A DNA stretch of 64,000 nucleotides, taken from contig NZ_OBEL01000007.1 of the NCBI RefSeq assembly GCF_900215605.1, forward strand, positions 124,001 through 188,000, written 5' to 3'. The notes beneath the pieces were generated by a model that saw only the letters and a list, made by a program, of their open reading frames with translations, searched no databases and was not told where the DNA came from. Below, piece by piece: positions 1 through 64,000 of this stretch. The position numbers and the translations under genes are program-made. This DNA is from Cohaesibacter gelatinilyticus. Lineage in GTDB: Bacteria; Pseudomonadota; Alphaproteobacteria; Rhizobiales; Cohaesibacteraceae. Positions within the stretch are counted from its first letter, which is position 1; each line of letters begins with the position of its first letter.

Positions 1-88
1 TGTGAAGGCATTTTTGCCAAATCACCTTCCAAATGCTTGGGACGAGGCCCCTCACTCCAAATATCATAAGGGTAGATATAAATATGAC

Positions 89-138
89 AGCGCGTTCTGA
101 GAAAAGTTGCAGACTTTTCGGATAAGAATTCGCTGCAG
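89..138 (+). repeat. Short hairpin repeat module, copy 1
   Basis: This copy contains the perfect inverted repeat CCGAAAAGT/ACTTTTCGG in slightly altered form around TGCAG, flanked by AGCGCGTTC and by AAGAATTCGC. Near-identical copies occur at 1041-1082 (opposite strand), 12964-12987 (partial) and 16738-16787, with a decayed one at 20621-20670. It lies just before the PhzF-like gene. Bases 1-88 of the window show no gene. Confidence 0.8.
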
Positions 139-157
139 GAAGAGACGGAGCCCGATC

Positions 158-997
158 ATGGATATTCAAAGAATTGCAGCTTTCAGCCGTGGTGAGCAAG
201 GCGGCAACCCGGCTGGTGTAGTGCTGCTGGATCAGCCAGCGTTGGACACTGACATGGCACGCATTGCAGCCGAGGTGGGCTATTCGGAGACTGCCTTTGC
301 CGTTCGCGAAGATGACAGCGGCAAAAACTGGCGCGTGCGGTATTTCTCGCCAGAGTCTGAAGTGCCTTTCTGCGGCCATGCCACCATCGCCCTTGGCGCG
401 GCCTTGGGCCAACATGTGGGCGAAGGCAGCTTCAATCTCGCGCTGAATGAAGCCGCGATCAGCGTGTCCGCCGCGCCAAAGGATGGCGGCATGACGGCCA
501 CCCTCTCCTCGCCACCGACCAAAAGCAAGGCCCTGCCAGAAGCTGATCTTGCAGACATTCTGGCACTCTTTGATCTATCAGCCAAGGATCTGGATGAGCA
601 ATTGGCCCCGGCCCATATTCATGGCGGAGCAGATCACGCCGTTTTGGCGCTGAAGAACCGCACCAAACTGGCAGACATGCATTATGACCTGGATGAAGGG
701 CGCACACTGATGCGCAAGCTCGGCCTTGTCACCATCATGCTTGTGTATATAGAGAGCAATCAAAGCTTTGACGTGCGCAATGCCTTTGCTTCAGGCGGCG
801 TGCTGGAAGACCCGGCCACAGGTGCTGCCGCTGCCGCCTTTGCCGGATATCTGCGCGATCAGACCTGGCCCCATGGCGGCAAGATCACGATCCGTCAGGG
901 CGAGGATATGGGCAGTCCGTCCCTCATCACCGTCGAGTTGAGCGAAGAGCGCGGCGCACCGGTCAAGGTCACCGGCCATGCCCGGAATATCAAATAG
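158..997 (+). CDS. PhzF family isomerase/epimerase-like protein
   Basis: A 279-residue protein of the PhzF family, which includes phenazine-biosynthesis isomerases, diaminopimelate-epimerase-fold enzymes and many members of unknown substrate. Visible family marks are the N-terminal GNPAGVVLL strand, Glu44 in GYSETAF (the position of the catalytic acid in PhzF), the PFCGHAT loop near residue 72 and the C-terminal DPATGAAAAAF phosphate-type loop. I chose ATG 158, preceded by GGAAGAGACGGAG, because an upstream in-frame start at 107 lies inside a dispersed repeat. No phenazine genes are nearby, so the substrate is unknown. It is probably cytoplasmic and monocistronic; the composite repeat follows the stop codon. 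Confidence 0.88.
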   Translation: MDIQRIAAFSRGEQGGNPAGVVLLDQPALDTDMARIAAEVGYSETAFAVREDDSGKNWRVRYFSPESEVPFCGHATIALGAALGQHVGEGSFNLALNEAAISVSAAPKDGGMTATLSSPPTKSKALPEADLADILALFDLSAKDLDEQLAPAHIHGGADHAVLALKNRTKLADMHYDLDEGRTLMRKLGLVTIMLVYIESNQSFDVRNAFASGGVLEDPATGAAAAAFAGYLRDQTWPHGGKITIRQGEDMGSPSLITVELSEERGAPVKVTGHARNIK

Positions 998-1002
998 ATC
1001 TG

Positions 1003-1168
1003 GCCCTATTTAAAAGTCTCTGGATGAAACTGGTTGGAACGAGTTCTGATCCGAAAAATCTGCAACTTTTCGGGAACGCGCTACCGGCTGTATGGCCAGC
1101 CCTCTCCCCTCCCAAACTGCCCATGAGAGTACCATGACGGGTGGGATGCAAAGGAGGAGAGGGCTTGG
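1003..1168 (-). repeat. Composite intergenic repeat, copy 1 (reversed, most diverged)
   Basis: Read on the minus strand this holds, in order, a C-rich/G-rich palindrome (1096-1168), a link resembling GATACGGCC, the short hairpin module (1041-1082) and the tail AGAGACTTTTAAAT (1003-1021). The same order recurs at 12881-13029 on the plus strand. The palindrome begins CCAGCCCTCTCCCCTCCC and ends GGAGGAGAGGGCTTGG, with a more eroded right arm than the other copies. The element fills the gap between the PhzF-like gene and the convergent regulator. Confidence 0.8.
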
Positions 1169-1190
1169 TGTTGAATTCCAAGCAACATTA

Positions 1191-1727
1191 TCAGGCATTG
1201 AGGCCAATCGCCTGGTTGATCTCGATGCCTCTATTCGCCGCGCAATAGGTGGGGAATGGCACACGGGCAGAGACATCGATCTCACGCTGGATCCAGTCAA
1301 ACTCTTCCAGCTTATAGAGCGAAGCCGACAAAGCCCGGTCGGTAATAGGCGCAAGGTCGCACCGAATGCCGGAAAAACGGCGCGGCGCACTGGTCAGCGC
1401 CAAAATCGGCACCGTCCAGCTTTTGCGAAGCAGCGAAAACTCCCCCTCATCCGGCACAGCTTTTACCAGACGACTGGCAATTTCAGCCGCTTCCACGCCC
1501 AATGGCGTCAGGCGAAATTCCGGCCGCAAGGGATGGCCATGGCCGGGATTGCGCTCCAAAAGCTTCAAACCAACCAGATGCTCCAGACTGAGAGAGAAAG
1601 AGCTACGGCTCGCCCCGGTCGCAGACAGCAAGGCAGCCTGCCGCCCGGCGACACCGGAATGCAGGACAGCAAGGATATTCAAAGACCAGGCGCGGGATGT
1701 AAGCTTGACAAGCGTTTTAATGTCCAT
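1191..1727 (-). CDS. Tandem winged-helix (HxlR/MarR-like) transcriptional regulator
   Basis: This 178-residue protein appears to hold two winged-helix DNA-binding domains in one chain: residues about 1-90 (ending in the wing REFRLTPLG-like segment) and about 95-175 (SLLRKSWTVPILALT through the wing near YCAANRG). HxlR proteins are normally single-domain dimers, so the tandem form may act as a built-in dimer; that is inference. It is divergent from a VOC-family gene. A 20-bp palindrome overlaps its own start codon, which suggests autorepression and control of the neighbour. Its ligand is unknown. Confidence 0.72.
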   Translation of the reverse strand: MDIKTLVKLTSRAWSLNILAVLHSGVAGRQAALLSATGASRSSFSLSLEHLVGLKLLERNPGHGHPLRPEFRLTPLGVEAAEIASRLVKAVPDEGEFSLLRKSWTVPILALTSAPRRFSGIRCDLAPITDRALSASLYKLEEFDWIQREIDVSARVPFPTYCAANRGIEINQAIGLNA

Positions 1728-1745
1728 AAAGTATAGTTACTTTAT
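1726..1745. promoter_or_regulatory. Palindromic operator between regulator and VOC gene
   Basis: ATAAAGTA and TACTTTAT form perfect 8-bp arms around TAGT. The site covers the start codon of the minus-strand regulator and sits 22 bp before the VOC start, where it could repress both genes. Confidence 0.6.
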
Positions 1746-1767
1746 TTATTGACAAAAGGGAAGCACA

Positions 1768-2145
1768 ATGGCGCTCGTCTCACTGGAAAATACCATCACC
1801 CTTGCCATCTCGGTTAAGGATCGCCATGCCAGCGCTGCCTGGTATGAGGAAAAGCTGGGCTTTGATCTGATCTATCATCTGGATGATGCAGGCTGGAGCG
1901 AATTGCAGACCAAGACAGAAGGCGTCACCCTGGGCCTTGGCGAACAGAATGATCCCAATCCGGGCAACAGCGTCCCGGTCTTTGGCGTCGCCAATCTGGC
2001 AAAGGCGCGAAAAGCACTGGAAGAGGCCAACGTGAAATTTGACGGCCCGACAGTCAGTATCGAAGGCATGGTGCATCTGGCCACCTTCTATGACCCCGAT
2101 GGCAACGCCCTCATGCTCGCGCAGGATTTGTCAAAACATCCCTGA
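1768..2145 (+). CDS. VOC (glyoxalase/bleomycin resistance fold) protein
   Basis: A 125-residue single-module vicinal-oxygen-chelate protein. Family features are the N-terminal NTITLAISVKD strand, the AAWYEEKLGF motif near residue 27, and the C-terminal FYDPDGNALMLAQ strand. VOC proteins act as lyases, dioxygenases or drug-binding proteins, usually as dimers with a metal site shared between strands; a Glu/His set cannot be assigned with confidence here. It starts 40 bp from a divergent winged-helix regulator and is followed by a strong terminator, so the two form a small self-contained stress or detoxification unit. SD: AAGGGAAGC before the ATG. Confidence 0.85.
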   Translation: MALVSLENTITLAISVKDRHASAAWYEEKLGFDLIYHLDDAGWSELQTKTEGVTLGLGEQNDPNPGNSVPVFGVANLAKARKALEEANVKFDGPTVSIEGMVHLATFYDPDGNALMLAQDLSKHP

Positions 2146-2180
2146 CGGAACAAAAAACTTCGAACCCCATTTGAAGGATA

Positions 2181-2220
2181 AAACAAGCAGGTCTCCCCCG
2201 GGGCCTGCTTGTTTCTTTTA
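2181..2220 (+). terminator. Rho-independent terminator after the VOC gene
   Basis: AAACAAGCAGG pairs with CCTGCTTGTTT (11-bp stem) and is followed by CTTTTA. It lies 36 bp after the VOC stop codon. Confidence 0.85.
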
Positions 2221-2332
2221 AGTCAGACTCTTGGAGATGACATGTGATCCCCCTGCCGATGACATCATTTCGGCATTTGCAAGGGCACAAAACCCTATCA
2301 AGACCCATAAAACATTTGTTATCGCACTTGCT

Positions 2333-2390
2333 GTTTAAACAATTAAAATCTAATGTTTAAACGAATCGCGAGAAATTAAACAATTGTTAG
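2333..2390. promoter_or_regulatory. Cluster of GTTTAA boxes before the GGDEF/EAL gene
   Basis: Two GTTTAAAC octamers at 2333-2340 and 2355-2362 (22 bp apart) are followed by the inverted form ATTAAACAATTGTT at 2376-2388. A matching array precedes the chemoreceptor gene at 7957-8002, which suggests one regulator for both signalling loci. The rest of the 313-base gap 2146-2458 holds the terminator above and otherwise nothing I can name. Confidence 0.5.
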
Positions 2391-2458
2391 AAAAATTACG
2401 ACTTAATGAGCGTGTTGGGACAAAATGCATGTAAACACCTGCCGGGGGAAACAATTCA

Positions 2459-4516
2459 ATGTCTTGGAGCATGGGCCGCAGACGGATTTTCATAAGCTTT
2501 GTCGCATTTTTCGTTCTTGTCATCTTTACAGTGGACACGGGCACACCCGCGCTCATGAACCATCTCACAATTGTGGAAGCCGAAAGACTTTCATTGCATT
2601 GGCTCAATGCCTATTCCAAGACGAATGAACTGCCAGGACAGCCTGGCCAAAATAGTGAGGACCTAAGCGGCCTGATCGACCAGATCTTTACGCCAAAACA
2701 CGAAAATCATCATTATGATGCGTCGGCAGCACCGAGCCCTGAACAATCAGATTTCAGTATCAACAATTCCTTCAACTCGGTTCTGGGTTACAGGATTTGC
2801 ACAACACCAACCAAGTGCCCCATATCCGGTGGTTCCCCCGTTCAAAACAGCCATCTGACCTCTGAAGAATTCCGCAGTTTCAGGGAAGCACTCACGCTCG
2901 CCAAAATAGATGCCTTCCTGAATGCCAGCGCCGCAAAGCATGACCAGCGCATTGTAACCGTCATGGTCCCGTTGCTGCGGGACAACAAACCGCAAGCTGT
3001 TGCAATCATTGACGTCGTAAGATCAGAGTTCGAGCAAGCATTGTATGAAGGCATCCAGCAGGCAGCAATCTTTACGGCAGTCGTCATCTCGCTGATTTCG
3101 CTGGGCACCATCCTCATGTTGCTCAATATGGACGGCAAGCGGAGAGATGCCGAAACCGAAGCATCCTTTTTGGCCCTCCATGACTGTTTGACGGGCCTGC
3201 CAAACCGCCTCCAATTCAACACGATATTGAAACAATGCTTTGAAAAAGCAAAAGCCAATAAAGAGCGATTGGCTATTCTCAGGATCAATATCGATGGTTT
3301 CAAGGACACCAATGAGATCTTTGGCCATTCGGCTGGCGACCATGTCCTGAAAAGCGTCGGTCAGACTTTGAAGACAAATGCAGGCGGACAGGCCTTTGTT
3401 GCGCATTTGTCAGGAGATGAATTCGCCATCCTTCTCAAAAGTCTTGAGCATGAGAACGAAATCATCAGACTTTGCAATGCAATTCTGGAAATCCAGCAAC
3501 AGCCGATATTCTTCAAAGGCAAGCATATCAGCACCTCGCTCAGCATCGGAATTGCAGAATATCCATTGGACTGCGATTCCCCGGAAGACCTGCTGAAACA
3601 TGCGGAATTTGCGCTTGATCGTGCCAAGGCGATCGGACCTGGGCAATTCAACTTCTTTACCCAGGAACTCAATAAGGAAATGCAGCGCAGACGCAAATTG
3701 AAAATAGAACTAAGCCAAGCACTAAAGCACAACCAGCTCCAAATGCACTATCAGCCACAAGTGGATACGGCTTCCAATACACTCACCGGATTTGAAGCCT
3801 TGATACGCTGGCCCCATGAGAAAGAAGGTTTCATCCCACCATCAGAATTCATACCAATCGCAGAGCAGAATGGCATGATCAGCGAAATTGGCTACTGGAC
3901 CCTGCAGACAGCTTGCCAGGAGGCGGCAAATTGGCCCGAAAATCATACAATAGCGGTCAATTTGTCGCCGATCATGTTCAATGACGGAGATCTGGTAGAG
4001 CGCATCAAGGATACGCTCGCCAAGACCGGACTGGACCCCCGTCGTCTGGAAATCGAAATTACCGAAAATGTCTTGTTGGATGACTCGAACCATATCAGCA
4101 GTCAGCTCGTCACCATTCGCAATTTGGGTATTGGCATAGCAATGGACGACTTCGGCACCGGATATTCCAGCTTGAGCTATCTGACGCGCATTCCCTTCAC
4201 CAAGATCAAAATCGACCAATCCTTTATTCGAGGGCTGGATGACGGCAAGAATATCGACTCGATTATTCACGCCATCGTCGGAATTGGTGATAGTCTTGAT
4301 GTATCAATCATAGCAGAAGGCGTTGAGAGTACCGACCAGCTTCTGAGACTGAATGCAGCAGGCTGCTACATCATTCAGGGATATTTGTTCGGCAAACCAT
4401 CTTCAAAACCCGCATTGGATCTGGATCCCATCTCACGCATCGCCAAGCAACCGGTTCACAAGGAACTGCGATCAAAAATCGAAGCTGGAATGAACAAGGC
4501 TGTCGGCTTTAATTAG
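2459..4516 (+). CDS. Membrane GGDEF/EAL cyclic-di-GMP protein
   Basis: A 685-residue two-domain cyclic-di-GMP protein. An N-terminal membrane helix (about 10-30) and a second near 200-222 bracket a periplasmic sensor region of about 170 residues without a recognisable family. The GGDEF domain follows, with LTGLPNR, NIDGFKDTNE and the signature as SGDEF near residue 318, a variant that is often still active. The EAL domain has EAL in GFEALIRW near 446, NLSP, EITENVLLDD, DDFGTGYSS near 563, KIDQSF and EGVES, so metal-binding and catalytic positions are intact and phosphodiesterase activity is likely. It starts an apparent three-gene run with the kinase (17-bp gap) and response regulator. SD: GGGGAAAC. 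Confidence 0.93.
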   Translation: MSWSMGRRRIFISFVAFFVLVIFTVDTGTPALMNHLTIVEAERLSLHWLNAYSKTNELPGQPGQNSEDLSGLIDQIFTPKHENHHYDASAAPSPEQSDFSINNSFNSVLGYRICTTPTKCPISGGSPVQNSHLTSEEFRSFREALTLAKIDAFLNASAAKHDQRIVTVMVPLLRDNKPQAVAIIDVVRSEFEQALYEGIQQAAIFTAVVISLISLGTILMLLNMDGKRRDAETEASFLALHDCLTGLPNRLQFNTILKQCFEKAKANKERLAILRINIDGFKDTNEIFGHSAGDHVLKSVGQTLKTNAGGQAFVAHLSGDEFAILLKSLEHENEIIRLCNAILEIQQQPIFFKGKHISTSLSIGIAEYPLDCDSPEDLLKHAEFALDRAKAIGPGQFNFFTQELNKEMQRRRKLKIELSQALKHNQLQMHYQPQVDTASNTLTGFEALIRWPHEKEGFIPPSEFIPIAEQNGMISEIGYWTLQTACQEAANWPENHTIAVNLSPIMFNDGDLVERIKDTLAKTGLDPRRLEIEITENVLLDDSNHISSQLVTIRNLGIGIAMDDFGTGYSSLSYLTRIPFTKIKIDQSFIRGLDDGKNIDSIIHAIVGIGDSLDVSIIAEGVESTDQLLRLNAAGCYIIQGYLFGKPSSKPALDLDPISRIAKQPVHKELRSKIEAGMNKAVGFN

Positions 4517-4533
4517 ACACAGAACCCAAAGGA

Positions 4534-6729
<2,196 letters not shown>

Positions 6730-6771
6730 TAAAAAGACAAGTCCACTACCAAGATAAGAAAGCAAGTCACC

Positions 6772-7170
6772 ATGACGAATATTCTGATCATTGATGATGA
6801 ACCGTTGATTTGTGAAATGCTTGACCTGCTTCTTTCAGCCGAAGGATATGATGTCGTCACCGCAATGGATGGCAGAGAAGGCGTCTCCAAATTCTCGGAT
6901 CGCCATATCGATGTGGTGGTAACCGACATCATCATGCCAGAGGGCGACGGATTGGAGGTCATTCAGGAGATAAAGGACCGCAACCCCCACGTAAAGATCA
7001 TCGCGATATCAGGCGGCTCCCGCATCGGACATGTCAATCTTCTGGAGATGGCCAGCAAGTTGGGCGCAATCAAGGTATTTTCCAAACCTCTGGATCATGC
7101 AGAATTGCTGAAAGCGATAAAAGAATGCGTCAACCAGATGCAGGGATCAAACGTCATCAAACTACGATAA
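6772..7170 (+). CDS. Single-domain response regulator
   Basis: A 132-residue receiver domain without an output domain. The acidic pair Asp8-Asp9, phosphoacceptor Asp52 in VVVTDIIMP, Ser80 and Lys105 in FSKPLD are all in place, so phosphotransfer should work. It is very likely the partner of the kinase immediately upstream. With no DNA-binding domain it must act through protein contacts, for example on the upstream GGDEF/EAL protein, on motility, or as a phosphate sink; which of these is unknown. Confidence 0.92.
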   Translation: MTNILIIDDEPLICEMLDLLLSAEGYDVVTAMDGREGVSKFSDRHIDVVVTDIIMPEGDGLEVIQEIKDRNPHVKIIAISGGSRIGHVNLLEMASKLGAIKVFSKPLDHAELLKAIKECVNQMQGSNVIKLR

Positions 7171-7185
7171 AGAGCACCCAAATGC

Positions 7186-7785
7186 TCACAAGTCAGGTTT
7201 CATGGCACCATGAAGAGGACAATGAGGCGGCCCAACCTGATCTATCCATTTTCTCGAAACCCGCGCCACATATCCGCACTTTTGACAGGAAACCTTGATC
7301 TGGCGTGTGGTCTGTTTGGCCGATGGTTGCGAACTGGTCGGGGTCATTTCCGCACTTGGCAAATCGCCAACCTGTTTCAGGATCGGATCCGATAGTTCCA
7401 GAAACAATCTACCGGGCTTTGCTTCCGTTTTTCTGCCCTTCAGGCCAATGGAAATAGCAAGATGACGGAACAAATGCCCGTGCGTATCCTTTGCACCACA
7501 AGCGATCTTGCACATTTGATGCGCAATCGCACCAGCCACCTCTACCGGATCGGATCGATCAGGCCGGACAAAAATGACGAATGACGCATCCTCTTCCTGA
7601 ACCCAGGTCTCGGCAGTATTGCCTCCCCGTGATCCCGTGCTGGGAAAACCACTTTTGATCTCGAACTCAGGCATCGGGAAATCAAGATCTGAGAACCAGG
7701 GCTTCATGGCAGACGCCACGACCAGCAACCACTCATCGCGCGTTGTGACCTTGTTTTCCGCCAGGCTTGTCTGTTTCACCCGCAT
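7186..7785 (-). CDS. SprT-like protein with zinc-ribbon tail, altered catalytic motif
   Basis: A 199-residue protein. Its middle resembles SprT/zincin proteins, but the helix that normally carries HExxH reads AHQMCK (His89, Gln90, Lys93), so the general base glutamate and the second histidine of the classic motif are missing; His102, His104 and His108 follow. The C terminus is a probable zinc ribbon with Cys167, Cys170, Cys189 and His192. Peptidase activity is therefore doubtful and a binding role is possible. I chose ATG 7785 because GAGGAGATGAA precedes it. It lies convergent to the response regulator. Function unknown. Confidence 0.6.
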   Translation of the reverse strand: MRVKQTSLAENKVTTRDEWLLVVASAMKPWFSDLDFPMPEFEIKSGFPSTGSRGGNTAETWVQEEDASFVIFVRPDRSDPVEVAGAIAHQMCKIACGAKDTHGHLFRHLAISIGLKGRKTEAKPGRLFLELSDPILKQVGDLPSAEMTPTSSQPSAKQTTRQIKVSCQKCGYVARVSRKWIDQVGPPHCPLHGAMKPDL

Positions 7786-7956
7786 TTCATCTCCTCGGAA
7801 GCAGATCACACATCTTCGCGCATAACACCGTCACCAGTGCCTCATGATCCCGCACCCCTTGCAACAGATCAGTTCGAAATTAGCCGATTTCCAAACCGGA
7901 CGCCACCATCGAAACGAATAATCATGGAAGAAAGTAACTAAACATTAATTGAACAT

Positions 7957-8002
7957 GTTTAACTAAATATATATGCGTTTAAACAACAATTAGAACGTTT
8001 AA
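7957..8002. promoter_or_regulatory. Phased GTTTAA array before the chemoreceptor gene
   Basis: GTTTAA occurs at 7957, 7977 and 7997, exactly 20 bp apart (about two helical turns), in an AT-rich region 27-72 bp before the start codon. The same hexamer is repeated at 22-bp spacing before the GGDEF/EAL gene. Cooperative binding of one regulator on one face of the helix is a plausible reading. Confidence 0.55.
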
Positions 8003-8028
8003 TTGAATATGGTTTCGAGGAGTGTCTC

Positions 8029-10245
8029 ATGCAACCGACGAGTGGAGAAGAAATGAGCAGACCCAATCGGTTCCTGCTTAACAATTATAGCATTGCAACC
8101 AAGCTCATTACCGGCTTTGTCGTCATTACAATGCTATGTGGTGTCATGAGTGGTGTCGGGCTGTTCTATATTGATTCAATCGAGGATACGCTCAACGAGC
8201 TCACGGATGTCGCCGCTCCAACCGTTGAAACCGCAGATGATCTGATCATCAATATCGAAATCGCACATGAGATTATCGAGGAGGTTGCTGCAGCCGAAAG
8301 CCTCTCGGAAGTACAAAAACTGGAAACAAAGTTTTCAGATCAAGCCAGTGCATTTCTCAAATCCCATGCAGAACTCCAAGTACTGCTGGCCAATCGCACA
8401 CTTGCAACCAATCTTGAAACTGCATTGAAAAGCCATTCATTGTTCCTCGAGCAATCAGACAAGATGTTCGATCACCGGAAAACCCAGATCCAGGAACAGA
8501 CCAAAGCGACGGCCCTCCTGTCAGACTTCGATTCCATCGGATCCAGACTGATTGTTGCGCTGGATGAATTTGCACTGGAAAATGAAGCGGAAATGGCCGC
8601 AGCCGAGGAAAAAGGCGACAGACTTGAAGCTGCAGCCGCATCCGGTGCAGCGGTTAATGCACTTTTGGGGCAATTGTTCGATCAGGATTATCCGGTTGTC
8701 GAAGCTGCACTGAAACTGCAGCGCCTGACCATGGAAATTCAGGATACAGCCGGTGAATATCTCGCTGAAAGCTCTGATAAGAATCTGGACGCAATCAACA
8801 AGGAATTCGCAAGTCTATATAAGAAGACTGCTGGTCATCTCGAAATTCTCGCAAAGCTTGCCGAGACAGCAGAAGACAAGAGCGACGCTTCAAACCTCAA
8901 AAGTCTGTTTGCAACCTGGTCGGAACGCGCAAACAATGACGGACAACTCTTCGACACAAGACGAAAAACACTACAAGCCAAACAAAGTGTACGAAACTGG
9001 AAGAAAAATGCTGAAACCAGCGCGGATGAGATTTCAATAGTCCTGAATGACATCGCAGAAAAAGCAGATGCAATCAACCGTGGCGCCGACGAAGAAGCAG
9101 CCGGCAAGGTGCACGAAGCACATTCCATGATCATCGCAACGCTGTTGCTAAGCGCTGTACTGGCAACCATCTTGATCATCATGATCTTGAAAACAATCAT
9201 TCGGCCGCTCAATTCCATGACCTCAATCATGAGCAAGCTGGCCAATGGCAATGACGAGGTCGACGTTCCGGCACAGAACCGGCTCGATGAGCTTGGAAAA
9301 ATGGCCAAAGCAGTCCAGATTTTCAAAGAGAACGCCATTCGCAATCATAAACTCGAAGCTGAAAAAGAAGCCGAGAAACGACGTCAGGAAGAGGCCGCCC
9401 GCCTCATGCGCATCGAATTGTCAGATACATTTCAGGCAACCGTCGGCGGAATCGTCAACACGGTGTCTTCCGCTGCCACCGAGATGCAAGCATCCGCCCA
9501 GGCATTGTCATCAACCTCCGAAGAAACCACCCGGCAATCGACAAGGGTCACAGCCGCAGCAGAAGAAACATCAACCAACGTACAAGCCATATCCTGCGCA
9601 ACGGAAGAACTGGCAAGTTCTGTGACAGAGATTGGTCGCCTTGTCAGTGAATCAGAAGCAATTGCCGGGTCGGCAGTTGGAAATGTTCAGGAAACCAATG
9701 AGCGAGTTCAGCATTTGACCGCTGGTGTCGAGAAAATTGGAGCGGTGGTCGCATTGATCACCGATATTGCCGAACAAACCAATCTGCTGGCGCTCAATGC
9801 CACAATTGAAGCCGCACGAGCAGGGGAGTCTGGCAAAGGGTTTGCCGTTGTTGCCAGCGAAGTGAAGGAGTTGGCTGGCCAGACAGCAAAGGCAACAGAT
9901 GAAATTGGCCTTCAGATCAAGGAAATTCAGGAACTCACCTTCGATACGGTCTCTTCAATCGAAACGATTGGTGAAACCATCAACAACAACAAGGAAATTT
10001 CCTCGGCAATTGCTTCTGCGATCGGACAGCAAAGCTCCGCGACCCATGAAATCGCCCAAAGCCTGGAAAAGGCCGCCTGTGGAACCGTTGAAATGACGAC
10101 CAGCATCAGTGGTGTCAATGAAGCCGCCTCCGAAACCGGACAATCAAGCCATCAAATGCTGGAAGCAGCATCAGAACTCTCCCAGCAGTCGGAAACATTA
10201 AGTGTCGAGGTGAAAAAATTCCTTACACAGATCCGCGCCGGATAA
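8029..10245 (+). CDS. Methyl-accepting chemotaxis protein
   Basis: A 738-residue chemoreceptor. TM1 is about 27-50 and TM2 about 368-392, with a large helical periplasmic sensor between; HAMP follows (393-445), then a long coiled-coil signalling domain with the conserved hairpin tip [16 protein letters not shown] near residue 582. No CheR-tethering pentapeptide is evident at the C terminus. The periplasmic domain is a relative of that in the sensor kinase at 4534, including GADEEAA next to TM2, so the two proteins probably sense the same or similar signals. SD: GAGGAGTGTCTC. The gene stands alone, with a GTTTAA box array as likely control region. Confidence 0.94.
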
Positions 10246-10597
10246 CACGAACGATAATAAAGTACAGATGAATAGTCTGTCGAAGGTGAAAGATAGAGAG
10301 ATTAAGGGGCCTTTTTTTGCCGATTTTCTTGTCGAGAGACATAGATTTCAGGGAGAAAGGCCTCTTTTACAGGTAAAATAACCAGAACCTGAGTCTGATA
10401 GCCTTGAAATTGACATCAAATCCTGCCAAATAGGGGGCAACACGTTTCGAGCCATCAATGGCACCAGTTTTTCCGGCTTGCCGGCATCTTCGGTTTCCTC
10501 CTGATTTTTGCGAACGTTTCAACACCATTGGCATTGCGCCATGGGCACTATCTCCCGTTCGCCGCAGGCTCGGGACTACTTAGATAAGGTATCTACT

Positions 10598-10807
10598 ATG
10601 ACTATCGGCACCGTTAAATTCTTCAACACCACCAAAGGTTTCGGCTTCATTCAGCCAGACGATGGCGGCAAAGACGCATTCGTTCACATTTCTGCTGTTG
10701 AGCGTTCCGGTCTTACCACCCTCAACGAAGGCCAGAAGGTCTCCTACGAGCTGCAGAACGACCGTAACGGCAAAGTTGCTGCTTCCAACCTTGAGCTGGT
10801 TGACTAA
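10598..10807 (+). CDS. cspA: Cold-shock domain protein
   Basis: A 69-residue CspA-type protein, one cold-shock domain with RNP1 KGFGFIQPD and RNP2 DAFVHISAV. It binds single-stranded RNA and DNA and is expected to melt mRNA structure. ATG 10598 begins the conserved MTIGTVKFFN segment. The 352-base gap upstream (10246-10597) shows no gene; part of it is probably the long untranslated leader that csp genes commonly carry, but I see no defined element beyond GC-rich small stems. A perfect 26-bp palindrome follows 10 bases after the stop. The symbol is a family name; the paralogue is not determined. Confidence 0.93.
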   Translation: MTIGTVKFFNTTKGFGFIQPDDGGKDAFVHISAVERSGLTTLNEGQKVSYELQNDRNGKVAASNLELVD

Positions 10808-10817
10808 AAAAATCTTG

Positions 10818-10843
10818 CCAAGACCACCCATGGGTGGTCTTGG
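10818..10843. terminator. Perfect 26-bp palindrome after the csp gene
   Basis: CCAAGACCACCCA is followed directly by its reverse complement. A run of seven A lies on the upstream side and only TTCTCC downstream, so on the plus strand it is a weak terminator or an mRNA-protecting hairpin between csp and the next small gene. Confidence 0.6.
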
Positions 10844-10863
10844 TTCTCCACAAAGGCTTACTC

Positions 10864-11073
10864 ATGATCAGTATTGTGAAGAAAAAAGCCGAAGAACGTT
10901 TGGCTGCAATTCAAAAAGCGCAGCAGGCTATCCTGAACGAACAGGAAGAACAGGCATCTGAGGTCAGAAAAAATACAGCACGCCTCAAAGCCCAACGTCT
11001 GGCCAGAGAAAAAGCCGAACAAGACCTCGCGTCTCAAGCAAAATCCGGCCAAGGCGCCAAAAAACGCAAATAG
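10864..11073 (+). CDS. Small highly charged helical protein, unknown function
   Basis: A 69-residue protein of lysine, glutamate, glutamine and alanine, predicted to be one long helix, with a basic tail GAKKRK. I do not recognise a family with certainty. It starts at ATG 10864 with AAAGG upstream and follows the csp gene by 56 bp, so it may be expressed with it by read-through of the palindrome. The clean frame, ribosome site and position between csp and helicase suggest a real gene, perhaps an RNA- or ribosome-associated peptide; that role is inference. Confidence 0.6.
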   Translation: MISIVKKKAEERLAAIQKAQQAILNEQEEQASEVRKNTARLKAQRLAREKAEQDLASQAKSGQGAKKRK

Positions 11074-11154
11074 CGTCCCTCCTCTCATATTTCATCAAAC
11101 ATGAGGCCATGTTCGAAAAGCCTTGTATTTGTGATGCTTTTGCTGTATCTCCCC

Positions 11155-11300
11155 CATTCTTGCCTGTGCGTGGACGATAGTCCTGGGACCTTCCCTGATA
11201 TCAGCGGCGCAAGACTTCTTGCTTACAGTCTGGGATATAAGGTCCCAAATGATTGTAGCCGGGATGAACCGAGTAAGGTTCAAACCCCATAGGCAGCTTT
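11155..11300 (+). ncRNA. ssrS: Candidate 6S-like RNA (or structured leader of the helicase gene)
   Basis: The stretch folds as one long rod with a central bubble: an outer stem 11160-11168 with 11288-11296 (nine pairs), an inner stem TGGGACCTT 11184-11192 with AAGGTCCCA 11239-11247, and a terminal hairpin GCAAG/CTTGC. The 3' side of the bubble carries its own small hairpin GAACC/GGTTC (11266-11281), as in known 6S RNAs. A plausible promoter (CTTGTA near 11122, TATCTC near 11146) precedes it. Length about 140 nt suits 6S. The position upstream of a helicase is not the usual one, and I cannot run a covariance model. The rest of 11074-11385 holds no convincing ORF. Confidence 0.42.
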
Positions 11301-11385
11301 TCTGCGCAAGCTTCCCCCTTATAAAACAAACGCCATTGCTCGCAGCGATTCCGCGCGATCAAGTGATGGCATATGGAAAAAATCT

Positions 11386-12858
11386 TTGACCAATTTTACT
11401 GAGCTCGGTCTGGCCGAGCCAATTCTGCGTGCCCTGCAAACCCAAGGCTATGCGCAACCGACCCCAATTCAGACCAAAGCCATTCCTGTTGCCTTGTCCG
11501 GTGACGACATTCTGGGCATCGCTCAGACAGGCACCGGCAAGACGGCCTCTTTCGTATTGCCCATCCTGGATCGCCTTGCCCGCAACGACAAGCGCCCAAT
11601 TCCAAAAGCAACCAATGCACTGATTTTGGCACCAACCCGAGAATTGGTGGCCCAGATTGCCGAGAATATACGCAAATACAGCAAGAATATGCGGGTTTCC
11701 GTTACCATCATCGTTGGTGGTGTAAAGATAGGACCGCAAACCAAGAAACTCGCAAGCGGCAGCCACATCATTGTGGCAACACCGGGCCGTCTGCTCGACC
11801 ATCTCAATAACGGCCATGTTTCCCTCAGCCAGACCAAATATGTGGTACTGGATGAAGCTGATCACATGCTCGACCTTGGCTTCATTCCCGATATTCGCCG
11901 GATCATGAAGCAATTGCCGAAAAAGCGTCAGACCTCTCTGTTGTCCGCCACCATGCCAACGCAAATCCGCGCCTTGGCAAAGGATTTCCAGACAGATCCG
12001 GTGGAAGTCGCCGTGGCTGTTGAATCCAAACCCATCGAGCGCATCACCCAAAGCGTGCGCCATACCAGCAGCTCTGCCAAGCGCGATGAAGTAACGCGCA
12101 TTCTGAGCGCTGAGGATGTCGAGCGCGCCATCGTCTTCACCCGTACCAAGCGCGGGGCAGATCGGGTGAGCCAGCATCTGCAAAAAGCAGGCCTTGCCGC
12201 CACCGCCATCCATGGCAACAAAAGCCAGGGCCAGCGGACGCGCGCCCTTGCCAGCTTCAAGAACGGTGAGATCAATATCATGGTTGCCACCGATATCGCC
12301 GCGCGTGGCATTGACATCGATGATGTCTCGCATGTGGTCAACTTCGAGCTGCCGGAAGTACCGGAAGCCTATGTCCACCGCATTGGTCGAACCGCACGCG
12401 CAGGCCGCACCGGCACCGCGATCTCACTATGCGATGCGACCGAAGCCAAGCTTTTGCGGGATATAGAAAAACTGATCGGCACTCGATTGCCAACCGATGG
12501 CACGGAGCCGCTTCCCTTTGACAAGGAAGCTGCGAAAGCCAAAAATGCCAGACGCAATCCGCGCCAAGCAACACAAGGCAAAAAGGCCAAGCCCCATCGC
12601 AAGGGTCAGGCCGCCGGCAAACCCAAATTGGCCAGCACCAAGCCCTGGTCCCCTATGGAAGCAAGCGCTGCTGCCTCCAACGATTCCGGCACCGCTGAGC
12701 GCAGCAATGACCAACCAAAGCGTGACAACAGAAAACGCAATGGTGGCGCAAAGGCAGACGGCGGCAATCGCTCATGGTCTCGCAACCGCCCTGATGCGCG
12801 CAATCAGAATAATGCGCGTAGAAGGAAACCACGGGCGAGAGCAGAAGCGACGGCTTAA
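11386..12858 (+). CDS. DEAD-box ATP-dependent RNA helicase, RhlE-like
   Basis: A 490-residue helicase with all motifs in order: Q motif (PTPIQTKAIP), AQTGTGKT, PTRELVAQ, TPGR, DEAD, SAT, ATDIAARGIDI and HRIGRTARAG. The core ends near residue 365; the remaining 125 residues are a basic, low-complexity Lys/Arg/Asn/Ala tail typical of RNA-binding extensions in RhlE/CsdA-type proteins. The start is TTG 11386 after GGAAAAAAT; no in-frame ATG lies nearby. Its place after a csp gene and a structured RNA fits a role in cold adaptation, ribosome assembly or mRNA decay. The gene ends just before a composite repeat. Confidence 0.93.
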   Translation: MTNFTELGLAEPILRALQTQGYAQPTPIQTKAIPVALSGDDILGIAQTGTGKTASFVLPILDRLARNDKRPIPKATNALILAPTRELVAQIAENIRKYSKNMRVSVTIIVGGVKIGPQTKKLASGSHIIVATPGRLLDHLNNGHVSLSQTKYVVLDEADHMLDLGFIPDIRRIMKQLPKKRQTSLLSATMPTQIRALAKDFQTDPVEVAVAVESKPIERITQSVRHTSSSAKRDEVTRILSAEDVERAIVFTRTKRGADRVSQHLQKAGLAATAIHGNKSQGQRTRALASFKNGEINIMVATDIAARGIDIDDVSHVVNFELPEVPEAYVHRIGRTARAGRTGTAISLCDATEAKLLRDIEKLIGTRLPTDGTEPLPFDKEAAKAKNARRNPRQATQGKKAKPHRKGQAAGKPKLASTKPWSPMEASAAASNDSGTAERSNDQPKRDNRKRNGGAKADGGNRSWSRNRPDARNQNNARRRKPRARAEATA

Positions 12859-12880
12859 AGGCTTGCCTAGAAGCTCTGAA

Positions 12881-13029
12881 CCAAGCCCTCTCCCCCTCCC
12901 AAACCACCCGTCAGGTACCCTCGGTACGTTTGGGAGGGGGAGAGGGCTGGTGATACGGCCTACAGCGCGTTCCCGAAAAGTTGCAGAACTCGCTCTTAAA
13001 AGTCTCAATCAGAGACTTTTAAATCGGGC
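12881..13029 (+). repeat. Composite intergenic repeat, copy 2 (most complete)
   Basis: Order on the plus strand: long palindrome 12881-12950 with near-perfect C-rich and G-rich arms; link GATACGGCCTAC; partial hairpin module 12964-12987; and a second perfect hairpin, TTAAAAGTCTC/GAGACTTTTAA at 12996-13022, ending in AAATCGGGC. It separates convergent helicase and GNAT genes and could act as a transcription terminator for both. The GNAT stop codon is inside the last hairpin. Confidence 0.85.
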
Positions 13030-13487
13030 ACCAGCTTTAATTCCATATGCGGCAGGGTCCGACCGGGAATTGATCCCGACGGTTCCTGCCCGATGGTCTC
13101 AAGACCTTGTGCTTCATAAAAAGCGGTGGCACCTGGGTCTGCATAAAGATAGAGCGATGCCAGATCGCGGGATTTGGCGTCCTCCACCACAATATCCCAA
13201 AGGATTTGGCCGATGCCCTTTCGCTGATGATCGGGATCGATGAAGAGCGCGCAGACCTCGGCAGCCTTGCCATCTGCATCCGGCATCAAGCCTACCATGC
13301 CGCAAATGCCGTCATCGACTGCCACCCAATAATCGGTGGTCCGGAAATCTTCTTCGCGCACCGTCAGCTCATCGCGACAGGCTTCCATGAAGGCATCATC
13401 ATAGCCATTGGACTGCTTGGAACGCATGGAGAGATCGCTCAAGGCGTCCGCGTCTGATAGCCGCGCTTTTCGGGTCGTGATAGACAT
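13005..13487 (-). CDS. GNAT family N-acetyltransferase
   Basis: A 160-residue GNAT enzyme. The acetyl-CoA pyrophosphate loop is DHQRKGIGQIL, preceded by the beta-4 strand with AEVCALFID, and the C-terminal FYEAQGLETIG segment is typical. It should transfer an acetyl group to a small amine or protein; the substrate cannot be told. I chose ATG 13487 with GAAAGGAACTCG upstream rather than the longer frame. The last residues (DLKVSD) and the stop codon are encoded by the dispersed repeat at 12996-13029, so insertion of the repeat has redefined the C terminus. Confidence 0.88.
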   Translation of the reverse strand: MSITTRKARLSDADALSDLSMRSKQSNGYDDAFMEACRDELTVREEDFRTTDYWVAVDDGICGMVGLMPDADGKAAEVCALFIDPDHQRKGIGQILWDIVVEDAKSRDLASLYLYADPGATAFYEAQGLETIGQEPSGSIPGRTLPHMELKLVPDLKVSD

Positions 13488-13939
13488 AGATCGAGTTCCT
13501 TTCCTCCCACCAACTACCAGATATAGTGCTGAAATTTTAGGCATCAAGGACAGCATAAAATGGCACAAATGCTAGTCTTTTTGGATCTAAGCTATTAAAA
13601 ATAAACAGCTTCCCTTGAAAAAGGCCCTTTCGATACACACTCTATAGAGCATCCACACATCATTGCTGGCTCAAAAAAGACCTTTCGGCAGTGCAACATA
13701 CTACTAGCGAATATCTTGCAACTGCACTCCGTTTAATTTAACTAAGGGGCGAAATGGGCTTGTTCGAGCTCGTTTATCGGCATCTGGTGCGCTTCTCGTT
13801 GGATTGAGATCATAATCAAACACAAAAGATTCGCAGCAGAAAACTAGAACCTGCGCGGTGAAGACTTTCAGCGCGACATGTTCCGGGCCGTCTGCGAGCT
13901 ACTCGAGCTATCTGCAATACTAAAGCACCGGGACCACTC

Positions 13940-16732
13940 ATGAGCTTGTACACAAACTACCTCGACGAGATTGAAACTCGAAAAATCCAGGGTCTGCATC
14001 CAAAGCCTATTGACGATGGTGCACTCGTTGCCGAGTTGATCGCGCAGATCAAGGATACAGGTAACGAGCATCGCGAAGACTCCCTCAAATTCTTCATCTA
14101 TAACACGCTGCCAGGCACGACCAGCGCTGCAGGCGAAAAGGCAAAATTCCTCAAGGAAATCATTCTTGGCGAATCCGAGATTGCTGAAATCTCCATTGCC
14201 TACGCTTTCGAGCTGCTGTCCCATATGAAAGGCGGCCCATCCGTTGAGGTTCTCCTCGATCTGGCACTGGGTGATGATGCTGACATCGCTTTCCAGGCAG
14301 CTGACGTTCTGAAAACCCAGGTCTTCCTGTATGAGGCCGACACCGACCGCCTTGAAGAAGCCTTCAAAGCTGGCAGCGCTGTCGCCAGGGACATCCTGGA
14401 AAGCTATGCCAAGGCAGAATTCTTCACCAAGCTTCCTGACGTGGAAGAAGAGATCAAGGTTGTGACCTATATCGCTGGCGAAGGCGATATCTCCACCGAT
14501 CTTCTCTCACCAGGTGGTCAAGCCCACTCTCGCTCGGACCGCGAGCTGCACGGCCAGTGCATGATGACCCCGGAAGACCAGGTCGCCATCCGCGAATTGC
14601 AAAAACAGCATCCCGACAAGCGCGTCATGCTGATTGCTGAAAAAGGCACCATGGGCGTTGGCTCTTCCCGCATGTCTGGCATCAACAATGTGGCGCTTTG
14701 GACCGGCAAGCAGGCCAACGAATATGTTCCTTTCGTGAACATTGCACCGGTTGTTGCCGGTACCAACGGCATCTCTCCAATCTTCCTGACCACCGTTGGC
14801 GTGACCGGCGGCATCGGCATTGACCTCAAGAACTGGGTCAAGAAGCTGGATGATGACGGCAACCCGATCCTGAACAATGATGGCAACCCGGTTCTGGAAC
14901 AGAAATATTCTGTCGCCACCGGCACCGTCCTGACCATCAATTCCAAGGACAAGAAACTCTATAGCGAAGATGGTGGCGAAGAGCTGGCCAATGTGGCCGC
15001 TGCTTTCACCCCGCAAAAGGTAGAATTCATGAAGGCTGGCGGCTCTTACGCCATTGTCTTCGGCAAGAAATTGCAAAGCTTTGCGGCCGAGACCCTCGGC
15101 GTGGAACCGGCTCAGGTCTTCGCAGCAGCCAAGGAAATCTCTCACGAAGGTCAAGGCCTGACTGCCGTTGAGAAGATCTTCAACAAAAACGCACGCGGCA
15201 CCACACCAGGCGCTGTTCTGCATGCTGGCTCTGACGTGCGTGTGAAGGTCAATATCGTTGGCTCCCAGGACACCACCGGTCTGATGACCTCTCAGGAACT
15301 GGAAGCCATGGCGGCAACCGTCATTTCCCCATCCGTGGATGGCGCTTACCAGTCCGGTTGTCACACCGCATCCGTCTGGGACAAGAAAGCACAAGCCAAC
15401 ATCCCGCGCCTGATGAAATTCATGAACAAATTCGGCCTGATCACCGCGCGTGATCCCGAAGGCGAATATCATGCCATGACCGACGTGATCCATAAGGTGC
15501 TGAACGACATCACCGTGGATGACTGGGACATCACCATTGGCGGTGACAGCCACACCCGCATGTCCAAGGGCGTGGCATTTGGCGCTGACTCCGGCACCGT
15601 GGCGCTGGCGCTGGCAACCGGTGAAGCCACCATGCCGATCCCTGAATCCGTGAAGGTGACCTTCAAAGGCAAGATGGCCGACCACATGGATTTCCGCGAT
15701 GTGGTGCATGCCACCCAGGCACAGATGCTCAAGCAGCATGGCGACAATGTCTTCCAGGGCCGCATCATCGAAGTGCATATCGGCACCCTGCTGGCAGATC
15801 AGGCCTTCACCTTCACCGACTGGACCGCAGAAATGAAGGCAAAAGCCTCCATCTGTATTTCCAACGATGACACCCTGATCGGATCACTGGAACTGGCCAA
15901 GAGCCGCATCCAGATCATGATCGACAAGGGCATGGAAAATGAGGCCAAGACCTTGCAAGGCCTGATCGACAAGGCGGACAAGCGTATTGCCGAGATCAAG
16001 TCTGGCGAAAATCCAGCCCTGACCCCGGATGACAACGCCAAATACTTCGCTGAAGTGGTTGTGGATCTGGACGAAATCGTCGAGCCGATGATCGCCGACC
16101 CGGACGTGAACAATGCCGACGTTTCCAAGCGCTACACCCACGACACCATCCGCCCTGTCTCCTATTATGGTGGCGAGCGTCAGGTGGATCTGGGCTTCGT
16201 TGGCTCTTGCATGGTGCATAAGGGCGATGTGAAAATCGTGGCTCAGATGCTGAAAAACCTGGAAGAAACCAAAGGTAAGGTCGAGTTCAACGCACCGCTT
16301 GTTGTTGCCGCTCCAACCTACAACATCATCGACGAGCTGAAAGAAGAAGGCGACTGGGATATCCTGCAAAAATATTCAGGCTTTGAATTCGACGATCTGT
16401 TCCCCAAAGATGCTGCCCGTACCGAATATGAGAACATTCTCTATCTGGAGCGTCCGGGCTGTAACCTCTGCATGGGCAACCAGGAAAAAGCCGAAAAAGG
16501 CGACACCGTTCTGGCAACATCCACCCGCCTCTTCCAGGGCCGTGTGGTGGAAGATTCTGAAGAGAAAAAAGGTGAATCCCTGCTGGCGTCCACGCCTGTG
16601 GTTGTTCTGTCCGCAATCCTTGGCAGAACCCCAACCATGGACGAATATAAAGACGCGGTGAAAGGCATCGACCTCACCAAATTCGCCCCTCCTCTGCAGG
16701 TGCCTGCAGACAGCAAGTCAGTTCATTTCTAA
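13940..16732 (+). CDS. acnB: Aconitate hydratase B (bifunctional aconitase/2-methylisocitrate dehydratase)
   Basis: A 930-residue aconitase of the B type: the N-terminal HEAT-like region (about 1-160) and swivel domain precede the catalytic domains, the domain order unique to AcnB. The 4Fe-4S cysteines are Cys757 in GSCMVH and Cys841/Cys844 in PGCNLCMGNQ. It interconverts citrate and isocitrate in the TCA cycle and may hydrate 2-methylaconitate. Many alphaproteobacteria rely on AcnA, so AcnB is worth noting; a full-genome search would show whether it is the only aconitase. The 371-base gap before it (13569-13939) holds no ORF or element I can define. A strong terminator follows. Confidence 0.97.
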   Translation: MSLYTNYLDEIETRKIQGLHPKPIDDGALVAELIAQIKDTGNEHREDSLKFFIYNTLPGTTSAAGEKAKFLKEIILGESEIAEISIAYAFELLSHMKGGPSVEVLLDLALGDDADIAFQAADVLKTQVFLYEADTDRLEEAFKAGSAVARDILESYAKAEFFTKLPDVEEEIKVVTYIAGEGDISTDLLSPGGQAHSRSDRELHGQCMMTPEDQVAIRELQKQHPDKRVMLIAEKGTMGVGSSRMSGINNVALWTGKQANEYVPFVNIAPVVAGTNGISPIFLTTVGVTGGIGIDLKNWVKKLDDDGNPILNNDGNPVLEQKYSVATGTVLTINSKDKKLYSEDGGEELANVAAAFTPQKVEFMKAGGSYAIVFGKKLQSFAAETLGVEPAQVFAAAKEISHEGQGLTAVEKIFNKNARGTTPGAVLHAGSDVRVKVNIVGSQDTTGLMTSQELEAMAATVISPSVDGAYQSGCHTASVWDKKAQANIPRLMKFMNKFGLITARDPEGEYHAMTDVIHKVLNDITVDDWDITIGGDSHTRMSKGVAFGADSGTVALALATGEATMPIPESVKVTFKGKMADHMDFRDVVHATQAQMLKQHGDNVFQGRIIEVHIGTLLADQAFTFTDWTAEMKAKASICISNDDTLIGSLELAKSRIQIMIDKGMENEAKTLQGLIDKADKRIAEIKSGENPALTPDDNAKYFAEVVVDLDEIVEPMIADPDVNNADVSKRYTHDTIRPVSYYGGERQVDLGFVGSCMVHKGDVKIVAQMLKNLEETKGKVEFNAPLVVAAPTYNIIDELKEEGDWDILQKYSGFEFDDLFPKDAARTEYENILYLERPGCNLCMGNQEKAEKGDTVLATSTRLFQGRVVEDSEEKKGESLLASTPVVVLSAILGRTPTMDEYKDAVKGIDLTKFAPPLQVPADSKSVHF

Positions 16733-16737
16733 GAAAG

Positions 16738-16787
16738 AGCGCATTCGACGAAAAGTTGCAGACTTTTCAGACAAGAATTCGCTTCAG
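16738..16787 (+). repeat. Short hairpin repeat module, copy 4
   Basis: GAAAAGTTGCAGACTTTTC with flanks AGCGCATTC and AAGAATTCGC lies 6 bp after the acnB stop codon. It matches the module at 89-138 almost base for base. Confidence 0.8.
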
Positions 16788-16816
16788 AAAAAAGAGCTAC
16801 TTGAATAAAAGAATAC

Positions 16817-16845
16817 AAAAAGGCCGCTCTCGCAGCGGCCTTTTT
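16817..16845. terminator. Bidirectional terminator between acnB and the ABC operon
   Basis: AAAAAGGCCGCT and AGCGGCCTTTTT form a 12-bp stem around CTCGC, with a T run on either strand. It can end both convergent units. Confidence 0.92.
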
Positions 16846-16887
16846 GTGTCTGACTTCAGTGCAAGATTTTGAAGAACGATTGGTGGT

Positions 16888-17898
16888 TCAGCTGCCACTC
16901 AGGATCATGCGATAGCGCATTTGATCGAAGATCACGGCCAGGATCAGAAGCGCACCAAGCAGCACCATCTGCATGTAGGAGCTGACCTGCGCCAGGTTCA
17001 TTCCATTTTGCACAAGAACAATGAAGAAGGCACCCAGAACGACATTCTCGACCCGTCCGATGCCCCCGCGCAGAGAAACACCAGCAATCACACAGGCGGC
17101 AATCGATTCAAGCGCGATTGTACTGCCGAGATTGGCCTCGCCCGACTCGACCCGTGCTGTCAGAAGCAGGCCGGTGAGTGAGGCAATCAGCGCGCAGATG
17201 ACATAGGCCATCACCAGCGTTTTTTTGGTATTGATCGCAGACAGACGTGCCGCCTTGATGTTACCGCCAACTGCATAGACCTGCGTGCCCAGACGAGTGC
17301 GTGACATGAACATCCACATCACGATGATGCAAATCACAGCGATGATAACCGGGACAGGCACCCCGAGAATACGGCCAAACCCGAATGTATCACCAAAGGC
17401 AAAAGGCAGGTTGGACACCGGCACACCGCCCGTCAGAAAAAGCGCCAGCCCCGCACCAACGGAAGAGACACCAAGGGTCATGATGAAAGGCGAAACATCA
17501 AAATAGGCAACGCCGATGCCGTTGATCAGACCAACAGCCATGGCCGCTGCAAATCCCATGAATGCGCCCAGAAGTATCACCAGCCAGATGGCATCGGGAA
17601 ATATACCAGCAAACCAGACCATCCCGAGAGCCGAAACAACCGATGTAAGGGCAATGGCGGTGCCCACGGAAAGGTCGAAGCCGCCCGAAATCAGAACCAG
17701 CATCTGCCCCATGGAAACCAGAACCAGATATACCGACTGACGCGCCACATTGATCAGATTCTGGCCTGTCAGGAATTTCGAGGACAATATGGTGAAGATG
17801 ACCAGAGCCGTGGCAAGGAAAAACGGCAGGACCCCAACTTTGATGAATATCTTTCGAATGAGATCAAACGGCCCGGATTTTTGTGTTTCTGTTATCAT
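16888..17898 (-). CDS. ABC importer permease, RbsC/monosaccharide type
   Basis: A 336-residue inner-membrane permease of the RbsC family, with eight to ten hydrophobic helices and the family segments GGFDLSVG, FIMTLG and GGIGRVENV. It forms the transmembrane channel as a homodimer with the ATPase encoded just upstream; the two genes overlap by 4 bp (ATGA). Although this family is named for ribose, members linked to TorT-like binding proteins and to pxp genes may carry non-sugar solutes. It is the last gene of the long minus-strand set that starts with pxpA. Confidence 0.92.
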   Translation of the reverse strand: MITETQKSGPFDLIRKIFIKVGVLPFFLATALVIFTILSSKFLTGQNLINVARQSVYLVLVSMGQMLVLISGGFDLSVGTAIALTSVVSALGMVWFAGIFPDAIWLVILLGAFMGFAAAMAVGLINGIGVAYFDVSPFIMTLGVSSVGAGLALFLTGGVPVSNLPFAFGDTFGFGRILGVPVPVIIAVICIIVMWMFMSRTRLGTQVYAVGGNIKAARLSAINTKKTLVMAYVICALIASLTGLLLTARVESGEANLGSTIALESIAACVIAGVSLRGGIGRVENVVLGAFFIVLVQNGMNLAQVSSYMQMVLLGALLILAVIFDQMRYRMILSGS

Positions 17899-19403
17899 TG
17901 TTTTGCTCCGCTTTCATCGAAGAAATATTTGAGGACTTGTTCTTCGGTCATGTCATCGCCCGATAGCTCTGCGGAGATATGGCCATGAGCCAGAACAATC
18001 ATGCGGCGTGAGAGATGCAGGACCTCGGGCAGATCAGAGGAGATGACAACAACGGCCTTGCCCGATTCCGCCAATTCCTTGATCAGAAGATAAAGGGCTG
18101 CTCTCGTGCCCATATCGACGCCAACCGTTGGCTCGTCAAAAATGATCAGATCAGCATTTTGACCAAAGCATTTTCCAAACAGGACTTTTTGCTGATTGCC
18201 ACCTGAGAGCTGGGAGACCGGTTTCGATCGATATCCATCATGCAATTCCACATGATTGGAAATCGTGGCAGTCTCCGAATTGACTTCGGACCATTTCACA
18301 AATTGAGAGTTTCCTCCCACTTTGTCGCCCATGATCAAATTGATCGCGAGATTGTCCTTGGAGGATTTGGCGAGATCCAGACCCTCGGCCTTCCGATCCG
18401 GTGACAGATAATAGATGCCCTGCCGAATGATCTCGCGCGTGGATGCATGGCTGATATCCTTGCCCTTCATGGTGACCGTGCCGCCCAAACGAAGGGCCAG
18501 CCCCATCACCGTGCGAAACAGACGCGACTTGCCGGAGCCAACCAGACCCGCAACGCCAAGAACCTCGCCAGCGCGAACGTCAAAGCTTGCATTGTGAATG
18601 CCCACTGTTTGCAAGTTCTTGACCGACAGGACCACCTCACCGGATCCATGCGCGATTTTGGGATAGATCTCATCAATGGCACGCCCTGTCATCATTTCAA
18701 CAAGAGCATCCTCATCGGTGTCAGCCATATCAATTGTTCCGATTTTTCCACCATCGCGCAACACCGTGACCCGGTCGGCGATCCGGGTAAATTCCTGAAT
18801 GCGGTGTGAGATATAGACAATGCCCACACCCTTCGCCTTGAGCGCATTCACAAAGTCAAAGAGGTGATCAACTTCCTTGTCGGTCAATGACGCCGTCGGC
18901 TCGTCCAGAATCAGAACTTTCAGATCACCATGGAAGGCTTTGGTAATCTCGACCATTTGCTGTTGCGCCCGCGAGAGCTGCGCCACGATCTTGTTCGGAT
19001 CAATGGCAAAGCCAAGCTCAAGCAACATGTCGCGTGCCCGTTTACGCATCATACGGTGGTCGATGAAAAGCCCGTTTCTGGGCTCCCAGCCAAGAAAGAT
19101 ATTCTGGGCAACGGTCAGGGTCGGGATCAGGGAAAATTCCTGAAACACCGTATAAATGCCCTTTGCCTGCGCATCTGCCACATTTTCGAACGTCACCTCC
19201 TGACCATCAAGAACAACGCTCCCCTTTGAGGGCATGTTCGCGCCGGCAAGCATGGAGATGAGGGTTGATTTTCCGGCACCATTCTCTCCGAAGAGAACAT
19301 GCACTTCGCCTGACTGCAGATCAAAATCAACGGAATCGAGCGCAAGAATTCCGGGATATTGTTTCGTCAAAGCCTTTGTTTGTATGAGTGGTGTCGCAGT
19401 CAT
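17895..19403 (-). CDS. ABC importer ATPase, RbsA/MglA type (two nucleotide-binding domains)
   Basis: A 502-residue ATPase with two fused nucleotide-binding domains. The first has GENGAGKST, the altered signature LSRAQQQMVEI and ILDEPTASL; the second has GLVGSGKS in place of a full Walker A, then LSGGNQQKVL and IFDEPTVGVD. A degenerate second Walker A is normal in this family. It powers uptake through the permease downstream (4-bp overlap). Upstream, a small hairpin separates it from the binding-protein gene, as often seen where the binding protein must be made in excess. SD: AGGAAACGACAG. Confidence 0.95.
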   Translation of the reverse strand: MTATPLIQTKALTKQYPGILALDSVDFDLQSGEVHVLFGENGAGKSTLISMLAGANMPSKGSVVLDGQEVTFENVADAQAKGIYTVFQEFSLIPTLTVAQNIFLGWEPRNGLFIDHRMMRKRARDMLLELGFAIDPNKIVAQLSRAQQQMVEITKAFHGDLKVLILDEPTASLTDKEVDHLFDFVNALKAKGVGIVYISHRIQEFTRIADRVTVLRDGGKIGTIDMADTDEDALVEMMTGRAIDEIYPKIAHGSGEVVLSVKNLQTVGIHNASFDVRAGEVLGVAGLVGSGKSRLFRTVMGLALRLGGTVTMKGKDISHASTREIIRQGIYYLSPDRKAEGLDLAKSSKDNLAINLIMGDKVGGNSQFVKWSEVNSETATISNHVELHDGYRSKPVSQLSGGNQQKVLFGKCFGQNADLIIFDEPTVGVDMGTRAALYLLIKELAESGKAVVVISSDLPEVLHLSRRMIVLAHGHISAELSGDDMTEEQVLKYFFDESGAKQ

Positions 19404-19427
19404 CTGTCGTTTCCTAGAGAAAAATGC

Positions 19428-19446
19428 GGGTCAGCTGAGCTGACCC
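19428..19446. other. Intergenic hairpin between binding-protein and ATPase genes
   Basis: GGGTCAGC and GCTGACCC form a perfect 8-bp stem around TGA. With no T run it is more likely an mRNA 3'-end protecting hairpin for the binding-protein message than a full terminator. Confidence 0.55.
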
Positions 19447-19475
19447 CAACTGGCCCGCAGTCCAGGGAGAAATGT

Positions 19476-20552
19476 TTACTTGGACACAGAGAAGACTGGC
19501 GCAAAACCATCTGGTGGAAGGATGTTCGTACGTTCGACTTTGCCAATATTGTCCGGGTCAACCACGAAGATTTTCGGTCCCACATGCTTCACGAAGTCCT
19601 TGCCTTCGAGAATGCGAACAGCCTGATCTATGGCAATGCGACCTTGAACCACCATGCTGTCAGCAGGTGCGGCCAGAATGAAACCGCGTTGAATGCCGGT
19701 ATAGACGCCCGGTGTCATGTAAAACGCCAGAAGATCCACCTTGCCTTTCAAGCCACGTTCGCGGATGACGCCTTGCGCAGCTTCCGCGGTGACCGCAGTC
19801 CCGGCCAGATAACGAACATCGGGATTGGCCTGAAGAACATCTTCAACGAGTTTGAGCTGTGTTTCCTTGCCGGTATCCCCAAAGCGAGGCTCCAGAACTT
19901 CAACAGCAGACCCCTTCACCGCTTCCAGAAAGCCGGAATGGGCAGCTTCGACCCAACCCGCACCTGCAGGCCCCGGAAACCAACCAACCTTGACAGGATC
20001 AGAACCGGCAGGATGCCTGGCTGCAAGATACGCACCCGTTTCACGCCCCATGGTTTTGAAGGAAACCAGTGATTTTGCCTTGATGTCAGAAGAGGACACA
20101 CCATTGATGACATCAATAACAGGAACGCCCTTGGCCGCTACTTCTCCAATGACATTGTTCAAACCATCAAAGGAGATTGCACCAACCACAACCGCATCAG
20201 CACCACCAGATACACAATCTTCGATCTGACTGATCTGACGGTTGAGCTCGGTATAGCCACCTGCTTCGACAACATTGAGATTGACACCAAGCCGTTTTGC
20301 TTCATCAGTGACGCCATAATCCACGCCAAGCCAATAAGCGTCTTTCATATGCGGGAAAGAGACGCAGATATTCCAGGCCTTTTCGGCAGATGCAAGGGCC
20401 TCATATATGACTTCGCTGGTTTTACCCTCGGCAGAGAATGCCGGAGTTACTTCTTCCGCGGCGTAAGGAAACCATGCCTCTTCGGCGAGAGCCGCTGCTG
20501 GAATGGATGCAGCAAGCATAAGAGCCGCTGTTGCTTTCAATGTGAATTTCAT
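19476..20552 (-). CDS. Periplasmic binding protein, TorT-like (type 1 fold)
   Basis: A 358-residue periplasmic protein with a signal peptide (cleavage likely after AAALA near residue 23). It has the ribose-binding-protein fold and resembles TorT, the binding protein of the TMAO-sensing system: early ICVSFPHMKDAYWLGVDYG, then GADAVVVGAISFDG and LAGTAVTAEAAQGVI. Here it sits before an RbsA/RbsC ABC transporter, so it most likely delivers a solute for import rather than serving a sensor kinase. The pxp genes upstream point to 5-oxoproline or another lactam or amide, by inference. SD GGAGGACAGGAC is strong. Confidence 0.88.
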   Translation of the reverse strand: MKFTLKATAALMLAASIPAAALAEEAWFPYAAEEVTPAFSAEGKTSEVIYEALASAEKAWNICVSFPHMKDAYWLGVDYGVTDEAKRLGVNLNVVEAGGYTELNRQISQIEDCVSGGADAVVVGAISFDGLNNVIGEVAAKGVPVIDVINGVSSSDIKAKSLVSFKTMGRETGAYLAARHPAGSDPVKVGWFPGPAGAGWVEAAHSGFLEAVKGSAVEVLEPRFGDTGKETQLKLVEDVLQANPDVRYLAGTAVTAEAAQGVIRERGLKGKVDLLAFYMTPGVYTGIQRGFILAAPADSMVVQGRIAIDQAVRILEGKDFVKHVGPKIFVVDPDNIGKVERTNILPPDGFAPVFSVSK

Positions 20553-20620
20553 GTCCTGTCCTCCTTGTCAGTCAGAATTTATTGCGAGTGTTCTCGTCTG
20601 TTTGGATGTCTCGCCTTCCA

Positions 20621-20670
20621 GAGCATATTCCCGAAAAATATATGCAGCTTTTGGACTAAGTATTTTTGGA
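20621..20670 (+). repeat. Short hairpin repeat module, decayed copy 5
   Basis: AGAGCATATTCCCGAAAAA followed by TGCAGCTTTTGGA matches the module at 89-138 with several substitutions. It lies between the pxpC stop and the binding-protein start. Confidence 0.5.
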
Positions 20671-20718
20671 AACAATGACTTGGCCATTTTGAATGACCGG
20701 GCATTCATCCAAGATGCT

Positions 20719-21690
20719 CTAGGCGAGTTCTTCTCTTATCTTCTGCAACAACAGCTTTCGGTCATTGCGTGCTGCAATTGCCGCCCTCATATCGACACGT
20801 TCAAATTTCACCGGCGTGTGAGGCTGAAGTTGACCGATCAAATCCATATCTGCCGAGATGATTGCGCCCAAAGTGAAATAACCACCGCCGGAAACAGCAT
20901 CACGATGCAAGACAATGGGTTCTGTTCCACCAGGCACCTGGATGGAGCCGTAGGAATAGCAACCATCGACAATATTTGAGGGATCCGCACCGGCACCAAA
21001 GGGTTGTTCGCGATCTACGAACTCAAGTGGCCTGCCACCTTTGAAGCGATACCCCATACGGTCTGCTTCTGGCGCAACCATCCATTCATCCTCAAAGAAA
21101 CCATTGCCCGCCGCCTCAGTGAGACGGTGCCAATAAAGCCCTGGCAAAACTCGAAGAATTGCTGGACTACCGGGCATCCTACGCAGATTTTCGGGCGCAA
21201 AACGACCTGCTCCGGGCCCTTCATCACCACCCGTTGGCAATTCGTCACCGGCCTGAACCGCACGCCCTTCAACCCCACCAAGCGCCCCGATCGGATAGGT
21301 GGATCGACTGCCAAGCGCCTTGGGAGTGGTGATGCCACCACTGACCGCGATATAAAGGCGCGCACCCGATTGAAGAAATTCAAAGCTCAGAGTTTGCCCG
21401 GCTTTGACAACAAAGGACGACCAGGCCTCCTGTATTTCCCCATCAACCTTGATTGGCAACTGAGCACCCGTCACAGCCACGGTGGCAGTTCGGGTAAATT
21501 CGATCTCGGGGCCCATGAATACAGCTTCAAGACAGGCTGCCCCTTCATCATTTCCAACCAGCATATTGGCGGCGCGCAATGCAAAACGATCCATTGCACC
21601 ACCCATTGGAATACCCAGATGAAAATATCCCTGGCGTCCAAGGTCCTGGATTGAGGTCGCAAGACCAGGATTGTTGATTTTAAGCGTCAT
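20719..21690 (-). CDS. pxpC: 5-oxoprolinase subunit C (KipA/AHS2 family)
   Basis: A 323-residue KipA-type protein. Family marks are DLGRQGYFHLGIPMGGAMD, AANMLVGN and YIAVSGGI. With PxpA and PxpB it forms the ATP-dependent enzyme that opens 5-oxoproline to glutamate; the same fold is one half of the carboxyltransferase part of urea carboxylase. I chose ATG 21690, which overlaps the end of pxpB by 11 bp and begins the conserved MTLKI segment; a longer in-frame extension lacks conservation. The neighbouring biotin carboxylase genes leave open whether this version works through carboxylation. Confidence 0.9.
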   Translation of the reverse strand: MTLKINNPGLATSIQDLGRQGYFHLGIPMGGAMDRFALRAANMLVGNDEGAACLEAVFMGPEIEFTRTATVAVTGAQLPIKVDGEIQEAWSSFVVKAGQTLSFEFLQSGARLYIAVSGGITTPKALGSRSTYPIGALGGVEGRAVQAGDELPTGGDEGPGAGRFAPENLRRMPGSPAILRVLPGLYWHRLTEAAGNGFFEDEWMVAPEADRMGYRFKGGRPLEFVDREQPFGAGADPSNIVDGCYSYGSIQVPGGTEPIVLHRDAVSGGGYFTLGAIISADMDLIGQLQPHTPVKFERVDMRAAIAARNDRKLLLQKIREELA

Positions 21691-22555
21691 TGAGAGCCTC
21701 CAACATCTTGGCATTGGTGCCGCGCATGTCAGCATTGAATTCATCAAGATCAAATTCGACTTCTGCAATGCGCGGAACATAGGAGCCATCTTCGACCGCC
21801 GCGGTGATGGCGTCATATTCCGCACGGTTGATCGGCTTCCATTTCACAATGTCGCCGGGCTTGAAGAACACCATGAAGTCTTTCAGATGCGATACCTTTT
21901 GCTCGGGGTCATAAATCGGCATTGGAGTGACTCCAAACATCTGGTAACCACCTGCCCCCCGCACGGAATAGATGCAGGAAAAACAGCCCCCATAGCCAAC
22001 CGTGAGCTTGGGTGTATCTGTGCGCGGACGCAGATATTTTGGCACTTGCAACTGCTTGTCGCGCTCTACCAGCTGATAAAGGAACGGCAATCCCGCCACG
22101 AAACCGACCATCGATACAAACCACGGCTGGGAATGGTGAGCTTCGATGAACTCTTCTACAGTGCTGAAACCGTTGATCTTGGCGGCATAATCGAGATCCG
22201 TCCCATTTGGATCCTGATGACGTTCTCTAAACCGCATGAGCGTTTCATGTGTCCAGGGGTCCTGGTAATAAACCGGGATTTCAACGATTCGAGTTGTCAG
22301 ACGCTTTTCAGCGGACTCGGCTTTGTGCTCCAGCTCCTTGATCCGGGTCATGATGTCATCAGGATGAATGACATCGGGATCGAACCTCACCTGAAAAGAC
22401 GCATTGGCAGGACAAATCTCCGTCACCCCTTCAATCCTGGCATCACGCACGGCATTGCTCATCGACAGGGACTTGAAGAACGCATCAAGGGACATTTCAT
22501 CGTCCATCTCGATATAAACGTGTTCATCGCCTCCGAATGTATATCTGGTCTTCAT
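21680..22555 (-). CDS. pxpB: 5-oxoprolinase subunit B (KipI/AHS1 family)
   Basis: A 291-residue KipI-type protein with GFVAGLPFLYQL, GGCFSCIYSVRGAGGYQMFG and the TPMPIYDPE segment. In characterised systems it pairs with PxpC as the ATP-using part of 5-oxoprolinase; in Bacillus the relative KipI inhibits a sporulation kinase. It is longer than the typical 220-240 residues, with an N-terminal region that resembles a small alpha/beta domain. It lies between the biotin carboxylase gene (10-bp gap) and pxpC (overlap), so it is co-translated with both. Confidence 0.88.
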   Translation of the reverse strand: MKTRYTFGGDEHVYIEMDDEMSLDAFFKSLSMSNAVRDARIEGVTEICPANASFQVRFDPDVIHPDDIMTRIKELEHKAESAEKRLTTRIVEIPVYYQDPWTHETLMRFRERHQDPNGTDLDYAAKINGFSTVEEFIEAHHSQPWFVSMVGFVAGLPFLYQLVERDKQLQVPKYLRPRTDTPKLTVGYGGCFSCIYSVRGAGGYQMFGVTPMPIYDPEQKVSHLKDFMVFFKPGDIVKWKPINRAEYDAITAAVEDGSYVPRIAEVEFDLDEFNADMRGTNAKMLEALNDA

Positions 22556-22565
22556 AGTGACCTCC

Positions 22566-23936
22566 TTACGTGTTCTCTGGCTTCAGATTTCCGGCTTCCA
22601 ACCAGGGCTCCAACCATTGAGTGTGAAAGTCTCCGGAAGCGACACCAGGATCTGCTGCGAGCGCTTTGTGCAATGGCACGGTTGTTTTCAAGCCATTGAT
22701 CTCAAGACCTTCCAAAGCCACTGCCATTTTGGAAATCGCATCAGCCCGGTCCTTGCCATGGACAATCAACTTGCCAATCAGGGAGTCGTAAAAAGGCGGA
22801 ATTTGGTAGCCCTCATACATGAAATGGTCGAAGCGAATGCCCTCACCTTCAGGTATTTTCAGACTCTCGACCTTCCCGGGCCAGGGCATGAATTGCATGA
22901 ATGGGTCTTCGGCATTCAGGCGAACCTCAATGGAATGACCCGACTTTTTTACCTGATCCTGGCTCACACTCAGGGGCTCGTTTCCGCAGACACGGATCAT
23001 TTCCTGCACCAGATCAAACCCTGTAACCATCTCAGTGACAGGATGTTCCACCTGTATCCGGGTATTCATTTCAATGAAGAAGAACTCCTTGGTGCTCTCG
23101 TCATAAAGATATTCAAGAGTCCCGGCCCCGCGATAATTCACCGCTTCCGCCAGTGCAACGGCAGCCATGCAAAGCGTCTCCCGCGTGACATTGTCAAGAC
23201 AATCGGCCCCCGCTTCTTCCCAAACCTTCTGACGACGACGTTGCAGGGAGCATTCACGCTCGTAGAAATGAACCGCCTTTTCGCCATCACCAACGATCTG
23301 AACCTCAATATGACGTGGAGATTTTACCGAGCGTTCGATATAGAGCCCGCCATCGCCGAAAGCAGCGGCTGCCTCTTGCTGCGCTTGTGGTGCAAGTGAT
23401 CGAAGCTCTTCCTCGTTTTCTGCAATACGAATGCCTTTGCCACCCCCACCGGCAGCAGCCTTCACCATCACCGGATACCCAACCGTTGCAGCAACTTCGA
23501 CCGCCTCATCAACGGATTCAATCCGACCCTTTGATCCGGGGACAACAGGCACGCCTGCTGCTTCAGCAGCCTGTCTTGCAGCAACTTTGTCACCCATACG
23601 CTCAATCGTATCGGCTGAAGGCCCGACAAACGTAATGCCGGCATTCTCAATGGCACGAGCAAACTCGGGGCTTTCTGACAGGAAGCCATAGCCCGGATGA
23701 ACGGCATCCGCTCTGTTCTCTATGGCTGCAGCGACAACCCCTTTGATATTCAGATAGGATTCCGTTGCCCTTGCCGGTCCAAGACAAACCGCTTCATCAG
23801 CCAATTTGACGGCCAACATATCGGTATCACCTTCTGAATAAGCCTGGATCGTCGTGATACCCAGCTCTTTGGCCGCTCTTATGATACGAACGGCAATCTC
23901 GCCTCTATTGGCAATGAATAGTCGTTGAATTCCCAT
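22566..23936 (-). CDS. Biotin carboxylase subunit
   Basis: A 456-residue ATP-grasp biotin carboxylase of AccC type and length: FIANRGEIAVRIIRAAKELG at the start, Gly-rich loop AAAGGGGKGI, ERECSLQRRRQK, the metal and bicarbonate site EMNTRIQVEHPVTEM, and the C-terminal clamp. It carboxylates biotin on the carrier protein encoded immediately upstream. Acetyl-CoA carboxylase is one possible home, but no carboxyltransferase accA/accD lies here; the pxpB/pxpC neighbours resemble the carboxyltransferase of urea carboxylase, so a dedicated lactam or amide carboxylase is a real option. The housekeeping accC would be expected elsewhere. Confidence 0.95.
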   Translation of the reverse strand: MGIQRLFIANRGEIAVRIIRAAKELGITTIQAYSEGDTDMLAVKLADEAVCLGPARATESYLNIKGVVAAAIENRADAVHPGYGFLSESPEFARAIENAGITFVGPSADTIERMGDKVAARQAAEAAGVPVVPGSKGRIESVDEAVEVAATVGYPVMVKAAAGGGGKGIRIAENEEELRSLAPQAQQEAAAAFGDGGLYIERSVKSPRHIEVQIVGDGEKAVHFYERECSLQRRRQKVWEEAGADCLDNVTRETLCMAAVALAEAVNYRGAGTLEYLYDESTKEFFFIEMNTRIQVEHPVTEMVTGFDLVQEMIRVCGNEPLSVSQDQVKKSGHSIEVRLNAEDPFMQFMPWPGKVESLKIPEGEGIRFDHFMYEGYQIPPFYDSLIGKLIVHGKDRADAISKMAVALEGLEINGLKTTVPLHKALAADPGVASGDFHTQWLEPWLEAGNLKPENT

Positions 23937-24173
23937 CTAACTGGCCACTTCCGCGAGAGGTTGGCTTGCGGTCACAGGAAGTGAATCCTCAGCAACATAG
24001 CCAGTGAATGTACCGGCAATCTCGGATTTGACCTCGATGAAGGTCTTCATCACCTCGATCAAACCAATGGTGTCACCCACGGCAACAACGTCGCCCGATT
24101 TCTTGTATGCTTCCTCTTCAGGTGAAGGCTTGATGTAGAAAGTTCCCGGTAGCGGGGAAAGCACTTGAGCCAT
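23937..24173 (-). CDS. Minimal biotin carboxyl carrier protein
   Basis: A 78-residue biotinyl domain almost without extension; housekeeping AccB proteins are about twice as long. The biotinylated lysine is in EVMKTF near residue 42, with the thumb-less core and the C-terminal GYVAEDSLPVTASQPL strand. It directly abuts the biotin carboxylase gene and follows pxpA by 21 bp. The compact form supports service in a dedicated carboxylase rather than in fatty-acid synthesis, by inference. Confidence 0.92.
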   Translation of the reverse strand: MAQVLSPLPGTFYIKPSPEEEAYKKSGDVVAVGDTIGLIEVMKTFIEVKSEIAGTFTGYVAEDSLPVTASQPLAEVAS

Positions 24174-24194
24174 AACTTGTCCTCCCAGATTGGT

Positions 24195-24992
24195 TTAAAG
24201 CCCCAGCACGATTGCTGCCGGAGCGATTGTTATTCCTGCATCTGTCAATCCGGCACGGATGGCTTTTCCCATGTCCAATGCGCCAGGAGTGTCCGAGTGA
24301 AAGCAGATCGATTCAAATTCGATGGGGATGTCCACGCCATCAACCGTCCTTACAACGCCTTCTTTGCAAGCCCGGACACATTTGGCGGCCACCTCTTCAG
24401 GCTTGGGGCGCGAAACACGACGAGCAAAGACAATTGAACCGGATTGGTCATAATCACGATCAGCATAGAACTCGCGGGCAACCGGATGACCTAACCGTTT
24501 TGCAACCTCATATGTCTTTGAAATGCCCATGCAGAATATGATCGCCGTTCCGCAGGTTTTGCCGAGTGCATCGATGAGCATCTCCGACAATTCTTCATTC
24601 ACTGCGGCCTCCATATAAAGCGCACCATGCGGTTTGACATGTTGCAATCTGATGCCGTGACGACGACCAAATTCACGGAGTGCTCCGATCTGGTAAATGA
24701 TGTCGTTGACCAACTCCTCGGGACTTGTCCTGATATACCGCCGACCAAACCCCTGAAGGTCATTGTAGCCAGGATGAGCACCCAAGCCGACCCCATAGGC
24801 TTGTGCCAGTTTCACCACCCTGTCCATTGAATTTGGATCACCAGCGTGAAAACCAGCGGCTATGTTTGCAGAGCTGATGAGGGCCATAATATCTTCGTCA
24901 GGAGCCTCACCGAGAACCCATTGCCCAAATCCCTCGCCCATATCGCAGTTAAGATCGACAATCTCCTTCATCGCAAAGTCCTTATTCTTCAT
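24195..24992 (-). CDS. pxpA: 5-oxoprolinase subunit A (LamB/YcsF family)
   Basis: A protein of about 265 residues of the LamB/YcsF family: [13 protein letters not shown] at the N terminus, [38 protein letters not shown] and the late [10 protein letters not shown]. Asp and His residues in these motifs are the proposed active site. In fungi the lamB locus is needed for growth on lactams; in bacteria PxpA works with PxpB and PxpC on 5-oxoproline. ATG 24992 and ATG 24971 (AAGGAC upstream) are both possible starts. It leads the operon and is divergent from the LysR gene across an AT-rich 250-bp promoter region. Confidence 0.9.
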
Positions 24993-25245
24993 CACCAAGC
25001 CTCAGGCTGTTATTCGGACCAAGTCCAAGCCTGGCTTCCTTTAAAAACAGACTTGCAAAATTCATCAATGATTGGAAATTCTTTATTTTGAAGAGGTAAT
25101 ATTGATTTTTCTGATATTAAATATATACCAATAAAAACATAAAATATTGATATTATTATATTATTTAAAAATTCTCAGAATCGAAATATATATTTATGCG
25201 AATTATTCGATAGAAAAGGGAGCAATATCGTGATATGTGATATTC

Positions 25246-26163
25246 ATGAATTTACGTCATCTCAAATATTTTGTCGCCACGGCGGAGTCCGGGCAGGTCA
25301 GCAGAGCCGCCAATGCTCTCAATATTTCTCAGTCATCTGTTACCGGCGCCATCAAGGAATTGGAAGCCACGGTGGATTCTGAGCTGTTTCACCGCTCCTC
25401 ACAAGGAATGGAACTCACGGATTCCGGTCGGGAATTTCTTGCTGCCTCACGTGAGATTCTTGAGAAAGTCGACGAGGCAAAAAAGCTGACCAAAAGAAGG
25501 TCCAAGGTTAATGGTCAGATTACACTTGCCGCGACCTATACTGTTCTGGGGTATTTTCTGCCCTTCCATGTCGACAAGTTGGCTCAACTCCATCCGGGAT
25601 TGGATATACAGATCAACGAGCTGAACCGGGAAAGTATTGAGGATGGATTGCTGTCCAACCGTTTTGACCTCGCATTCGTGCTCACATCGAACCTGAGCAA
25701 CCCGGATCTGGAAGCTGAGACACTCCTCAAATCGACCAGACGTCTGTGGGTTCCAAACGGGCATCCTTTTCTTCAATCCGGGAAAGCTTCATTTCAGGAC
25801 ATCGCGCAAGAAGACTACATCATGCTCACGGTTGATGAAGCGGCACATACGACCATGAAATATTGGAGCAAGACGAACTATCAACCCAAAACAAAGCTTC
25901 GCACATCCTCTGTTGAAGCATGTCGATCAATGGTAGCCAATGGGCAAGGTGTGGCCATTCTTTCAGATATGGTTTATCGACCATGGTCGCTCGAAGGCAA
26001 ACGTCTTGAGACTGTTTTGACAGATTTGGATATTCCGACAATGGACGTTGGAATCGCCTGGCGCAAAGGGGTGGAATTCACACCTGCCATGAATCTGTTC
26101 GTTGATTATTTCAAGGCAAGCTTTGTCTCTCCACAGATGGCCCAATTCAGCGTCCGCAAATAG
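25246..26163 (+). CDS. LysR-type regulator, divergent from the pxp operon
   Basis: A 305-residue LysR protein beginning with the standard MNLRHLKYFVATAESG and an N-terminal winged helix (SRAANALNISQSSVTGAIKELE), followed by a two-lobed ligand-binding domain. ATG 25246 is preferred over the upstream GTG 25237. It is divergently placed to pxpA and is the likely activator or repressor of the lactam/ABC operon, with the imported solute or its product as co-inducer. The intervening AT-rich stretch 24993-25245 contains repeated AATATTGAT-like motifs but no clean LysR box I can defend. Confidence 0.92.
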   Translation: MNLRHLKYFVATAESGQVSRAANALNISQSSVTGAIKELEATVDSELFHRSSQGMELTDSGREFLAASREILEKVDEAKKLTKRRSKVNGQITLAATYTVLGYFLPFHVDKLAQLHPGLDIQINELNRESIEDGLLSNRFDLAFVLTSNLSNPDLEAETLLKSTRRLWVPNGHPFLQSGKASFQDIAQEDYIMLTVDEAAHTTMKYWSKTNYQPKTKLRTSSVEACRSMVANGQGVAILSDMVYRPWSLEGKRLETVLTDLDIPTMDVGIAWRKGVEFTPAMNLFVDYFKASFVSPQMAQFSVRK

Positions 26164-26564
26164 AACTTCCATTTGTGGCACCAGGACCCTTCGCACAATA
26201 TGACAAAGACTGTTGCACCTATTGCGCAGGCAGCAAAGAGTTGGATAGAAGGTCAAAGCAGAAAAGCCCCGAAGACACCAGGTCAATCAAAACCGCCCGC
26301 TCGGCCCAGCTTGAAATACTGCAAATTATAAGTGTAGGGTATGATGCAGGTTGATATCGATGGTGGCTATTTCACAACGCATGAAAATCATACCCGGACA
26401 AACTGCAATGTAAGCTGGTTTCATACGAGCTACTGCATTGAGCGATAATATAATATTTTGATTTGCTTAGCGTTTTCATTTGCGAAACATATCCCGCAAA
26501 ACATGAAATAGCCATTGTTGAGAGTTTTCTCTTTTGAGCGCAATAAAATGCGTGGGGGCAAATC
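26164..26564. other. Gene-free stretch before the 1249-residue secreted protein
   Basis: About 400 bases without a convincing ORF on either strand. It becomes AT-rich after 26430 and presumably carries the promoter of the downstream gene. I see no clear hairpin, operator or RNA gene. Confidence 0.6.
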
Positions 26565-29500
26565 ATGTTTGTAAGAAGAACCCTTTTCTTTTCCTTGTTC
26601 TGTGCAATCCTTTTGGGAGCTCCAAACACCCACGCCCAAAACACACCGAACTTCTTCAAGGGAGCGGCCAAGGTTCTGAAGGACGTCGAAAGAAAGATCA
26701 AACGTCAGAACCGGACAAACAGATCCAATCGCTCGACAACAACGAAGAAGAAACGCAAGAATTTCTATGCCCAATATGATCGGGCCACACGAAGACTGAT
26801 CCAGAAATCACTGAACCAGCGCGGCTTTGATGCAGGCCCCGTTGACGGTGCATTTGGCAAGCGGACCTATCGTGCGATCAAAGCCTTCAAACTCTCGATG
26901 GGCTGGGCAGCAACCACCGAAATGACCCCGGATCAGATCGATACTCTTTTGAAGCGCCCCGACGGTGGCAGCGCGGCGGAACCAACCAATAATGCCAATT
27001 TCGAAATCCTGATGGATCACGATCTGCCAGGCCTCGATTATGCCAATAGCGGCAATGATCGCCGCCTGCAAAATCTCAGCATGGCGCAATGTCAGCAAAT
27101 TTGTGCTCAGGAGCAACGCTGTGGGGCATTCACCTATAACGCCCGCGTTCAATGGTGCTTGCTGAAGAGTGGCGCAGTAAACCCGGTCCCATTCAAAGGT
27201 GCAGTCTCCGGACGCAAAGTAGCGGGTGGAGTTACAAATGCTTCGCTGAATTCAAATTCAAACCCGGTAAGCAACGGCTTTGATCGCAGCAATTATCACC
27301 CTTTCAAGGGTCAGAGCGACTTCAACCTGCAATTGGAACTGGCCAAACGCACGGTTCAGAATCTTCCCACTGCCATCGATCGCGACAAGGTGGTCTCCAC
27401 CTGGATCAAGGAAGAATATCAACGCCTCTATTATGGAAAAGGCAAACAGAACGCGACCGAGATGTCGGTCAAATTCTATGATGGCACCGACTTTGACCGC
27501 CGCGATGCCATTGACCATTATCGCCACGAATTCCTGAATTCCTCCACGGACAAACCTTTGAAGTTCTCCATATCCTGGCGTGTTGCCCTGTTCCCCGGAC
27601 AATTCAAGGAAGGCAAAGGCATTCCGGTTCATTTCCGCGGGGAAGGCAATTATCAAAAGGCCAATGCCTCGATCAAACAGGTATCCGTGCGGGTCGATCA
27701 TCTGCGTGAGAGCGTAAAATTCTTCTTTGATGATGCACCGAGTGTCGGCATGCTCCCGGTTGATGAGAAACGTGCCCGCGAGATTGCCACGCTCCTCAAT
27801 GACAACCCCTATAATCATGTGAAGCTGACAGCCTATATCAATCTTGCTTCCATCAATGATGTGATCATGCGCGACAAAAGGCTGGATGGATACAGCACCA
27901 GCGCCAAACTGGATGCCGTGGAAATCACCATTGAACCACGCAAACGGTCCAAAATTGCCAGTAAGGAACGTATTTTCCTCTGGAATCTCGTCGCGCAAGG
28001 CAATGCAGATGAGGCTGATCGTGCCGGAGAAATCCGCGCCTATGCAGACTGGCTTGGCATTCCGGTTCGCGAAGGCCGCCTGATGAATTACCGCAATCTG
28101 TATTTCACCTTCGAGCGTTCAAAGAGGTTCCCGATCAAGCAGCATCGCTCCCACTGGCATTTGCTGCAATATCTTGGCCAGCTTCAGGCCAATCCCGATC
28201 TCCTGAAAAATGACGAATTGCTGATCGACTATGCTGACAGAACCTTGTCGCACGTCGACAAGCGCACGGTTTCCCGTGGCAAGGATCTCTTCTACAAGGT
28301 TGGCAGTTTCCAATGGGGCAAGCAGGCCTATTCCGAGTTTGAGGCCCAGGATGTGATCAACGACCTGCGCACAAACTATTCGGATAAGATCCTCGCCCGA
28401 ACACCGCCTTTCCCGATTCCGGCCATCGAAGTCATCCAGCTTCAGCTGGGCAAATATGACTTCGAACGCAAGGGCTTCCCAATTCGCTGGGTCGATCAAT
28501 CCGGCTCCCGAATGGACAATGGCGTCATGCGCGAATTCAATATCCGTTTCGACAGTGGCTATCACAGGGCGCGCAATGCGAAAATGCCGGGGCAGCGAGT
28601 ATCCTCGAACTTCAAGACATTCCCGCAATTTCTGCCAATGGACCCGCAAGAAGCCCGTGCATTCTCTGCACGCCTGGAAGCCATTCCATTCAACCGTGGA
28701 AAACGGTTTGTCTATATTGCGCTGGAAACGGACATTCCCGCGCCTACCAAGGCAGGCAAGGGCATTACCTATGACTTTGACATCACCAAAGCAACGCTCT
28801 TTACCGACTTTGAACTGACCGAAAAGCTCATGGATTTCGAGGTTGATTCAGGTTGGAAATCAGCCGAAACCCTGCTGGCCAATCACAAGAAGGGGGATGC
28901 CGTACCGATCACACTGGATACAGCCTATCTTCTGGTCGCCCAACTGCAGCCAGATCTTTTGAAGAAAGAAGGCTTCTTACAACGGGCAGCCGAGCATCGT
29001 CGCCAGATCGAGCGCAAGGCCAAGAAGGACAGCTTGTATGTCCCGAAATATCTGCCACCGCTGGTGATCAAATCCACCAAGAATATGGATGCCAACGATA
29101 AAAAGGCCTTTGCCAAGCTCTATAGCGACCTTTCGCACCAGACCGAATTTGGCAAGATCCGTATCCCCGGCGGCCTTCATATGCCATCGGCTTCCGGAGA
29201 CCCGATCACCATCAATCTCGATCAATATTTCCGCAATCGTCTGCAGCAAGATTCAGACATCACCAATGTCGCCAAACAACTCTATCCCAATGCCTTTGGC
29301 GTCTATCAGATTTTGGAAAGCAACAATCGACTGGGATTTGTCATCGCCGTGAATGATCAATCCGGCCTGTTTGGTTTTGATATGCAACGGCCGGACAAGA
29401 ACCAAAATGACTATGGCTTCTTTGACGGCTATGTCGATCTCAAGATTGAAGACCTGCAACTGGCCCGGGACAAGCGCGGCAAAACAGTGATTGTCGCCAA

Positions 29501-30314
29501 CGCCAAGCCAGCTCTGGTGGCCATGCGTAATTCCGATGACAGCCTGATCGAACATCGCTTCGATGCAATGGCATCAAAACAATCAAACACATCCGGAGAC
29601 TATGAGCTAGTCGATATTCGCGGCGTGCAACTGGGCATGCCTTATGCAAAAGCCGCAGAGACCGCCCGCGCCAATAGCGACGAAACGCTGGAGGAAGAAA
29701 GCCAGCAGGAAATGAACCTGAACAAGCCATGGCTGACGCAGGGTCGCTTCCTCTATCAGCTAAGCGGCAAGGAAAGAATAGGAACCCATCTGGGCTTCTT
29801 CACCGAAGGCTCCGACACAAACACTCTTCTGGCCGTCACCTTCAGCCAACGGTTCCTTGACAAGAAGGTCGATCCGAATGTCATTCGTAACCTGCTGATC
29901 AAGAAATATGGCCAGCCAGACCATCAAAGCGGCCCTCGTCTGGGCTGGGTTGTGAGCAAGCAACATAAAAAGCGGATCAACGGCAATATGGAAAAAGCCG
30001 GTTGCTTCGCCCGCCCCTTGGAAAGCGGCGATCTGAGTCTGATCGATCTGAAGGGCATTCAGGGCCATGACGGCCTCGAAGCCATCCGCAAACGCAAGAT
30101 GGCGGTTGAGGGCAGCAGCTGGCGGGTCAATATCTGGGGCATCAAGAGACCTTGCGGTGTGATCGTCACAGCCGATATCGAGGATCAGGAGCTCAGCATC
30201 CTTATGATGGATACCGACCGCTCACTGGCCTATTTGCAAAACCGCACCCAGAAGCAACAAGCCAAGGAAAAAGCCGAGAAGGCGAAGGAAACAGAGAATA
30301 TCGTCAAATTCTAG
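26565..30314 (+). CDS. Very large secreted protein with peptidoglycan-binding and PAN/apple-like modules
   Basis: A 1249-residue protein. A signal peptide ends near residue 25 (NTHAQ). A basic linker (40-66) leads to a peptidoglycan-binding type 1 repeat (72-130: IQKSLNQRGFDAGPVDGAFG), then a PAN/apple-like module (147-218) with Cys176, Cys180, Cys186 and Cys198. The remaining thousand residues are not recognised, but two segments (about 335-430 and 645-745) look like diverged copies of each other, and DIRGVQLGMPYAKAAETA near 1010 begins a small C-terminal repeat-like domain. The C terminus is a charged helix. It stands alone. A periplasmic or surface role is likely; binding partner unknown. 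Confidence 0.75.
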   Translation: MFVRRTLFFSLFCAILLGAPNTHAQNTPNFFKGAAKVLKDVERKIKRQNRTNRSNRSTTTKKKRKNFYAQYDRATRRLIQKSLNQRGFDAGPVDGAFGKRTYRAIKAFKLSMGWAATTEMTPDQIDTLLKRPDGGSAAEPTNNANFEILMDHDLPGLDYANSGNDRRLQNLSMAQCQQICAQEQRCGAFTYNARVQWCLLKSGAVNPVPFKGAVSGRKVAGGVTNASLNSNSNPVSNGFDRSNYHPFKGQSDFNLQLELAKRTVQNLPTAIDRDKVVSTWIKEEYQRLYYGKGKQNATEMSVKFYDGTDFDRRDAIDHYRHEFLNSSTDKPLKFSISWRVALFPGQFKEGKGIPVHFRGEGNYQKANASIKQVSVRVDHLRESVKFFFDDAPSVGMLPVDEKRAREIATLLNDNPYNHVKLTAYINLASINDVIMRDKRLDGYSTSAKLDAVEITIEPRKRSKIASKERIFLWNLVAQGNADEADRAGEIRAYADWLGIPVREGRLMNYRNLYFTFERSKRFPIKQHRSHWHLLQYLGQLQANPDLLKNDELLIDYADRTLSHVDKRTVSRGKDLFYKVGSFQWGKQAYSEFEAQDVINDLRTNYSDKILARTPPFPIPAIEVIQLQLGKYDFERKGFPIRWVDQSGSRMDNGVMREFNIRFDSGYHRARNAKMPGQRVSSNFKTFPQFLPMDPQEARAFSARLEAIPFNRGKRFVYIALETDIPAPTKAGKGITYDFDITKATLFTDFELTEKLMDFEVDSGWKSAETLLANHKKGDAVPITLDTAYLLVAQLQPDLLKKEGFLQRAAEHRRQIERKAKKDSLYVPKYLPPLVIKSTKNMDANDKKAFAKLYSDLSHQTEFGKIRIPGGLHMPSASGDPITINLDQYFRNRLQQDSDITNVAKQLYPNAFGVYQILESNNRLGFVIAVNDQSGLFGFDMQRPDKNQNDYGFFDGYVDLKIEDLQLARDKRGKTVIVANAKPALVAMRNSDDSLIEHRFDAMASKQSNTSGDYELVDIRGVQLGMPYAKAAETARANSDETLEEESQQEMNLNKPWLTQGRFLYQLSGKERIGTHLGFFTEGSDTNTLLAVTFSQRFLDKKVDPNVIRNLLIKKYGQPDHQSGPRLGWVVSKQHKKRINGNMEKAGCFARPLESGDLSLIDLKGIQGHDGLEAIRKRKMAVEGSSWRVNIWGIKRPCGVIVTADIEDQELSILMMDTDRSLAYLQNRTQKQQAKEKAEKAKETENIVKF

Positions 30315-30394
30315 ATTCGGGCCCCATTATGTCAGCCGACATTCACCCGTTCCAGAGCCCACACTGGCTGGTGTCACATAAAACCAAACAAACA

Positions 30395-30426
30395 AAAACC
30401 CCCGACGGAGAACCGCCGGGGGTTTC
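30395..30426. terminator. Terminator at the end of the TRAP operon
   Basis: AAACCCCCGACGG pairs with CCGCCGGGGGTTT with one mismatch around AGAA; T-rich and A-rich flanks on both sides allow use on both strands, between the convergent large gene and the TRAP operon. Confidence 0.88.
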
Positions 30427-30514
30427 TTATGCAGGAGTGCAAATCGCGCTGGCAGCTCTTTGCTGGTGCGAATCTTTTGCGTTGGATTGTGAAGTCAATC
30501 CAACGAGACGCGCA

Positions 30515-31828
30515 CTAGAACAAAAGCTCTGGCAGCCACAGGGCGATTTTGGGGAACGACACCACCAGCGCCAATCCGATGATTTGCAGAATGACGAACG
30601 GAATGGCCGACCAATAGATATCGATGATCGAAATCTCCTTTGGCGCGACGGATCGCATATAGAAGAGATTGTAGCCAAAGGGCGGCGTCAGATAGGCCGA
30701 CTGCATGGACAAGACGAACAGAACCGCAAACCATGTGGTATCAAAACCCAGCTCTTTGACGATGGGCACAAAGAGCGGAATGGTGATGAAGAGGATGGCA
30801 AAATCATCCAGAAACATGCCAAGGATGAAATAGGTCGCCAGCATGGTCACGATCACCCAGATCGGTGACAGATTGCTGTCTTCCACCAGCTCGGTCACGA
30901 TCTGCCCTGCCCCCAGTCCCACATAGATCTTGGAGAAGAAGACCGCCGCCAACGCGATCCACATCAGCATACCCATGATCTTGGTGGTCGAGAGCATCAC
31001 ATAGCGCAGAACTTCCCAATTCAGGCGTTTTTGCAAGGCGGCTATGACCAGCGAGCCAAAGGCACCAATGGCGGAGGCCTCGGACGGTGACGTCACGCCA
31101 CCGATGATGCAGCCAAGAACCGTCACAATCAGCGCACCCGGCGCGATGAGAAAACGCAGTGATCCGATCTTCTCGGCCACGGTGAATTGCTCTTCGGCCG
31201 GTGGACCCATCTTGGGATTGAAGCGGCAACGGATCAGGATATAGGCGATATAGATGCCCGCCAGCATCAGGCCCGGAACAAGCCCGGCGGCGAACAGCTT
31301 GCCCACACTGTCACGGGACAGAAAGGCATAGATGATCATCAGGACCGATGGCGGAATGAGAAATCCAAGCGCGCCTCCGGCCATGATGGTGCCCGTCACA
31401 AGGCGCTTGTCATAGCCGCGCTTCAGCATGGCAGGCAACGCAATGATGCCAAGGGAGACGGTCGCCGCGCCAGACACACCGGCCATGGCGGCAATCAGCG
31501 CACAAATGATAACGGTGCCGATGCCCAAGCCACCGGGCCAGCGACCCATCAGCTTATGGATCATCTCGAACAGATCATCGGTGATGCCGGATTTTTGCAG
31601 CACCAGCCCCATGAAGATGAACATGGGCAGCGAGACCAGCAGGAAATTGTCCATGGAGCTGAAGGTGGAGGTGATAAGCAGATCCAGCCCGCCATCACCA
31701 TAGACCATAAAGGCCAGCGCCGCACCGCATGTGACCAGAGCAAAGGCCAGCGGGGAGCCAATCGCCATCAGCACCAGCATGGAGGAGAACATGATCAGTG
31801 TGATCACCAGGGGATCAAGATCAGCCAT
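30515..31828 (-). CDS. TRAP transporter large permease (DctM family)
   Basis: A 437-residue inner-membrane protein with about twelve helices, the ion-coupled permease of a tripartite ATP-independent periplasmic transporter. Family segments include PLFIFMGLVL, GVSGAATVSLG, GALGFLIPPSV and the late LTPPFGYNLFYMR. ATG 31828 overlaps the dctQ-type gene by 8 bp; a longer upstream frame is an artefact. It moves a solute, usually a carboxylate, with sodium. Its operon with hydrolases suggests that the solute is their substrate or a product. Confidence 0.95.
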   Translation of the reverse strand: MADLDPLVITLIMFSSMLVLMAIGSPLAFALVTCGAALAFMVYGDGGLDLLITSTFSSMDNFLLVSLPMFIFMGLVLQKSGITDDLFEMIHKLMGRWPGGLGIGTVIICALIAAMAGVSGAATVSLGIIALPAMLKRGYDKRLVTGTIMAGGALGFLIPPSVLMIIYAFLSRDSVGKLFAAGLVPGLMLAGIYIAYILIRCRFNPKMGPPAEEQFTVAEKIGSLRFLIAPGALIVTVLGCIIGGVTSPSEASAIGAFGSLVIAALQKRLNWEVLRYVMLSTTKIMGMLMWIALAAVFFSKIYVGLGAGQIVTELVEDSNLSPIWVIVTMLATYFILGMFLDDFAILFITIPLFVPIVKELGFDTTWFAVLFVLSMQSAYLTPPFGYNLFYMRSVAPKEISIIDIYWSAIPFVILQIIGLALVVSFPKIALWLPELLF

Positions 31829-32447
31829 GATCTGCTTCCTTTTTCTTATTGAAGGCAGCTTTTTCCTGAACGGCCTTTTCCTCGGCTTCCACCAGATGCA
31901 CGATGTCATCTTCATCGATTTCGCCAGCGCGAGGGTCGACATAGGAAACGCCGAGCGCTGTCAGAATTGATCGCACGAATTCAGCCAGGGCCTGCAACAG
32001 CAACAACCCGACGGCAATGGGGATGACAGTCTTGATCGGATACAGGGCTGGTTGCCAGATGCTCTTGTTCGAGAATTCTTTTGCAGCCCAGCTTTCAGCC
32101 GCAAAGTCGATGGCAAGCTTCAGGAAAATCGTCAGAACAATCAGCGCGAGACCAAAGGTGATGGCATCCATCGCGGCTTTCATCCGCTCGGACATCAGCC
32201 CCCAAATGACCTCACTGCGCACATGGCCCTTGTGGCGCAGCGTGTAAGTGCCTGCCAGAATACAAAAACCGCCATAGAGCATGGTGCTGGTTTCATGCGC
32301 CCAGATCGTCGGACTGTTCAGGAAATAGCGCATGATGATCTCGTACATCAGCACCGCTATCATACCCAGCGTGAGCCAGGAGATGGCTCGCCCGACAAAC
32401 TCGGACAAGCCATCCTGCATGGCCAGGTATTTGGATACCCATTGCAT
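31821..32447 (-). CDS. TRAP transporter small permease (DctQ family)
   Basis: A 208-residue protein with four membrane helices (about 22-42, 55-75, 95-118, 140-160) and a long, charged C-terminal tail of some 40 residues that is unusual in length for DctQ. Conserved YEIIMRYFLNSPTIWAHE marks the family. The start codon follows the dctP-type stop directly, and the end overlaps the dctM-type gene, so the three subunits are translationally coupled. Confidence 0.93.
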   Translation of the reverse strand: MQWVSKYLAMQDGLSEFVGRAISWLTLGMIAVLMYEIIMRYFLNSPTIWAHETSTMLYGGFCILAGTYTLRHKGHVRSEVIWGLMSERMKAAMDAITFGLALIVLTIFLKLAIDFAAESWAAKEFSNKSIWQPALYPIKTVIPIAVGLLLLQALAEFVRSILTALGVSYVDPRAGEIDEDDIVHLVEAEEKAVQEKAAFNKKKEADHG

Positions 32448-33464
32448 CTAGAGTCTGCCTTTTGCCTTCGCATTGGCAGCCAGAAGATCGATCAGCTTCT
32501 TGTTACGCTCGGAGCGGTCCGCTTCTTCTTTCCAGACAACTTGCGCAGCAGTGGTCAAAGCTTTTGTATCTTCGGCTGGAAGGGTGCTGAATTCGAACAC
32601 GCCTTCTGGGATATGCTTGTTGCCTTCATTGAGGAAATTTTCGACCTTTGCGCCGAAATTGGCAATCTCTTCCTCAACGATCTTGCGTTGCTCGTCGGAG
32701 AGTTTCGCCCAGGTATCAGGATTGGCAAGGAAGGTCTCAGTCCAACCAGGGGTCAGCATATTGAGGCGGGTATAATATTTGGCGCTCTCATTCAGTTTCA
32801 GGTTCTGATAATCCACGGCGCTGCCATAGATCACACCATCAATAACGCCAGTGGAAAGGCCCACATACAGCTCCTGCGCTGGCAGGGCAACGGTTGGAAT
32901 ATTGAACTCTTTCAGAACCTTGGCAACATTGGAGGTCGCACGGATCTTGTAATTCTTCAGATCATCCAGACCGCCAACCCTTTCCTTGGTCAGAAGATCA
33001 TAGTCAGAGCCATAGGTCTTGCCGAGGAAAAGAGCGCCAGCCTCATCATAGGCTTCCACCAGCAGCTTTTTCACTTCAGGGGATTCCAGAACTTCCTTGG
33101 CTTCAGCAATGGTTGTCCAAGCGCCCGGCAGACCGGTCTCGATATTGCCCACATCAACCTTGCCGGACCAATAGGAACCAACACCATGGACGATGTCGAC
33201 GGTGCCGTTGGAAACCGCATCCACGAACTGATCGGACGGCACCAACTCACCACCGCGGAAATATTGAATGCGAACCTGACCATCGGTGCGGTCCTTCACA
33301 GCAGTGCGGAAGTCTTTGGCCAGCTGATCAATCTCGGTGCCATAATAGGTGTGAAAGCGCAGGCGCATTTTGTCGGCTGATGCTAGGCTCGTAAAAGCAG
33401 TTAGCGCAGTCGCACCCGCAAGTGCGCCAAGCAGTGCCCGGCGTGTGATCGTCTTGAAGTTCAT
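32448..33464 (-). CDS. TRAP transporter solute-binding protein (DctP family)
   Basis: A 338-residue periplasmic binding protein. ATG 33464 follows GGAGGAAGAG. The signal sequence MNFKTITRRALLGALAGA carries paired arginines and could use the Tat route. The ligand-contact arginine lies in KIRATSNVAKVLKE, the strand typical of carboxylate-binding DctP proteins, so a carboxylate-bearing solute is expected. It is the fourth gene of the ureohydrolase operon, 125 bp after the G3E GTPase gene. Confidence 0.94.
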   Translation of the reverse strand: MNFKTITRRALLGALAGATALTAFTSLASADKMRLRFHTYYGTEIDQLAKDFRTAVKDRTDGQVRIQYFRGGELVPSDQFVDAVSNGTVDIVHGVGSYWSGKVDVGNIETGLPGAWTTIAEAKEVLESPEVKKLLVEAYDEAGALFLGKTYGSDYDLLTKERVGGLDDLKNYKIRATSNVAKVLKEFNIPTVALPAQELYVGLSTGVIDGVIYGSAVDYQNLKLNESAKYYTRLNMLTPGWTETFLANPDTWAKLSDEQRKIVEEEIANFGAKVENFLNEGNKHIPEGVFEFSTLPAEDTKALTTAAQVVWKEEADRSERNKKLIDLLAANAKAKGRL

Positions 33465-33589
33465 CTCTTCCTCCTGGTTTGAACTTGTCTCTTTCTTGGC
33501 TTGTGCCCATCGGATGGAGGGTGAACCTCTCTCACCATACCATCCTATCAAATTGCAGCTCTGCTGGCTGTCCCAGTTCGCGGTTCGCC

Positions 33590-34513
33590 TCAGGCAATTT
33601 GTGCGATATCCAGCTCTCGCCTGATCTCGTCTGCCGAGATCTTCTGTCGGTATCCGATGCCCACAATGTCTGTGCGTGGCGCATCCTCCCATTTGCCGGA
33701 TTTGGCAAAATCCACCCGGCTGCCAACCTTGTGAAAAATGATCCGCTCCTGCGGAAATTCCTCGCAGCAGACAATCCCCTTGGCGCGATACAGCGCCCCG
33801 GACATGCGCTTCAGGCACATCTGCAAACGCTTGTAGGAAATGGGGGTCTCGCTCGACCAATGGGCCGAGACAAATCTGCTGGGAAGCGCTGGCTCATCCC
33901 AGCCCGTAACTTCCTCATAGCGGCGTGTATCCAGCAACAGCTCTGCCGGGATATCACCATTTCTGGCTTCAATGACCGGTAAATCTTCAAACAGCCAACG
34001 TCTATAGATCTCCTTGCGCTGCTCTTCCGCCACCAGATCAATCTTGGTGGCGACAATCAGATTGGCCGCCTCGATCTGGCTGCGTACCAGCGCATGAGCA
34101 TCTTCGGACAGCTCATCCACCTGCGAGACATCCAGCAAGGTGATGACGCCATCGAGACGCGCATGGCGCTGCAATTGCGGATAGCCAAAAACAGAGGCAA
34201 TGCGCCCCGGCTGGGCAACGCCACTGGTCTCGATCAGCAGATATTCTGGCGGATTGTCCGAGCTGAAAATGTCATGAAGTTGGGCCACCATGTCGCTCTG
34301 GATCGAGCAGCAAACGCAGCCATTGGAAAGCTCCATCACTTCGCGCTCACGCTTGATGATCAGATCGGTGTCGATATTCACCGCACCAAAATCATTGACC
34401 AGAATGGTCAGATTGCGCGCCTGATCGGTGCGCAGCAGCTGATTGATGAGCGTGGTCTTGCCCGCCCCCAAAAAGCCCGAAATGATCGTCACTGGAATGC
34501 GCTGATCCATCAT
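33590..34513 (-). CDS. G3E (CobW/COG0523-like) GTPase, putative metal chaperone
   Basis: A 307-residue P-loop GTPase: Walker A GFLGAGKTT, the metal-binding GCVCC motif near residue 66, switch ETSGVAQP, base-specificity TKID, and a C-terminal CobW-like domain from about 215. G3E GTPases load or supply metals to client enzymes (zinc, cobalt, nickel or iron, depending on the clade). It starts within the stop codon of the amidohydrolase gene (ATGA overlap) and follows the ureohydrolase, both metal enzymes, so one of these is the likely client. The lack of an obvious His-rich loop gives no hint of the metal. Confidence 0.92.
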   Translation of the reverse strand: MMDQRIPVTIISGFLGAGKTTLINQLLRTDQARNLTILVNDFGAVNIDTDLIIKREREVMELSNGCVCCSIQSDMVAQLHDIFSSDNPPEYLLIETSGVAQPGRIASVFGYPQLQRHARLDGVITLLDVSQVDELSEDAHALVRSQIEAANLIVATKIDLVAEEQRKEIYRRWLFEDLPVIEARNGDIPAELLLDTRRYEEVTGWDEPALPSRFVSAHWSSETPISYKRLQMCLKRMSGALYRAKGIVCCEEFPQERIIFHKVGSRVDFAKSGKWEDAPRTDIVGIGYRQKISADEIRRELDIAQIA

Positions 34514-36258
34514 ATCACCTTCGGGTAAAAGTCAGGAACATCAGAGGTGATCTGACAGGCATGGATACTGTCCTTGGTCCAACCGTTGGGATCATGCACC
34601 ACAGCGCCGTCCAGCATGGTCAACTGCACTTCGGTCTTGTGCAGCCTGCCTTTGGGGTCAATCTCCAGAAGGTTCTGATCCAGCACGATCATGTCAGCGG
34701 CTTTACCAGTGCTGACGGAACCCGCGGTCTCTTCCATGCCCATGGAATAGGCACCATTGATGGTGAGCATGCGGATGGCTTCTTCAATCGTGACGGGCTC
34801 GCCCAATTGGCCTTCCATCTCACCCCATGGATTTTGACGGGTGACCAGTGCTTCAAAACCGATCCATGGATCGATGGAGCTGACCGGCCAATCGGTTCCC
34901 ATGACGGCGACAGCCCCATGGTCCAACGCGCCGCGTACATTGTAAGCCTTGTAAAGCTTCTCGCCATAAGCCGAGCGCGCACCAATGGTAAAGTCAGACG
35001 GATACCAGCCAACGGGAGAGAATTCCGCAATCACATCCAGCTCCTTGAAGCGGGCCAGATTGTCCTCATGCAAGATGGTGCTATGGGCACATTGATGGCG
35101 CATGCCACCCGGACCGTTGCGGCGGCGGCATTCTTCCACGGCATCCAGAAAGATGTCCGACGCTCCATCACCGGTACAATGGGCCACAACGCGAATGCGC
35201 TTGCGGTCCATCTCGGCGACCATGTCATAGATGTGTTCCGGTGTGAGATTGAGCGATCCGCGCCAATCCTCATTACCTGACCAAGATGAGAGGAAATAAG
35301 ACGTCCGCGCCTCGGCCGTTCCATCAAAATGGAACTTCACCGCATTGGCATTCAAACGCTTGGAGCGATAGAAATGCCGCTCACCTGAGAGCAATTCCCA
35401 ACGGCGGCGCACGGGGAAGATATCATCCTGCCAGGAGATCGCCGCTTCCACCCGCAACGGCAGCTGGCCGCTGACATCAATGGTGCGAAGAGCGTTGAGA
35501 CGGTTTTCGCAAACATGCAGATATTTGGTGGCGACCACACCACGGCTGGACTGGAACCGAGCACCCTCGCCATAGGCCCGGATAAGCGCAGATTGCGGTG
35601 GCGGTGGCATCGCTGCCATGATCAGAGCATAAGCCCCATCCACCAAAATGCCGGTTGGCTCGCCAGTCAAACCTTCGCGAACGATATAGCCATTATTGGG
35701 ATCTGGCGTCTCTGCATTGACACCGGCCAGCTCCAGAGCCTTGGAATTGGCCATGCAGCTACCCCACATGCGATCCATGATCGCAACGGGGCGATCCGGG
35801 ATGAAGTTGTCCAGCCAATCCTTGCTGGTCTCAACACCTTCCTTGCGGAAATTGTAATGTACGAAATGCTTGCCAAAGATCCAGCCATCACCCGGATGCT
35901 CTTCCGCATAACGCAGGATTGCATCCTTGACCTGATCCGGATCCGGTGTCTCCAAGCCAACATCCAGATAGTCGGAATATTTCGGGCCAAGCGCCAGATC
36001 GGGATGGGTGTGCATGTCATAGAGGCCAGGCATCACAAAGGCACCATCCAGATCTTTGACATAGGTATTGTGGCCAATCAGCGCCTCAATCTCATCATTG
36101 GAGCCAACCGCCAGAAATGTCCCATGCTTGATCGCAACAGCCTCAGCCCAGGGCTGGTCCTCATCGACGGTATAGATCCGACCATTGAGGAAGACCATCT
36201 CAGCCGTCTCCATCTCTGCGGGAGAATTGGTGGACCGATAATTGGCAGACTTCTGCAT
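34510..36258 (-). CDS. YtcJ-like amidohydrolase (metal-dependent)
   Basis: A 582-residue amidohydrolase of the YtcJ/Amidohydro_3 group. Metal-site motifs are HTHPD after the first strand, KFHFDGTAEAR (candidate bridging lysine), HCTGDGA, CAHSTIL and GTDWPVSSIDPW; the C terminus forms the small beta domain with GKAADMIVLDQNLLEID. Family members hydrolyse amides, formamides and related C-N bonds, and substrates are rarely known. It lies between the ureohydrolase gene (36-bp gap) and the G3E GTPase gene (4-bp overlap), suggesting a two-step breakdown of one imported nitrogen compound. Confidence 0.92.
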   Translation of the reverse strand: MQKSANYRSTNSPAEMETAEMVFLNGRIYTVDEDQPWAEAVAIKHGTFLAVGSNDEIEALIGHNTYVKDLDGAFVMPGLYDMHTHPDLALGPKYSDYLDVGLETPDPDQVKDAILRYAEEHPGDGWIFGKHFVHYNFRKEGVETSKDWLDNFIPDRPVAIMDRMWGSCMANSKALELAGVNAETPDPNNGYIVREGLTGEPTGILVDGAYALIMAAMPPPPQSALIRAYGEGARFQSSRGVVATKYLHVCENRLNALRTIDVSGQLPLRVEAAISWQDDIFPVRRRWELLSGERHFYRSKRLNANAVKFHFDGTAEARTSYFLSSWSGNEDWRGSLNLTPEHIYDMVAEMDRKRIRVVAHCTGDGASDIFLDAVEECRRRNGPGGMRHQCAHSTILHEDNLARFKELDVIAEFSPVGWYPSDFTIGARSAYGEKLYKAYNVRGALDHGAVAVMGTDWPVSSIDPWIGFEALVTRQNPWGEMEGQLGEPVTIEEAIRMLTINGAYSMGMEETAGSVSTGKAADMIVLDQNLLEIDPKGRLHKTEVQLTMLDGAVVHDPNGWTKDSIHACQITSDVPDFYPKVI

Positions 36259-36294
36259 TGTCTCTTCTTCTCTTATCTCAATACCAATGAGGGA

Positions 36295-37383
36295 TCAGGA
36301 CCAATGGGTCGGGCGCTTTTCGCCCTGTCGGCGCGCGCGCGCTTCTGCCAGCAAGCAAAGCATCTCAAATGCGGTACCAGCCGCGAGACAGGCGGACATG
36401 CCGGTCGGATCGTAAGGCGGGCTCAGTTCCACCAGATCAGCACCAACCACATCCACATCATAGAGGCCACGAATGATGTCGCGCATCTGCTCACCGGTCA
36501 GGCCGAAGGGCTCCGGCAAAGTGGTGCCAGGCATGATGGAGCAATCAAAGGCATCGGTATCAATGGACAGATAAACCCGGTCAGATCCCACCACGCGGCG
36601 CGCCTCTTCCAGTGCGTATTCTACGCCCTTGGACTGCAGCTCTTCAGCCAGCATCACCCGCATGCCTGCTTGTTCGCCAAATTCAGCACGGGGAATGCCG
36701 CGGCCACGCAGACCAATCTGGATGGTTTTCTCCGGATCAATGAAGCCTTCAACGGTTGCAACTTGAAACAGGGTAGCGTCGGACACCCGAACACCCTGGA
36801 AATTGGTGGCGGTGTCGGCATGGGCATCGATATGGATCAGCGCCAAAGGCTCTTCGCCATTTTTACTGAGGGCCCGCAGCACGCCATAGGTGCAGGTATG
36901 CTCCCCGCCAATGGATAGCGGGGAGACATTTGCGCTCACCAGCTGCGTATAAAGCTCGGTAATATCATCCAGACAGGCATCAAGGCTGTATGGATTTGTA
37001 TGAAATTCCAGATCACCCCAATCGGCAATGCGACACAGATCAAACGGGCATGTACGGGTGAAGTGATTGGCCATGTTGCGATCCAGCGACCAGTAACGCA
37101 CGGCTTCCGGCCCTTTGCGAGTGCCGGGGCGAGGATTGGGAACACCCAGATCCAGCGGCAAGCCGATCATGGCAACATCCAATGCGCTCAGATCCTTGCT
37201 ATGAGGCGCGCGGAACATGCCAAGCGTATTGAAGTTATTGGAAACCATCTCAACGCCTTCTTCATTCGCACGACGAAGAAAGGGTCCGAAGTCCGGATCC
37301 TTGAGATCAAACAGATCTCGATCGGCCAGGGCTTTGTATTTTTCCAATCGATCTTGCGGCATAGGAGGCATCGGATTTCCCAT
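36295..37383 (-). CDS. Ureohydrolase (agmatinase/arginase fold), substrate unknown
   Basis: A 362-residue member of the arginase/agmatinase superfamily. Dinuclear metal ligands are present: His in GGEHT, Asp/His/Asp in HIDAHAD, and Asp pair in SIDTDAFD. Such enzymes cut a guanidino group to release urea. The segment after the last ligands (CSIMPGTTLPEPFG) differs from common agmatinases, so agmatine should not be assumed; guanidinobutyrate, guanidinopropionate, free guanidine or another compound is possible. The family normally uses manganese, but nickel-dependent members exist. It is the first gene of the operon, divergent from a LysR gene; no strong SD is seen before its ATG. Confidence 0.9.
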   Translation of the reverse strand: MGNPMPPMPQDRLEKYKALADRDLFDLKDPDFGPFLRRANEEGVEMVSNNFNTLGMFRAPHSKDLSALDVAMIGLPLDLGVPNPRPGTRKGPEAVRYWSLDRNMANHFTRTCPFDLCRIADWGDLEFHTNPYSLDACLDDITELYTQLVSANVSPLSIGGEHTCTYGVLRALSKNGEEPLALIHIDAHADTATNFQGVRVSDATLFQVATVEGFIDPEKTIQIGLRGRGIPRAEFGEQAGMRVMLAEELQSKGVEYALEEARRVVGSDRVYLSIDTDAFDCSIMPGTTLPEPFGLTGEQMRDIIRGLYDVDVVGADLVELSPPYDPTGMSACLAAGTAFEMLCLLAEARARRQGEKRPTHWS

Positions 37384-37426
37384 TCTTGTTAGGAGGTCTT
37401 CACGTTGCCTTTTATAAAGATGAAGA

Positions 37427-37487
37427 ATATAACTTCAGTCAAATGAAAGAAATTACGTTTATTTGACAAAAAAAATTCAAGTTATAT
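37427..37487. promoter_or_regulatory. Nested inverted repeats in the LysR/ureohydrolase promoter
   Basis: Outer arms ATATAACTT (37427-37435) and AAGTTATAT (37479-37487) and inner arms GTCAAAT (37438-37444) and ATTTGAC (37461-37467) are perfect. They occupy the 131-bp divergent promoter and are the probable binding sites of the LysR protein. Confidence 0.6.
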
Positions 37488-37514
37488 AAAATTGACGGTG
37501 ACAGGAGGTTTAGA

Positions 37515-38432
37515 ATGGGACGCAATGCATCGGACACGACATGGAACCGCTATCCTTCCATCACCGCTCTGCGCACGCTCGACGCGATCTCGAAACTGGG
37601 CAACATGCAGGCGGCATCGGACGCGATGAATGTCACCCCTAGTGCGGTGTCCCATCAGCTGCGAAATCTGGAAGAGATGCTCAATATCAAGCTGGTCCGC
37701 CGGGCCGGACGTCGCACGGAACTAACCTCGGCTGGCAACCGCTATCTGAATCAGGTCCGCAAAGCTTTGGAGCTGATCGAAGCGGCCTCCCACCCCATGG
37801 ATGAGGAACCCAACGGCAAGCTACGCATCAATTGCCCCTCAGGCTTTGGTAATTATTGGCTGGTGCCGGAATTGCGCGAGTTCACCGAGCTCTATCCCAA
37901 TGTCACTGTGGATGTCACGAGCAATCTGGCACAGCTGGAAACGGTGGTAAAACATGCCGATATTTCAATTCTTTACGGCGATGGCTCCTGGCCCAGCCTG
38001 ACGGTGCGCCATCTCTCCACCCCACGCACCTTCCCTGTTTGCAGCCCCAAACTGATCGAGCGGCTGGGCAATGTGCAAAAGCCGGAAGATCTGGAAAAAT
38101 TCCCGCTTCTGCATCACGTCAATTCAAGTGATTGGGTGGTCTGGATGGCCTCTCGCACAAGAGAAATCATTGAGGTGGAGCGCGGCACAACATTCTCGGA
38201 TATGACCCATGTGGTCTCTGCCGCTATTGCCGGCAACGGCGTCGCCATCAGCGACTCGCTCCTTGCCAAACAGGCACTGGAGGAAGGCAAACTGGTGCGC
38301 CTGTTCGACACCGAAGTCCAGGCTCAGAATTCCTATTATCTCGTCGTCGAAAAAGAGCGCATGGAGCGCAAGATCACCCGCATTGCCATGGACTGGCTGA
38401 TCCATCATTTTGATGAATACGGCACGAGCTAG
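37515..38432 (+). CDS. LysR-type regulator (GcvA-like) of the ureohydrolase operon
   Basis: A 305-residue LysR protein of the GcvA-like branch. The N-terminal helix-turn-helix is MQAASDAMNVTPSAVSHQLR, followed by the linker helix and effector domain from about residue 100. AGGAGG sits just before ATG 37515. It is divergent from the six-gene hydrolase/TRAP operon and is the natural candidate for its control; the effector would be the imported guanidino or amide compound. The downstream gene is convergent. Confidence 0.93.
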   Translation: MGRNASDTTWNRYPSITALRTLDAISKLGNMQAASDAMNVTPSAVSHQLRNLEEMLNIKLVRRAGRRTELTSAGNRYLNQVRKALELIEAASHPMDEEPNGKLRINCPSGFGNYWLVPELREFTELYPNVTVDVTSNLAQLETVVKHADISILYGDGSWPSLTVRHLSTPRTFPVCSPKLIERLGNVQKPEDLEKFPLLHHVNSSDWVVWMASRTREIIEVERGTTFSDMTHVVSAAIAGNGVAISDSLLAKQALEEGKLVRLFDTEVQAQNSYYLVVEKERMERKITRIAMDWLIHHFDEYGTS

Positions 38433-38479
38433 CCCTCCGCCCCAGGAAGCGGAGAGCACACATGTCGGGACGGAAACAA

Positions 38480-39469
38480 CTAAGAGGACACTGACTTTGA
38501 TCGGAACCAATCCACTGTATCTGTCAGTGTCTCCTGAATGGGCCGTGGTGTGACGTCCAACTTCATGATCATCTTGGTATTGTCCGGGGCGATCAGCCTT
38601 TGCATATAGCGGATTTCTGTATGCCGGAGCGGTACTTCCATTCCAAGCAAACCGCGTATCGCCATGACAAGCCAGGCAATCAAATAGGGTGGGCGCGGAG
38701 ATGGCATTGAAACTCCGCAGATTTTCTCAAGCCTCTCATTCAATTCCAAAAAGGAATAACGCGGCCCACCCAATATGAAGCGCTCGCCCGTGCTTCCTCT
38801 CTCAATCATCGCCACCAGAGCCTTAGCAACATCGCGTGAATCGATGATGACGGCATAACCCGGCAGAACGACAGCATTTTTCTCATACATGAAGTTGCGG
38901 ATGAATTGCCCGGCAACTGTCGGACCGGGATCTTGCGGCCCCAGCATCATGGTCGGCCGTGCGATAAGGATTGGCATGCTTTTATGGCTTGCAAGATAGG
39001 CGTCAATCGCCTTCTCAGCCTTCACCTTGCTGGCAAAATAGGCATTTTGCGTATCAAGATCGAATGCCGCATTCTCATTCACCGGTTTGCCCATTCGCCG
39101 CATCACACCGGCAGAGCTCACAAAGACAAAACGTTCAATCCCTGCAGCATCCGCCGCCTTTATCAGCTCCATGGTTCCGGAAACATTCACGCTCTCAAGC
39201 TTGGAGGCATCGCCCTGTCCTTCCAGATATTCGCGATGAAAAGCCGCCAGATGCATGACGACATCACAGGACTTGAGACGATCCGCAAAGCTGGAAACAG
39301 TCTCCATATCGCCAATCACACAATCCACCCATTCCCGATTGGGATAACAATCAAGACTGTCTGGCCGCCGCACCATGGCTACAACCTCATGCCCATTTTC
39401 CAAGAGGCAATCCATCAGGGCACGGCCAAGCAACCCGCTCGCACCGGTGACAAAAACACGCTTGCTCAT
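38480..39469 (-). CDS. NAD(P)-dependent epimerase/dehydratase-like protein
   Basis: A 329-residue extended short-chain dehydrogenase. The nucleotide loop is TGASGLLG at residues 8-15, and the catalytic Tyr and Lys are in YFASK near residue 149, with a serine in VSSAG. It resembles NAD-dependent epimerases, dihydroflavonol reductases and cholesterol-dehydrogenase-like proteins; the substrate is unknown. It starts 7 bp after the siderophore-interacting flavoprotein gene and is co-transcribed with it under the TetR-type operator at 40248. Confidence 0.9.
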   Translation of the reverse strand: MSKRVFVTGASGLLGRALMDCLLENGHEVVAMVRRPDSLDCYPNREWVDCVIGDMETVSSFADRLKSCDVVMHLAAFHREYLEGQGDASKLESVNVSGTMELIKAADAAGIERFVFVSSAGVMRRMGKPVNENAAFDLDTQNAYFASKVKAEKAIDAYLASHKSMPILIARPTMMLGPQDPGPTVAGQFIRNFMYEKNAVVLPGYAVIIDSRDVAKALVAMIERGSTGERFILGGPRYSFLELNERLEKICGVSMPSPRPPYLIAWLVMAIRGLLGMEVPLRHTEIRYMQRLIAPDNTKMIMKLDVTPRPIQETLTDTVDWFRSKSVSS

Positions 39470-39475
39470 ATCGCT

Positions 39476-40237
39476 CTATCCCAGTGCTGTTTTGCCATCT
39501 GCCCAAAAGGCATGGCTCTCTATCCGGCTCTTATCGATCCCCGACGCAATGAGCGCCTTTCGCAAAAACTGGATGGAATGCGCCCGCCCTGTCAGCAAAA
39601 TTTGTCTCTCAGTCTTCTCTGACAGCCAGCGATGCGCTTGAAGGGCCATCTCCTTCAAATGCTCGCTATCTTTGCTGCGTTGGAACAGCTTGGCATCCTT
39701 CAGCCCCAGCATGTCGAGCATCTGAGTGCTCGATGGCACATCGTCCGTCTCAACCAGACATTCAGCACCGCAAAAATCAAGGTTCTGCGCCTTTCTTGCA
39801 GCCATCAAGGCAAGCGATGTTTCATCTCCAAAAATGCTCAAGCAGGACGGGAGTGCGCCTAACCGGGTAGACCGCCGAGGTCCATAGATCCGAACCATCT
39901 CGCCCCTTTTCAGTCTTGAAACGCATCTGGTTGCGGGACTGTCCCCATGCAAATAGATCAGCAAATCCATTTGCCCCTTTTGAACATCCATGCGAACCGG
40001 CGTGTAGGAGCGGTATGAAAGCGCATCGATCTGAAAATCCACCTTATCACCAGGCTCCCAGCTGGGAGCGGTGAAGGCATCAGATACCAAAGAAAGTGAG
40101 ACAAATTTCTCTGCTTTGATGCTGGCATTCAAAATCCGAGCTTCCTCGGTAATCACACGCTCCAGCATATTCACGACCGGGCGAAGAGACACCAGTCGGG
40201 ATTTCGAGCGCGCCGAACTCTGCATAGATTGTTGCAT
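39476..40237 (-). CDS. Siderophore-interacting protein (FAD/NAD(P)H oxidoreductase)
   Basis: A 253-residue protein of the SIP/ViuB family. The FAD-binding motif is SYRSYTPVRMD near residue 90, then a pyridine-nucleotide domain with FGDETSLALMAAR near 150. Family members reduce ferric siderophores in the cytoplasm to release iron. No siderophore receptor or synthesis gene is nearby, so iron release is the family expectation, not shown. Its start codon lies 10 bp from a 17-bp palindrome shared with the divergent TetR gene, suggesting regulation by that repressor rather than by Fur. Confidence 0.85.
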   Translation of the reverse strand: MQQSMQSSARSKSRLVSLRPVVNMLERVITEEARILNASIKAEKFVSLSLVSDAFTAPSWEPGDKVDFQIDALSYRSYTPVRMDVQKGQMDLLIYLHGDSPATRCVSRLKRGEMVRIYGPRRSTRLGALPSCLSIFGDETSLALMAARKAQNLDFCGAECLVETDDVPSSTQMLDMLGLKDAKLFQRSKDSEHLKEMALQAHRWLSEKTERQILLTGRAHSIQFLRKALIASGIDKSRIESHAFWADGKTALG

Positions 40238-40247
40238 TTTATATTTC

Positions 40248-40264
40248 CTAACAATATGTTAGGT
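40248..40264. promoter_or_regulatory. TetR-type operator before the SIP/epimerase operon
   Basis: CCTAACA and TGTTAGG are perfect 7-bp arms around ATA, between the divergent SIP and TetR genes and close to the SIP start codon. Confidence 0.6.
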
Positions 40265-40407
40265 AAGTTATACGAGTAAAAGCTTGCATATCATACTCGC
40301 ATTCATTCGCACTTTCTCATTCCGAGAAAGTTCGTGATTTCAATGCCTTGAAGATGGCTAGCCGAAGCCCCTGATCAGATACTCATATTTTGACCTTGGA
40401 GAGCGAC

Positions 40408-41028
40408 ATGACAAAGGTCCGGACCAGAAAGCGCGTTACCAAGCCTCGCAAAATTCCAAGACAGCCGCGCAGCAATCTGATGGTTGCTACCATTCTCGAA
40501 GCAGCCATGATCATCTTGAAAAAGCATGGCATGGGCAACTTCAACACCAATGCCATTGCGGAAAAAGCAGGCGTATCCGTTGGATCGCTCTATCAATATT
40601 TCCCGTCAAAGGATGCGATCCTTGCAACTCTGATCCGACAGATCCGTGAAGAAATGCTCGCAGACATGATTGCTTCCACGGAACGGAAGGATCTGGGGGA
40701 TTTTCGCAGCGAAACCCGTGCCTTGATTGAGGCCACCCTGCAGCATCACGTCAAATATGCTGACGTGATCACACTTCTGGAACGGGCGGAAGATGATTTG
40801 CCAATGGATGACGACATTCAAGAGATGAAGCAAAAGATGCTGGAGATCGTCATCGCCCTTTTGCAAAGGCACGGCATTGAAAATGCCAATATAGTCGCCA
40901 ACGACATCATCGCAATCTGTCATGCGCTTTCGCTCAGCATCCCTCAATCTGGTGAGAGCAATTTCGAAGAACTATCACGGCGCATGCAACGTGCTGTCTT
41001 CGGATATATCGAAAACAGCACGCCTTGA
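40408..41028 (+). CDS. TetR family regulator
   Basis: A 206-residue TetR protein. A basic N-terminal arm (KVRTRKRVTKPRK) precedes the helix-turn-helix NTNAIAEKAGVSVGSLYQYFPSKDAIL. The C-terminal domain resembles the TetR_C_33-like group. ATG 40408 has GGAGAG upstream and is preferred over TTG 40390. It is divergent from the SIP/epimerase operon and probably binds the 17-bp palindrome there. Ligand unknown. Confidence 0.92.
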   Translation: MTKVRTRKRVTKPRKIPRQPRSNLMVATILEAAMIILKKHGMGNFNTNAIAEKAGVSVGSLYQYFPSKDAILATLIRQIREEMLADMIASTERKDLGDFRSETRALIEATLQHHVKYADVITLLERAEDDLPMDDDIQEMKQKMLEIVIALLQRHGIENANIVANDIIAICHALSLSIPQSGESNFEELSRRMQRAVFGYIENSTP

Positions 41029-41041
41029 ACGGATATCAAAA

Positions 41042-41947
41042 TCAGGTGCTTGAAGACCCGCGTGGCCGGAAAAGCCGTCCCACACGATCACTGAAGGCAA
41101 CGATGAGAGTGGCCATGATAATGAGAGCACTGGAGAGATAGAAATTGGCATCCGGGATGATGGCAAAGAAGATCAGATCGGACAGAACCGCAAAGACTAG
41201 CGAGAGATATTCAAACGTCGCCAGTTTGGAGACTTCGCTATACTGATAGCTGAGCGTCATCATGATATGGGCGAAGCCACCGGCAAAGCCACAGCCAATC
41301 AGCCAGAATAATTGCTCGGCATTGGGCGTCACCCAGCCAAAGGGCAAGGTCGCCAAACCGGCAACGGCACAAGTCAGCGCAAAGTAAAATGCAATGGCCC
41401 CGGCATTCTCGGTTTTTGCAAGGCTGCGGATCTGGATCTTGGCGCCCGACGTCAGAACCGCCATCAAAACACCCAAGGATGCCCCAATGAAATAGTCCCG
41501 ATCAGCAGCAACGCCAGATATCTTTGGCAAGATCAGCACCAGCATACCAGCAAAACCAAAGAAGATGCCCAGCCAACGCGCGCCGGTTACTTCTTCCTTC
41601 AGGATCAACCGAGCCAGGATCACCGCCAAAATGGGCGCGATATAGCCGATTACCGTGGCATGAGCTATAGGCAGATATTTAAGCGAAGCAAATGAGGCGA
41701 ACATCGCCATGCAACCCATCAGACAGCGCGCAACATGACCCAAAGGCCGTTTGGTTTTCAGCCCCGAGGGGAAATCCTTGGTCCAATAGAGAAACAGAAC
41801 CAGCGGGATCAGCGCAAAAGCACTGCGATAGAAAACAATCTGGCCGGTGGGAATATCATCAGTAACAAATTTGATGAACAGCACCATGATGGTGAAGAAG
41901 AGCGTGGCACCAATTCGAAGAGCAATGCCGGTAAAATCAGAAGACAT
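41042..41947 (-). CDS. EamA/DMT-family permease
   Basis: A 301-residue, ten-helix membrane protein of the drug/metabolite transporter superfamily with two EamA repeats (about 10-140 and 155-290); FYRSAFALIPLV and YIAPILAVILARLILKEEVTGARWLG are typical. These proteins mostly export metabolites. It is encoded downstream of the nickel/peptide-type ABC operon, on the same strand but separated from it by 176 bp containing a composite repeat, so co-transcription is uncertain. EamA proteins act as metallophore exporters in some metal-uptake loci, which makes the neighbourhood suggestive only. Confidence 0.88.
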   Translation of the reverse strand: MSSDFTGIALRIGATLFFTIMVLFIKFVTDDIPTGQIVFYRSAFALIPLVLFLYWTKDFPSGLKTKRPLGHVARCLMGCMAMFASFASLKYLPIAHATVIGYIAPILAVILARLILKEEVTGARWLGIFFGFAGMLVLILPKISGVAADRDYFIGASLGVLMAVLTSGAKIQIRSLAKTENAGAIAFYFALTCAVAGLATLPFGWVTPNAEQLFWLIGCGFAGGFAHIMMTLSYQYSEVSKLATFEYLSLVFAVLSDLIFFAIIPDANFYLSSALIIMATLIVAFSDRVGRLFRPRGSSST

Positions 41948-41998
41948 AGGAACAGGTTTCAGTTTGAGAAAGGTTATTGCCTGATTAGAAGTCCAGAG

Positions 41999-42113
41999 CC
42001 GGCCCTCTCCTCCTCCCAAACCACCCGTCATGGTACCCTCGTGGGCGGTTTGGGAGGGGGAGAGGGCTGGTGATGCAGCCTAAAAGGCTAGGTTAGAGAC
42101 TTTTAAATCGGGC
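41999..42113 (+). repeat. Composite intergenic repeat, copy 3
   Basis: The palindrome 41999-42070 has long C-rich and G-rich arms around CATGGTACCCTCG, followed by GATGCAGCC and the tail AGAGACTTTTAAATCGGGC (42095-42113). The short hairpin module found in copies 1 and 2 is absent, so this is an internally deleted form. It separates the last ABC permease gene and the EamA gene. Confidence 0.85.
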
Positions 42114-42123
42114 ATGAAGACAC

Positions 42124-42984
42124 CTAGGATGTTTTTTCGACATGATCACGCAACTGATCACCAATGAGATTAAGAGACAGAACGGCAATGAGCACGGCAA
42201 GCCCCGGAAAGATCATCAAATGCGGAGCAGTTTGCATATAAGCTTTGCCGTCCAGCAGCATAGCACCCCATTCGGCTTCCGGCGGCTGAACGCCAAAGCC
42301 AAGGAAACTCAGACCGGATATGGACAAGATTGTGCGTGCCCACATGTTCGTCCAGAGAACCAAAAGTCCGAGCTTAAGATTGGGCAGATAATGCCGCCAC
42401 AAGATCAGACGGAAGGGCAGATGATTGAGATGCGCCTGGGTGATGAAATCCTTCTTGCTCAACTCCAGTGTCAGAGACCGGGTCAAACGCGCATAACGCA
42501 TCCAACTGACCATGACCAGGGCAATCACCATATTGCTGGTGCTTGGACCAAGGATCCCGGCAATGGCAATAGCGGCAATCAGCTCCGGGAAAGCAAAGAA
42601 CGAATCCGTGATACGCATCAAGAACTGGTCGAACCATCGCGGTGCGGAACCCGCTGACAGTCCGACCAGTACCCCCACCACAGCGCCAAGGCCGGAAATG
42701 AGAAAAGCAAGGCCAAGTGACCAACCAGCCCCATAAAGAATACGCGTCGCAACATCCCGCCCGAGGTTATCCGTGCCAAACCAATGCGTTGCAGAAGGCG
42801 GCTTCAAGCGCATCAGAAAGTTGGCTTCATTCGGCTGATAAGGCGTGAGCAAGAAGGCTGCAGCAAAAGCCAGCCCCACGACAACAATCGCAATACCAAG
42901 ACGCTTCAAGAAACGAGACAGATCACTCTGCGGAACAGAGACATCAGCACCAGTGGTCAGAGCATCAGAATTACTGGATATCAT
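42124..42984 (-). CDS. Nickel/peptide-type ABC permease (NikC/DppC family)
   Basis: A 286-residue permease with an N-terminal helix (about 28-48) and five further helices in a BPD_transp_1 domain. THWFGTDNLGRDVATRILYG is the characteristic DppC/NikC/OppC segment. It pairs with the permease encoded upstream (4-bp overlap). The family carries peptides, nickel, or metal-metallophore complexes; the control elements upstream of the operon favour a metal-related substrate. Confidence 0.92.
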   Translation of the reverse strand: MISSNSDALTTGADVSVPQSDLSRFLKRLGIAIVVVGLAFAAAFLLTPYQPNEANFLMRLKPPSATHWFGTDNLGRDVATRILYGAGWSLGLAFLISGLGAVVGVLVGLSAGSAPRWFDQFLMRITDSFFAFPELIAAIAIAGILGPSTSNMVIALVMVSWMRYARLTRSLTLELSKKDFITQAHLNHLPFRLILWRHYLPNLKLGLLVLWTNMWARTILSISGLSFLGFGVQPPEAEWGAMLLDGKAYMQTAPHLMIFPGLAVLIAVLSLNLIGDQLRDHVEKTS

Positions 42985-43955
42985 GACTCAGCTCCCCTGT
43001 TCACGCGTTTGATGGGCACGAGCCAGTCCTGAACAATTTCAACCAGAGTGTTGATGAGGACATAGCTGAAGGCAGAAAACAGCACGAGGAACATGATCAA
43101 CGGATAATCACGGCTCAGCACGGAATGCACGAAGAGCGCACCGATGCCATTGCGCGAGAAGATCACCTCCACAATAACAGCCCCTTCCAAAAGACCCGCC
43201 AGATCCACCCCGATCATTGTGACAGCCGGGATCATGGCGTGGCGCAAGATATGCTTCCAAAATAACTCGGACTCGGACACGCCCCGTAGGCGCAAGGCTT
43301 CCAAATGTGGCGCAGCTTTAGCCTCCAAAAGGAAAGAGCGAAACAATCGGGTTTGCGATGTGGTCACCCAAAGCCCAAGCGTTGTCGCAGGCAAGATCAG
43401 ATGCTCCAGCCCTTCGCTGCCATAAGCGGGCAGCCATTGCAGAGTGGCGGAGAAGAATAAAATGAGCAAAAGCCCTAGCCAGAAAGACGGCATGGCAGCG
43501 CCAATAGAGGCAAAGGCAACAGCAAAGCGATCAATCAGGCTGCCCGGCTTCCAGACACTGAGCGTCGCCAACACAAAAGCAAGGCAAAGCCCGATGATCA
43601 GGGCCGTCAATGCCAAAGACAAAGTCTCGAGAACATTGGGAACAAAGATCACCCAAACCTCTTCCTGCGAGACAAAAGATTTGCCAAAATCCCCTTGCAG
43701 CAAGGGCCCAAGCCAATGCAGGAACTGGCTGAGGAGCGGTTTGTCGAGGCCAAATTCCTCGCGGATCATGGCCGCAATTTCAGGCTGGATATCCCCCTCT
43801 CCACCATAGCGCGCTTGCCCGATGGCAAGGGCCTTATCACCCGGTGAGAAATAATAGAGCAGAAAGGTCAGGAAGCTGACACCAAACATCACCGCCAGCA
43901 AGCTTGCCAAGCGGTTGAGCAGGATCAGCGAAATATGTTTGAAACTCTGTGTCAT
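42981..43955 (-). CDS. Nickel/peptide-type ABC permease (NikB/DppB family)
   Basis: A 324-residue permease with the N-terminal VMFGVSFLTFLLYYFSPGD segment typical of DppB/NikB, six helices and the EAA-type loop near EALRLRGVSESELFWKHILRH. It overlaps the ATPase gene upstream and the second permease gene downstream by 4 bp each, so it is tightly coupled in translation. It forms the membrane channel as a heterodimer with the DppC-type subunit. Confidence 0.92.
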   Translation of the reverse strand: MTQSFKHISLILLNRLASLLAVMFGVSFLTFLLYYFSPGDKALAIGQARYGGEGDIQPEIAAMIREEFGLDKPLLSQFLHWLGPLLQGDFGKSFVSQEEVWVIFVPNVLETLSLALTALIIGLCLAFVLATLSVWKPGSLIDRFAVAFASIGAAMPSFWLGLLLILFFSATLQWLPAYGSEGLEHLILPATTLGLWVTTSQTRLFRSFLLEAKAAPHLEALRLRGVSESELFWKHILRHAMIPAVTMIGVDLAGLLEGAVIVEVIFSRNGIGALFVHSVLSRDYPLIMFLVLFSAFSYVLINTLVEIVQDWLVPIKRVNRGAES

Positions 43956-44761
43956 TGGCCTGCCTCTAATCTTGGTATTTCTTCGGACAACTCAGCAGGC
44001 TGCTCTAACGCACCAAGAATGGCAGCTGCATCGATCAACTCTGCGCCATAAGCCGACGCGGGATTGGCGAAGAAGTCATCGGCTCTTTGACAGGCTTCCA
44101 TCTTGCCGTTACGCAAGAGAAGAATTTGATCGGCATAAGCACGGGCAAAACCCAGATCATGGGTCACGAACAAATAGCTGAGGCCATGGGCCTGACGGAT
44201 ATCGTCAATCACCCGGGCGATCTGCTTTTGCACTACTGCATCAAGAGCGCTTAATGGCTCATCGAAAATGATCATGTTGGGACGGGAAATCAGAGCACGC
44301 GCAATACAGACCCGTTGCGCCTGCCCCAAAGACAATTGCGGTGGCTTGCGCGTGATCAGCTCTTCCGATAATTCCACCTCCTGCAAGGCAGAGCGCAATC
44401 TTGTCTGCTGCTCGGACTTACTCAATCTGGCGCTATAAAGCCCTTCCAGAATGGCATCGCCCACCCTTTGATGCGGGTTCAGTGCTGCAGTCGGGTTTTG
44501 CATCACCCAGCTTACTCCCGGCAGGCCAAGATAGTTCTGCCCCGGCTGATAGATATGCTCCACGCCATCATCAGACAGACCATGATGAATGCTGCCCTCG
44601 GCCATCGGCATCATGCCTTGCAGGCTTTTCAGCAAGGTGGTTTTGCCGGAACCACTTTCACCAATGATGCAAAGGCACTCACCAGAGCCAAGGTTGAAAT
44701 TGATATCATCCAGCAACCGCGTCTCATGGGCGTCGACGCAGAGAGATTTTACTGTCAGCAT
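43952..44761 (-). CDS. ABC importer ATPase (DppF/NikE-like), second of pair
   Basis: A 269-residue ATPase with Walker A GESGSGKTT, Q loop VMQNPTAALNP, the altered signature LSLGQAQRV in place of LSGGQ, and Walker B IFDEPLSALD. It resembles NikE/DppF and serves as one of two different ATPases of the transporter. It overlaps the other ATPase gene by 7 bp. Confidence 0.93.
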   Translation of the reverse strand: MLTVKSLCVDAHETRLLDDINFNLGSGECLCIIGESGSGKTTLLKSLQGMMPMAEGSIHHGLSDDGVEHIYQPGQNYLGLPGVSWVMQNPTAALNPHQRVGDAILEGLYSARLSKSEQQTRLRSALQEVELSEELITRKPPQLSLGQAQRVCIARALISRPNMIIFDEPLSALDAVVQKQIARVIDDIRQAHGLSYLFVTHDLGFARAYADQILLLRNGKMEACQRADDFFANPASAYGAELIDAAAILGALEQPAELSEEIPRLEAGQ

Positions 44762-45555
44762 ACTTCTGCCCCCTCCAGAGATTGGCCCTCATGCGACCAA
44801 TAACGATTGGAAACCAGCAGCTTGCCATAGTCCGAGCTTGGCGCTTCCATTAGCTTTGCAGTCGAGCCGAATTCTTCAATCTTTCCAGCACTCAGGATCG
44901 CCAGGCGATTGGCAAAGCGAGCTGCCAAGGCCAGATCATGGGTCACGATCAGCGTGGCTATGTCATGCTCTTTGGCATGGGCCATGACACGGGTTATGGT
45001 CTGCGCTGCGATCAACGGATCCAGAGCCGAGGTTGGCTCATCCAGGATCAGCAATTTCGGTCGGGCCAGCAAGGCAAAGGCAATCAGCAAACGCTGTTGC
45101 ATGCCCTGGCTCCATTCATGGGGATAGCATTTACCAAAGTCTGGCAGGCCAAGGGAGCCGAGAAGTTCAGACTGTTCTTCCTTGCTCATATCGCCACGAT
45201 TGGCACAACGCACCGCCTGCTTCCATTGCACGGTCAGACGCTTGAGTGGATCAAGACCGGCTTGCGGATTTTGCGGCACGAAGGCAAAGCCCCGATCAGC
45301 CGAACGAACCGAGCGATCATTGACAAGTTGGATCATTTGATCAGCAAAGATCATCTGCCCGCTCGTTGGTTTGGCTGGCTTATAAAGCCCCATGATGCAA
45401 CGAAGAAGGCATGACTTCCCTGCCCCTGATCCCCCGACGATGGCAACACATTCGCCATGCTGCACATCCAGCGAGATGTCTGATAGGACAATCTGTCCGC
45501 CAATATTGGCGGACAGATTGCTTACGCTCAGAAGACTTGAGTTAGTCTTTGACAA
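44755..45555 (-). CDS. ABC importer ATPase (DppD/NikD-like), first of pair
   Basis: A 266-residue ATPase with Walker A GGSGAGKS, Q loop VPQNPQAGLDPLKR, signature WSQGMQQR and Walker B LILDEPTSALDP. It is of NikD/DppD type, although shorter than typical DppD (about 320), lacking the C-terminal iron-sulfur-like extension; that short form is common in nickel-type systems. Its start overlaps the end of the binding-protein gene by 14 bp. Confidence 0.93.
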   Translation of the reverse strand: MSKTNSSLLSVSNLSANIGGQIVLSDISLDVQHGECVAIVGGSGAGKSCLLRCIMGLYKPAKPTSGQMIFADQMIQLVNDRSVRSADRGFAFVPQNPQAGLDPLKRLTVQWKQAVRCANRGDMSKEEQSELLGSLGLPDFGKCYPHEWSQGMQQRLLIAFALLARPKLLILDEPTSALDPLIAAQTITRVMAHAKEHDIATLIVTHDLALAARFANRLAILSAGKIEEFGSTAKLMEAPSSDYGKLLVSNRYWSHEGQSLEGAEVC

Positions 45556-47116
45556 GATCCAGCTCCGGAGATGCGAGATAGGTCTCGGCTGGATGAATGC
45601 GATAACCTTTCACCTTGCCGTTGCCGACAGAAACCTGGGTTTTGTGGAACAGTGGAATGATCGGCAGATCATCATTGATGATGGCCTGAGCCTCATCATA
45701 ATAAGGCTTGGCTTTCACCGGATCGAACTCGGCCCGAGCCTTTGCCAGCAATTCATCCATCTTGGCGTTGGAATAGCCGGAATAGTTATAGCCAGCACCG
45801 GTCTGAACCAGAGTGCTTGGGAAATAATCTGGATGGCCCTGAGGCGCGGTACCCCAAGCCTGAAGGTTCATCTGGATCTCGCCAGCTTTCAGTGCATCAT
45901 TATTGGCACCGAATTCGCCGATGGCGATTTCAACGTTGAGGCCCAACTGTGACAGCATATGCTGGCTGATTTCCAGGGTTGGACGCAAGGCTGCGCGGCC
46001 TTCGTAGGTGCGCATCTTGATGGTGATATCCTTGCCATCCAGCTCACGAATGCCATTACCATCACTGTCCTTGATGCCAGCGTCATCCAGAAGCTTTTTC
46101 GCTTTCGCAACATCATAAGGCAGTTTGACATCGCCATTAACCCAAGACTTCATATTGGCCGGGAAAATGGAATTGGAGGCACTGCCACCGACGCCAGCAA
46201 GGGCAGCTTCGGCAATCACGTTACGATCCAAACCAAGAGAAATGGCCTGACGTAGAGCCTTGTTTGATAACACACCGTCGGCAACCCGTGGCATGAAGAA
46301 GAAGAGGCGCAGGGTCTCGCCGGAGAATCTCTGACCCTCATCCTTTTTCGTCAGCTCGGCAAATTCCGGCTCGGAATAGTTGGTCACCAGATCGATATCA
46401 CCCGCTTTCAAGGCTAGCGCAGCGACGGAAGCGTCGCTGATCTTGTCCAGCTTGATGCCATCCAGCTTCGGCTTGCCACCCCAATAGTCAGCAAAGGCAC
46501 GGGTCACATATTGCTTGTTGGCCTCGGCTGAGACAAAGACAAAAGGACCCGTACCAATGATTGGCATGTCCTTGGTGCCTTCTTTCAAAACCGCCGCAGA
46601 TGGCTCTGTCAGGGACCAAAGGAAAGCAGCATTTGGCTTCTCGGTCACGAAATGCACGGTCTTGTCATCGATAACCTTGATTTCCTTGATGCCAAGCAAC
46701 TTCCAAAGACGCGCGTTATGAGCGGAATGATCCTTTTCATTGAGCTTGTCGAAGGATGCCTTCACATCCTTGGCAGTCATGACGCTACCGTCATGGAATT
46801 TCACATTGTCACGCAGCACCACTTTCCATTCGGTAGGCGAAACATTTTCATAAGACTGCGCCAGACGTGGATATTGCTGCATGTCATAAGACAGGCCAAT
46901 CAGGGTTTCAGACACACCAGCCCGGTTGCTCAGCCAACCGTTCTGGCGCGCACGTGGATCTGGAACCGAACTGGTAGGGCCAAAGGGGTAGCCAATGCGC
47001 AGGATTTTCTCGCCCGCTTGGGCAGCATCCGTCAGCAAAGTGGAAGAGGCAGTGAGTGAGAGGAAACCACAAGTGGCAAGCGCAAGAAGCGAGCGGCCGG
47101 AAACGATGTGTTTCAA
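45542..47116 (-). CDS. Nickel/peptide-type ABC substrate-binding protein (SBP_bac_5 family)
   Basis: A 524-residue binding protein with a cleavable signal peptide (cut likely after DAAQA near 34) and no lipobox. Family marks are RAGVSETLIGLSYDMQ, WKVVLRDNVKFHDGSVMTAKDV and the late LPIIPLFHKTQVSVG. The fold carries peptides, nickel, haem or metal-metallophore complexes. It leads a five-gene operon. The start is TTG 47116 with GGAG eight bases upstream; I see no good ATG. A Zur-like palindrome lies about 50 bp before it and a cobalamin riboswitch about 360 bp before it on the same strand. Cobalt, zinc or a metallophore complex are the leading ideas, none shown. Confidence 0.92.
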   Translation of the reverse strand: MKHIVSGRSLLALATCGFLSLTASSTLLTDAAQAGEKILRIGYPFGPTSSVPDPRARQNGWLSNRAGVSETLIGLSYDMQQYPRLAQSYENVSPTEWKVVLRDNVKFHDGSVMTAKDVKASFDKLNEKDHSAHNARLWKLLGIKEIKVIDDKTVHFVTEKPNAAFLWSLTEPSAAVLKEGTKDMPIIGTGPFVFVSAEANKQYVTRAFADYWGGKPKLDGIKLDKISDASVAALALKAGDIDLVTNYSEPEFAELTKKDEGQRFSGETLRLFFFMPRVADGVLSNKALRQAISLGLDRNVIAEAALAGVGGSASNSIFPANMKSWVNGDVKLPYDVAKAKKLLDDAGIKDSDGNGIRELDGKDITIKMRTYEGRAALRPTLEISQHMLSQLGLNVEIAIGEFGANNDALKAGEIQMNLQAWGTAPQGHPDYFPSTLVQTGAGYNYSGYSNAKMDELLAKARAEFDPVKAKPYYDEAQAIINDDLPIIPLFHKTQVSVGNGKVKGYRIHPAETYLASPELDLVKD

Positions 47117-47161
47117 CGCATTACTCCGTAAATTGGTTGGAAGAAGACGAAAATTAGAAAC

Positions 47162-47180
47162 GTTACGTTATAACATAACA
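47162..47180 (-). promoter_or_regulatory. Zur-like operator
   Basis: CGTTATAACATAACA at 47166-47180 matches the Zur box core TGTTATAnTATAACA at 12 of 14 defined positions, and GTTACGTTATAACATAAC is an 18-bp near-palindrome with one broken base pair per half. It lies 46-64 bp before the TTG start of the binding-protein gene, where it would block a promoter under zinc-replete conditions. Confidence 0.5.
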
Positions 47181-47304
47181 AATATGAGGAGCCAGTACTT
47201 CTTTTCCTTTTCCCGGTTCAATGCCAGCAAACAAGGAAAGGCATACAGGATCTGATGCAGCCACGCACAGCCAAAGGCAAGACATGACGGAAGAACAACC
47301 TCTG

Positions 47305-47427
47305 TTAAATCAGAGATTTAAACCTCAGATCGACAGCCATGAAGCCGGGAAAAGATCTTTTGAGAAGGCAAACAAAACCACAAGCGACACGCTCGCATCC
47401 CTTTGTTTGCAAAAGGGGATAAACCAT
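47305..47427 (-). CDS. Possible 40-residue leader ORF below the cobalamin riboswitch
   Basis: An ATG at 47427 is preceded by AGAAGGAG at ideal distance and lies about 50 nt after the riboswitch core; a small stem CGGAC/GTCCG sits just before that ribosome site. The encoded peptide begins MVYPLLQTKGCERVACG and matches no family I know. It could be the direct translational target of the riboswitch or merely chance. Nothing about its composition proves coding. Confidence 0.25.
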   Translation of the reverse strand: MVYPLLQTKGCERVACGFVCLLKRSFPGFMAVDLRFKSLI

Positions 47428-47479
47428 CAAATTGCTCCTTCTACGGACAACCCCGTCCGATAGTATCTGGGCCCTCGAT

Positions 47480-47695
47480 GGCAGGTCTCCTGACTTGCGG
47501 ATTAATGCATCCTCACCTTCCCAAGCTAGAAGCTCAGTGGTCCTTGGAGGATACCTGAACGCACACTCAAAATGTGTAGACCAAACACATTTTGAGTGTG
47601 CGTTCTTGCCGCTTACAGTTGCGGGGGCAGTCACGGAATTGGCGCCTAATGGCTACACCGCACCGTGTTCCCTTTTCATGCTGATTGTCCGATAG
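47480..47695 (-). promoter_or_regulatory. Cobalamin riboswitch
   Basis: Reading the minus strand gives the full signature in order: AAAAGGGAACACGGTG, GACTGCCCCCGCAACTG followed by TAAGCGG, CCACTGAGC, TTGGGAAGGTGAGGATG and GTCAGGAGACCTGCC at 47494-47480. The peripheral arm between TAAGCGG and CCACTG is a perfect 21-bp hairpin with a 7-nt loop (47557-47605). It points toward the nickel/peptide-type ABC operon, 360 bp upstream of its first gene. Binding of adenosyl- or another cobalamin would be expected to lower expression. bioY, on the same strand, ends upstream at 47863. Confidence 0.95.
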
Positions 47696-47862
47696 ACGTT
47701 CAGCAACCATCAAGGCGATGATGGCTCCATCATCACGGGAAATCAATGGTCATTTTCGCTTATGGTCAGATTGCCACAAAACCGAAGGCTCCGCACGCCC
47801 GCTTGTTCCACCGCAAGCATGCAGAGCTTGTTCATTTCAGATCTAGATTTGGATATTTGCAA

Positions 47863-48453
47863 TCAGTCAGATTTTCTCTCTGACTTATGGGGTATCGCAC
47901 GCAAAGTTGCTGCGCCCAGCGCAGACTTCAGCACACCGCCCACAAGGAAAGGTGTGACACCAACAGCCATGGCCTTTTCAACACCAATGGAAAGCGAAAG
48001 CCAAAACGCACCCAAAGTCAGACACAGCACCGTACCGATAAGCATGGCAATGAAGGCCAAAATCACATTCCGACCATTCCAGCCACGCTGAACAAGCCAG
48101 CCAACAAGCATTCCGCAGATAGGAAATGCAAAAAGATATCCTGCAGTTGGTCCGGCGAAATGGGCAAGACTCCCCGCACCTCCAGCCAAGACAGGCAACC
48201 CGGCTGCGCCTTCCATGAGCCAGGCAATAATGGTAATGCCTCCCATACGCCAACCATAGAGTGCACCGACAAGCATCACCCCATAGGTTTGCATGGTCAT
48301 TGGGACAGGATACATGGGAACTTCGATCCGGGACATCAGTGCCAAAAACATGGTTCCAAAGACAACTGCTGCTATCTTCCAAAGAAGAGAACGATTTTCG
48401 AGATTGAGAGGGCTGAGGACAGATCCAGCCGCGCTGAGATTTGCGTCAATCAT
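47863..48453 (-). CDS. bioY: BioY, substrate-binding S component of the biotin ECF transporter
   Basis: A 196-residue membrane protein of the BioY family with five to six helices and the conserved VPMYPVPMTMQTYGVMLVGA and MEGAAGLPVLAGG-like segments. It binds and imports biotin, alone at high levels or with an energising AT module (BioMN), which is not encoded in this window. BioR boxes at 48471-48480 and 48615-48624 lie in its promoter region, so it is repressed when biotin is ample. Biotin demand in this window includes the dedicated carboxylase at 22566-24173. Confidence 0.95.
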   Translation of the reverse strand: MIDANLSAAGSVLSPLNLENRSLLWKIAAVVFGTMFLALMSRIEVPMYPVPMTMQTYGVMLVGALYGWRMGGITIIAWLMEGAAGLPVLAGGAGSLAHFAGPTAGYLFAFPICGMLVGWLVQRGWNGRNVILAFIAMLIGTVLCLTLGAFWLSLSIGVEKAMAVGVTPFLVGGVLKSALGAATLRAIPHKSERKSD

Positions 48454-48470
48454 TGGCTTTTCCTTAAATT

Positions 48471-48480
48471 ATAGATAAAA
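48471..48480. promoter_or_regulatory. BioR box close to bioY start
   Basis: TTATAGATAA is an exact match to the alphaproteobacterial BioR consensus TTATMKATAA and lies 18 bp before the bioY start codon. Confidence 0.85.
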
Positions 48481-48583
48481 TTTACCTCTATCGATAATTA
48501 TCCTCTACAAATTCGACCATATTGCAAGGGATTATGAGCCAATTTTCAAAATTATCTCTAATTATTCAAATTTATTGCGCAAA

Positions 48584-48624
48584 TTATCTATATATCTATA
48601 AATTCAGTTTAATTTTATCTATAA
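48584..48624. promoter_or_regulatory. Further BioR boxes upstream of bioY
   Basis: TTATCTATAA at 48615-48624 is an exact BioR box. TTATCTATAT at 48584-48593 and ATATCTATAA at 48593-48602 are single-mismatch versions that abut. Together they sit 10-50 bp after the bioR stop codon, in the distal bioY promoter. Confidence 0.7.
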
Positions 48625-48633
48625 TTTTGACCT

Positions 48634-49257
48634 TCAGATCTTTATTCTATGCCCTGGATATCGCACATGTCTGGCCAACAATTGTACTGCATGATCAATA
48701 TCGCGATTGCGCAGGGCATTCAGGATGGCATGATGTTCCCTATTGGTTGGCATGCCCCATTCCGTGCGCCAGCCTGCAAACAAAAACCGGGCACTCGTCA
48801 AATACAGATCATCGATAGTCTGTAATAGCCTCGGCATGCCACATGGCTTCAGAAGGACACGATGAAACCGCCGGTTTGCTTCTTCCCAACTCTGGACATC
48901 TCTGGCATTATCCCCGTCCAATATGGCTTTTTCCGCAGCATCTATAATGGCTTGAGTGAAGTGAGGAGCAGCATGACGCAAGGCCAGAGCTTCAAGCGAT
49001 GCCCGCATCTCGGCCACCTCACGCACATCGTCAGCGGTAAAACCCGAAACCCTCACCCCACGACGGGGCTCACTTTTTGCCAAACCCCGTTGCTCGAGCC
49101 GTCTGAAGGCCTCTCGCACAGGCACATGGCTTGCACCAAATTCTTCAGCAATGTGATCTTGCAGGAGTTTGGTACCAGGTTCAATTTTGCCTGATATGAT
49201 CCGGCTGGCCAGTTCACGGCAAATTTTGTCGGCGAGGGGTTCTGATTTGGTGGTCAT
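48634..49257 (-). CDS. bioR: BioR, GntR-family biotin repressor
   Basis: A 207-residue GntR protein: N-terminal winged helix (GASHVPVREAFRRLEQRGL) and a C-terminal FCD helical domain with the metal-site pattern (Arg/Glu in MRASLEALALRHA, then HRVLL and NREHHAIL). General FCD regulators look alike; what identifies BioR is the exact TTATAGATAA site 7 bp before its own start, the same boxes before bioY, and adjacency to bioY. BioR represses biotin transport and synthesis genes and often itself. Confidence 0.9.
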   Translation of the reverse strand: MTTKSEPLADKICRELASRIISGKIEPGTKLLQDHIAEEFGASHVPVREAFRRLEQRGLAKSEPRRGVRVSGFTADDVREVAEMRASLEALALRHAAPHFTQAIIDAAEKAILDGDNARDVQSWEEANRRFHRVLLKPCGMPRLLQTIDDLYLTSARFLFAGWRTEWGMPTNREHHAILNALRNRDIDHAVQLLARHVRYPGHRIKI

Positions 49258-49263
49258 GATATT

Positions 49264-49273
49264 TTATAGATAA
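49264..49273. promoter_or_regulatory. BioR box before bioR
   Basis: TTATAGATAA, identical to the bioY-proximal box, lies immediately upstream of the bioR start codon and indicates autoregulation. Confidence 0.8.
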
Positions 49274-49343
49274 TATGGATTCTGACTGATGTCGACAAGC
49301 GATTTACGACCAACCACAAGAAGGCTCGGGTCTGATAAATCTG

Positions 49344-50780
49344 CTATACGCCACTATTGGACCGCTCCCATAACGTCTCGACAAGAATTCCTGCCTGATT
49401 TTCGATTATTGCCGCCGCATCAAGAACCTGAGATTCGTACAAAGCCCTGCCAATCAATTGCACCCCAACCGGATGACCATTTGACAGGCCTGCCGGAACA
49501 GCGGCAGCCGGCAGCCCCAGATAATTGACGATACCGATGAAGCGTGCACTATCCTGATAGAATGCCCGACTTTGCTCCTCACTTTCTATATCGCCTCGTG
49601 GTGAGGGCGCATCCTGCGCAACAAGAGGCGTGAGAACGAGCGGATAATCTTCCATGAAAGTGCACCAGACACGAAGATGGTGGAGACGCTTTCCAAAGGC
49701 AGCCATATAGTCAGGAAGGTCAAGCATCCGACCATAAGTGTCGCAGAAAGACAGCGATGTCTTGAAATCCTTCCCCCCCATGGACAGCATATCATCGCGC
49801 ATGGCAACACATAGCTCGGTATAGAGAATATCCCACCAGTTTTGCCAGCATGGATCAAGGTCGGGCAACGTCACCTCTTCCACCTCATAGCCTGCATTGT
49901 CCAGCCAGTCAGCAGCTTGCCGGATGATGCCCATGACAGCTGCAGAGGCCATCACACTGCCTGGAACCTTGGCAACAGCAACTCTGACAGGATTTGCACC
50001 AATATTTTTGACATCCAAATCTGAAGCCGATGCAACAGACCATGGATCACGGATATCGAAGCCACTGATCACATCCAGAAACAATCTGGCATCTGCGACA
50101 TTGCGTGCCATTGGCCCTTGTGACGAGAAGAGCTGCATGCCAATGGGCCGATTATCCGGAGCGCTGGCATTATGATGAGCCACACGCCCCAGACCTGGTT
50201 TGATCGCAACCACGCCATTGAAATGCGCCGGATAGCGCAAGGATCCGCCTATATCATTACCATGGGCCAATGTCCCAATACCTGAAGCGAGAGCCGCCCC
50301 GGCACCACCGGACGATCCTCCACAGGTGATTGCCTCATCCCATGGATTGAGAGTCAGGCCATAAAGGGGATTGTCAGTAAAAGCCCGCATCGAAAATTCG
50401 GGCGTATTTGTCAGGCCAATACAAACTGCACCTGCATCATACAGCCTTTTGACAACGGGAGCATCAAGCCACGCAATATTATCGGCGAGCGCTGCGACAC
50501 CCGATGAGTTTGGCAAACCCGCAATATCAATATTATGTTTGAGAGTAACAGGCACCCCATGCAAGGGGCCCGGCTCGACACCACAAGCAAGCGCCTCGTC
50601 CGATGCCTTGGCCTGCTTGATGGCATGATCACCCAGATCAATCGTGATGGCATTGATAGAAGGATTGGTTCGCCGCATATGGTCAAGCTGAGCCTGAACA
50701 ACCTCCAGCACAGAAACACGATGCTCACGAACCGCATCACGGGTTTCCAATGCACTCCATTGCCAGATCGGCTTCGACAT
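49344..50780 (-). CDS. Amidase-signature family hydrolase
   Basis: A 478-residue amidase with the Ser-cisSer-Lys set: Lys in TLKHNID near 81, the Gly/Ser loop CGGSSGGAGAALASG near 152, and the nucleophile in GNDIGGSLRYPAHF near 175. Family members hydrolyse amides, carbamates or ureides. It follows the second TRAP operon on the same strand (165-bp gap), so the transporter may bring in its substrate. It is cytoplasmic; no signal peptide. Substrate unknown. Confidence 0.93.
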   Translation of the reverse strand: MSKPIWQWSALETRDAVREHRVSVLEVVQAQLDHMRRTNPSINAITIDLGDHAIKQAKASDEALACGVEPGPLHGVPVTLKHNIDIAGLPNSSGVAALADNIAWLDAPVVKRLYDAGAVCIGLTNTPEFSMRAFTDNPLYGLTLNPWDEAITCGGSSGGAGAALASGIGTLAHGNDIGGSLRYPAHFNGVVAIKPGLGRVAHHNASAPDNRPIGMQLFSSQGPMARNVADARLFLDVISGFDIRDPWSVASASDLDVKNIGANPVRVAVAKVPGSVMASAAVMGIIRQAADWLDNAGYEVEEVTLPDLDPCWQNWWDILYTELCVAMRDDMLSMGGKDFKTSLSFCDTYGRMLDLPDYMAAFGKRLHHLRVWCTFMEDYPLVLTPLVAQDAPSPRGDIESEEQSRAFYQDSARFIGIVNYLGLPAAAVPAGLSNGHPVGVQLIGRALYESQVLDAAAIIENQAGILVETLWERSNSGV

Positions 50781-50945
50781 AGATGGGTCTTCCTGTCCTG
50801 TTCAGCTGTTGCGGCAAACATAAACAGACAGCACTCATGGAAACCAGCACAGAGACCCAAAGTCCACAATGCAAATATGGTGGAAGATATCAGCTCTGCA
50901 CGCTCACCCAGAGGGTCAAAAGCATGCAAAGCCGAATATTCCCAA

Positions 50946-52262
50946 TCAAAGCCCGACAAGAAGACTTGGCAACCAGGTAGTGGTTTCGGGGAAGAGGATA
51001 ATGACCAGCAGAACAAGGCCCTGCGCCACCACAAAGGGCAGAACACCCTTGTACATATGGCCATAGGTCATCGATTTGGGAGCAATGGCCCGCAAATAGA
51101 AGATGGACGGCGCCATTGGCGGGGTCAGATAGGATGTCTGGATCACGACCAGAACCATCATGGCAAACCAGACCGGATCAATACTTGTTGCATTGATCAC
51201 CGGGGTGAAGATTGGAATGAAGATCAGTACGATCGACACCCAATCGAGAATAAACCCGGCCACAAAGACCACCAGCAGGAAGAAGATGATCACGCCTGCA
51301 TCGCCAAAGCCGATGACACCCACCATATCGCGCACCATGCTGCCGCCCCCATGAACCGCAAAGATGCTGGTAAACATGGTGCCGCCCGTCACGATCAGCA
51401 TGATCATGGCGGTGATCTTCAAGGTTACGATCAAGGTGCCTTTGAGCATTTCAAGGTTCAATTCCTTGAAGCTGGCAGCCAGCACCAGAGTACCCGCCGC
51501 CCCAACGGCCGCAGCCTCGGTTGCAGATGCAGCACCCGCCAATAGCGAGCCAAGCACCAGAACGATCAGGATCAAGGGAGGGAAAAGCGCCAACGCGGTG
51601 GTTTTCAGCTTCTCACCAATTGGCATGTCATTGTCTTCGATCTTGATCACCGGAGCGTCTTCTGGTTTCAGTATTGAGCGCACCAGAATATAGAGAACAA
51701 AGAAAGCCACCATCAAAAGGCCGGGAATGATCGATGCTGCAAACAAGGTTCCGATCGATAGCTGCGCGATGGAGGCATAGACCACAACGATAACCGACGG
51801 CGGAATGATTGTTCCTAAAGAGCCACCCGCACAAATGGTGCCTGCAATCAGATCATTCTTGTAGCCAGCCTTGGTCATGGCCGGAATGGCCATCAAACCA
51901 ACCACGATTTCGACCGCACCGACGACGCCGGAGGCCGCTGCAAAAATCGCACACATGGCAATGGTGGAAAGAGCCAGACCGCCCGGCATCCGCCCCATCC
52001 AAAGCTGCAAAGCCCAGAAGAGACGTTTGGCGATGCCCGAGCGCTCCAGTACAGCGCCCATGAAAATAAAAAGCGGAATGGCAGCCAACAGATAATTGGA
52101 AGCGGTATGAAGCAAAGCACCATAAAGCTGCAAGAAGACCACATCACCGAACATCAACCAGCCAAAGCCAACAGCTGTGGTGATCAGCGCAAAGGATACC
52201 GGCAAGCCTGCAAAGACCAGAACGAAGAGCAGGCCAAACATATAAAGAGGCATGAGGCTCAT
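50946..52262 (-). CDS. TRAP transporter large permease (DctM family), second system
   Basis: A 438-residue permease with about twelve helices; PLFIFMGAVLERSG, GVVGAVEIVVG, GGSLGTIIPPSV and TSYLTPPMAPSIFYLR are family segments. It overlaps the DctQ-type gene by 4 bp. Sequence differs clearly from the DctM-type protein at 30515, so the two systems likely serve different solutes. Confidence 0.95.
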   Translation of the reverse strand: MSLMPLYMFGLLFVLVFAGLPVSFALITTAVGFGWLMFGDVVFLQLYGALLHTASNYLLAAIPLFIFMGAVLERSGIAKRLFWALQLWMGRMPGGLALSTIAMCAIFAAASGVVGAVEIVVGLMAIPAMTKAGYKNDLIAGTICAGGSLGTIIPPSVIVVVYASIAQLSIGTLFAASIIPGLLMVAFFVLYILVRSILKPEDAPVIKIEDNDMPIGEKLKTTALALFPPLILIVLVLGSLLAGAASATEAAAVGAAGTLVLAASFKELNLEMLKGTLIVTLKITAMIMLIVTGGTMFTSIFAVHGGGSMVRDMVGVIGFGDAGVIIFFLLVVFVAGFILDWVSIVLIFIPIFTPVINATSIDPVWFAMMVLVVIQTSYLTPPMAPSIFYLRAIAPKSMTYGHMYKGVLPFVVAQGLVLLVIILFPETTTWLPSLLVGL

Positions 52263-52828
52263 TTGTCACTGTCTCCCATGACTGTATTGGCTATGCCAGT
52301 TTCGTCATCCAACTCTTTCTGTGCTCCCTCACCCGGATGCGACAAGCCAAGGACAAATTTCAAACCCTCGCTGAGGAACTGAAAGGAAAAGGCGATCAAA
52401 CCAAGCGCGATCAAACCATAGAAAGGCCACACCAACGGCGCCCAGGGGCTGACGCTTTCCACTTCCTGTGTCAGGAATGCCTTGTAAGCCTTGGAACTCG
52501 AGACCCAGGAAAAGGCCACAAAGATGGGCAGCAGAACCAGCAGATAGAGCAATCCATTGATCCATTGCTGTGTGCGGCGTGGGAAAAGCTGGGAGAGAAA
52601 GTCGATACGAACATGGGCATCTTCTTTCAGGGCAAAGGCTGCGCCTAACAGGAAGATGGAGCCATTGAGCATATAGGAGATATCAAAAGCCCATAAGGTC
52701 GGCGCGTTGAGCAGATAGCGCGCAAGGACTTCATAGAGCATGGATGCGATAAGCAACAGAATGGCCACCTTGCCCAGAAAGGCAAAGAAATCGGCCATCC
52801 GATCAATCATGGATATGACAGGACGCAT
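52259..52828 (-). CDS. TRAP transporter small permease (DctQ family), second system
   Basis: A 189-residue four-helix protein with YEVLARYLLNAPTLWAFD and HVRIDFLSQLFPRR, both typical of DctQ. It is separated from the binding-protein gene by 96 bp holding a strong hairpin and overlaps the large permease gene. Confidence 0.93.
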   Translation of the reverse strand: MRPVISMIDRMADFFAFLGKVAILLLIASMLYEVLARYLLNAPTLWAFDISYMLNGSIFLLGAAFALKEDAHVRIDFLSQLFPRRTQQWINGLLYLLVLLPIFVAFSWVSSSKAYKAFLTQEVESVSPWAPLVWPFYGLIALGLIAFSFQFLSEGLKFVLGLSHPGEGAQKELDDETGIANTVMGDSDK

Positions 52829-52887
52829 AAGAGATTCCCAAACTGAAACTGGCTAGGACACAAACTCATCAATCAGATGAATAAAGA

Positions 52888-52918
52888 AAGGCGGCACCAG
52901 AATTTCCGGTGCCGCCTT
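52888..52918 (-). terminator. Hairpin between binding-protein and permease genes (attenuator)
   Basis: AAGGCGGCACC and GGTGCCGCCTT form a perfect 11-bp stem. Placed inside the operon, it probably lets the binding protein be made in excess over the membrane subunits by partial termination and mRNA stabilisation. Confidence 0.8.
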
Positions 52919-52924
52919 CAGGTC

Positions 52925-54007
52925 CTAGTCTTTGGAATCTCTTACCAGATAGCCGGAATTTTCCGACCAGGCTGCTTGATAGGCAAGATAATCAGACAGG
53001 ACTTTCTGCATGCGGTCCTTGCCATCCTTGGCCATCTTGTCTGCCTGCTCTTGCGCCCAGTTACGCCCAGCGGCACGGATGGCTTCCGAATCCTTTGGTT
53101 TCATATTGACGAACTGCACCTTGGTTTTGCGCAGATCCTGCATCGCCTTGATGTCCTTGTCACCAAAGTAAGTGAAGCTTTCATAGGTGGTCAACTTGGC
53201 AGCGGCGCTTACCAATGCCTTCAAATCATCCGGCATCTCTTTCCAGGTATCCTGTTTCACGAATACTTCCCAAACGAAGGAAGGCTGATGAACACCTGGC
53301 ATGATGATGTAAGGGGCAACCTCATGGAAACCTTCGGAAATGTTAGCACCCGGAGTGGACCATTCGATGGCATCCACGCCTTTACGCTGCAACAGGGTAT
53401 AGATCTCGTTGCCCGGAACAACGGTCGGCACGCCACCAAACTTTTCTTTCAAAACTGCTGCAAAGGCACCGGAAGTGCGATATTTCACGCCTTTCAGATC
53501 ATCGACTGTTTCAATCTTCACATTGGAATGAGCCATGATCTCGGACGTACCGACACCCACAACCATGGTGTGCAGACCCATTTCCTTGGCCCGGAATTCC
53601 TGCAGCATTTTTTCGCCACCGCCCTCATAGAGCCAATGCAAGGTCGCCTCACCAGACATACCACCCGGGAAGCTGGCGAAGATGGCATTGGTCGGGTCCT
53701 GATTGACCAGATAGGACGGGGTGGAGTGACCGGCTTCCACGATGCCATCCTGAACAGCTTCATAAGCCTTGAAGGCAGGGGCCAACACACCCGCACCAAA
53801 CGGCTTGATCTCAACCCGGCCATTGGTGACGACATCAACATTCTTGGCAAAACGCTCCATGAAATTCTGGTAGAAGAACGACCCTTCGCCAATGGCAGCG
53901 GTCATTTTCCATGTCACGTCCGCAGCTTGAACAGACGTGCTGCCAACGACCAGAAATGCCGCAAGCGCAGCAGCGCCAACCTTAGGTAAACTACTGAATT
54001 CAATCAT
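52925..54007 (-). CDS. TRAP transporter solute-binding protein (DctP family), second system
   Basis: A 360-residue periplasmic protein with a signal peptide (cut likely after SVQA). The ligand arginine is in KYRTSGAFAAVLKEKFGG, and VDAIEWSTPGANISEGFHEV is characteristic of the branch that includes binding proteins for 2-oxo acids and lactate-like monocarboxylates; that assignment is tentative. ATG 54007 follows GGAGGAGAAGATA. It leads the operon DctP-DctQ-DctM-amidase. Confidence 0.93.
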   Translation of the reverse strand: MIEFSSLPKVGAAALAAFLVVGSTSVQAADVTWKMTAAIGEGSFFYQNFMERFAKNVDVVTNGRVEIKPFGAGVLAPAFKAYEAVQDGIVEAGHSTPSYLVNQDPTNAIFASFPGGMSGEATLHWLYEGGGEKMLQEFRAKEMGLHTMVVGVGTSEIMAHSNVKIETVDDLKGVKYRTSGAFAAVLKEKFGGVPTVVPGNEIYTLLQRKGVDAIEWSTPGANISEGFHEVAPYIIMPGVHQPSFVWEVFVKQDTWKEMPDDLKALVSAAAKLTTYESFTYFGDKDIKAMQDLRKTKVQFVNMKPKDSEAIRAAGRNWAQEQADKMAKDGKDRMQKVLSDYLAYQAAWSENSGYLVRDSKD

Positions 54008-54418
54008 TATCTTCTCCTCCGAAAAGAGCTTCCTTGGCTCTGGATTGTGATTTTCATTGGCCATTTCCACTATGATTTTGGATTGGATTTTTTTGTTATC
54101 AGCGGCGGCAATGATCTGCTCTTGTAAGGACTATGGCAGATTTTGTATTTTGGATAGAGTAGATTGGATACAATATCCTTTCAACTGTTTTCTTGAATTT
54201 CCGTAAACTCTGTGGATGTCAGCATGGTATTACAATTTGATTTTTTGAGAATCAGGCGTGCAAATTCAGCATTTTACGACCAACGAAAACTGGCAGATTT
54301 CCGAGAATTTTCAGCTGGAAAGAGATAAAAAGAAGGTCGGATCAAACAACAAAAAACGCGACCCTTCATGACAGTAGAAAGGCCGCGATGCGTCATTTTG
54401 AATTTTCACGCAATTCGT
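54008..54418. other. 411-bp gene-free promoter region of the second TRAP operon
   Basis: AT-rich, no convincing ORF. GGATACAATATCC at 54166-54178 (5-bp arms around CAA) is a weak candidate operator, of a size used by GntR/FCD regulators. Otherwise I see nothing defined. Confidence 0.45.
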
Positions 54419-56041
54419 TCAGATCCGCATACGCGGAACATCATGCGGATCAAGCATGAGATTGATCAGCATTGGCCCTTTACGTGTTTCCAATGCCTTG
54501 ATGGCTGTTTCCAATTCATCACTGGATCTCACATCAATCCCCTGCCCACCAAGAGAAGTGGCTACTTCACCAAAGGATGGCCAATGGAATTCGGTGAGGC
54601 TTGGGTCCATCTTACGATCCAGGAACTGGATATGCTCGGCGCCATAAGCGGAATCGTTGGCAATGATGACAATCAGATCCAGTCCTTGCTGCACGGCGGT
54701 GCTGAACTCATTGATGCCGCCCATCATGAAACCGCCATCCCCACTGAACAGCACGACAGGACGATCAGGTGCGGCAACACCTGCACCAATCGCTTCTTGC
54801 AGACCCTGGCCAATCGCACCGAAATTGGCGGTCACAATGCTGTTCCGCGGATGAGAGACCGAAATCCGACACCAGACTTCGGTCATGAAACGCCCGCCAT
54901 CCGTGACCAGAACTCGATCTTTTGGCAGGGTTTCTTCCAGCCGCTCCAGAGCATGGACATAATTGACATAACCTTCGCTTGTCTGGTCCGACCCAACCGG
55001 ATGAGCAGTCAGAATATCGATATCCAGCTCTCGGGTGAAGCCACTGGCCGGAATCTCTGCCTCATTCAACCACCATAAAATGGTCTCAGCCGTCAGACCA
55101 CAATCGGCAATCAGCGCCGCATCGGGATGAAGCCCGCCACCGATCGCCGTCGGCTCCACATCCACTTGCACAATCCGCTTGCTCTTCATCAGCTTGCCGC
55201 GATCTGTGGTAAAATCATGCAAACTGGTACCAAAACAGATGATGCAATCGGACTGGGCAATCAGATCATAGGCAGCAGGTGTGGAAAGCGTGCCGAAAAT
55301 ATCGATATTATAGGCATAGTCAGAGAATAAGCCCTTGGCTTTCAGGGTTGTTGCCAAGGGGCATTCCAGACGCTCGGCCAACTTTATCAATTGCTCTTTT
55401 GCATCAACCGCACCGCCACCAGCCAAAATGAGTGGGCGACGCGCCGAGGCGATCATGCCGATGGCTTCATCCAGAATATCGCCTTCTGCAACGCCACCAG
55501 GCTTGGTGAAGACATCCAGCACATGGCTTTCATACTCCACCTCTTCCCACATGAAATCAGCAGGCATGTTCAACACGATCGGGCGGCGTTCAACCTGCGC
55601 CCGATAGAAGGCACGCGCCACATCGCGACTGGCCAGCTCTGGCGTACGCACTTGTACAAATCCCGCTCCCGTTGCTTTCACCACTTCGCGCTGATCAATA
55701 CCTTGCAGATGCCGGGGGTTGGCCACTGGTGTATCCCCAGCCAACAATACAATGGGAGCATGTCCGCGCACCCCTTCGGTCAGGGCCGTCATACAATTGG
55801 TCAGGGCCGGACCATGGGTAACGGTCGCCACGCCAACCTTGCCCGTGACATGAGCATAGGCCAAAGCCATGAGAACCGAACTTCCTTCATGGGCAGCCGG
55901 CACGAATTTGCCATCGCAATCGCGCACATAACTATCAACCATGAACAGATTGGCATCCCCCATCAGACCGAACACGACATCGACCTTATGGTCACGCACG
56001 GCCTGAGCAATGGCTTGATGGACATTCAGTTTGCGGCTCAT
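54419..56041 (-). CDS. Thiamine-diphosphate enzyme, acetolactate synthase-like
   Basis: A 540-residue ThDP enzyme with three domains. Catalytic Glu52 is in AAHEGSS; the central domain ends near 340; the cofactor motif is GDGGFMMGGINEF followed by IIIANDSAYGAEH. The family includes acetolactate synthase, benzoylformate decarboxylase, sulfopyruvate/oxalyl-CoA-type decarboxylases. With no small regulatory subunit gene adjacent, it is unlikely to be the biosynthetic acetolactate synthase; a catabolic 2-oxo acid decarboxylase or lyase is more likely. It lies upstream of the TRAP operon on the same strand with a 411-bp gap. Confidence 0.9.
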   Translation of the reverse strand: MSRKLNVHQAIAQAVRDHKVDVVFGLMGDANLFMVDSYVRDCDGKFVPAAHEGSSVLMALAYAHVTGKVGVATVTHGPALTNCMTALTEGVRGHAPIVLLAGDTPVANPRHLQGIDQREVVKATGAGFVQVRTPELASRDVARAFYRAQVERRPIVLNMPADFMWEEVEYESHVLDVFTKPGGVAEGDILDEAIGMIASARRPLILAGGGAVDAKEQLIKLAERLECPLATTLKAKGLFSDYAYNIDIFGTLSTPAAYDLIAQSDCIICFGTSLHDFTTDRGKLMKSKRIVQVDVEPTAIGGGLHPDAALIADCGLTAETILWWLNEAEIPASGFTRELDIDILTAHPVGSDQTSEGYVNYVHALERLEETLPKDRVLVTDGGRFMTEVWCRISVSHPRNSIVTANFGAIGQGLQEAIGAGVAAPDRPVVLFSGDGGFMMGGINEFSTAVQQGLDLIVIIANDSAYGAEHIQFLDRKMDPSLTEFHWPSFGEVATSLGGQGIDVRSSDELETAIKALETRKGPMLINLMLDPHDVPRMRI

Positions 56042-56316
56042 CAGTATTCTCCCCTATCTCCTACCTTTAGAAATAGCGAAAAACAGATGCAAACAGTGTG
56101 CAATGATTGTCAAAATATTAAATTCAAACGCGCATATATGATATAAATTGCGATAAATATGCAAATTTTACAAAAAACTCGCACAAATCCTTTTGCGTAA
56201 CAATCAGCCGTACACCAAGGATCCAGACACACAAAAACCATGCATCCGAAGATTTGTGAGTTTACGTCCTGAAGTCCGCAGGGCAGACTTTGCACTTGAA
56301 CCTGCAGTGCCCGATT

Positions 56317-56441
56317 GAAAAATCTCCGCCTGAGATTTTTCGGCTGCATGTCCAGCCCTCTCCCCCTCCCAAGCCACCCGTCATGGTACCCTCGTGGGCG
56401 GTTTGGGAGGGGGAGAGGGCTCGGCTCGGGATTTTTAAATC
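56317..56441 (+). repeat. Composite intergenic repeat, copy 4
   Basis: The palindrome at 56352-56424 is nearly identical to that at 41999-42070. It is flanked by GAAAAATCTC/GAGATTTTTC (56317-56341), a variant of the TTAAAAGTCTC hairpin, and by a decayed tail GGGATTTTTAAATCAGAC. The rest of the gap 56042-56316 is AT-rich with no gene. Confidence 0.82.
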
Positions 56442-56460
56442 AGACTATCAGGAGCAAACC

Positions 56461-56922
56461 ATGAATTTCGCAGAGCAACCTGAAGACATCCCTCACCTGT
56501 TTGCGAAATTCTGGAATGAAAAGGATGCCCATGCCTTGGCATCCCTTTTTGTCGAAGACGCAGATTTCGTAAATGTGGTCGGTCTGTGGTGGCACAATCG
56601 TCAGGACATAGAAAAAGCACATCATTACGGCCTCACCACCTTCTTTCGCGCTTCAACTCTAGTAGTCAGACGAACCAAACTGCGTCAGGTGAATGACGAT
56701 GTTGCAATCGTTCACGCTCGCTTCAAACTATCGGACCAATTGGACCCAGATGGCCAGACACTCGAGCCTCGTTTCGCAATCCTGGTCTTTGTAGCTCAAC
56801 GCTTTGACACTGGCTGGCAAGTCATAACTGCACAAAATACCGATATCGTTCCCGGCATGGAAACCAATGTGGTCAGAGACAACACAATCACGCCCATGGA
56901 CTATAGAAAGCCACAGGATTGA
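56461..56922 (+). CDS. SgcJ/EcaC-like (SnoaL/NTF2 fold) protein
   Basis: A 153-residue protein of the SgcJ/EcaC oxidoreductase-like group within the NTF2/SnoaL superfamily: FAKFWNEKDAHALASLFVED and the closing VITAQNTDIVPG. Members bind small hydrophobic molecules and only some are enzymes. ATG 56461 starts the conserved region; an upstream extension runs through the repeat and is not credible. It is convergent with the PLP enzyme gene. Function unknown. Confidence 0.8.
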   Translation: MNFAEQPEDIPHLFAKFWNEKDAHALASLFVEDADFVNVVGLWWHNRQDIEKAHHYGLTTFFRASTLVVRRTKLRQVNDDVAIVHARFKLSDQLDPDGQTLEPRFAILVFVAQRFDTGWQVITAQNTDIVPGMETNVVRDNTITPMDYRKPQD

Positions 56923-56957
56923 ACGGCACAAAAGGACATGATCGACGGCCCCTTAGA

Positions 56958-58001
56958 TCAGTTCAGTCTGTTCAACTTATCGCTATAGTCGCTGATATCG
57001 CCGAGCTTTTCTGCCACCCATTGCGAATTGTAATAGGTGTCCAGATAACGGGTTCCGCTGTCACAAAGCAGGGTGACGATTGAGGCACTTTTGTTTTGTG
57101 CTTTCAGCTCCTGTGCGATCTTCAATGCGCCCCAGAGATTGGCCCCGGTGGAGGCCCCTGCCTTTCTGCCGATCAGCTTTTCCAGCCAGAGTATGGTGGC
57201 GACGCTGGCACGGTCAGGCACCTGCATCATGTGATCGATCACATCTGGCTGAAAGGATTGCTCGACCTGAGGGCGACCGATGCCCTCGATCCGGCTGGAG
57301 GCCTGAATGGTCAGATCCCGGTTTTTCTGGATATAGGCGTCATAGAAAACCGAATTTTCCGGATCGACCACCATCAACTGGGTCTCATGCCCTTTATAGC
57401 GAATGAAGCGTCCCAAGGTGGCTGATGTTCCGCCTGTGCCAGCACTCATGACGATGGTATGCGGGATTGGATGATCTTCCTTGGACATCTGTTCGAAGAT
57501 GCTTTCGGCAATGTTGTTATTGCCGCGCCAATCTGTAGCCCGTTCGGCATATTTGAACTGGTTCATGAAATAGCCGCCGGTCTCTTCGGCCAGTTTCACC
57601 GCAGCACAATGCATCTCGGTCGCCTTGTCGACGAAATGGCATTGGCCACCATAAAGCGTGATCTCATCGATCTTGCGCTGCGCCGTGCTGCGCGGCATGA
57701 CCGCAACAAAGGGTAGGCCAATCATCCGCGCAAAATAGGCTTCCGATACCGCTGTACTGCCAGAGGACGCCTCAACGATGGTGGTTGTTTCATCCAGCTT
57801 GCCATTACACAAAGCATAGAGAAAAAGGGATCTCGCCAGACGATGCTTCAAGCTTCCTGTCGGATGGGTGCTTTCATCTTTCAGATACAGATCAACGCCA
57901 TTCAAACCCGGCACCGTCAGTTTGAACAAATGCGTATCAGCAGAACGCTGACTGTCAGCCTCAATCTTCTTGATGGCTTGCGTGATCCAGTTCGTCATCA
58001 T
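56958..58001 (-). CDS. PLP-dependent cysteine synthase-family enzyme (Cds1-like)
   Basis: A 347-residue fold-type II PLP enzyme. The Schiff-base lysine is in PTGSLKHRLA, the substrate loop is ASSGSTA, and the phosphate loop is SAGTGGTSATLG. Length and sequence fit the branch containing L-cysteine desulfhydrase Cds1 (cysteine to pyruvate, ammonia and sulfide) better than CysK or CysM, but I cannot exclude a synthase. ATG 58001 or 57998 are both possible, after AAGGG. It is monocistronic. Confidence 0.82.
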   Translation of the reverse strand: MMTNWITQAIKKIEADSQRSADTHLFKLTVPGLNGVDLYLKDESTHPTGSLKHRLARSLFLYALCNGKLDETTTIVEASSGSTAVSEAYFARMIGLPFVAVMPRSTAQRKIDEITLYGGQCHFVDKATEMHCAAVKLAEETGGYFMNQFKYAERATDWRGNNNIAESIFEQMSKEDHPIPHTIVMSAGTGGTSATLGRFIRYKGHETQLMVVDPENSVFYDAYIQKNRDLTIQASSRIEGIGRPQVEQSFQPDVIDHMMQVPDRASVATILWLEKLIGRKAGASTGANLWGALKIAQELKAQNKSASIVTLLCDSGTRYLDTYYNSQWVAEKLGDISDYSDKLNRLN

Positions 58002-58104
58002 GAAACCCTTGGTTCGGTGAAGCTCTTTTGGCCACCATAGCAAAGGGAAAAACAAGTTGCTATCGACGTAAATCAGGACCGCCCAATCGGGCTGTATAAA
58101 GAGC

Positions 58105-58731
58105 TTACCCCTTGAGCAAATGGCTCAACCCCGCCAGTTGAAATCGCCAGAAATGAGTCAGCGTGGCTTCGATATCTGAACGCTCGCAATAGCACTCAAG
58201 GATATCGACAATCATTTCGGCAGTGCGGGTGAATTGGCGACGCAGAATAAAATTCAGATGCTCGTCGGGGTCAGCAAGCCCGCTATTCTTACGTAAGTAA
58301 TTGAGGGTTTGACGTTCCATCTCCTTGATGAACAGATCGCGGATGTGATCATAGCGCGTACCGTTTGCTCCGCGCAGCAAAATGAGGACGGAAAGCCGCT
58401 CGCTCACCCAGAAATCGAGCTGGGCTTGCGCAGCTGGCCAGTCCTTTTGATCGCTTTCCAGCCAATCGCCCCTTGCCTCCAGCTCTCGCAATCTTGCCCG
58501 CAACAATCGCAGCAGCTGCGCCGCATGAGACGGCGGCACGACGGCATAGAAGACCTCTTCCTTGTTCTTGAAATATTTATAGAGATTGCTGGTCACCGTC
58601 CCGGCACGCTTGGCAATGTCAGCGAGTCGGGCTTTCTCAAACCCATCTTCGGCGAACACAAGGGCGGCAGCATCCAGAATGCGCTGCCGGACTTCTGGCT
58701 TCAGTCTTTGTACCAAGCGTTTCGCTCCCAC
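58105..58731 (-). CDS. TetR family regulator overlapping an amidase gene
   Basis: A 208-residue TetR protein: helix-turn-helix RLADIAKRAGTVTSNLYKYFKNKEEV near residue 40. Its start lies 31 bp inside the end of the upstream amidase gene, so both are translated from one message. It most likely represses that operon through the 29-bp palindrome at 60187-60215. Effector probably the amide substrate or its product. Confidence 0.9.
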   Translation of the reverse strand: MGAKRLVQRLKPEVRQRILDAAALVFAEDGFEKARLADIAKRAGTVTSNLYKYFKNKEEVFYAVVPPSHAAQLLRLLRARLRELEARGDWLESDQKDWPAAQAQLDFWVSERLSVLILLRGANGTRYDHIRDLFIKEMERQTLNYLRKNSGLADPDEHLNFILRRQFTRTAEMIVDILECYCERSDIEATLTHFWRFQLAGLSHLLKG

Positions 58732-60161
58732 ATCTCAAATATCTTGCCCTGCCATGGCTGCGCCTCTTCCAATTGCAGAGCAAGAGAGAAGAGCACATCA
58801 TCCTGCCCTTGCCGGGCCGAGAAATGGCTGCCCAGCGGCAGACCGCCTTCATTCCAATAAAGCGGAACAGACATGGCAGGCCAGCCAGCAATGGATGGAA
58901 TGACCGTATAGCAGGCGACCTCTTCCACGAAAGCTTTTAGCGCATCGACCGGGCCATCGGGGCGATATTGTCCCAAGGGAAATGCCGCATAAGGCGTGGT
59001 GGGCGTGAGGATGACATCGCACGCCGCCCGTGAGGCCTCAATGGATTTGGAAGCTTCTTGCAAAGACAGCCCTGCTTGCGCCAGATAATCAGGCCCCAGT
59101 TCCCGCCCTTTGGCGACCAAAGCCCGGGTATAGGGTTCGAACCCATCTTCATTATAATGCTCACCAAAACCAGCTTTCAGTTGCTCGAAGGTCAGTGCCA
59201 TCACCACGCCCATAAGCGAGAAGAAAGTCTCCGCCACCTCACCCCGTTCAAATTGTGGAGACTGAATCTCGACAAGCTCATGTCCCAGTTCCTCACAAAG
59301 ACGAAGGGTAGAAGAGAGCGCAACCAGGGCGGATGCGGATGGATTGGGTCCGTTCTCATCTATCGCATAATAGCCAATGCGGAGGCGTGCGGATTTGCGC
59401 TTTTGAAGCTGATCCCATTGCAGCTTCTCAGGGACAGTCTCCTCTTCTGTTGCCATCAACCAGGCAATGCTGTCACGCACGGATCGGCTGGCACAATGGT
59501 CGCTGTTAATGGCAGTCATTGGCAGTTCGGCTGGCATGCCGTTGGAAACGGTTCTGCCCCGGCTTGGCTTAAAACCAAAGAGCCCACAAAAGGATGCAGG
59601 CCCACGGATCGATCCACCGCCATCGGACGCATGGGCGACAGGCACAAGACCAGCAGCTACTGCAGCAACCGCCCCACCTGATGAGCCGCCAGTGGAGCGA
59701 GACAAATCCCAGGGATTACGGGTCGCGCCTTTGGCCAAAGTCTCCGTGGTGCCGAGCAAGCCAAATTCCGATGTGGTGCTTTTACCCAGAGTGATAAAAC
59801 CTGCGGCATCTATTGCCTCAACATACGGGGATGAGGTCAGACCGGGGACAGTATCAAGCAAGCGGGACCCAAAGCCATTGGCATGGCCGGGATAGGAGAG
59901 CACATCCTTGATCAAGGTTGGCACCCCGGCAAAGGGACCATCCATTGATACCGCCTCGCTTTGCTGCAAGGCCAGATGGAAATTGTGAGAGGCAATGGCA
60001 TTGATATCCGGATTGATCCGCTCGATGCGTCTGATGGCTGCCTGCACCAAATCCTTGGATGTCACCTCTCCTCTCTTGATCAGATCAGCCTGCGCCAATC
60101 CATCCAAATGCACAAAGTCATCGCTTGAAGTCACGCTTTTTATCACTGCATCCATGCTCAT
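58701..60161 (-). CDS. Amidase-signature family hydrolase, TetR-regulated
   Basis: A 486-residue amidase: Lys in TLIKDVLSY near 85, cis-serine loop STGGSSGGAVAAVAAG near 158, and the nucleophile in SDGGGSIRGPASF near 182. It is of the aryl-acylamidase/Asp-tRNA amidotransferase-like type but stands outside any gatCB context, so a catabolic amide hydrolase is likely. It is only distantly similar to the amidase at 49344. The operon is amidase-tetR with an operator 26 bp before the start codon. Confidence 0.92.
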   Translation of the reverse strand: MSMDAVIKSVTSSDDFVHLDGLAQADLIKRGEVTSKDLVQAAIRRIERINPDINAIASHNFHLALQQSEAVSMDGPFAGVPTLIKDVLSYPGHANGFGSRLLDTVPGLTSSPYVEAIDAAGFITLGKSTTSEFGLLGTTETLAKGATRNPWDLSRSTGGSSGGAVAAVAAGLVPVAHASDGGGSIRGPASFCGLFGFKPSRGRTVSNGMPAELPMTAINSDHCASRSVRDSIAWLMATEEETVPEKLQWDQLQKRKSARLRIGYYAIDENGPNPSASALVALSSTLRLCEELGHELVEIQSPQFERGEVAETFFSLMGVVMALTFEQLKAGFGEHYNEDGFEPYTRALVAKGRELGPDYLAQAGLSLQEASKSIEASRAACDVILTPTTPYAAFPLGQYRPDGPVDALKAFVEEVACYTVIPSIAGWPAMSVPLYWNEGGLPLGSHFSARQGQDDVLFSLALQLEEAQPWQGKIFEMWERNAWYKD

Positions 60162-60186
60162 GCTGAATTCCTTCTTTGCTGGTAAC

Positions 60187-60215
60187 TCAAAAGAGAATTA
60201 ATGATTCTCTTTTGA
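60187..60215. promoter_or_regulatory. Long palindromic operator of the amidase-TetR operon
   Basis: TCAAAAGAGAAT and ATTCTCTTTTGA are perfect 12-bp arms around TAATG, 26 bp before the amidase start. Confidence 0.75.
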
Positions 60216-60242
60216 AATGCAAGAGCACGAGATGAAAAGTAA

Positions 60243-60605
60243 TCACTCAGAAGATTGATCACTCTCTCTGTTGTCCGTTAGATGCACCGCCCAGTCCTTG
60301 GCAAAATCTCCCAAGGGGCAAAGCTGATCATAGAGGCGCAAGCCCAGCTCCGTTGCCGCATAGCCCTCATCACTTTTGTAGACAAAGCCCGCAGCTTGCA
60401 GCTCTTTCAGGCGTGTATTGAGTGCGGCCGGAGAAATCGTTTCGCACTTTTCCTGCAAACGGCGAAAGGTTGACGGCCCAATCTCACAAAGCGTCCAAAG
60501 CACCCCCATGGCCCAATGACGGCCAAGAAGATCGAACAATGCCATGATGGGAGCCCCGCTCCTGGATCCACGCACCGGCTGGCCCGGCATCGGAATTTTG
60601 GTCAT
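60243..60605 (-). CDS. HxlR family regulator
   Basis: A 120-residue HxlR winged-helix protein: LFDLLGRHWAMGVLWTLCEIG opens the domain, and SPAALNTRLKELQAAGFV is the recognition region. The cysteines (in TLCEIG, KCET, QLCPLG) could allow redox or electrophile sensing, as in some family members; not shown. ATG 60605 has GAGAGAAG upstream. It is divergent from the SMP-30-like gene, with two palindromes between. Confidence 0.9.
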   Translation of the reverse strand: MTKIPMPGQPVRGSRSGAPIMALFDLLGRHWAMGVLWTLCEIGPSTFRRLQEKCETISPAALNTRLKELQAAGFVYKSDEGYAATELGLRLYDQLCPLGDFAKDWAVHLTDNRESDQSSE

Positions 60606-60630
60606 CGACTTCTCTCTCATTAATCAGGCT

Positions 60631-60678
60631 TGCTATATTTTTTATAGCAGATTAGAATTGCTATAAATTTTATAGCAA
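60631..60678. promoter_or_regulatory. Twin palindromic operators between HxlR and SMP-30-like genes
   Basis: TGCTATA/TATAGCA around TTTTT (60631-60649) and TTGCTATAA/TTATAGCAA around ATT (60658-60678) share the TTGCTATA half-site; their centres are 28 bp apart. Two dimers of the HxlR protein could bind. Confidence 0.72.
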
Positions 60679-60696
60679 TATTCACAGAGATCGCCA

Positions 60697-61617
60697 ATGA
60701 CCAAAACAGCCAATTATGAAATCCGGGACGACAGATTCCGCCGCAGCGTGAAACTGGATGAACCTATTGAGCAAATCTGGACCGGAGGCAAATGGACAGA
60801 AGGCCCGGTCTATTCCCCAGCCTATCGCTACCTGATCTGGAGCGACATTCCCAATGACCGCCGCCTGAAGTGGGACGAGCTAACCGGAGCCGTCGCCGAT
60901 ATCCGCAGTGGCCTTGGTTGCTATACCAATGGTTCAACCCTCGACCGGCAAGGTCGGATCATTGCTTGCGAACATGGCACCCGTAGCGTCACCCGCATTG
61001 AGCATGATGGCTCCGTCACCACGCTCACCAGTCATTTTCAGGGCAAGCGCTTCAACAGCCCCAATGATGTGGTGGTACGCTCGGACGGCAGCATCTGGTT
61101 CAGCGACCCCGCTTATGGCATCGAATCCGACTATGAAGGCTTTCAGGCCGAGCCCGAGCTGGATGGCGAACATGTCTATCGGTTGGATCCGCAATCAGGA
61201 GAGATCCGCCAGGTCACCACAGACTTTGCCTGCCCCAATGGCCTTGTCTTTTCACTGGATGAACAGACCCTCTATATCGCCGATAGTGGCGGTACGCGCT
61301 ATGCCAGCGGTGAGCATCACATCCGCGCCTTTGCCGTTGAGCCAGATGGCAGTTTGAGCGGTGGCGATGTCTTTGCCGAATGTGAGGCCGGTGTCTTTGA
61401 TGGTTTCCGTCTGGACAATCAGGGCCGCATCTGGACCAGCGCACAAGATGGCGTGCATTGCTATCACCCGGATGGAACCTTGCTCGGCAAGATCTTTGTG
61501 CCGGAAGAAGTCTCCAATGTCTGCTTTGGCGGACCAAAGAGAAACCGCCTCTTCATCACCGCTTCCACCAGTCTTTATAGCGTTTTGCTCCCGACCACCG
61601 GTGCCAAACTTCTATGA
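60697..61617 (+). CDS. SMP-30/gluconolactonase-like six-bladed propeller
   Basis: A 306-residue SMP-30/regucalcin/LRE family protein. Metal ligands fall in WTEGPVY (Glu), SPNDVVV (Asn), CPNGLVFS (Asn) and VFDGFRLD (Asp), so a lactonase with one divalent ion is expected. Natural substrates are sugar lactones such as gluconolactone, but other lactones are possible. It has no signal peptide. It is divergent from an HxlR regulator that probably controls it. Confidence 0.93.
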   Translation: MTKTANYEIRDDRFRRSVKLDEPIEQIWTGGKWTEGPVYSPAYRYLIWSDIPNDRRLKWDELTGAVADIRSGLGCYTNGSTLDRQGRIIACEHGTRSVTRIEHDGSVTTLTSHFQGKRFNSPNDVVVRSDGSIWFSDPAYGIESDYEGFQAEPELDGEHVYRLDPQSGEIRQVTTDFACPNGLVFSLDEQTLYIADSGGTRYASGEHHIRAFAVEPDGSLSGGDVFAECEAGVFDGFRLDNQGRIWTSAQDGVHCYHPDGTLLGKIFVPEEVSNVCFGGPKRNRLFITASTSLYSVLLPTTGAKLL

Positions 61618-61727
61618 GGAGACAAATAAAAACCCAGACGCATGAAACTGAAGGATTTGATAGAAGCGAGCAAGTAAAGCGCTAGCAGAAAATTATCAAA
61701 GATCAAAGAACACACAGACCTACCGTC

Positions 61728-62300
61728 TCATTCAGCATTCAAAACCATCGAATTTGCAGCGCGCCCTGCGGCTTCGATATAGGCTGGATCATGATGCACG
61801 AGGATGGTTGAGAAAGCCCCATCCATCAGCAACACAATATGGCGCGCCAATTCTTGCGAACTGGACAGCCCCCGTTCCTGAAAGATTTCGCTCAACCAGG
61901 CTTCGAATTTCTTTTTATGAGCAGAGCCAACTTTCATGGCCGGATGGCCAGGCATATTGGCCAACTCGGCGGCGGTGCGCAAAAAGCCGCAGCCCTTCCA
62001 TTTCGGGTGGCGGGCTGATCGGGCCAAATTCACGAAGATCGCCTCAACCTTTTCGGCAAGCGTCCCTTCCGCCTCTTCAAACCATTTTCTAAATAGGGCT
62101 AGATTGGGTTGATCGCGCGACACCAAATAAGCCTCGATCAGATCGTCCTTGCTCTTGAAATGGTAATAGAGGGTTTTCTTGGTAATCCCGGCCTTTGCCG
62201 CGATGGCATCCACACTTACAGCCCGAATCCCCTCGTCATAAAACAAGCGATTGGCAGCATCCAGAATACGGTCTTTTGCAGAAGGCTTTGTGGTCGGCAT
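61728..62300 (-). CDS. TetR family regulator, divergent from enoyl-CoA hydratase gene
   Basis: A 190-residue TetR protein with helix-turn-helix AIAAKAGITKKTLYYHFKSKDDLIEAY; the C-terminal half resembles the TetR_C_16/YcdC-like branch (HPKWKGCGFLRTAAEL). I chose ATG 62300 because the longer frame runs through the operator. The 22-bp palindrome before it also precedes the enoyl-CoA hydratase gene on the other strand. Confidence 0.9.
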   Translation of the reverse strand: MPTTKPSAKDRILDAANRLFYDEGIRAVSVDAIAAKAGITKKTLYYHFKSKDDLIEAYLVSRDQPNLALFRKWFEEAEGTLAEKVEAIFVNLARSARHPKWKGCGFLRTAAELANMPGHPAMKVGSAHKKKFEAWLSEIFQERGLSSSQELARHIVLLMDGAFSTILVHHDPAYIEAAGRAANSMVLNAE

Positions 62301-62306
62301 ATCTAT

Positions 62307-62328
62307 GTATACTACATAGTGAGTATAC
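62307..62328. promoter_or_regulatory. TetR-type operator between TetR and enoyl-CoA hydratase genes
   Basis: GTATACT and AGTATAC are perfect arms around an 8-bp spacer, 7 bp before the TetR start and 47 bp before the hydratase start. Confidence 0.7.
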
Positions 62329-62374
62329 GTCAAATTTTCGGCGCGCTAGGCTCTCCTTATCAAAGGAGATTTGC

Positions 62375-63166
62375 ATGACCGACTTGATCAAATATGAAAC
62401 CCACGGGCCCATTGCTCTATTGACCCTGAACCGTCCGGAAAAGCTGAATGCGCTCAATTATGCCACCAATGACAGATTGCTCGAACTGTTGGACAAGATC
62501 GAAGATGATCCCTCGATCAGAACGATAATACTTACCGGTGCAGGCGAGCGAGCCTTCTCAGCCGGGGGTGATATTCATGAGTTTTCCCAGAGCATCGAAG
62601 CAGACATAGACGGAGCCGTGAAAGCCTTCTGTAAACGCGGCCAGACCATGACCTCACGCTTGGAGAGCTTTCCAAAACCAATCATTGCGGCCGTCAATGG
62701 CATTGCCTTTGGAGGCGGATGTGAAATCACTGAAGCCGTGCATCTGGCCATAGCCAGCGAAAGGGCGCTCTTTTCCAAACCGGAAATCAATATCGGCATT
62801 CCGCCAACGTTCGGCGGAACACAAAGATTGCCACGCCTTGCAGGCCGCAAACGGGCACTGGAATTGCTTCTAACCGGAGATCGCTTCTCACCACAACGCG
62901 CCTATGAAATGGGGCTGATCAATAAGGTCGTCCCGCACGAGCAGTTATTGGAAGAGGCATTCGCCCTTGCACATCGTATCATCCGCCACTCCCCGCTTGC
63001 GGCATCGAGGATCATCACGGCCGTGACAAGAGGCATCAACACCACAATCGATGAAGGCCTGCTGATCGAACGCGAGCAATTTGCGCGTATGGCAGCAACC
63101 TCCGATGTGCGGGAAGGGCTGCATGCCTGGATAGAAAGACGCGAGCCAATTTATGCAGGACAGTAG
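62375..63166 (+). CDS. Enoyl-CoA hydratase/isomerase family protein
   Basis: A 263-residue crotonase-fold enzyme. The oxyanion-hole segments are AFSAGGDIHEF and NGIAFGGGCEI; the catalytic glutamate region is SKPEINIGIPPTFGGTQRLPRL. It should add water to, or isomerise, an enoyl-CoA; chain length is unknown. SD AAAGGAGAT precedes ATG 62375. The TetR regulator and the DUF1330 gene directly downstream suggest a small acyl-CoA breakdown island. Confidence 0.93.
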   Translation: MTDLIKYETHGPIALLTLNRPEKLNALNYATNDRLLELLDKIEDDPSIRTIILTGAGERAFSAGGDIHEFSQSIEADIDGAVKAFCKRGQTMTSRLESFPKPIIAAVNGIAFGGGCEITEAVHLAIASERALFSKPEINIGIPPTFGGTQRLPRLAGRKRALELLLTGDRFSPQRAYEMGLINKVVPHEQLLEEAFALAHRIIRHSPLAASRIITAVTRGINTTIDEGLLIEREQFARMAATSDVREGLHAWIERREPIYAGQ

Positions 63167-63167
63167 G

Positions 63168-63596
63168 ATGCAAGAAAGTCACTTTCATACCAGCTTTTCG
63201 AAAGAAACCTGGGACAGCTTCAAAAGCGATCAACGGCCCGGCCCCATTGATATGCTCAATCTCATTCGGCTGCGAGACAAAGCCCTCTATTCTGATGGTA
63301 CCCAATCTTCAGGCGAAGAGGCCTTTCAACGCTATAGCGATATCAGCCAGCCAATTTTTGAAAGATTGGGCGGGAGAATTGTCTGGCGCGGTACTTTTGA
63401 GCTGACCATGGTTGGGCCAGATAATGAGACCTGGGATCTTGCCTTCATTGCGCAATATCCAAGCGTGGAGGCATTCGTCAGCTTGATGAAAGATGCCACA
63501 TACCGACAAGCCATGGCACACAGACAAGCCGGTGTTCTGGATAGCCGTCTGATCAGGTTAAACCCATCCAGTACAGGTAATAGCTTTGCTGGATAA
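63168..63596 (+). CDS. DUF1330 family protein
   Basis: A 142-residue protein of the DUF1330 type (ferredoxin-like alpha/beta fold), with the opening PIDMLNLIRLRDKALY, the central FELTMVGP and the segment FIAQYPSVEAFVSLMKDATY. The start follows the hydratase stop by one base, with AGTAGG upstream, so it is translationally coupled. No enzymatic role is known for the family. Confidence 0.85.
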   Translation: MQESHFHTSFSKETWDSFKSDQRPGPIDMLNLIRLRDKALYSDGTQSSGEEAFQRYSDISQPIFERLGGRIVWRGTFELTMVGPDNETWDLAFIAQYPSVEAFVSLMKDATYRQAMAHRQAGVLDSRLIRLNPSSTGNSFAG

Positions 63597-63615
63597 ACGA
63601 CGAATAGCTGTAGAA

Positions 63616-63636
63616 GAAGCCGCCAATGGCGGCTTC
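63616..63636. terminator. Terminator-like hairpin between convergent genes
   Basis: GAAGCCGCC and GGCGGCTTC form a perfect 9-bp stem around AAT, 20 bp after the DUF1330 stop and 19 bp from the SDR stop. No long T run. Confidence 0.6.
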
Positions 63637-63654
63637 ACATATTCAAAAACCTAA

Positions 63655-64000
63655 TCAAACCGCAGGCAAACCGACCTTGGCGCGGCCTTCGTCAGTCTTC
63701 AGCGAGAAGTCCTGCCCTACATATTCATCACCTCCCGGGCCGCTGAGATAGGCGATGGTCTTGGCGACCCATTCTGCCGGAATGTGAACCGACGGATCCA
63801 GTTGGCTGACCGGATTAATGCCCGATGCCTTGATACTAACCTGCATTTCGGTCGCAACTGTCCCCGGGCTAAGGCCAATGACACGCACGCCGCTTGAGGC
63901 ATATTCCAGATGTGCTCCGCCAGTCAGGCGCAACACCGCCGCTTTGGAGGCGCAATAATGGGACCAACCTTCAAGGGCAGCATTGGCAGCACCGGAGGAG
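63655..64000 (-). CDS. Short-chain dehydrogenase/reductase, C-terminal part (cut by window edge)
   Basis: The frame runs on to the window end, so only about 115 C-terminal residues are present. They include the catalytic YCASK motif (SHYCASKAAVLRLTGG), the segment VRVIGLSPGTVATEM after it, and the C-terminal GDEYVGQDFSL. A classical NAD(P)-dependent SDR is expected; its substrate and N-terminal cofactor loop cannot be seen. Confidence 0.88.
   Translation of the reverse strand, partial: SSGAANAALEGWSHYCASKAAVLRLTGGAHLEYASSGVRVIGLSPGTVATEMQVSIKASGINPVSQLDPSVHIPAEWVAKTIAYLSGPGGDEYVGQDFSLKTDEGRAKVGLPAV

Follow-up and report, generated by a model that had tools for sequence, protein, structure and literature searches.

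The 64-kb window, by which we mean the whole stretch of DNA that was analysed, comes from a Cohaesibacter-type bacterium and carries on its minus strand a Nik/Opp-type ABC operon, with a cobalamin riboswitch and then a Zur-type palindrome arranged in series upstream (Table 1). The complement of a peptide/nickel ABC importer of the SBP_bac_5 type is complete, comprising an SBP_bac_5 protein, two BPD_transp_1 permeases and two ABC ATPases. The first-pass annotation had placed these five genes correctly and had omitted the EamA gene that ends the row. An EamA gene stands behind the same ABC genes in 22/27 related locus rows, that is in 20/25 genomes (two genomes appearing twice), and two of the 5/27 rows without it stop at a contig edge. 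We take the gene set to extend over about 41042-47726, and it is probably transcribed as one unit. As judged by eye, the N-terminus of the SBP_bac_5 protein resembles a signal peptide. Assignment of the riboswitch to bioY was rejected, since that gene lies upstream in the same orientation and stops at 47863, short of the aptamer.

Table 1. Positions in the window of the operon genes and of the upstream elements
Feature	Position	Strand	Basis or remark
EamA-family transporter	41042..41947	-	last gene of the row; start set at 41947, enclosing ORF from 42031
Permease 2, NikC/Opp2C-like	42124..42984	-	profile matches
Permease 1, NikB/Opp2B-like	42981..43955	-	profile matches
ABC ATPase 2, NikE-like	43952..44761	-	profile matches
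ABC ATPase 1, NikD-like	44755..45555	-	profile matches
Substrate-binding protein, SBP_bac_5	45542..47116	-	TTG start, GGAG SD
Putative Zur operator	47162..47179		18-bp near-perfect palindrome, 45 bp before TTG start
Leader ORF, 40 codons	47305..47427	-	ATG with AAGGAG SD
Putative expression-platform hairpin CGGAC-GGGGTT-GTCCG	47444..47459	-	sequence and folds; ends just 5' of the leader SD
Cobalamin riboswitch aptamer, RF00174	47463..47726	-	cmscan 108.4 bits vs gathering threshold 31.5

The upstream region

The aptamer is the sole match at Rfam gathering level in the window and spans the full RF00174 model (1-189, E 3.2e-26), which bears out the earlier claim that a cobalamin riboswitch points at the operon. 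Its counterpart at the same operon of the sister genome scores 125.7 bits. The 5.2-Mb genome contains four cobalamin riboswitches, counting that of the operon, and the other three precede a gene set headed by DUF4198, one that includes a CobW-like ORF, and ABC genes accompanied by a Peripla_BP_2 protein (names assigned partly by eye).

The Zur-type box, GTTACGTTATAACATAAC, differs at one position from the perfect palindrome GTTATGTTATAACATAAC. When up to three mismatches are allowed, this palindrome is matched only once in the window, for 0.01 expected from shuffles. A genome-wide scan (5.2 Mb) gave 4 sites, for 0 with the reversed pattern as control. The other three genomic boxes adjoin znuA, a ZigA-like cobW-DUF1826 pair and a flavoprotein gene (Pyr_redox_3). 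Moreover, a Zur matrix built from the znuA loci of relatives (best site from each of 26/30 loci, searched over their full length; 24 distinct boxes) gives the operon box 29.3 bits, and 6.7 to the next non-overlapping site in the window; the training sites, having at most four mismatches to a consensus drawn from the window palindrome, make the form of the matrix partly circular, and are themselves independent of the operon. A chance palindrome is ruled out by the shuffles, the reversed control and the matrix score, which was the comparison proposed earlier for this site. The near-palindrome does lie between riboswitch and TTG start, as had been described, while the 12 of 14 matching positions then reported understate the fit (one mismatch over 18 bp). 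The box holds the core GTTA-5N-TAAC, cited for many proteobacteria in a Caulobacter study (PMC4176598), and in this respect resembles the alphaproteobacterial Zur regulon (znuA, COG0523). Three Fur-family genes are present in the genome.

Between these two elements, the loop of the putative hairpin is able to pair with a C run of the aptamer, presumably as the kissing loop of B12 riboswitches; folds of the hairpin are no more stable than those of shuffles. The short leader ORF is likely to be the direct target of the riboswitch. A Shine-Dalgarno (SD)-ATG pair is found at the equivalent place in McBI.23 (38 codons) and in Roseibium aggregatum (46 codons), and the leader peptides of these two genomes and of our own look unrelated. 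An AGGAG-type leader start is absent in G611, G853 and G788 and none is evident in G032, and only one of the genome's other three riboswitches has a clear SD-ATG leader, so that a step through a leader ORF is not universal. One intrinsic-terminator-like site was found within the leader, for 1.0 expected, and Rho is therefore only one possibility for termination there. A scan for sigma-70-type promoters between 47000 and 47950 returned 0, for 0.7 expected by chance.

Riboswitch and Zur box are both conserved in the sister genome, and the spacer much less. Identity is 43% upstream of the riboswitch, 72% in the riboswitch (with an insert in our own copy counted as mismatch), 78% over hairpin, SD and ATG, 45% in the leader body, 45% in the spacer, 84% over the 25 nt before the box, 94% in the Zur box and 71% from box to TTG. 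These figures bear on the reading that the ABC operon is purely Zur-controlled, the riboswitch being a leftover or having as its only target the leader peptide or a gene once used for cobalt transport. Such a reading would fit the fact that the SD-ATG next to the riboswitch belongs to the leader ORF and not to the binding protein, but the aptamer has been kept while the leader body lies at background identity.

Recurrence in homologous loci

Upstream regions were compared at 27 homologous binding-protein loci: our own, G017, G418, G719, 12 further genomes of the genus of G418 (taken as Roseibium), G166, G447, G449, G714, G734, two plasmids, G611, G853, G788 and G272, where McBI.23 (L009) and G017 are counted once, as are R. 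aggregatum L010 and G418. A Zur box was recognised at 22 loci and a riboswitch at 7; 6 loci have both, 16 the box alone, 1 the riboswitch alone and 4 neither, a recognisable box being absent in 5/27. Homologue counts are lower bounds, because the genomes were sampled, out of 397 in the order and 385 in the class, and only the best few candidates per genome were scored. Both elements recur before homologous operons of other genera, a conservation that had been named earlier as a test of the proposal.

The paired loci are our own, G017/McBI.23, R. aggregatum, G611, G853 and G788. The order is the same in all six, riboswitch then box, with 290-397 nt from the 3' motif of the riboswitch to the box, and the spacing is near 300 nt in five. 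In the binding-protein tree, for which the program flagged long branches (R. aggregatum, G719 and G272 among others), the paired loci sit in two separated clades. Most close relatives are Zur only (13/16 loci in the nearest clade), as would be expected if the riboswitch had become dispensable; against this, the pair recurs in distant clades at similar spacing, and 4/4 loci of one clade carry the riboswitch. Overall, we consider a leftover riboswitch quite improbable. No riboswitch was detected in the 12 genomes of the Roseibium genus or in G719 (in G295 about 580 nt upstream were covered, and one could be missed), and relaxing the Rfam scan to E values up to 1 brought out none in 15 loci that lack a match at gathering level.

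At the 16/27 box-only loci the box lies 38-226 nt before the gene start or the aligned stretch, since distances from the matrix scan run to the latter and not always to a start codon. Of 26 boxes, 21 beat 300 shuffles, and the G853 box does likewise in a separate test. At G788 the box is weak, with 11.3 bits against at most 6.4 in shuffles and 5 mismatches to the search pattern. The reversed pattern gave 1 match vs 1 for the true pattern in G853, 11 vs 6 in G719 and 2 vs 0 in G272, hence single pattern matches in these genomes prove little.

Furthermore, a riboswitch and box pair occurs in G032, in a distant binding-protein family (27% identity). Among 28 less related binding-protein loci used as a control set, a box beats 100 shuffles in 2, one of which also has a riboswitch. 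Both belong to the second, distant family, itself mostly boxed (12/17 loci beat 200 shuffles), so that the control is not clean and is better read as part of a wider phenomenon. In two of these 12 boxed loci the box is 351 and 424 nt out, and 2/17 loci of the family have a riboswitch, one of them about 1 kb upstream.

Substrate class and known systems

All subunits miss the NCBIfam equivalog cut-offs for NikA-E, for example NF045468 (Opp5A_nikA) with 228.3 vs 600 bits, and the Cnt cut-offs are likewise missed (CntA 104.4 vs 800, CntC 178.5 vs 440, CntD and CntF also below). The nearest approach to any cut-off is Opp2C, with 286.9 vs 300. Nik-type models give the highest scores for the ATPases and permeases, though below cut-off. 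For the binding protein, a structural model (pLDDT 83.8) has Staphylococcus aureus NikA as its top fold match, with dipeptide binders close behind. Firm nickel specificity was rejected, as every NCBIfam score falls short and the fold search cannot separate metal from peptide binders.

Many SBP_bac_5 proteins bind peptides. The operon could import peptides or another organic nutrient, and its regulators would then reflect a demand, when metals are a stress, for a source of, e.g., nitrogen or histidine, a reading in line with the dipeptide-binding proteins scoring nearly as well as NikA. Both regulators are nevertheless metal or cofactor regulators, the ATPases and permeases lean towards Nik-type models, and zinc genes adjoin in some relatives. 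Two Rhodobacterales plasmids have a cobW-like GTPase gene, DUF1826 and a small gene, then the ABC genes, and in G023 three Zur boxes accompany znuA-like, cobW and DUF1826 genes, behind which lies a distant relative. DUF1826 has been drawn in Zur-regulated COG0523 clusters (PMC2770081). Taken together, we regard a peptide or nutrient importer as unlikely.

The Cnt systems for staphylopine and pseudopaline are under Zur control. They combine an Opp-type ABC importer (staphylopine, Staphylococcus type) or an EamA exporter (pseudopaline, Pseudomonas type) with a broad range of metals including cobalt, and the survey's passages on them report no B12 riboswitch, unlike the operon here (PMC7438024). 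In the same survey of zincophores, the usual partners of Opp-type importers are MFS exporters, and those of EamA are FecCD importers, whereas here an Opp-type importer goes with EamA (PMC7438024). This combination of Nik/Cnt-like ABC genes and EamA lends indirect support to the idea of a shared metallophore. A search for a staphylopine-type dehydrogenase gave 0/25 genomes, the 14 control genomes being likewise without match and including no positive control; a home-made staphylopine-type metallophore is not supported on that search.

Clostridium tetani and Desulfitobacterium hafniense belong to another phylum than the host of the operon. In both, a NikABCDE importer lies, as here, behind a predicted B12 riboswitch, and these two are singled out as NikA systems that depart from nickel specificity; the passages concerning them mention no Zur control, unlike the arrangement here (PMC2667541). 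Zur control alone and a B12 riboswitch alone are already known on related importers, and a literature search, largely at listing level, found no report of the two together on one importer. The words 'peptide' and 'oligopeptide' are absent from the main text of the Zur study (PMC4176598), as are 'peptide transport' and 'ABC transport' from the COG0523 study, whose relevant sections connect riboswitches with cobW genes or B12-independent isozymes (PMC2770081).

Regulation by zinc and cobalamin

The interpretation of dual control by zinc and cobalamin, put forward in the first-pass annotation, is supported by the arrangement and recurrence of the two elements. Neighbouring zinc genes in some relatives link the operon to zinc, and a link to B12 is seen in G272, where the riboswitch precedes two further ORFs (DUF1289-like and DUF1636-like, by eye) and the binding protein. 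We favour, with a probability of roughly 0.7, a Nik/Cnt-like importer of a metal or metal complex, with its EamA transporter, that would be released by either low zinc or low B12. In a possible mechanism, a distal promoter P1 would give a long transcript carrying the riboswitch; bound B12 would shut off translation of the short leader ORF, and with the leader untranslated, Rho would be able to end the transcript ahead of the ABC genes. P1 output would then be high only at low B12. A proximal promoter P2 would overlap the palindrome and be repressed by Zn-Zur, and its RNA, beginning after the aptamer, would not respond to B12. A B12-gated P1 and a Zur-gated P2 would together form an OR gate (low zinc or low B12). 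If Zn-Zur also blocked read-through from P1, the logic would shift towards AND.

A full AND gate would result if a single promoter lay upstream of the riboswitch and Zn-Zur at 47162-47179 acted as a roadblock to the elongating polymerase, the operon then needing both zinc and B12 to be low. The box does fall inside the presumed long transcript, the spacing is regular in five of the six paired loci, and no sigma-70-type promoter was recognised near the box. However, most boxed loci have no detected riboswitch and keep the box at the distance from the gene that an operator with a promoter of its own would have, and the 25-nt block just before the box, conserved at 84% where the spacer has 45%, could be promoter sequence. 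A roadblock appears rather unlikely to us.

The cargo of the importer released by low zinc or low B12 could be cobalt for B12 synthesis plus zinc, or cobalt replacing zinc, as free ions or ligand complexes. That the pairing recurs in several other bacterial lineages suggests one transporter for both zinc and cobalt supply. In zinc-starved Cupriavidus, cobalt can substitute for some zinc (PMC11340326). A more detailed proposal is tentative, with the odds somewhat against it: the operon would be a shared zinc-and-cobalt line, in which the OR gate consists of a B12-OFF riboswitch that works by way of a disposable leader ORF and, behind it, a Zur promoter, imported cobalt both feeds B12 synthesis and replaces zinc, and the pairing either arose more than once or goes back to an old ancestor, with frequent loss since.

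In textbook accounts, Zur and the B12 riboswitch each sense a different deficit. A pairing of the two that recurs in fixed order ahead of a single importer would amount to a natural metal switch with two inputs, would allow a direct test of joint cobalt and zinc uptake, including cobalt replacing zinc, and predicts a function for an as yet unassigned Nik/Opp-type ABC-EamA operon scattered through Alphaproteobacteria. At ppe2 and metE of Mycobacterium tuberculosis, expression of the downstream gene depends jointly on a B12 riboswitch and on the translation of a short ORF that precedes it; the description of these loci includes no transcription-factor operator behind the ORF, whereas here a Zur box follows (PMC11260477).

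The Zur box and the cobalamin riboswitch of the operon

The operon is located in a Cohaesibacter-type genome of 5.2 Mb in 15 contigs, and its layout is given in the following table.

Layout of the importer operon and its upstream region (window positions)
Feature	Position	Strand	Remarks
Cobalamin riboswitch	from 47726 downward	minus	108.4 bits
Leader ORF	47427-47305	minus	40 codons; AAGGAG SD
Zur box	47162-47179		18-bp palindrome between leader ORF and binding-protein gene
Substrate-binding protein	after the palindrome	minus	TTG start
Two ABC ATPases, then two permeases	after the binding protein	minus	
EamA transporter	41947-41042	minus	behind the permeases

The box differs from GTTATGTTATAACATAAC at one of 18 positions and is the sole match in the window at up to three mismatches, with 0.01 expected. 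Genome-wide, the Zur pattern has four sites and the reversed pattern none; the other three accompany a ZnuA-matching gene, a cobW GTPase with DUF1826 (577 bits with the ZigA model, slightly below the cut-off of 600), and a flavoprotein that has an SBF-family gene close by. Among 30 znuA loci of relatives, 26 have a box of this form at four mismatches or fewer, and a matrix of the 24 distinct boxes from these loci gives the operon box 29.3 bits versus 6.7 for the next non-overlapping site in the window. The operon box also contains GTTA-5N-TAAC, the core that a Caulobacter study (PMC4176598) quotes for many proteobacteria. By all available sequence tests the predicted Zur box is real, and the Zur-like site of the first-pass annotation stands well above chance.

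The flavoprotein box is strong (L051 6378-6395, G000:C2:175377 in this genome) and lies before a flavin oxidoreductase gene (Pyr_redox_3) outside the usual zinc set, with the SBF-family transporter gene on the same strand.

The riboswitch is one of four cobalamin riboswitches in the genome, the others preceding a DUF4198-headed set that resembles a cobalt importer, a set whose ORFs include CobW-like and CobN-sized ones, and an ABC set that includes a Peripla_BP_2 protein (names partly by eye). A perfect 21-bp inverted repeat with a 7-nt loop is inserted in the operon riboswitch (47557-47605) and is absent from the sister genome, a MAG named Cohaesibacter that holds the 93% relative of the binding protein. 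This insert should form a separate stem, and the aptamer need not be broken.

Recurrence of the two elements in related loci

At E <=1e-80, binding-protein homologs are sporadic, occurring in 5/397 genomes of the order and 6/385 of the class (own genome included in both) and in 15/87 genomes in the family of genome G295; two plasmid records appear at 1e-60. Among 27 homologous loci, the box scores above 300 shuffles in 22 (21/26 in one scan, G853 separately) and the riboswitch is present in seven. Both occur together in six: this operon, the sister genome McBI.23 (G017), Roseibium aggregatum (G418), G611, G853 and G788. Homologous operons of other genera therefore also have the two elements. 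The riboswitch comes first and the box second in 6/6; measured from the 3' motif of the riboswitch, the box lies at 300, 293, 303, 296, 290 and 397 nt. The G788 box is the weakest (11.3 bits versus a shuffle maximum of 6.4).

The pattern was also searched genome-wide, with a control pattern, in six compared genomes. The operon box is among five sites in R. aggregatum (control 0) and among three in G611 (control 1), and G853 has no site besides it (control 1); in G788 it is not among the three sites found. G719 has six sites versus 11 for the control, and G272 none (control 2).

The binding-protein tree places the two Cohaesibacter in a supported group with R. aggregatum and G719 (96/95), and G611, G853, G788 and G272, all with a riboswitch, in a deep separate group (100/100); several rows of both groups are long branches. 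Since riboswitch-bearing loci fall in two separate groups and G719 lacks one inside the first, the riboswitch would be either ancient with many losses or the result of two or more gains. No remnant turned up in a lenient Rfam scan of 15 loci without a riboswitch, the absence not being firm in G295, whose contig ends ~580 nt upstream.

Two of 28 less related binding-protein loci, taken as a control set, have a Zur box above 100 shuffles, and one of them, G032, also has a riboswitch (134.5 bits) in the same order, ~195 nt before the box. A search with the G032 protein gave 17 loci in 16/396 genomes, with a box above 200 shuffles in 12 (two of these 351 and 424 nt out) and a riboswitch in two, one ~1 kb upstream. 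In G023 three boxes are present, and the ABC genes lie behind znuA-like, cobW and DUF1826 genes. Because control loci and the G032-protein family are also boxed, predicted boxes before such ABC systems extend beyond the family of this operon, the B12 element appearing as a recurrent addition. Genome G382 (L164) has a distant relative whose gene is directly preceded by a Zur box, with a cobalamin riboswitch ~1 kb upstream.

In the open-access literature, judged mostly by titles and abstracts and with most subscription journals outside it, no paper was found in which a Zur site and a B12 riboswitch precede the same operon. The classic surveys of B12 and zinc regulons are partly in subscription journals.

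Constraint on the leader and a proposed switch

Judged by identity, comparison with the sister genome separates constrained parts from filler: the box is 94% identical, the 25 nt before it 84%, and the riboswitch 72% with the inverted-repeat insert scored as mismatch, and the spacer 45% and upstream flank 43%. Within the leader, hairpin-SD-ATG reaches 78% versus 45% for the body. Between the two Cohaesibacter, the SD-ATG that follows the aptamer is retained and the peptide is not, which fits a dispensable peptide whose translation is switched. The riboswitch would then control translation of a leader whose sole role is keeping transcription going or the RNA protected, possibly with Rho as agent. 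In Mycobacterium tuberculosis, a B12 riboswitch has been shown to work together with a short ORF (PMC11260477). G611, G853, G788 and G032 have another form of leader, so this step is not general.

The aptamer precedes the box, so a promoter at the box would make RNA that lacks the aptamer, hence an OR reading, in which the operon would open at low zinc or low B12. Zn-Zur could also act as a roadblock on the long RNA. Scans of the riboswitch-operon region confirmed no promoter and no strong hairpin.

An ATG-CGT-TGA overlaps the binding-protein TTG start (TTGA) at 47110-47125 in both Cohaesibacter genomes and may keep translation low or coupled; the TTG start and SD spacing are also retained in R. 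aggregatum. The stretch 41999-42070, between the second permease and EamA, holds an imperfect inverted repeat of 28 bp (89%), which may be a repeat element or a hairpin that tunes EamA expression through RNA stability.

Substrate of the importer and further Zur-like sites

For the operon proteins the highest scores come from Nik and Cnt models, all under the cut-offs, and the AlphaFold model of the binding protein (pLDDT 83.8) best matches Staphylococcus aureus NikA, dipeptide binders being close behind. A zinc link is suggested by the predicted Zur control and by two Rhodobacterales plasmids (L061 5808-14960 and L062), where the ABC genes share a row with genes for a cobW-like GTPase, DUF1826 and a small protein (annotated once as DUF6525) and are followed by peptidyl-prolyl isomerase and HupE/UreJ genes. 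These rows gave no box matching the present consensus. An Rrf2-type regulator adjoins them.

A cobalt link would follow from the riboswitch and from NikABCDE systems with B12 riboswitches, reported as exceptions to nickel specificity (PMC2667541). In zinc-starved Cupriavidus some zinc is replaceable by cobalt (PMC11340326), so cobalt standing in for zinc may be a reason why both signals are joined on one importer.

EamA is a predicted exporter in many surveyed opine zincophore clusters, usually beside FecCD-type importers, and Opp-type importers are paired there with MFS exporters (PMC7438024); unlike those clusters, this operon pairs an Opp-type importer with EamA. In G166, ABC genes that are FecCD-like by eye lie behind the EamA gene. 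A search, run without a positive control, for a staphylopine-type dehydrogenase gave 0/25 genomes.

R. aggregatum has another Zur-like box (L010 5148-5165; 18.6 bits) 88 nt ahead of a divergent phoX gene for an alkaline phosphatase (PF05787), which makes this phosphatase a candidate for Zur control. In G788 (L142 1501-2077), a Zur box directly precedes an apparent second copy, by eye, of phosphoribosyl-AMP cyclohydrolase, a typical zinc-saving paralog.
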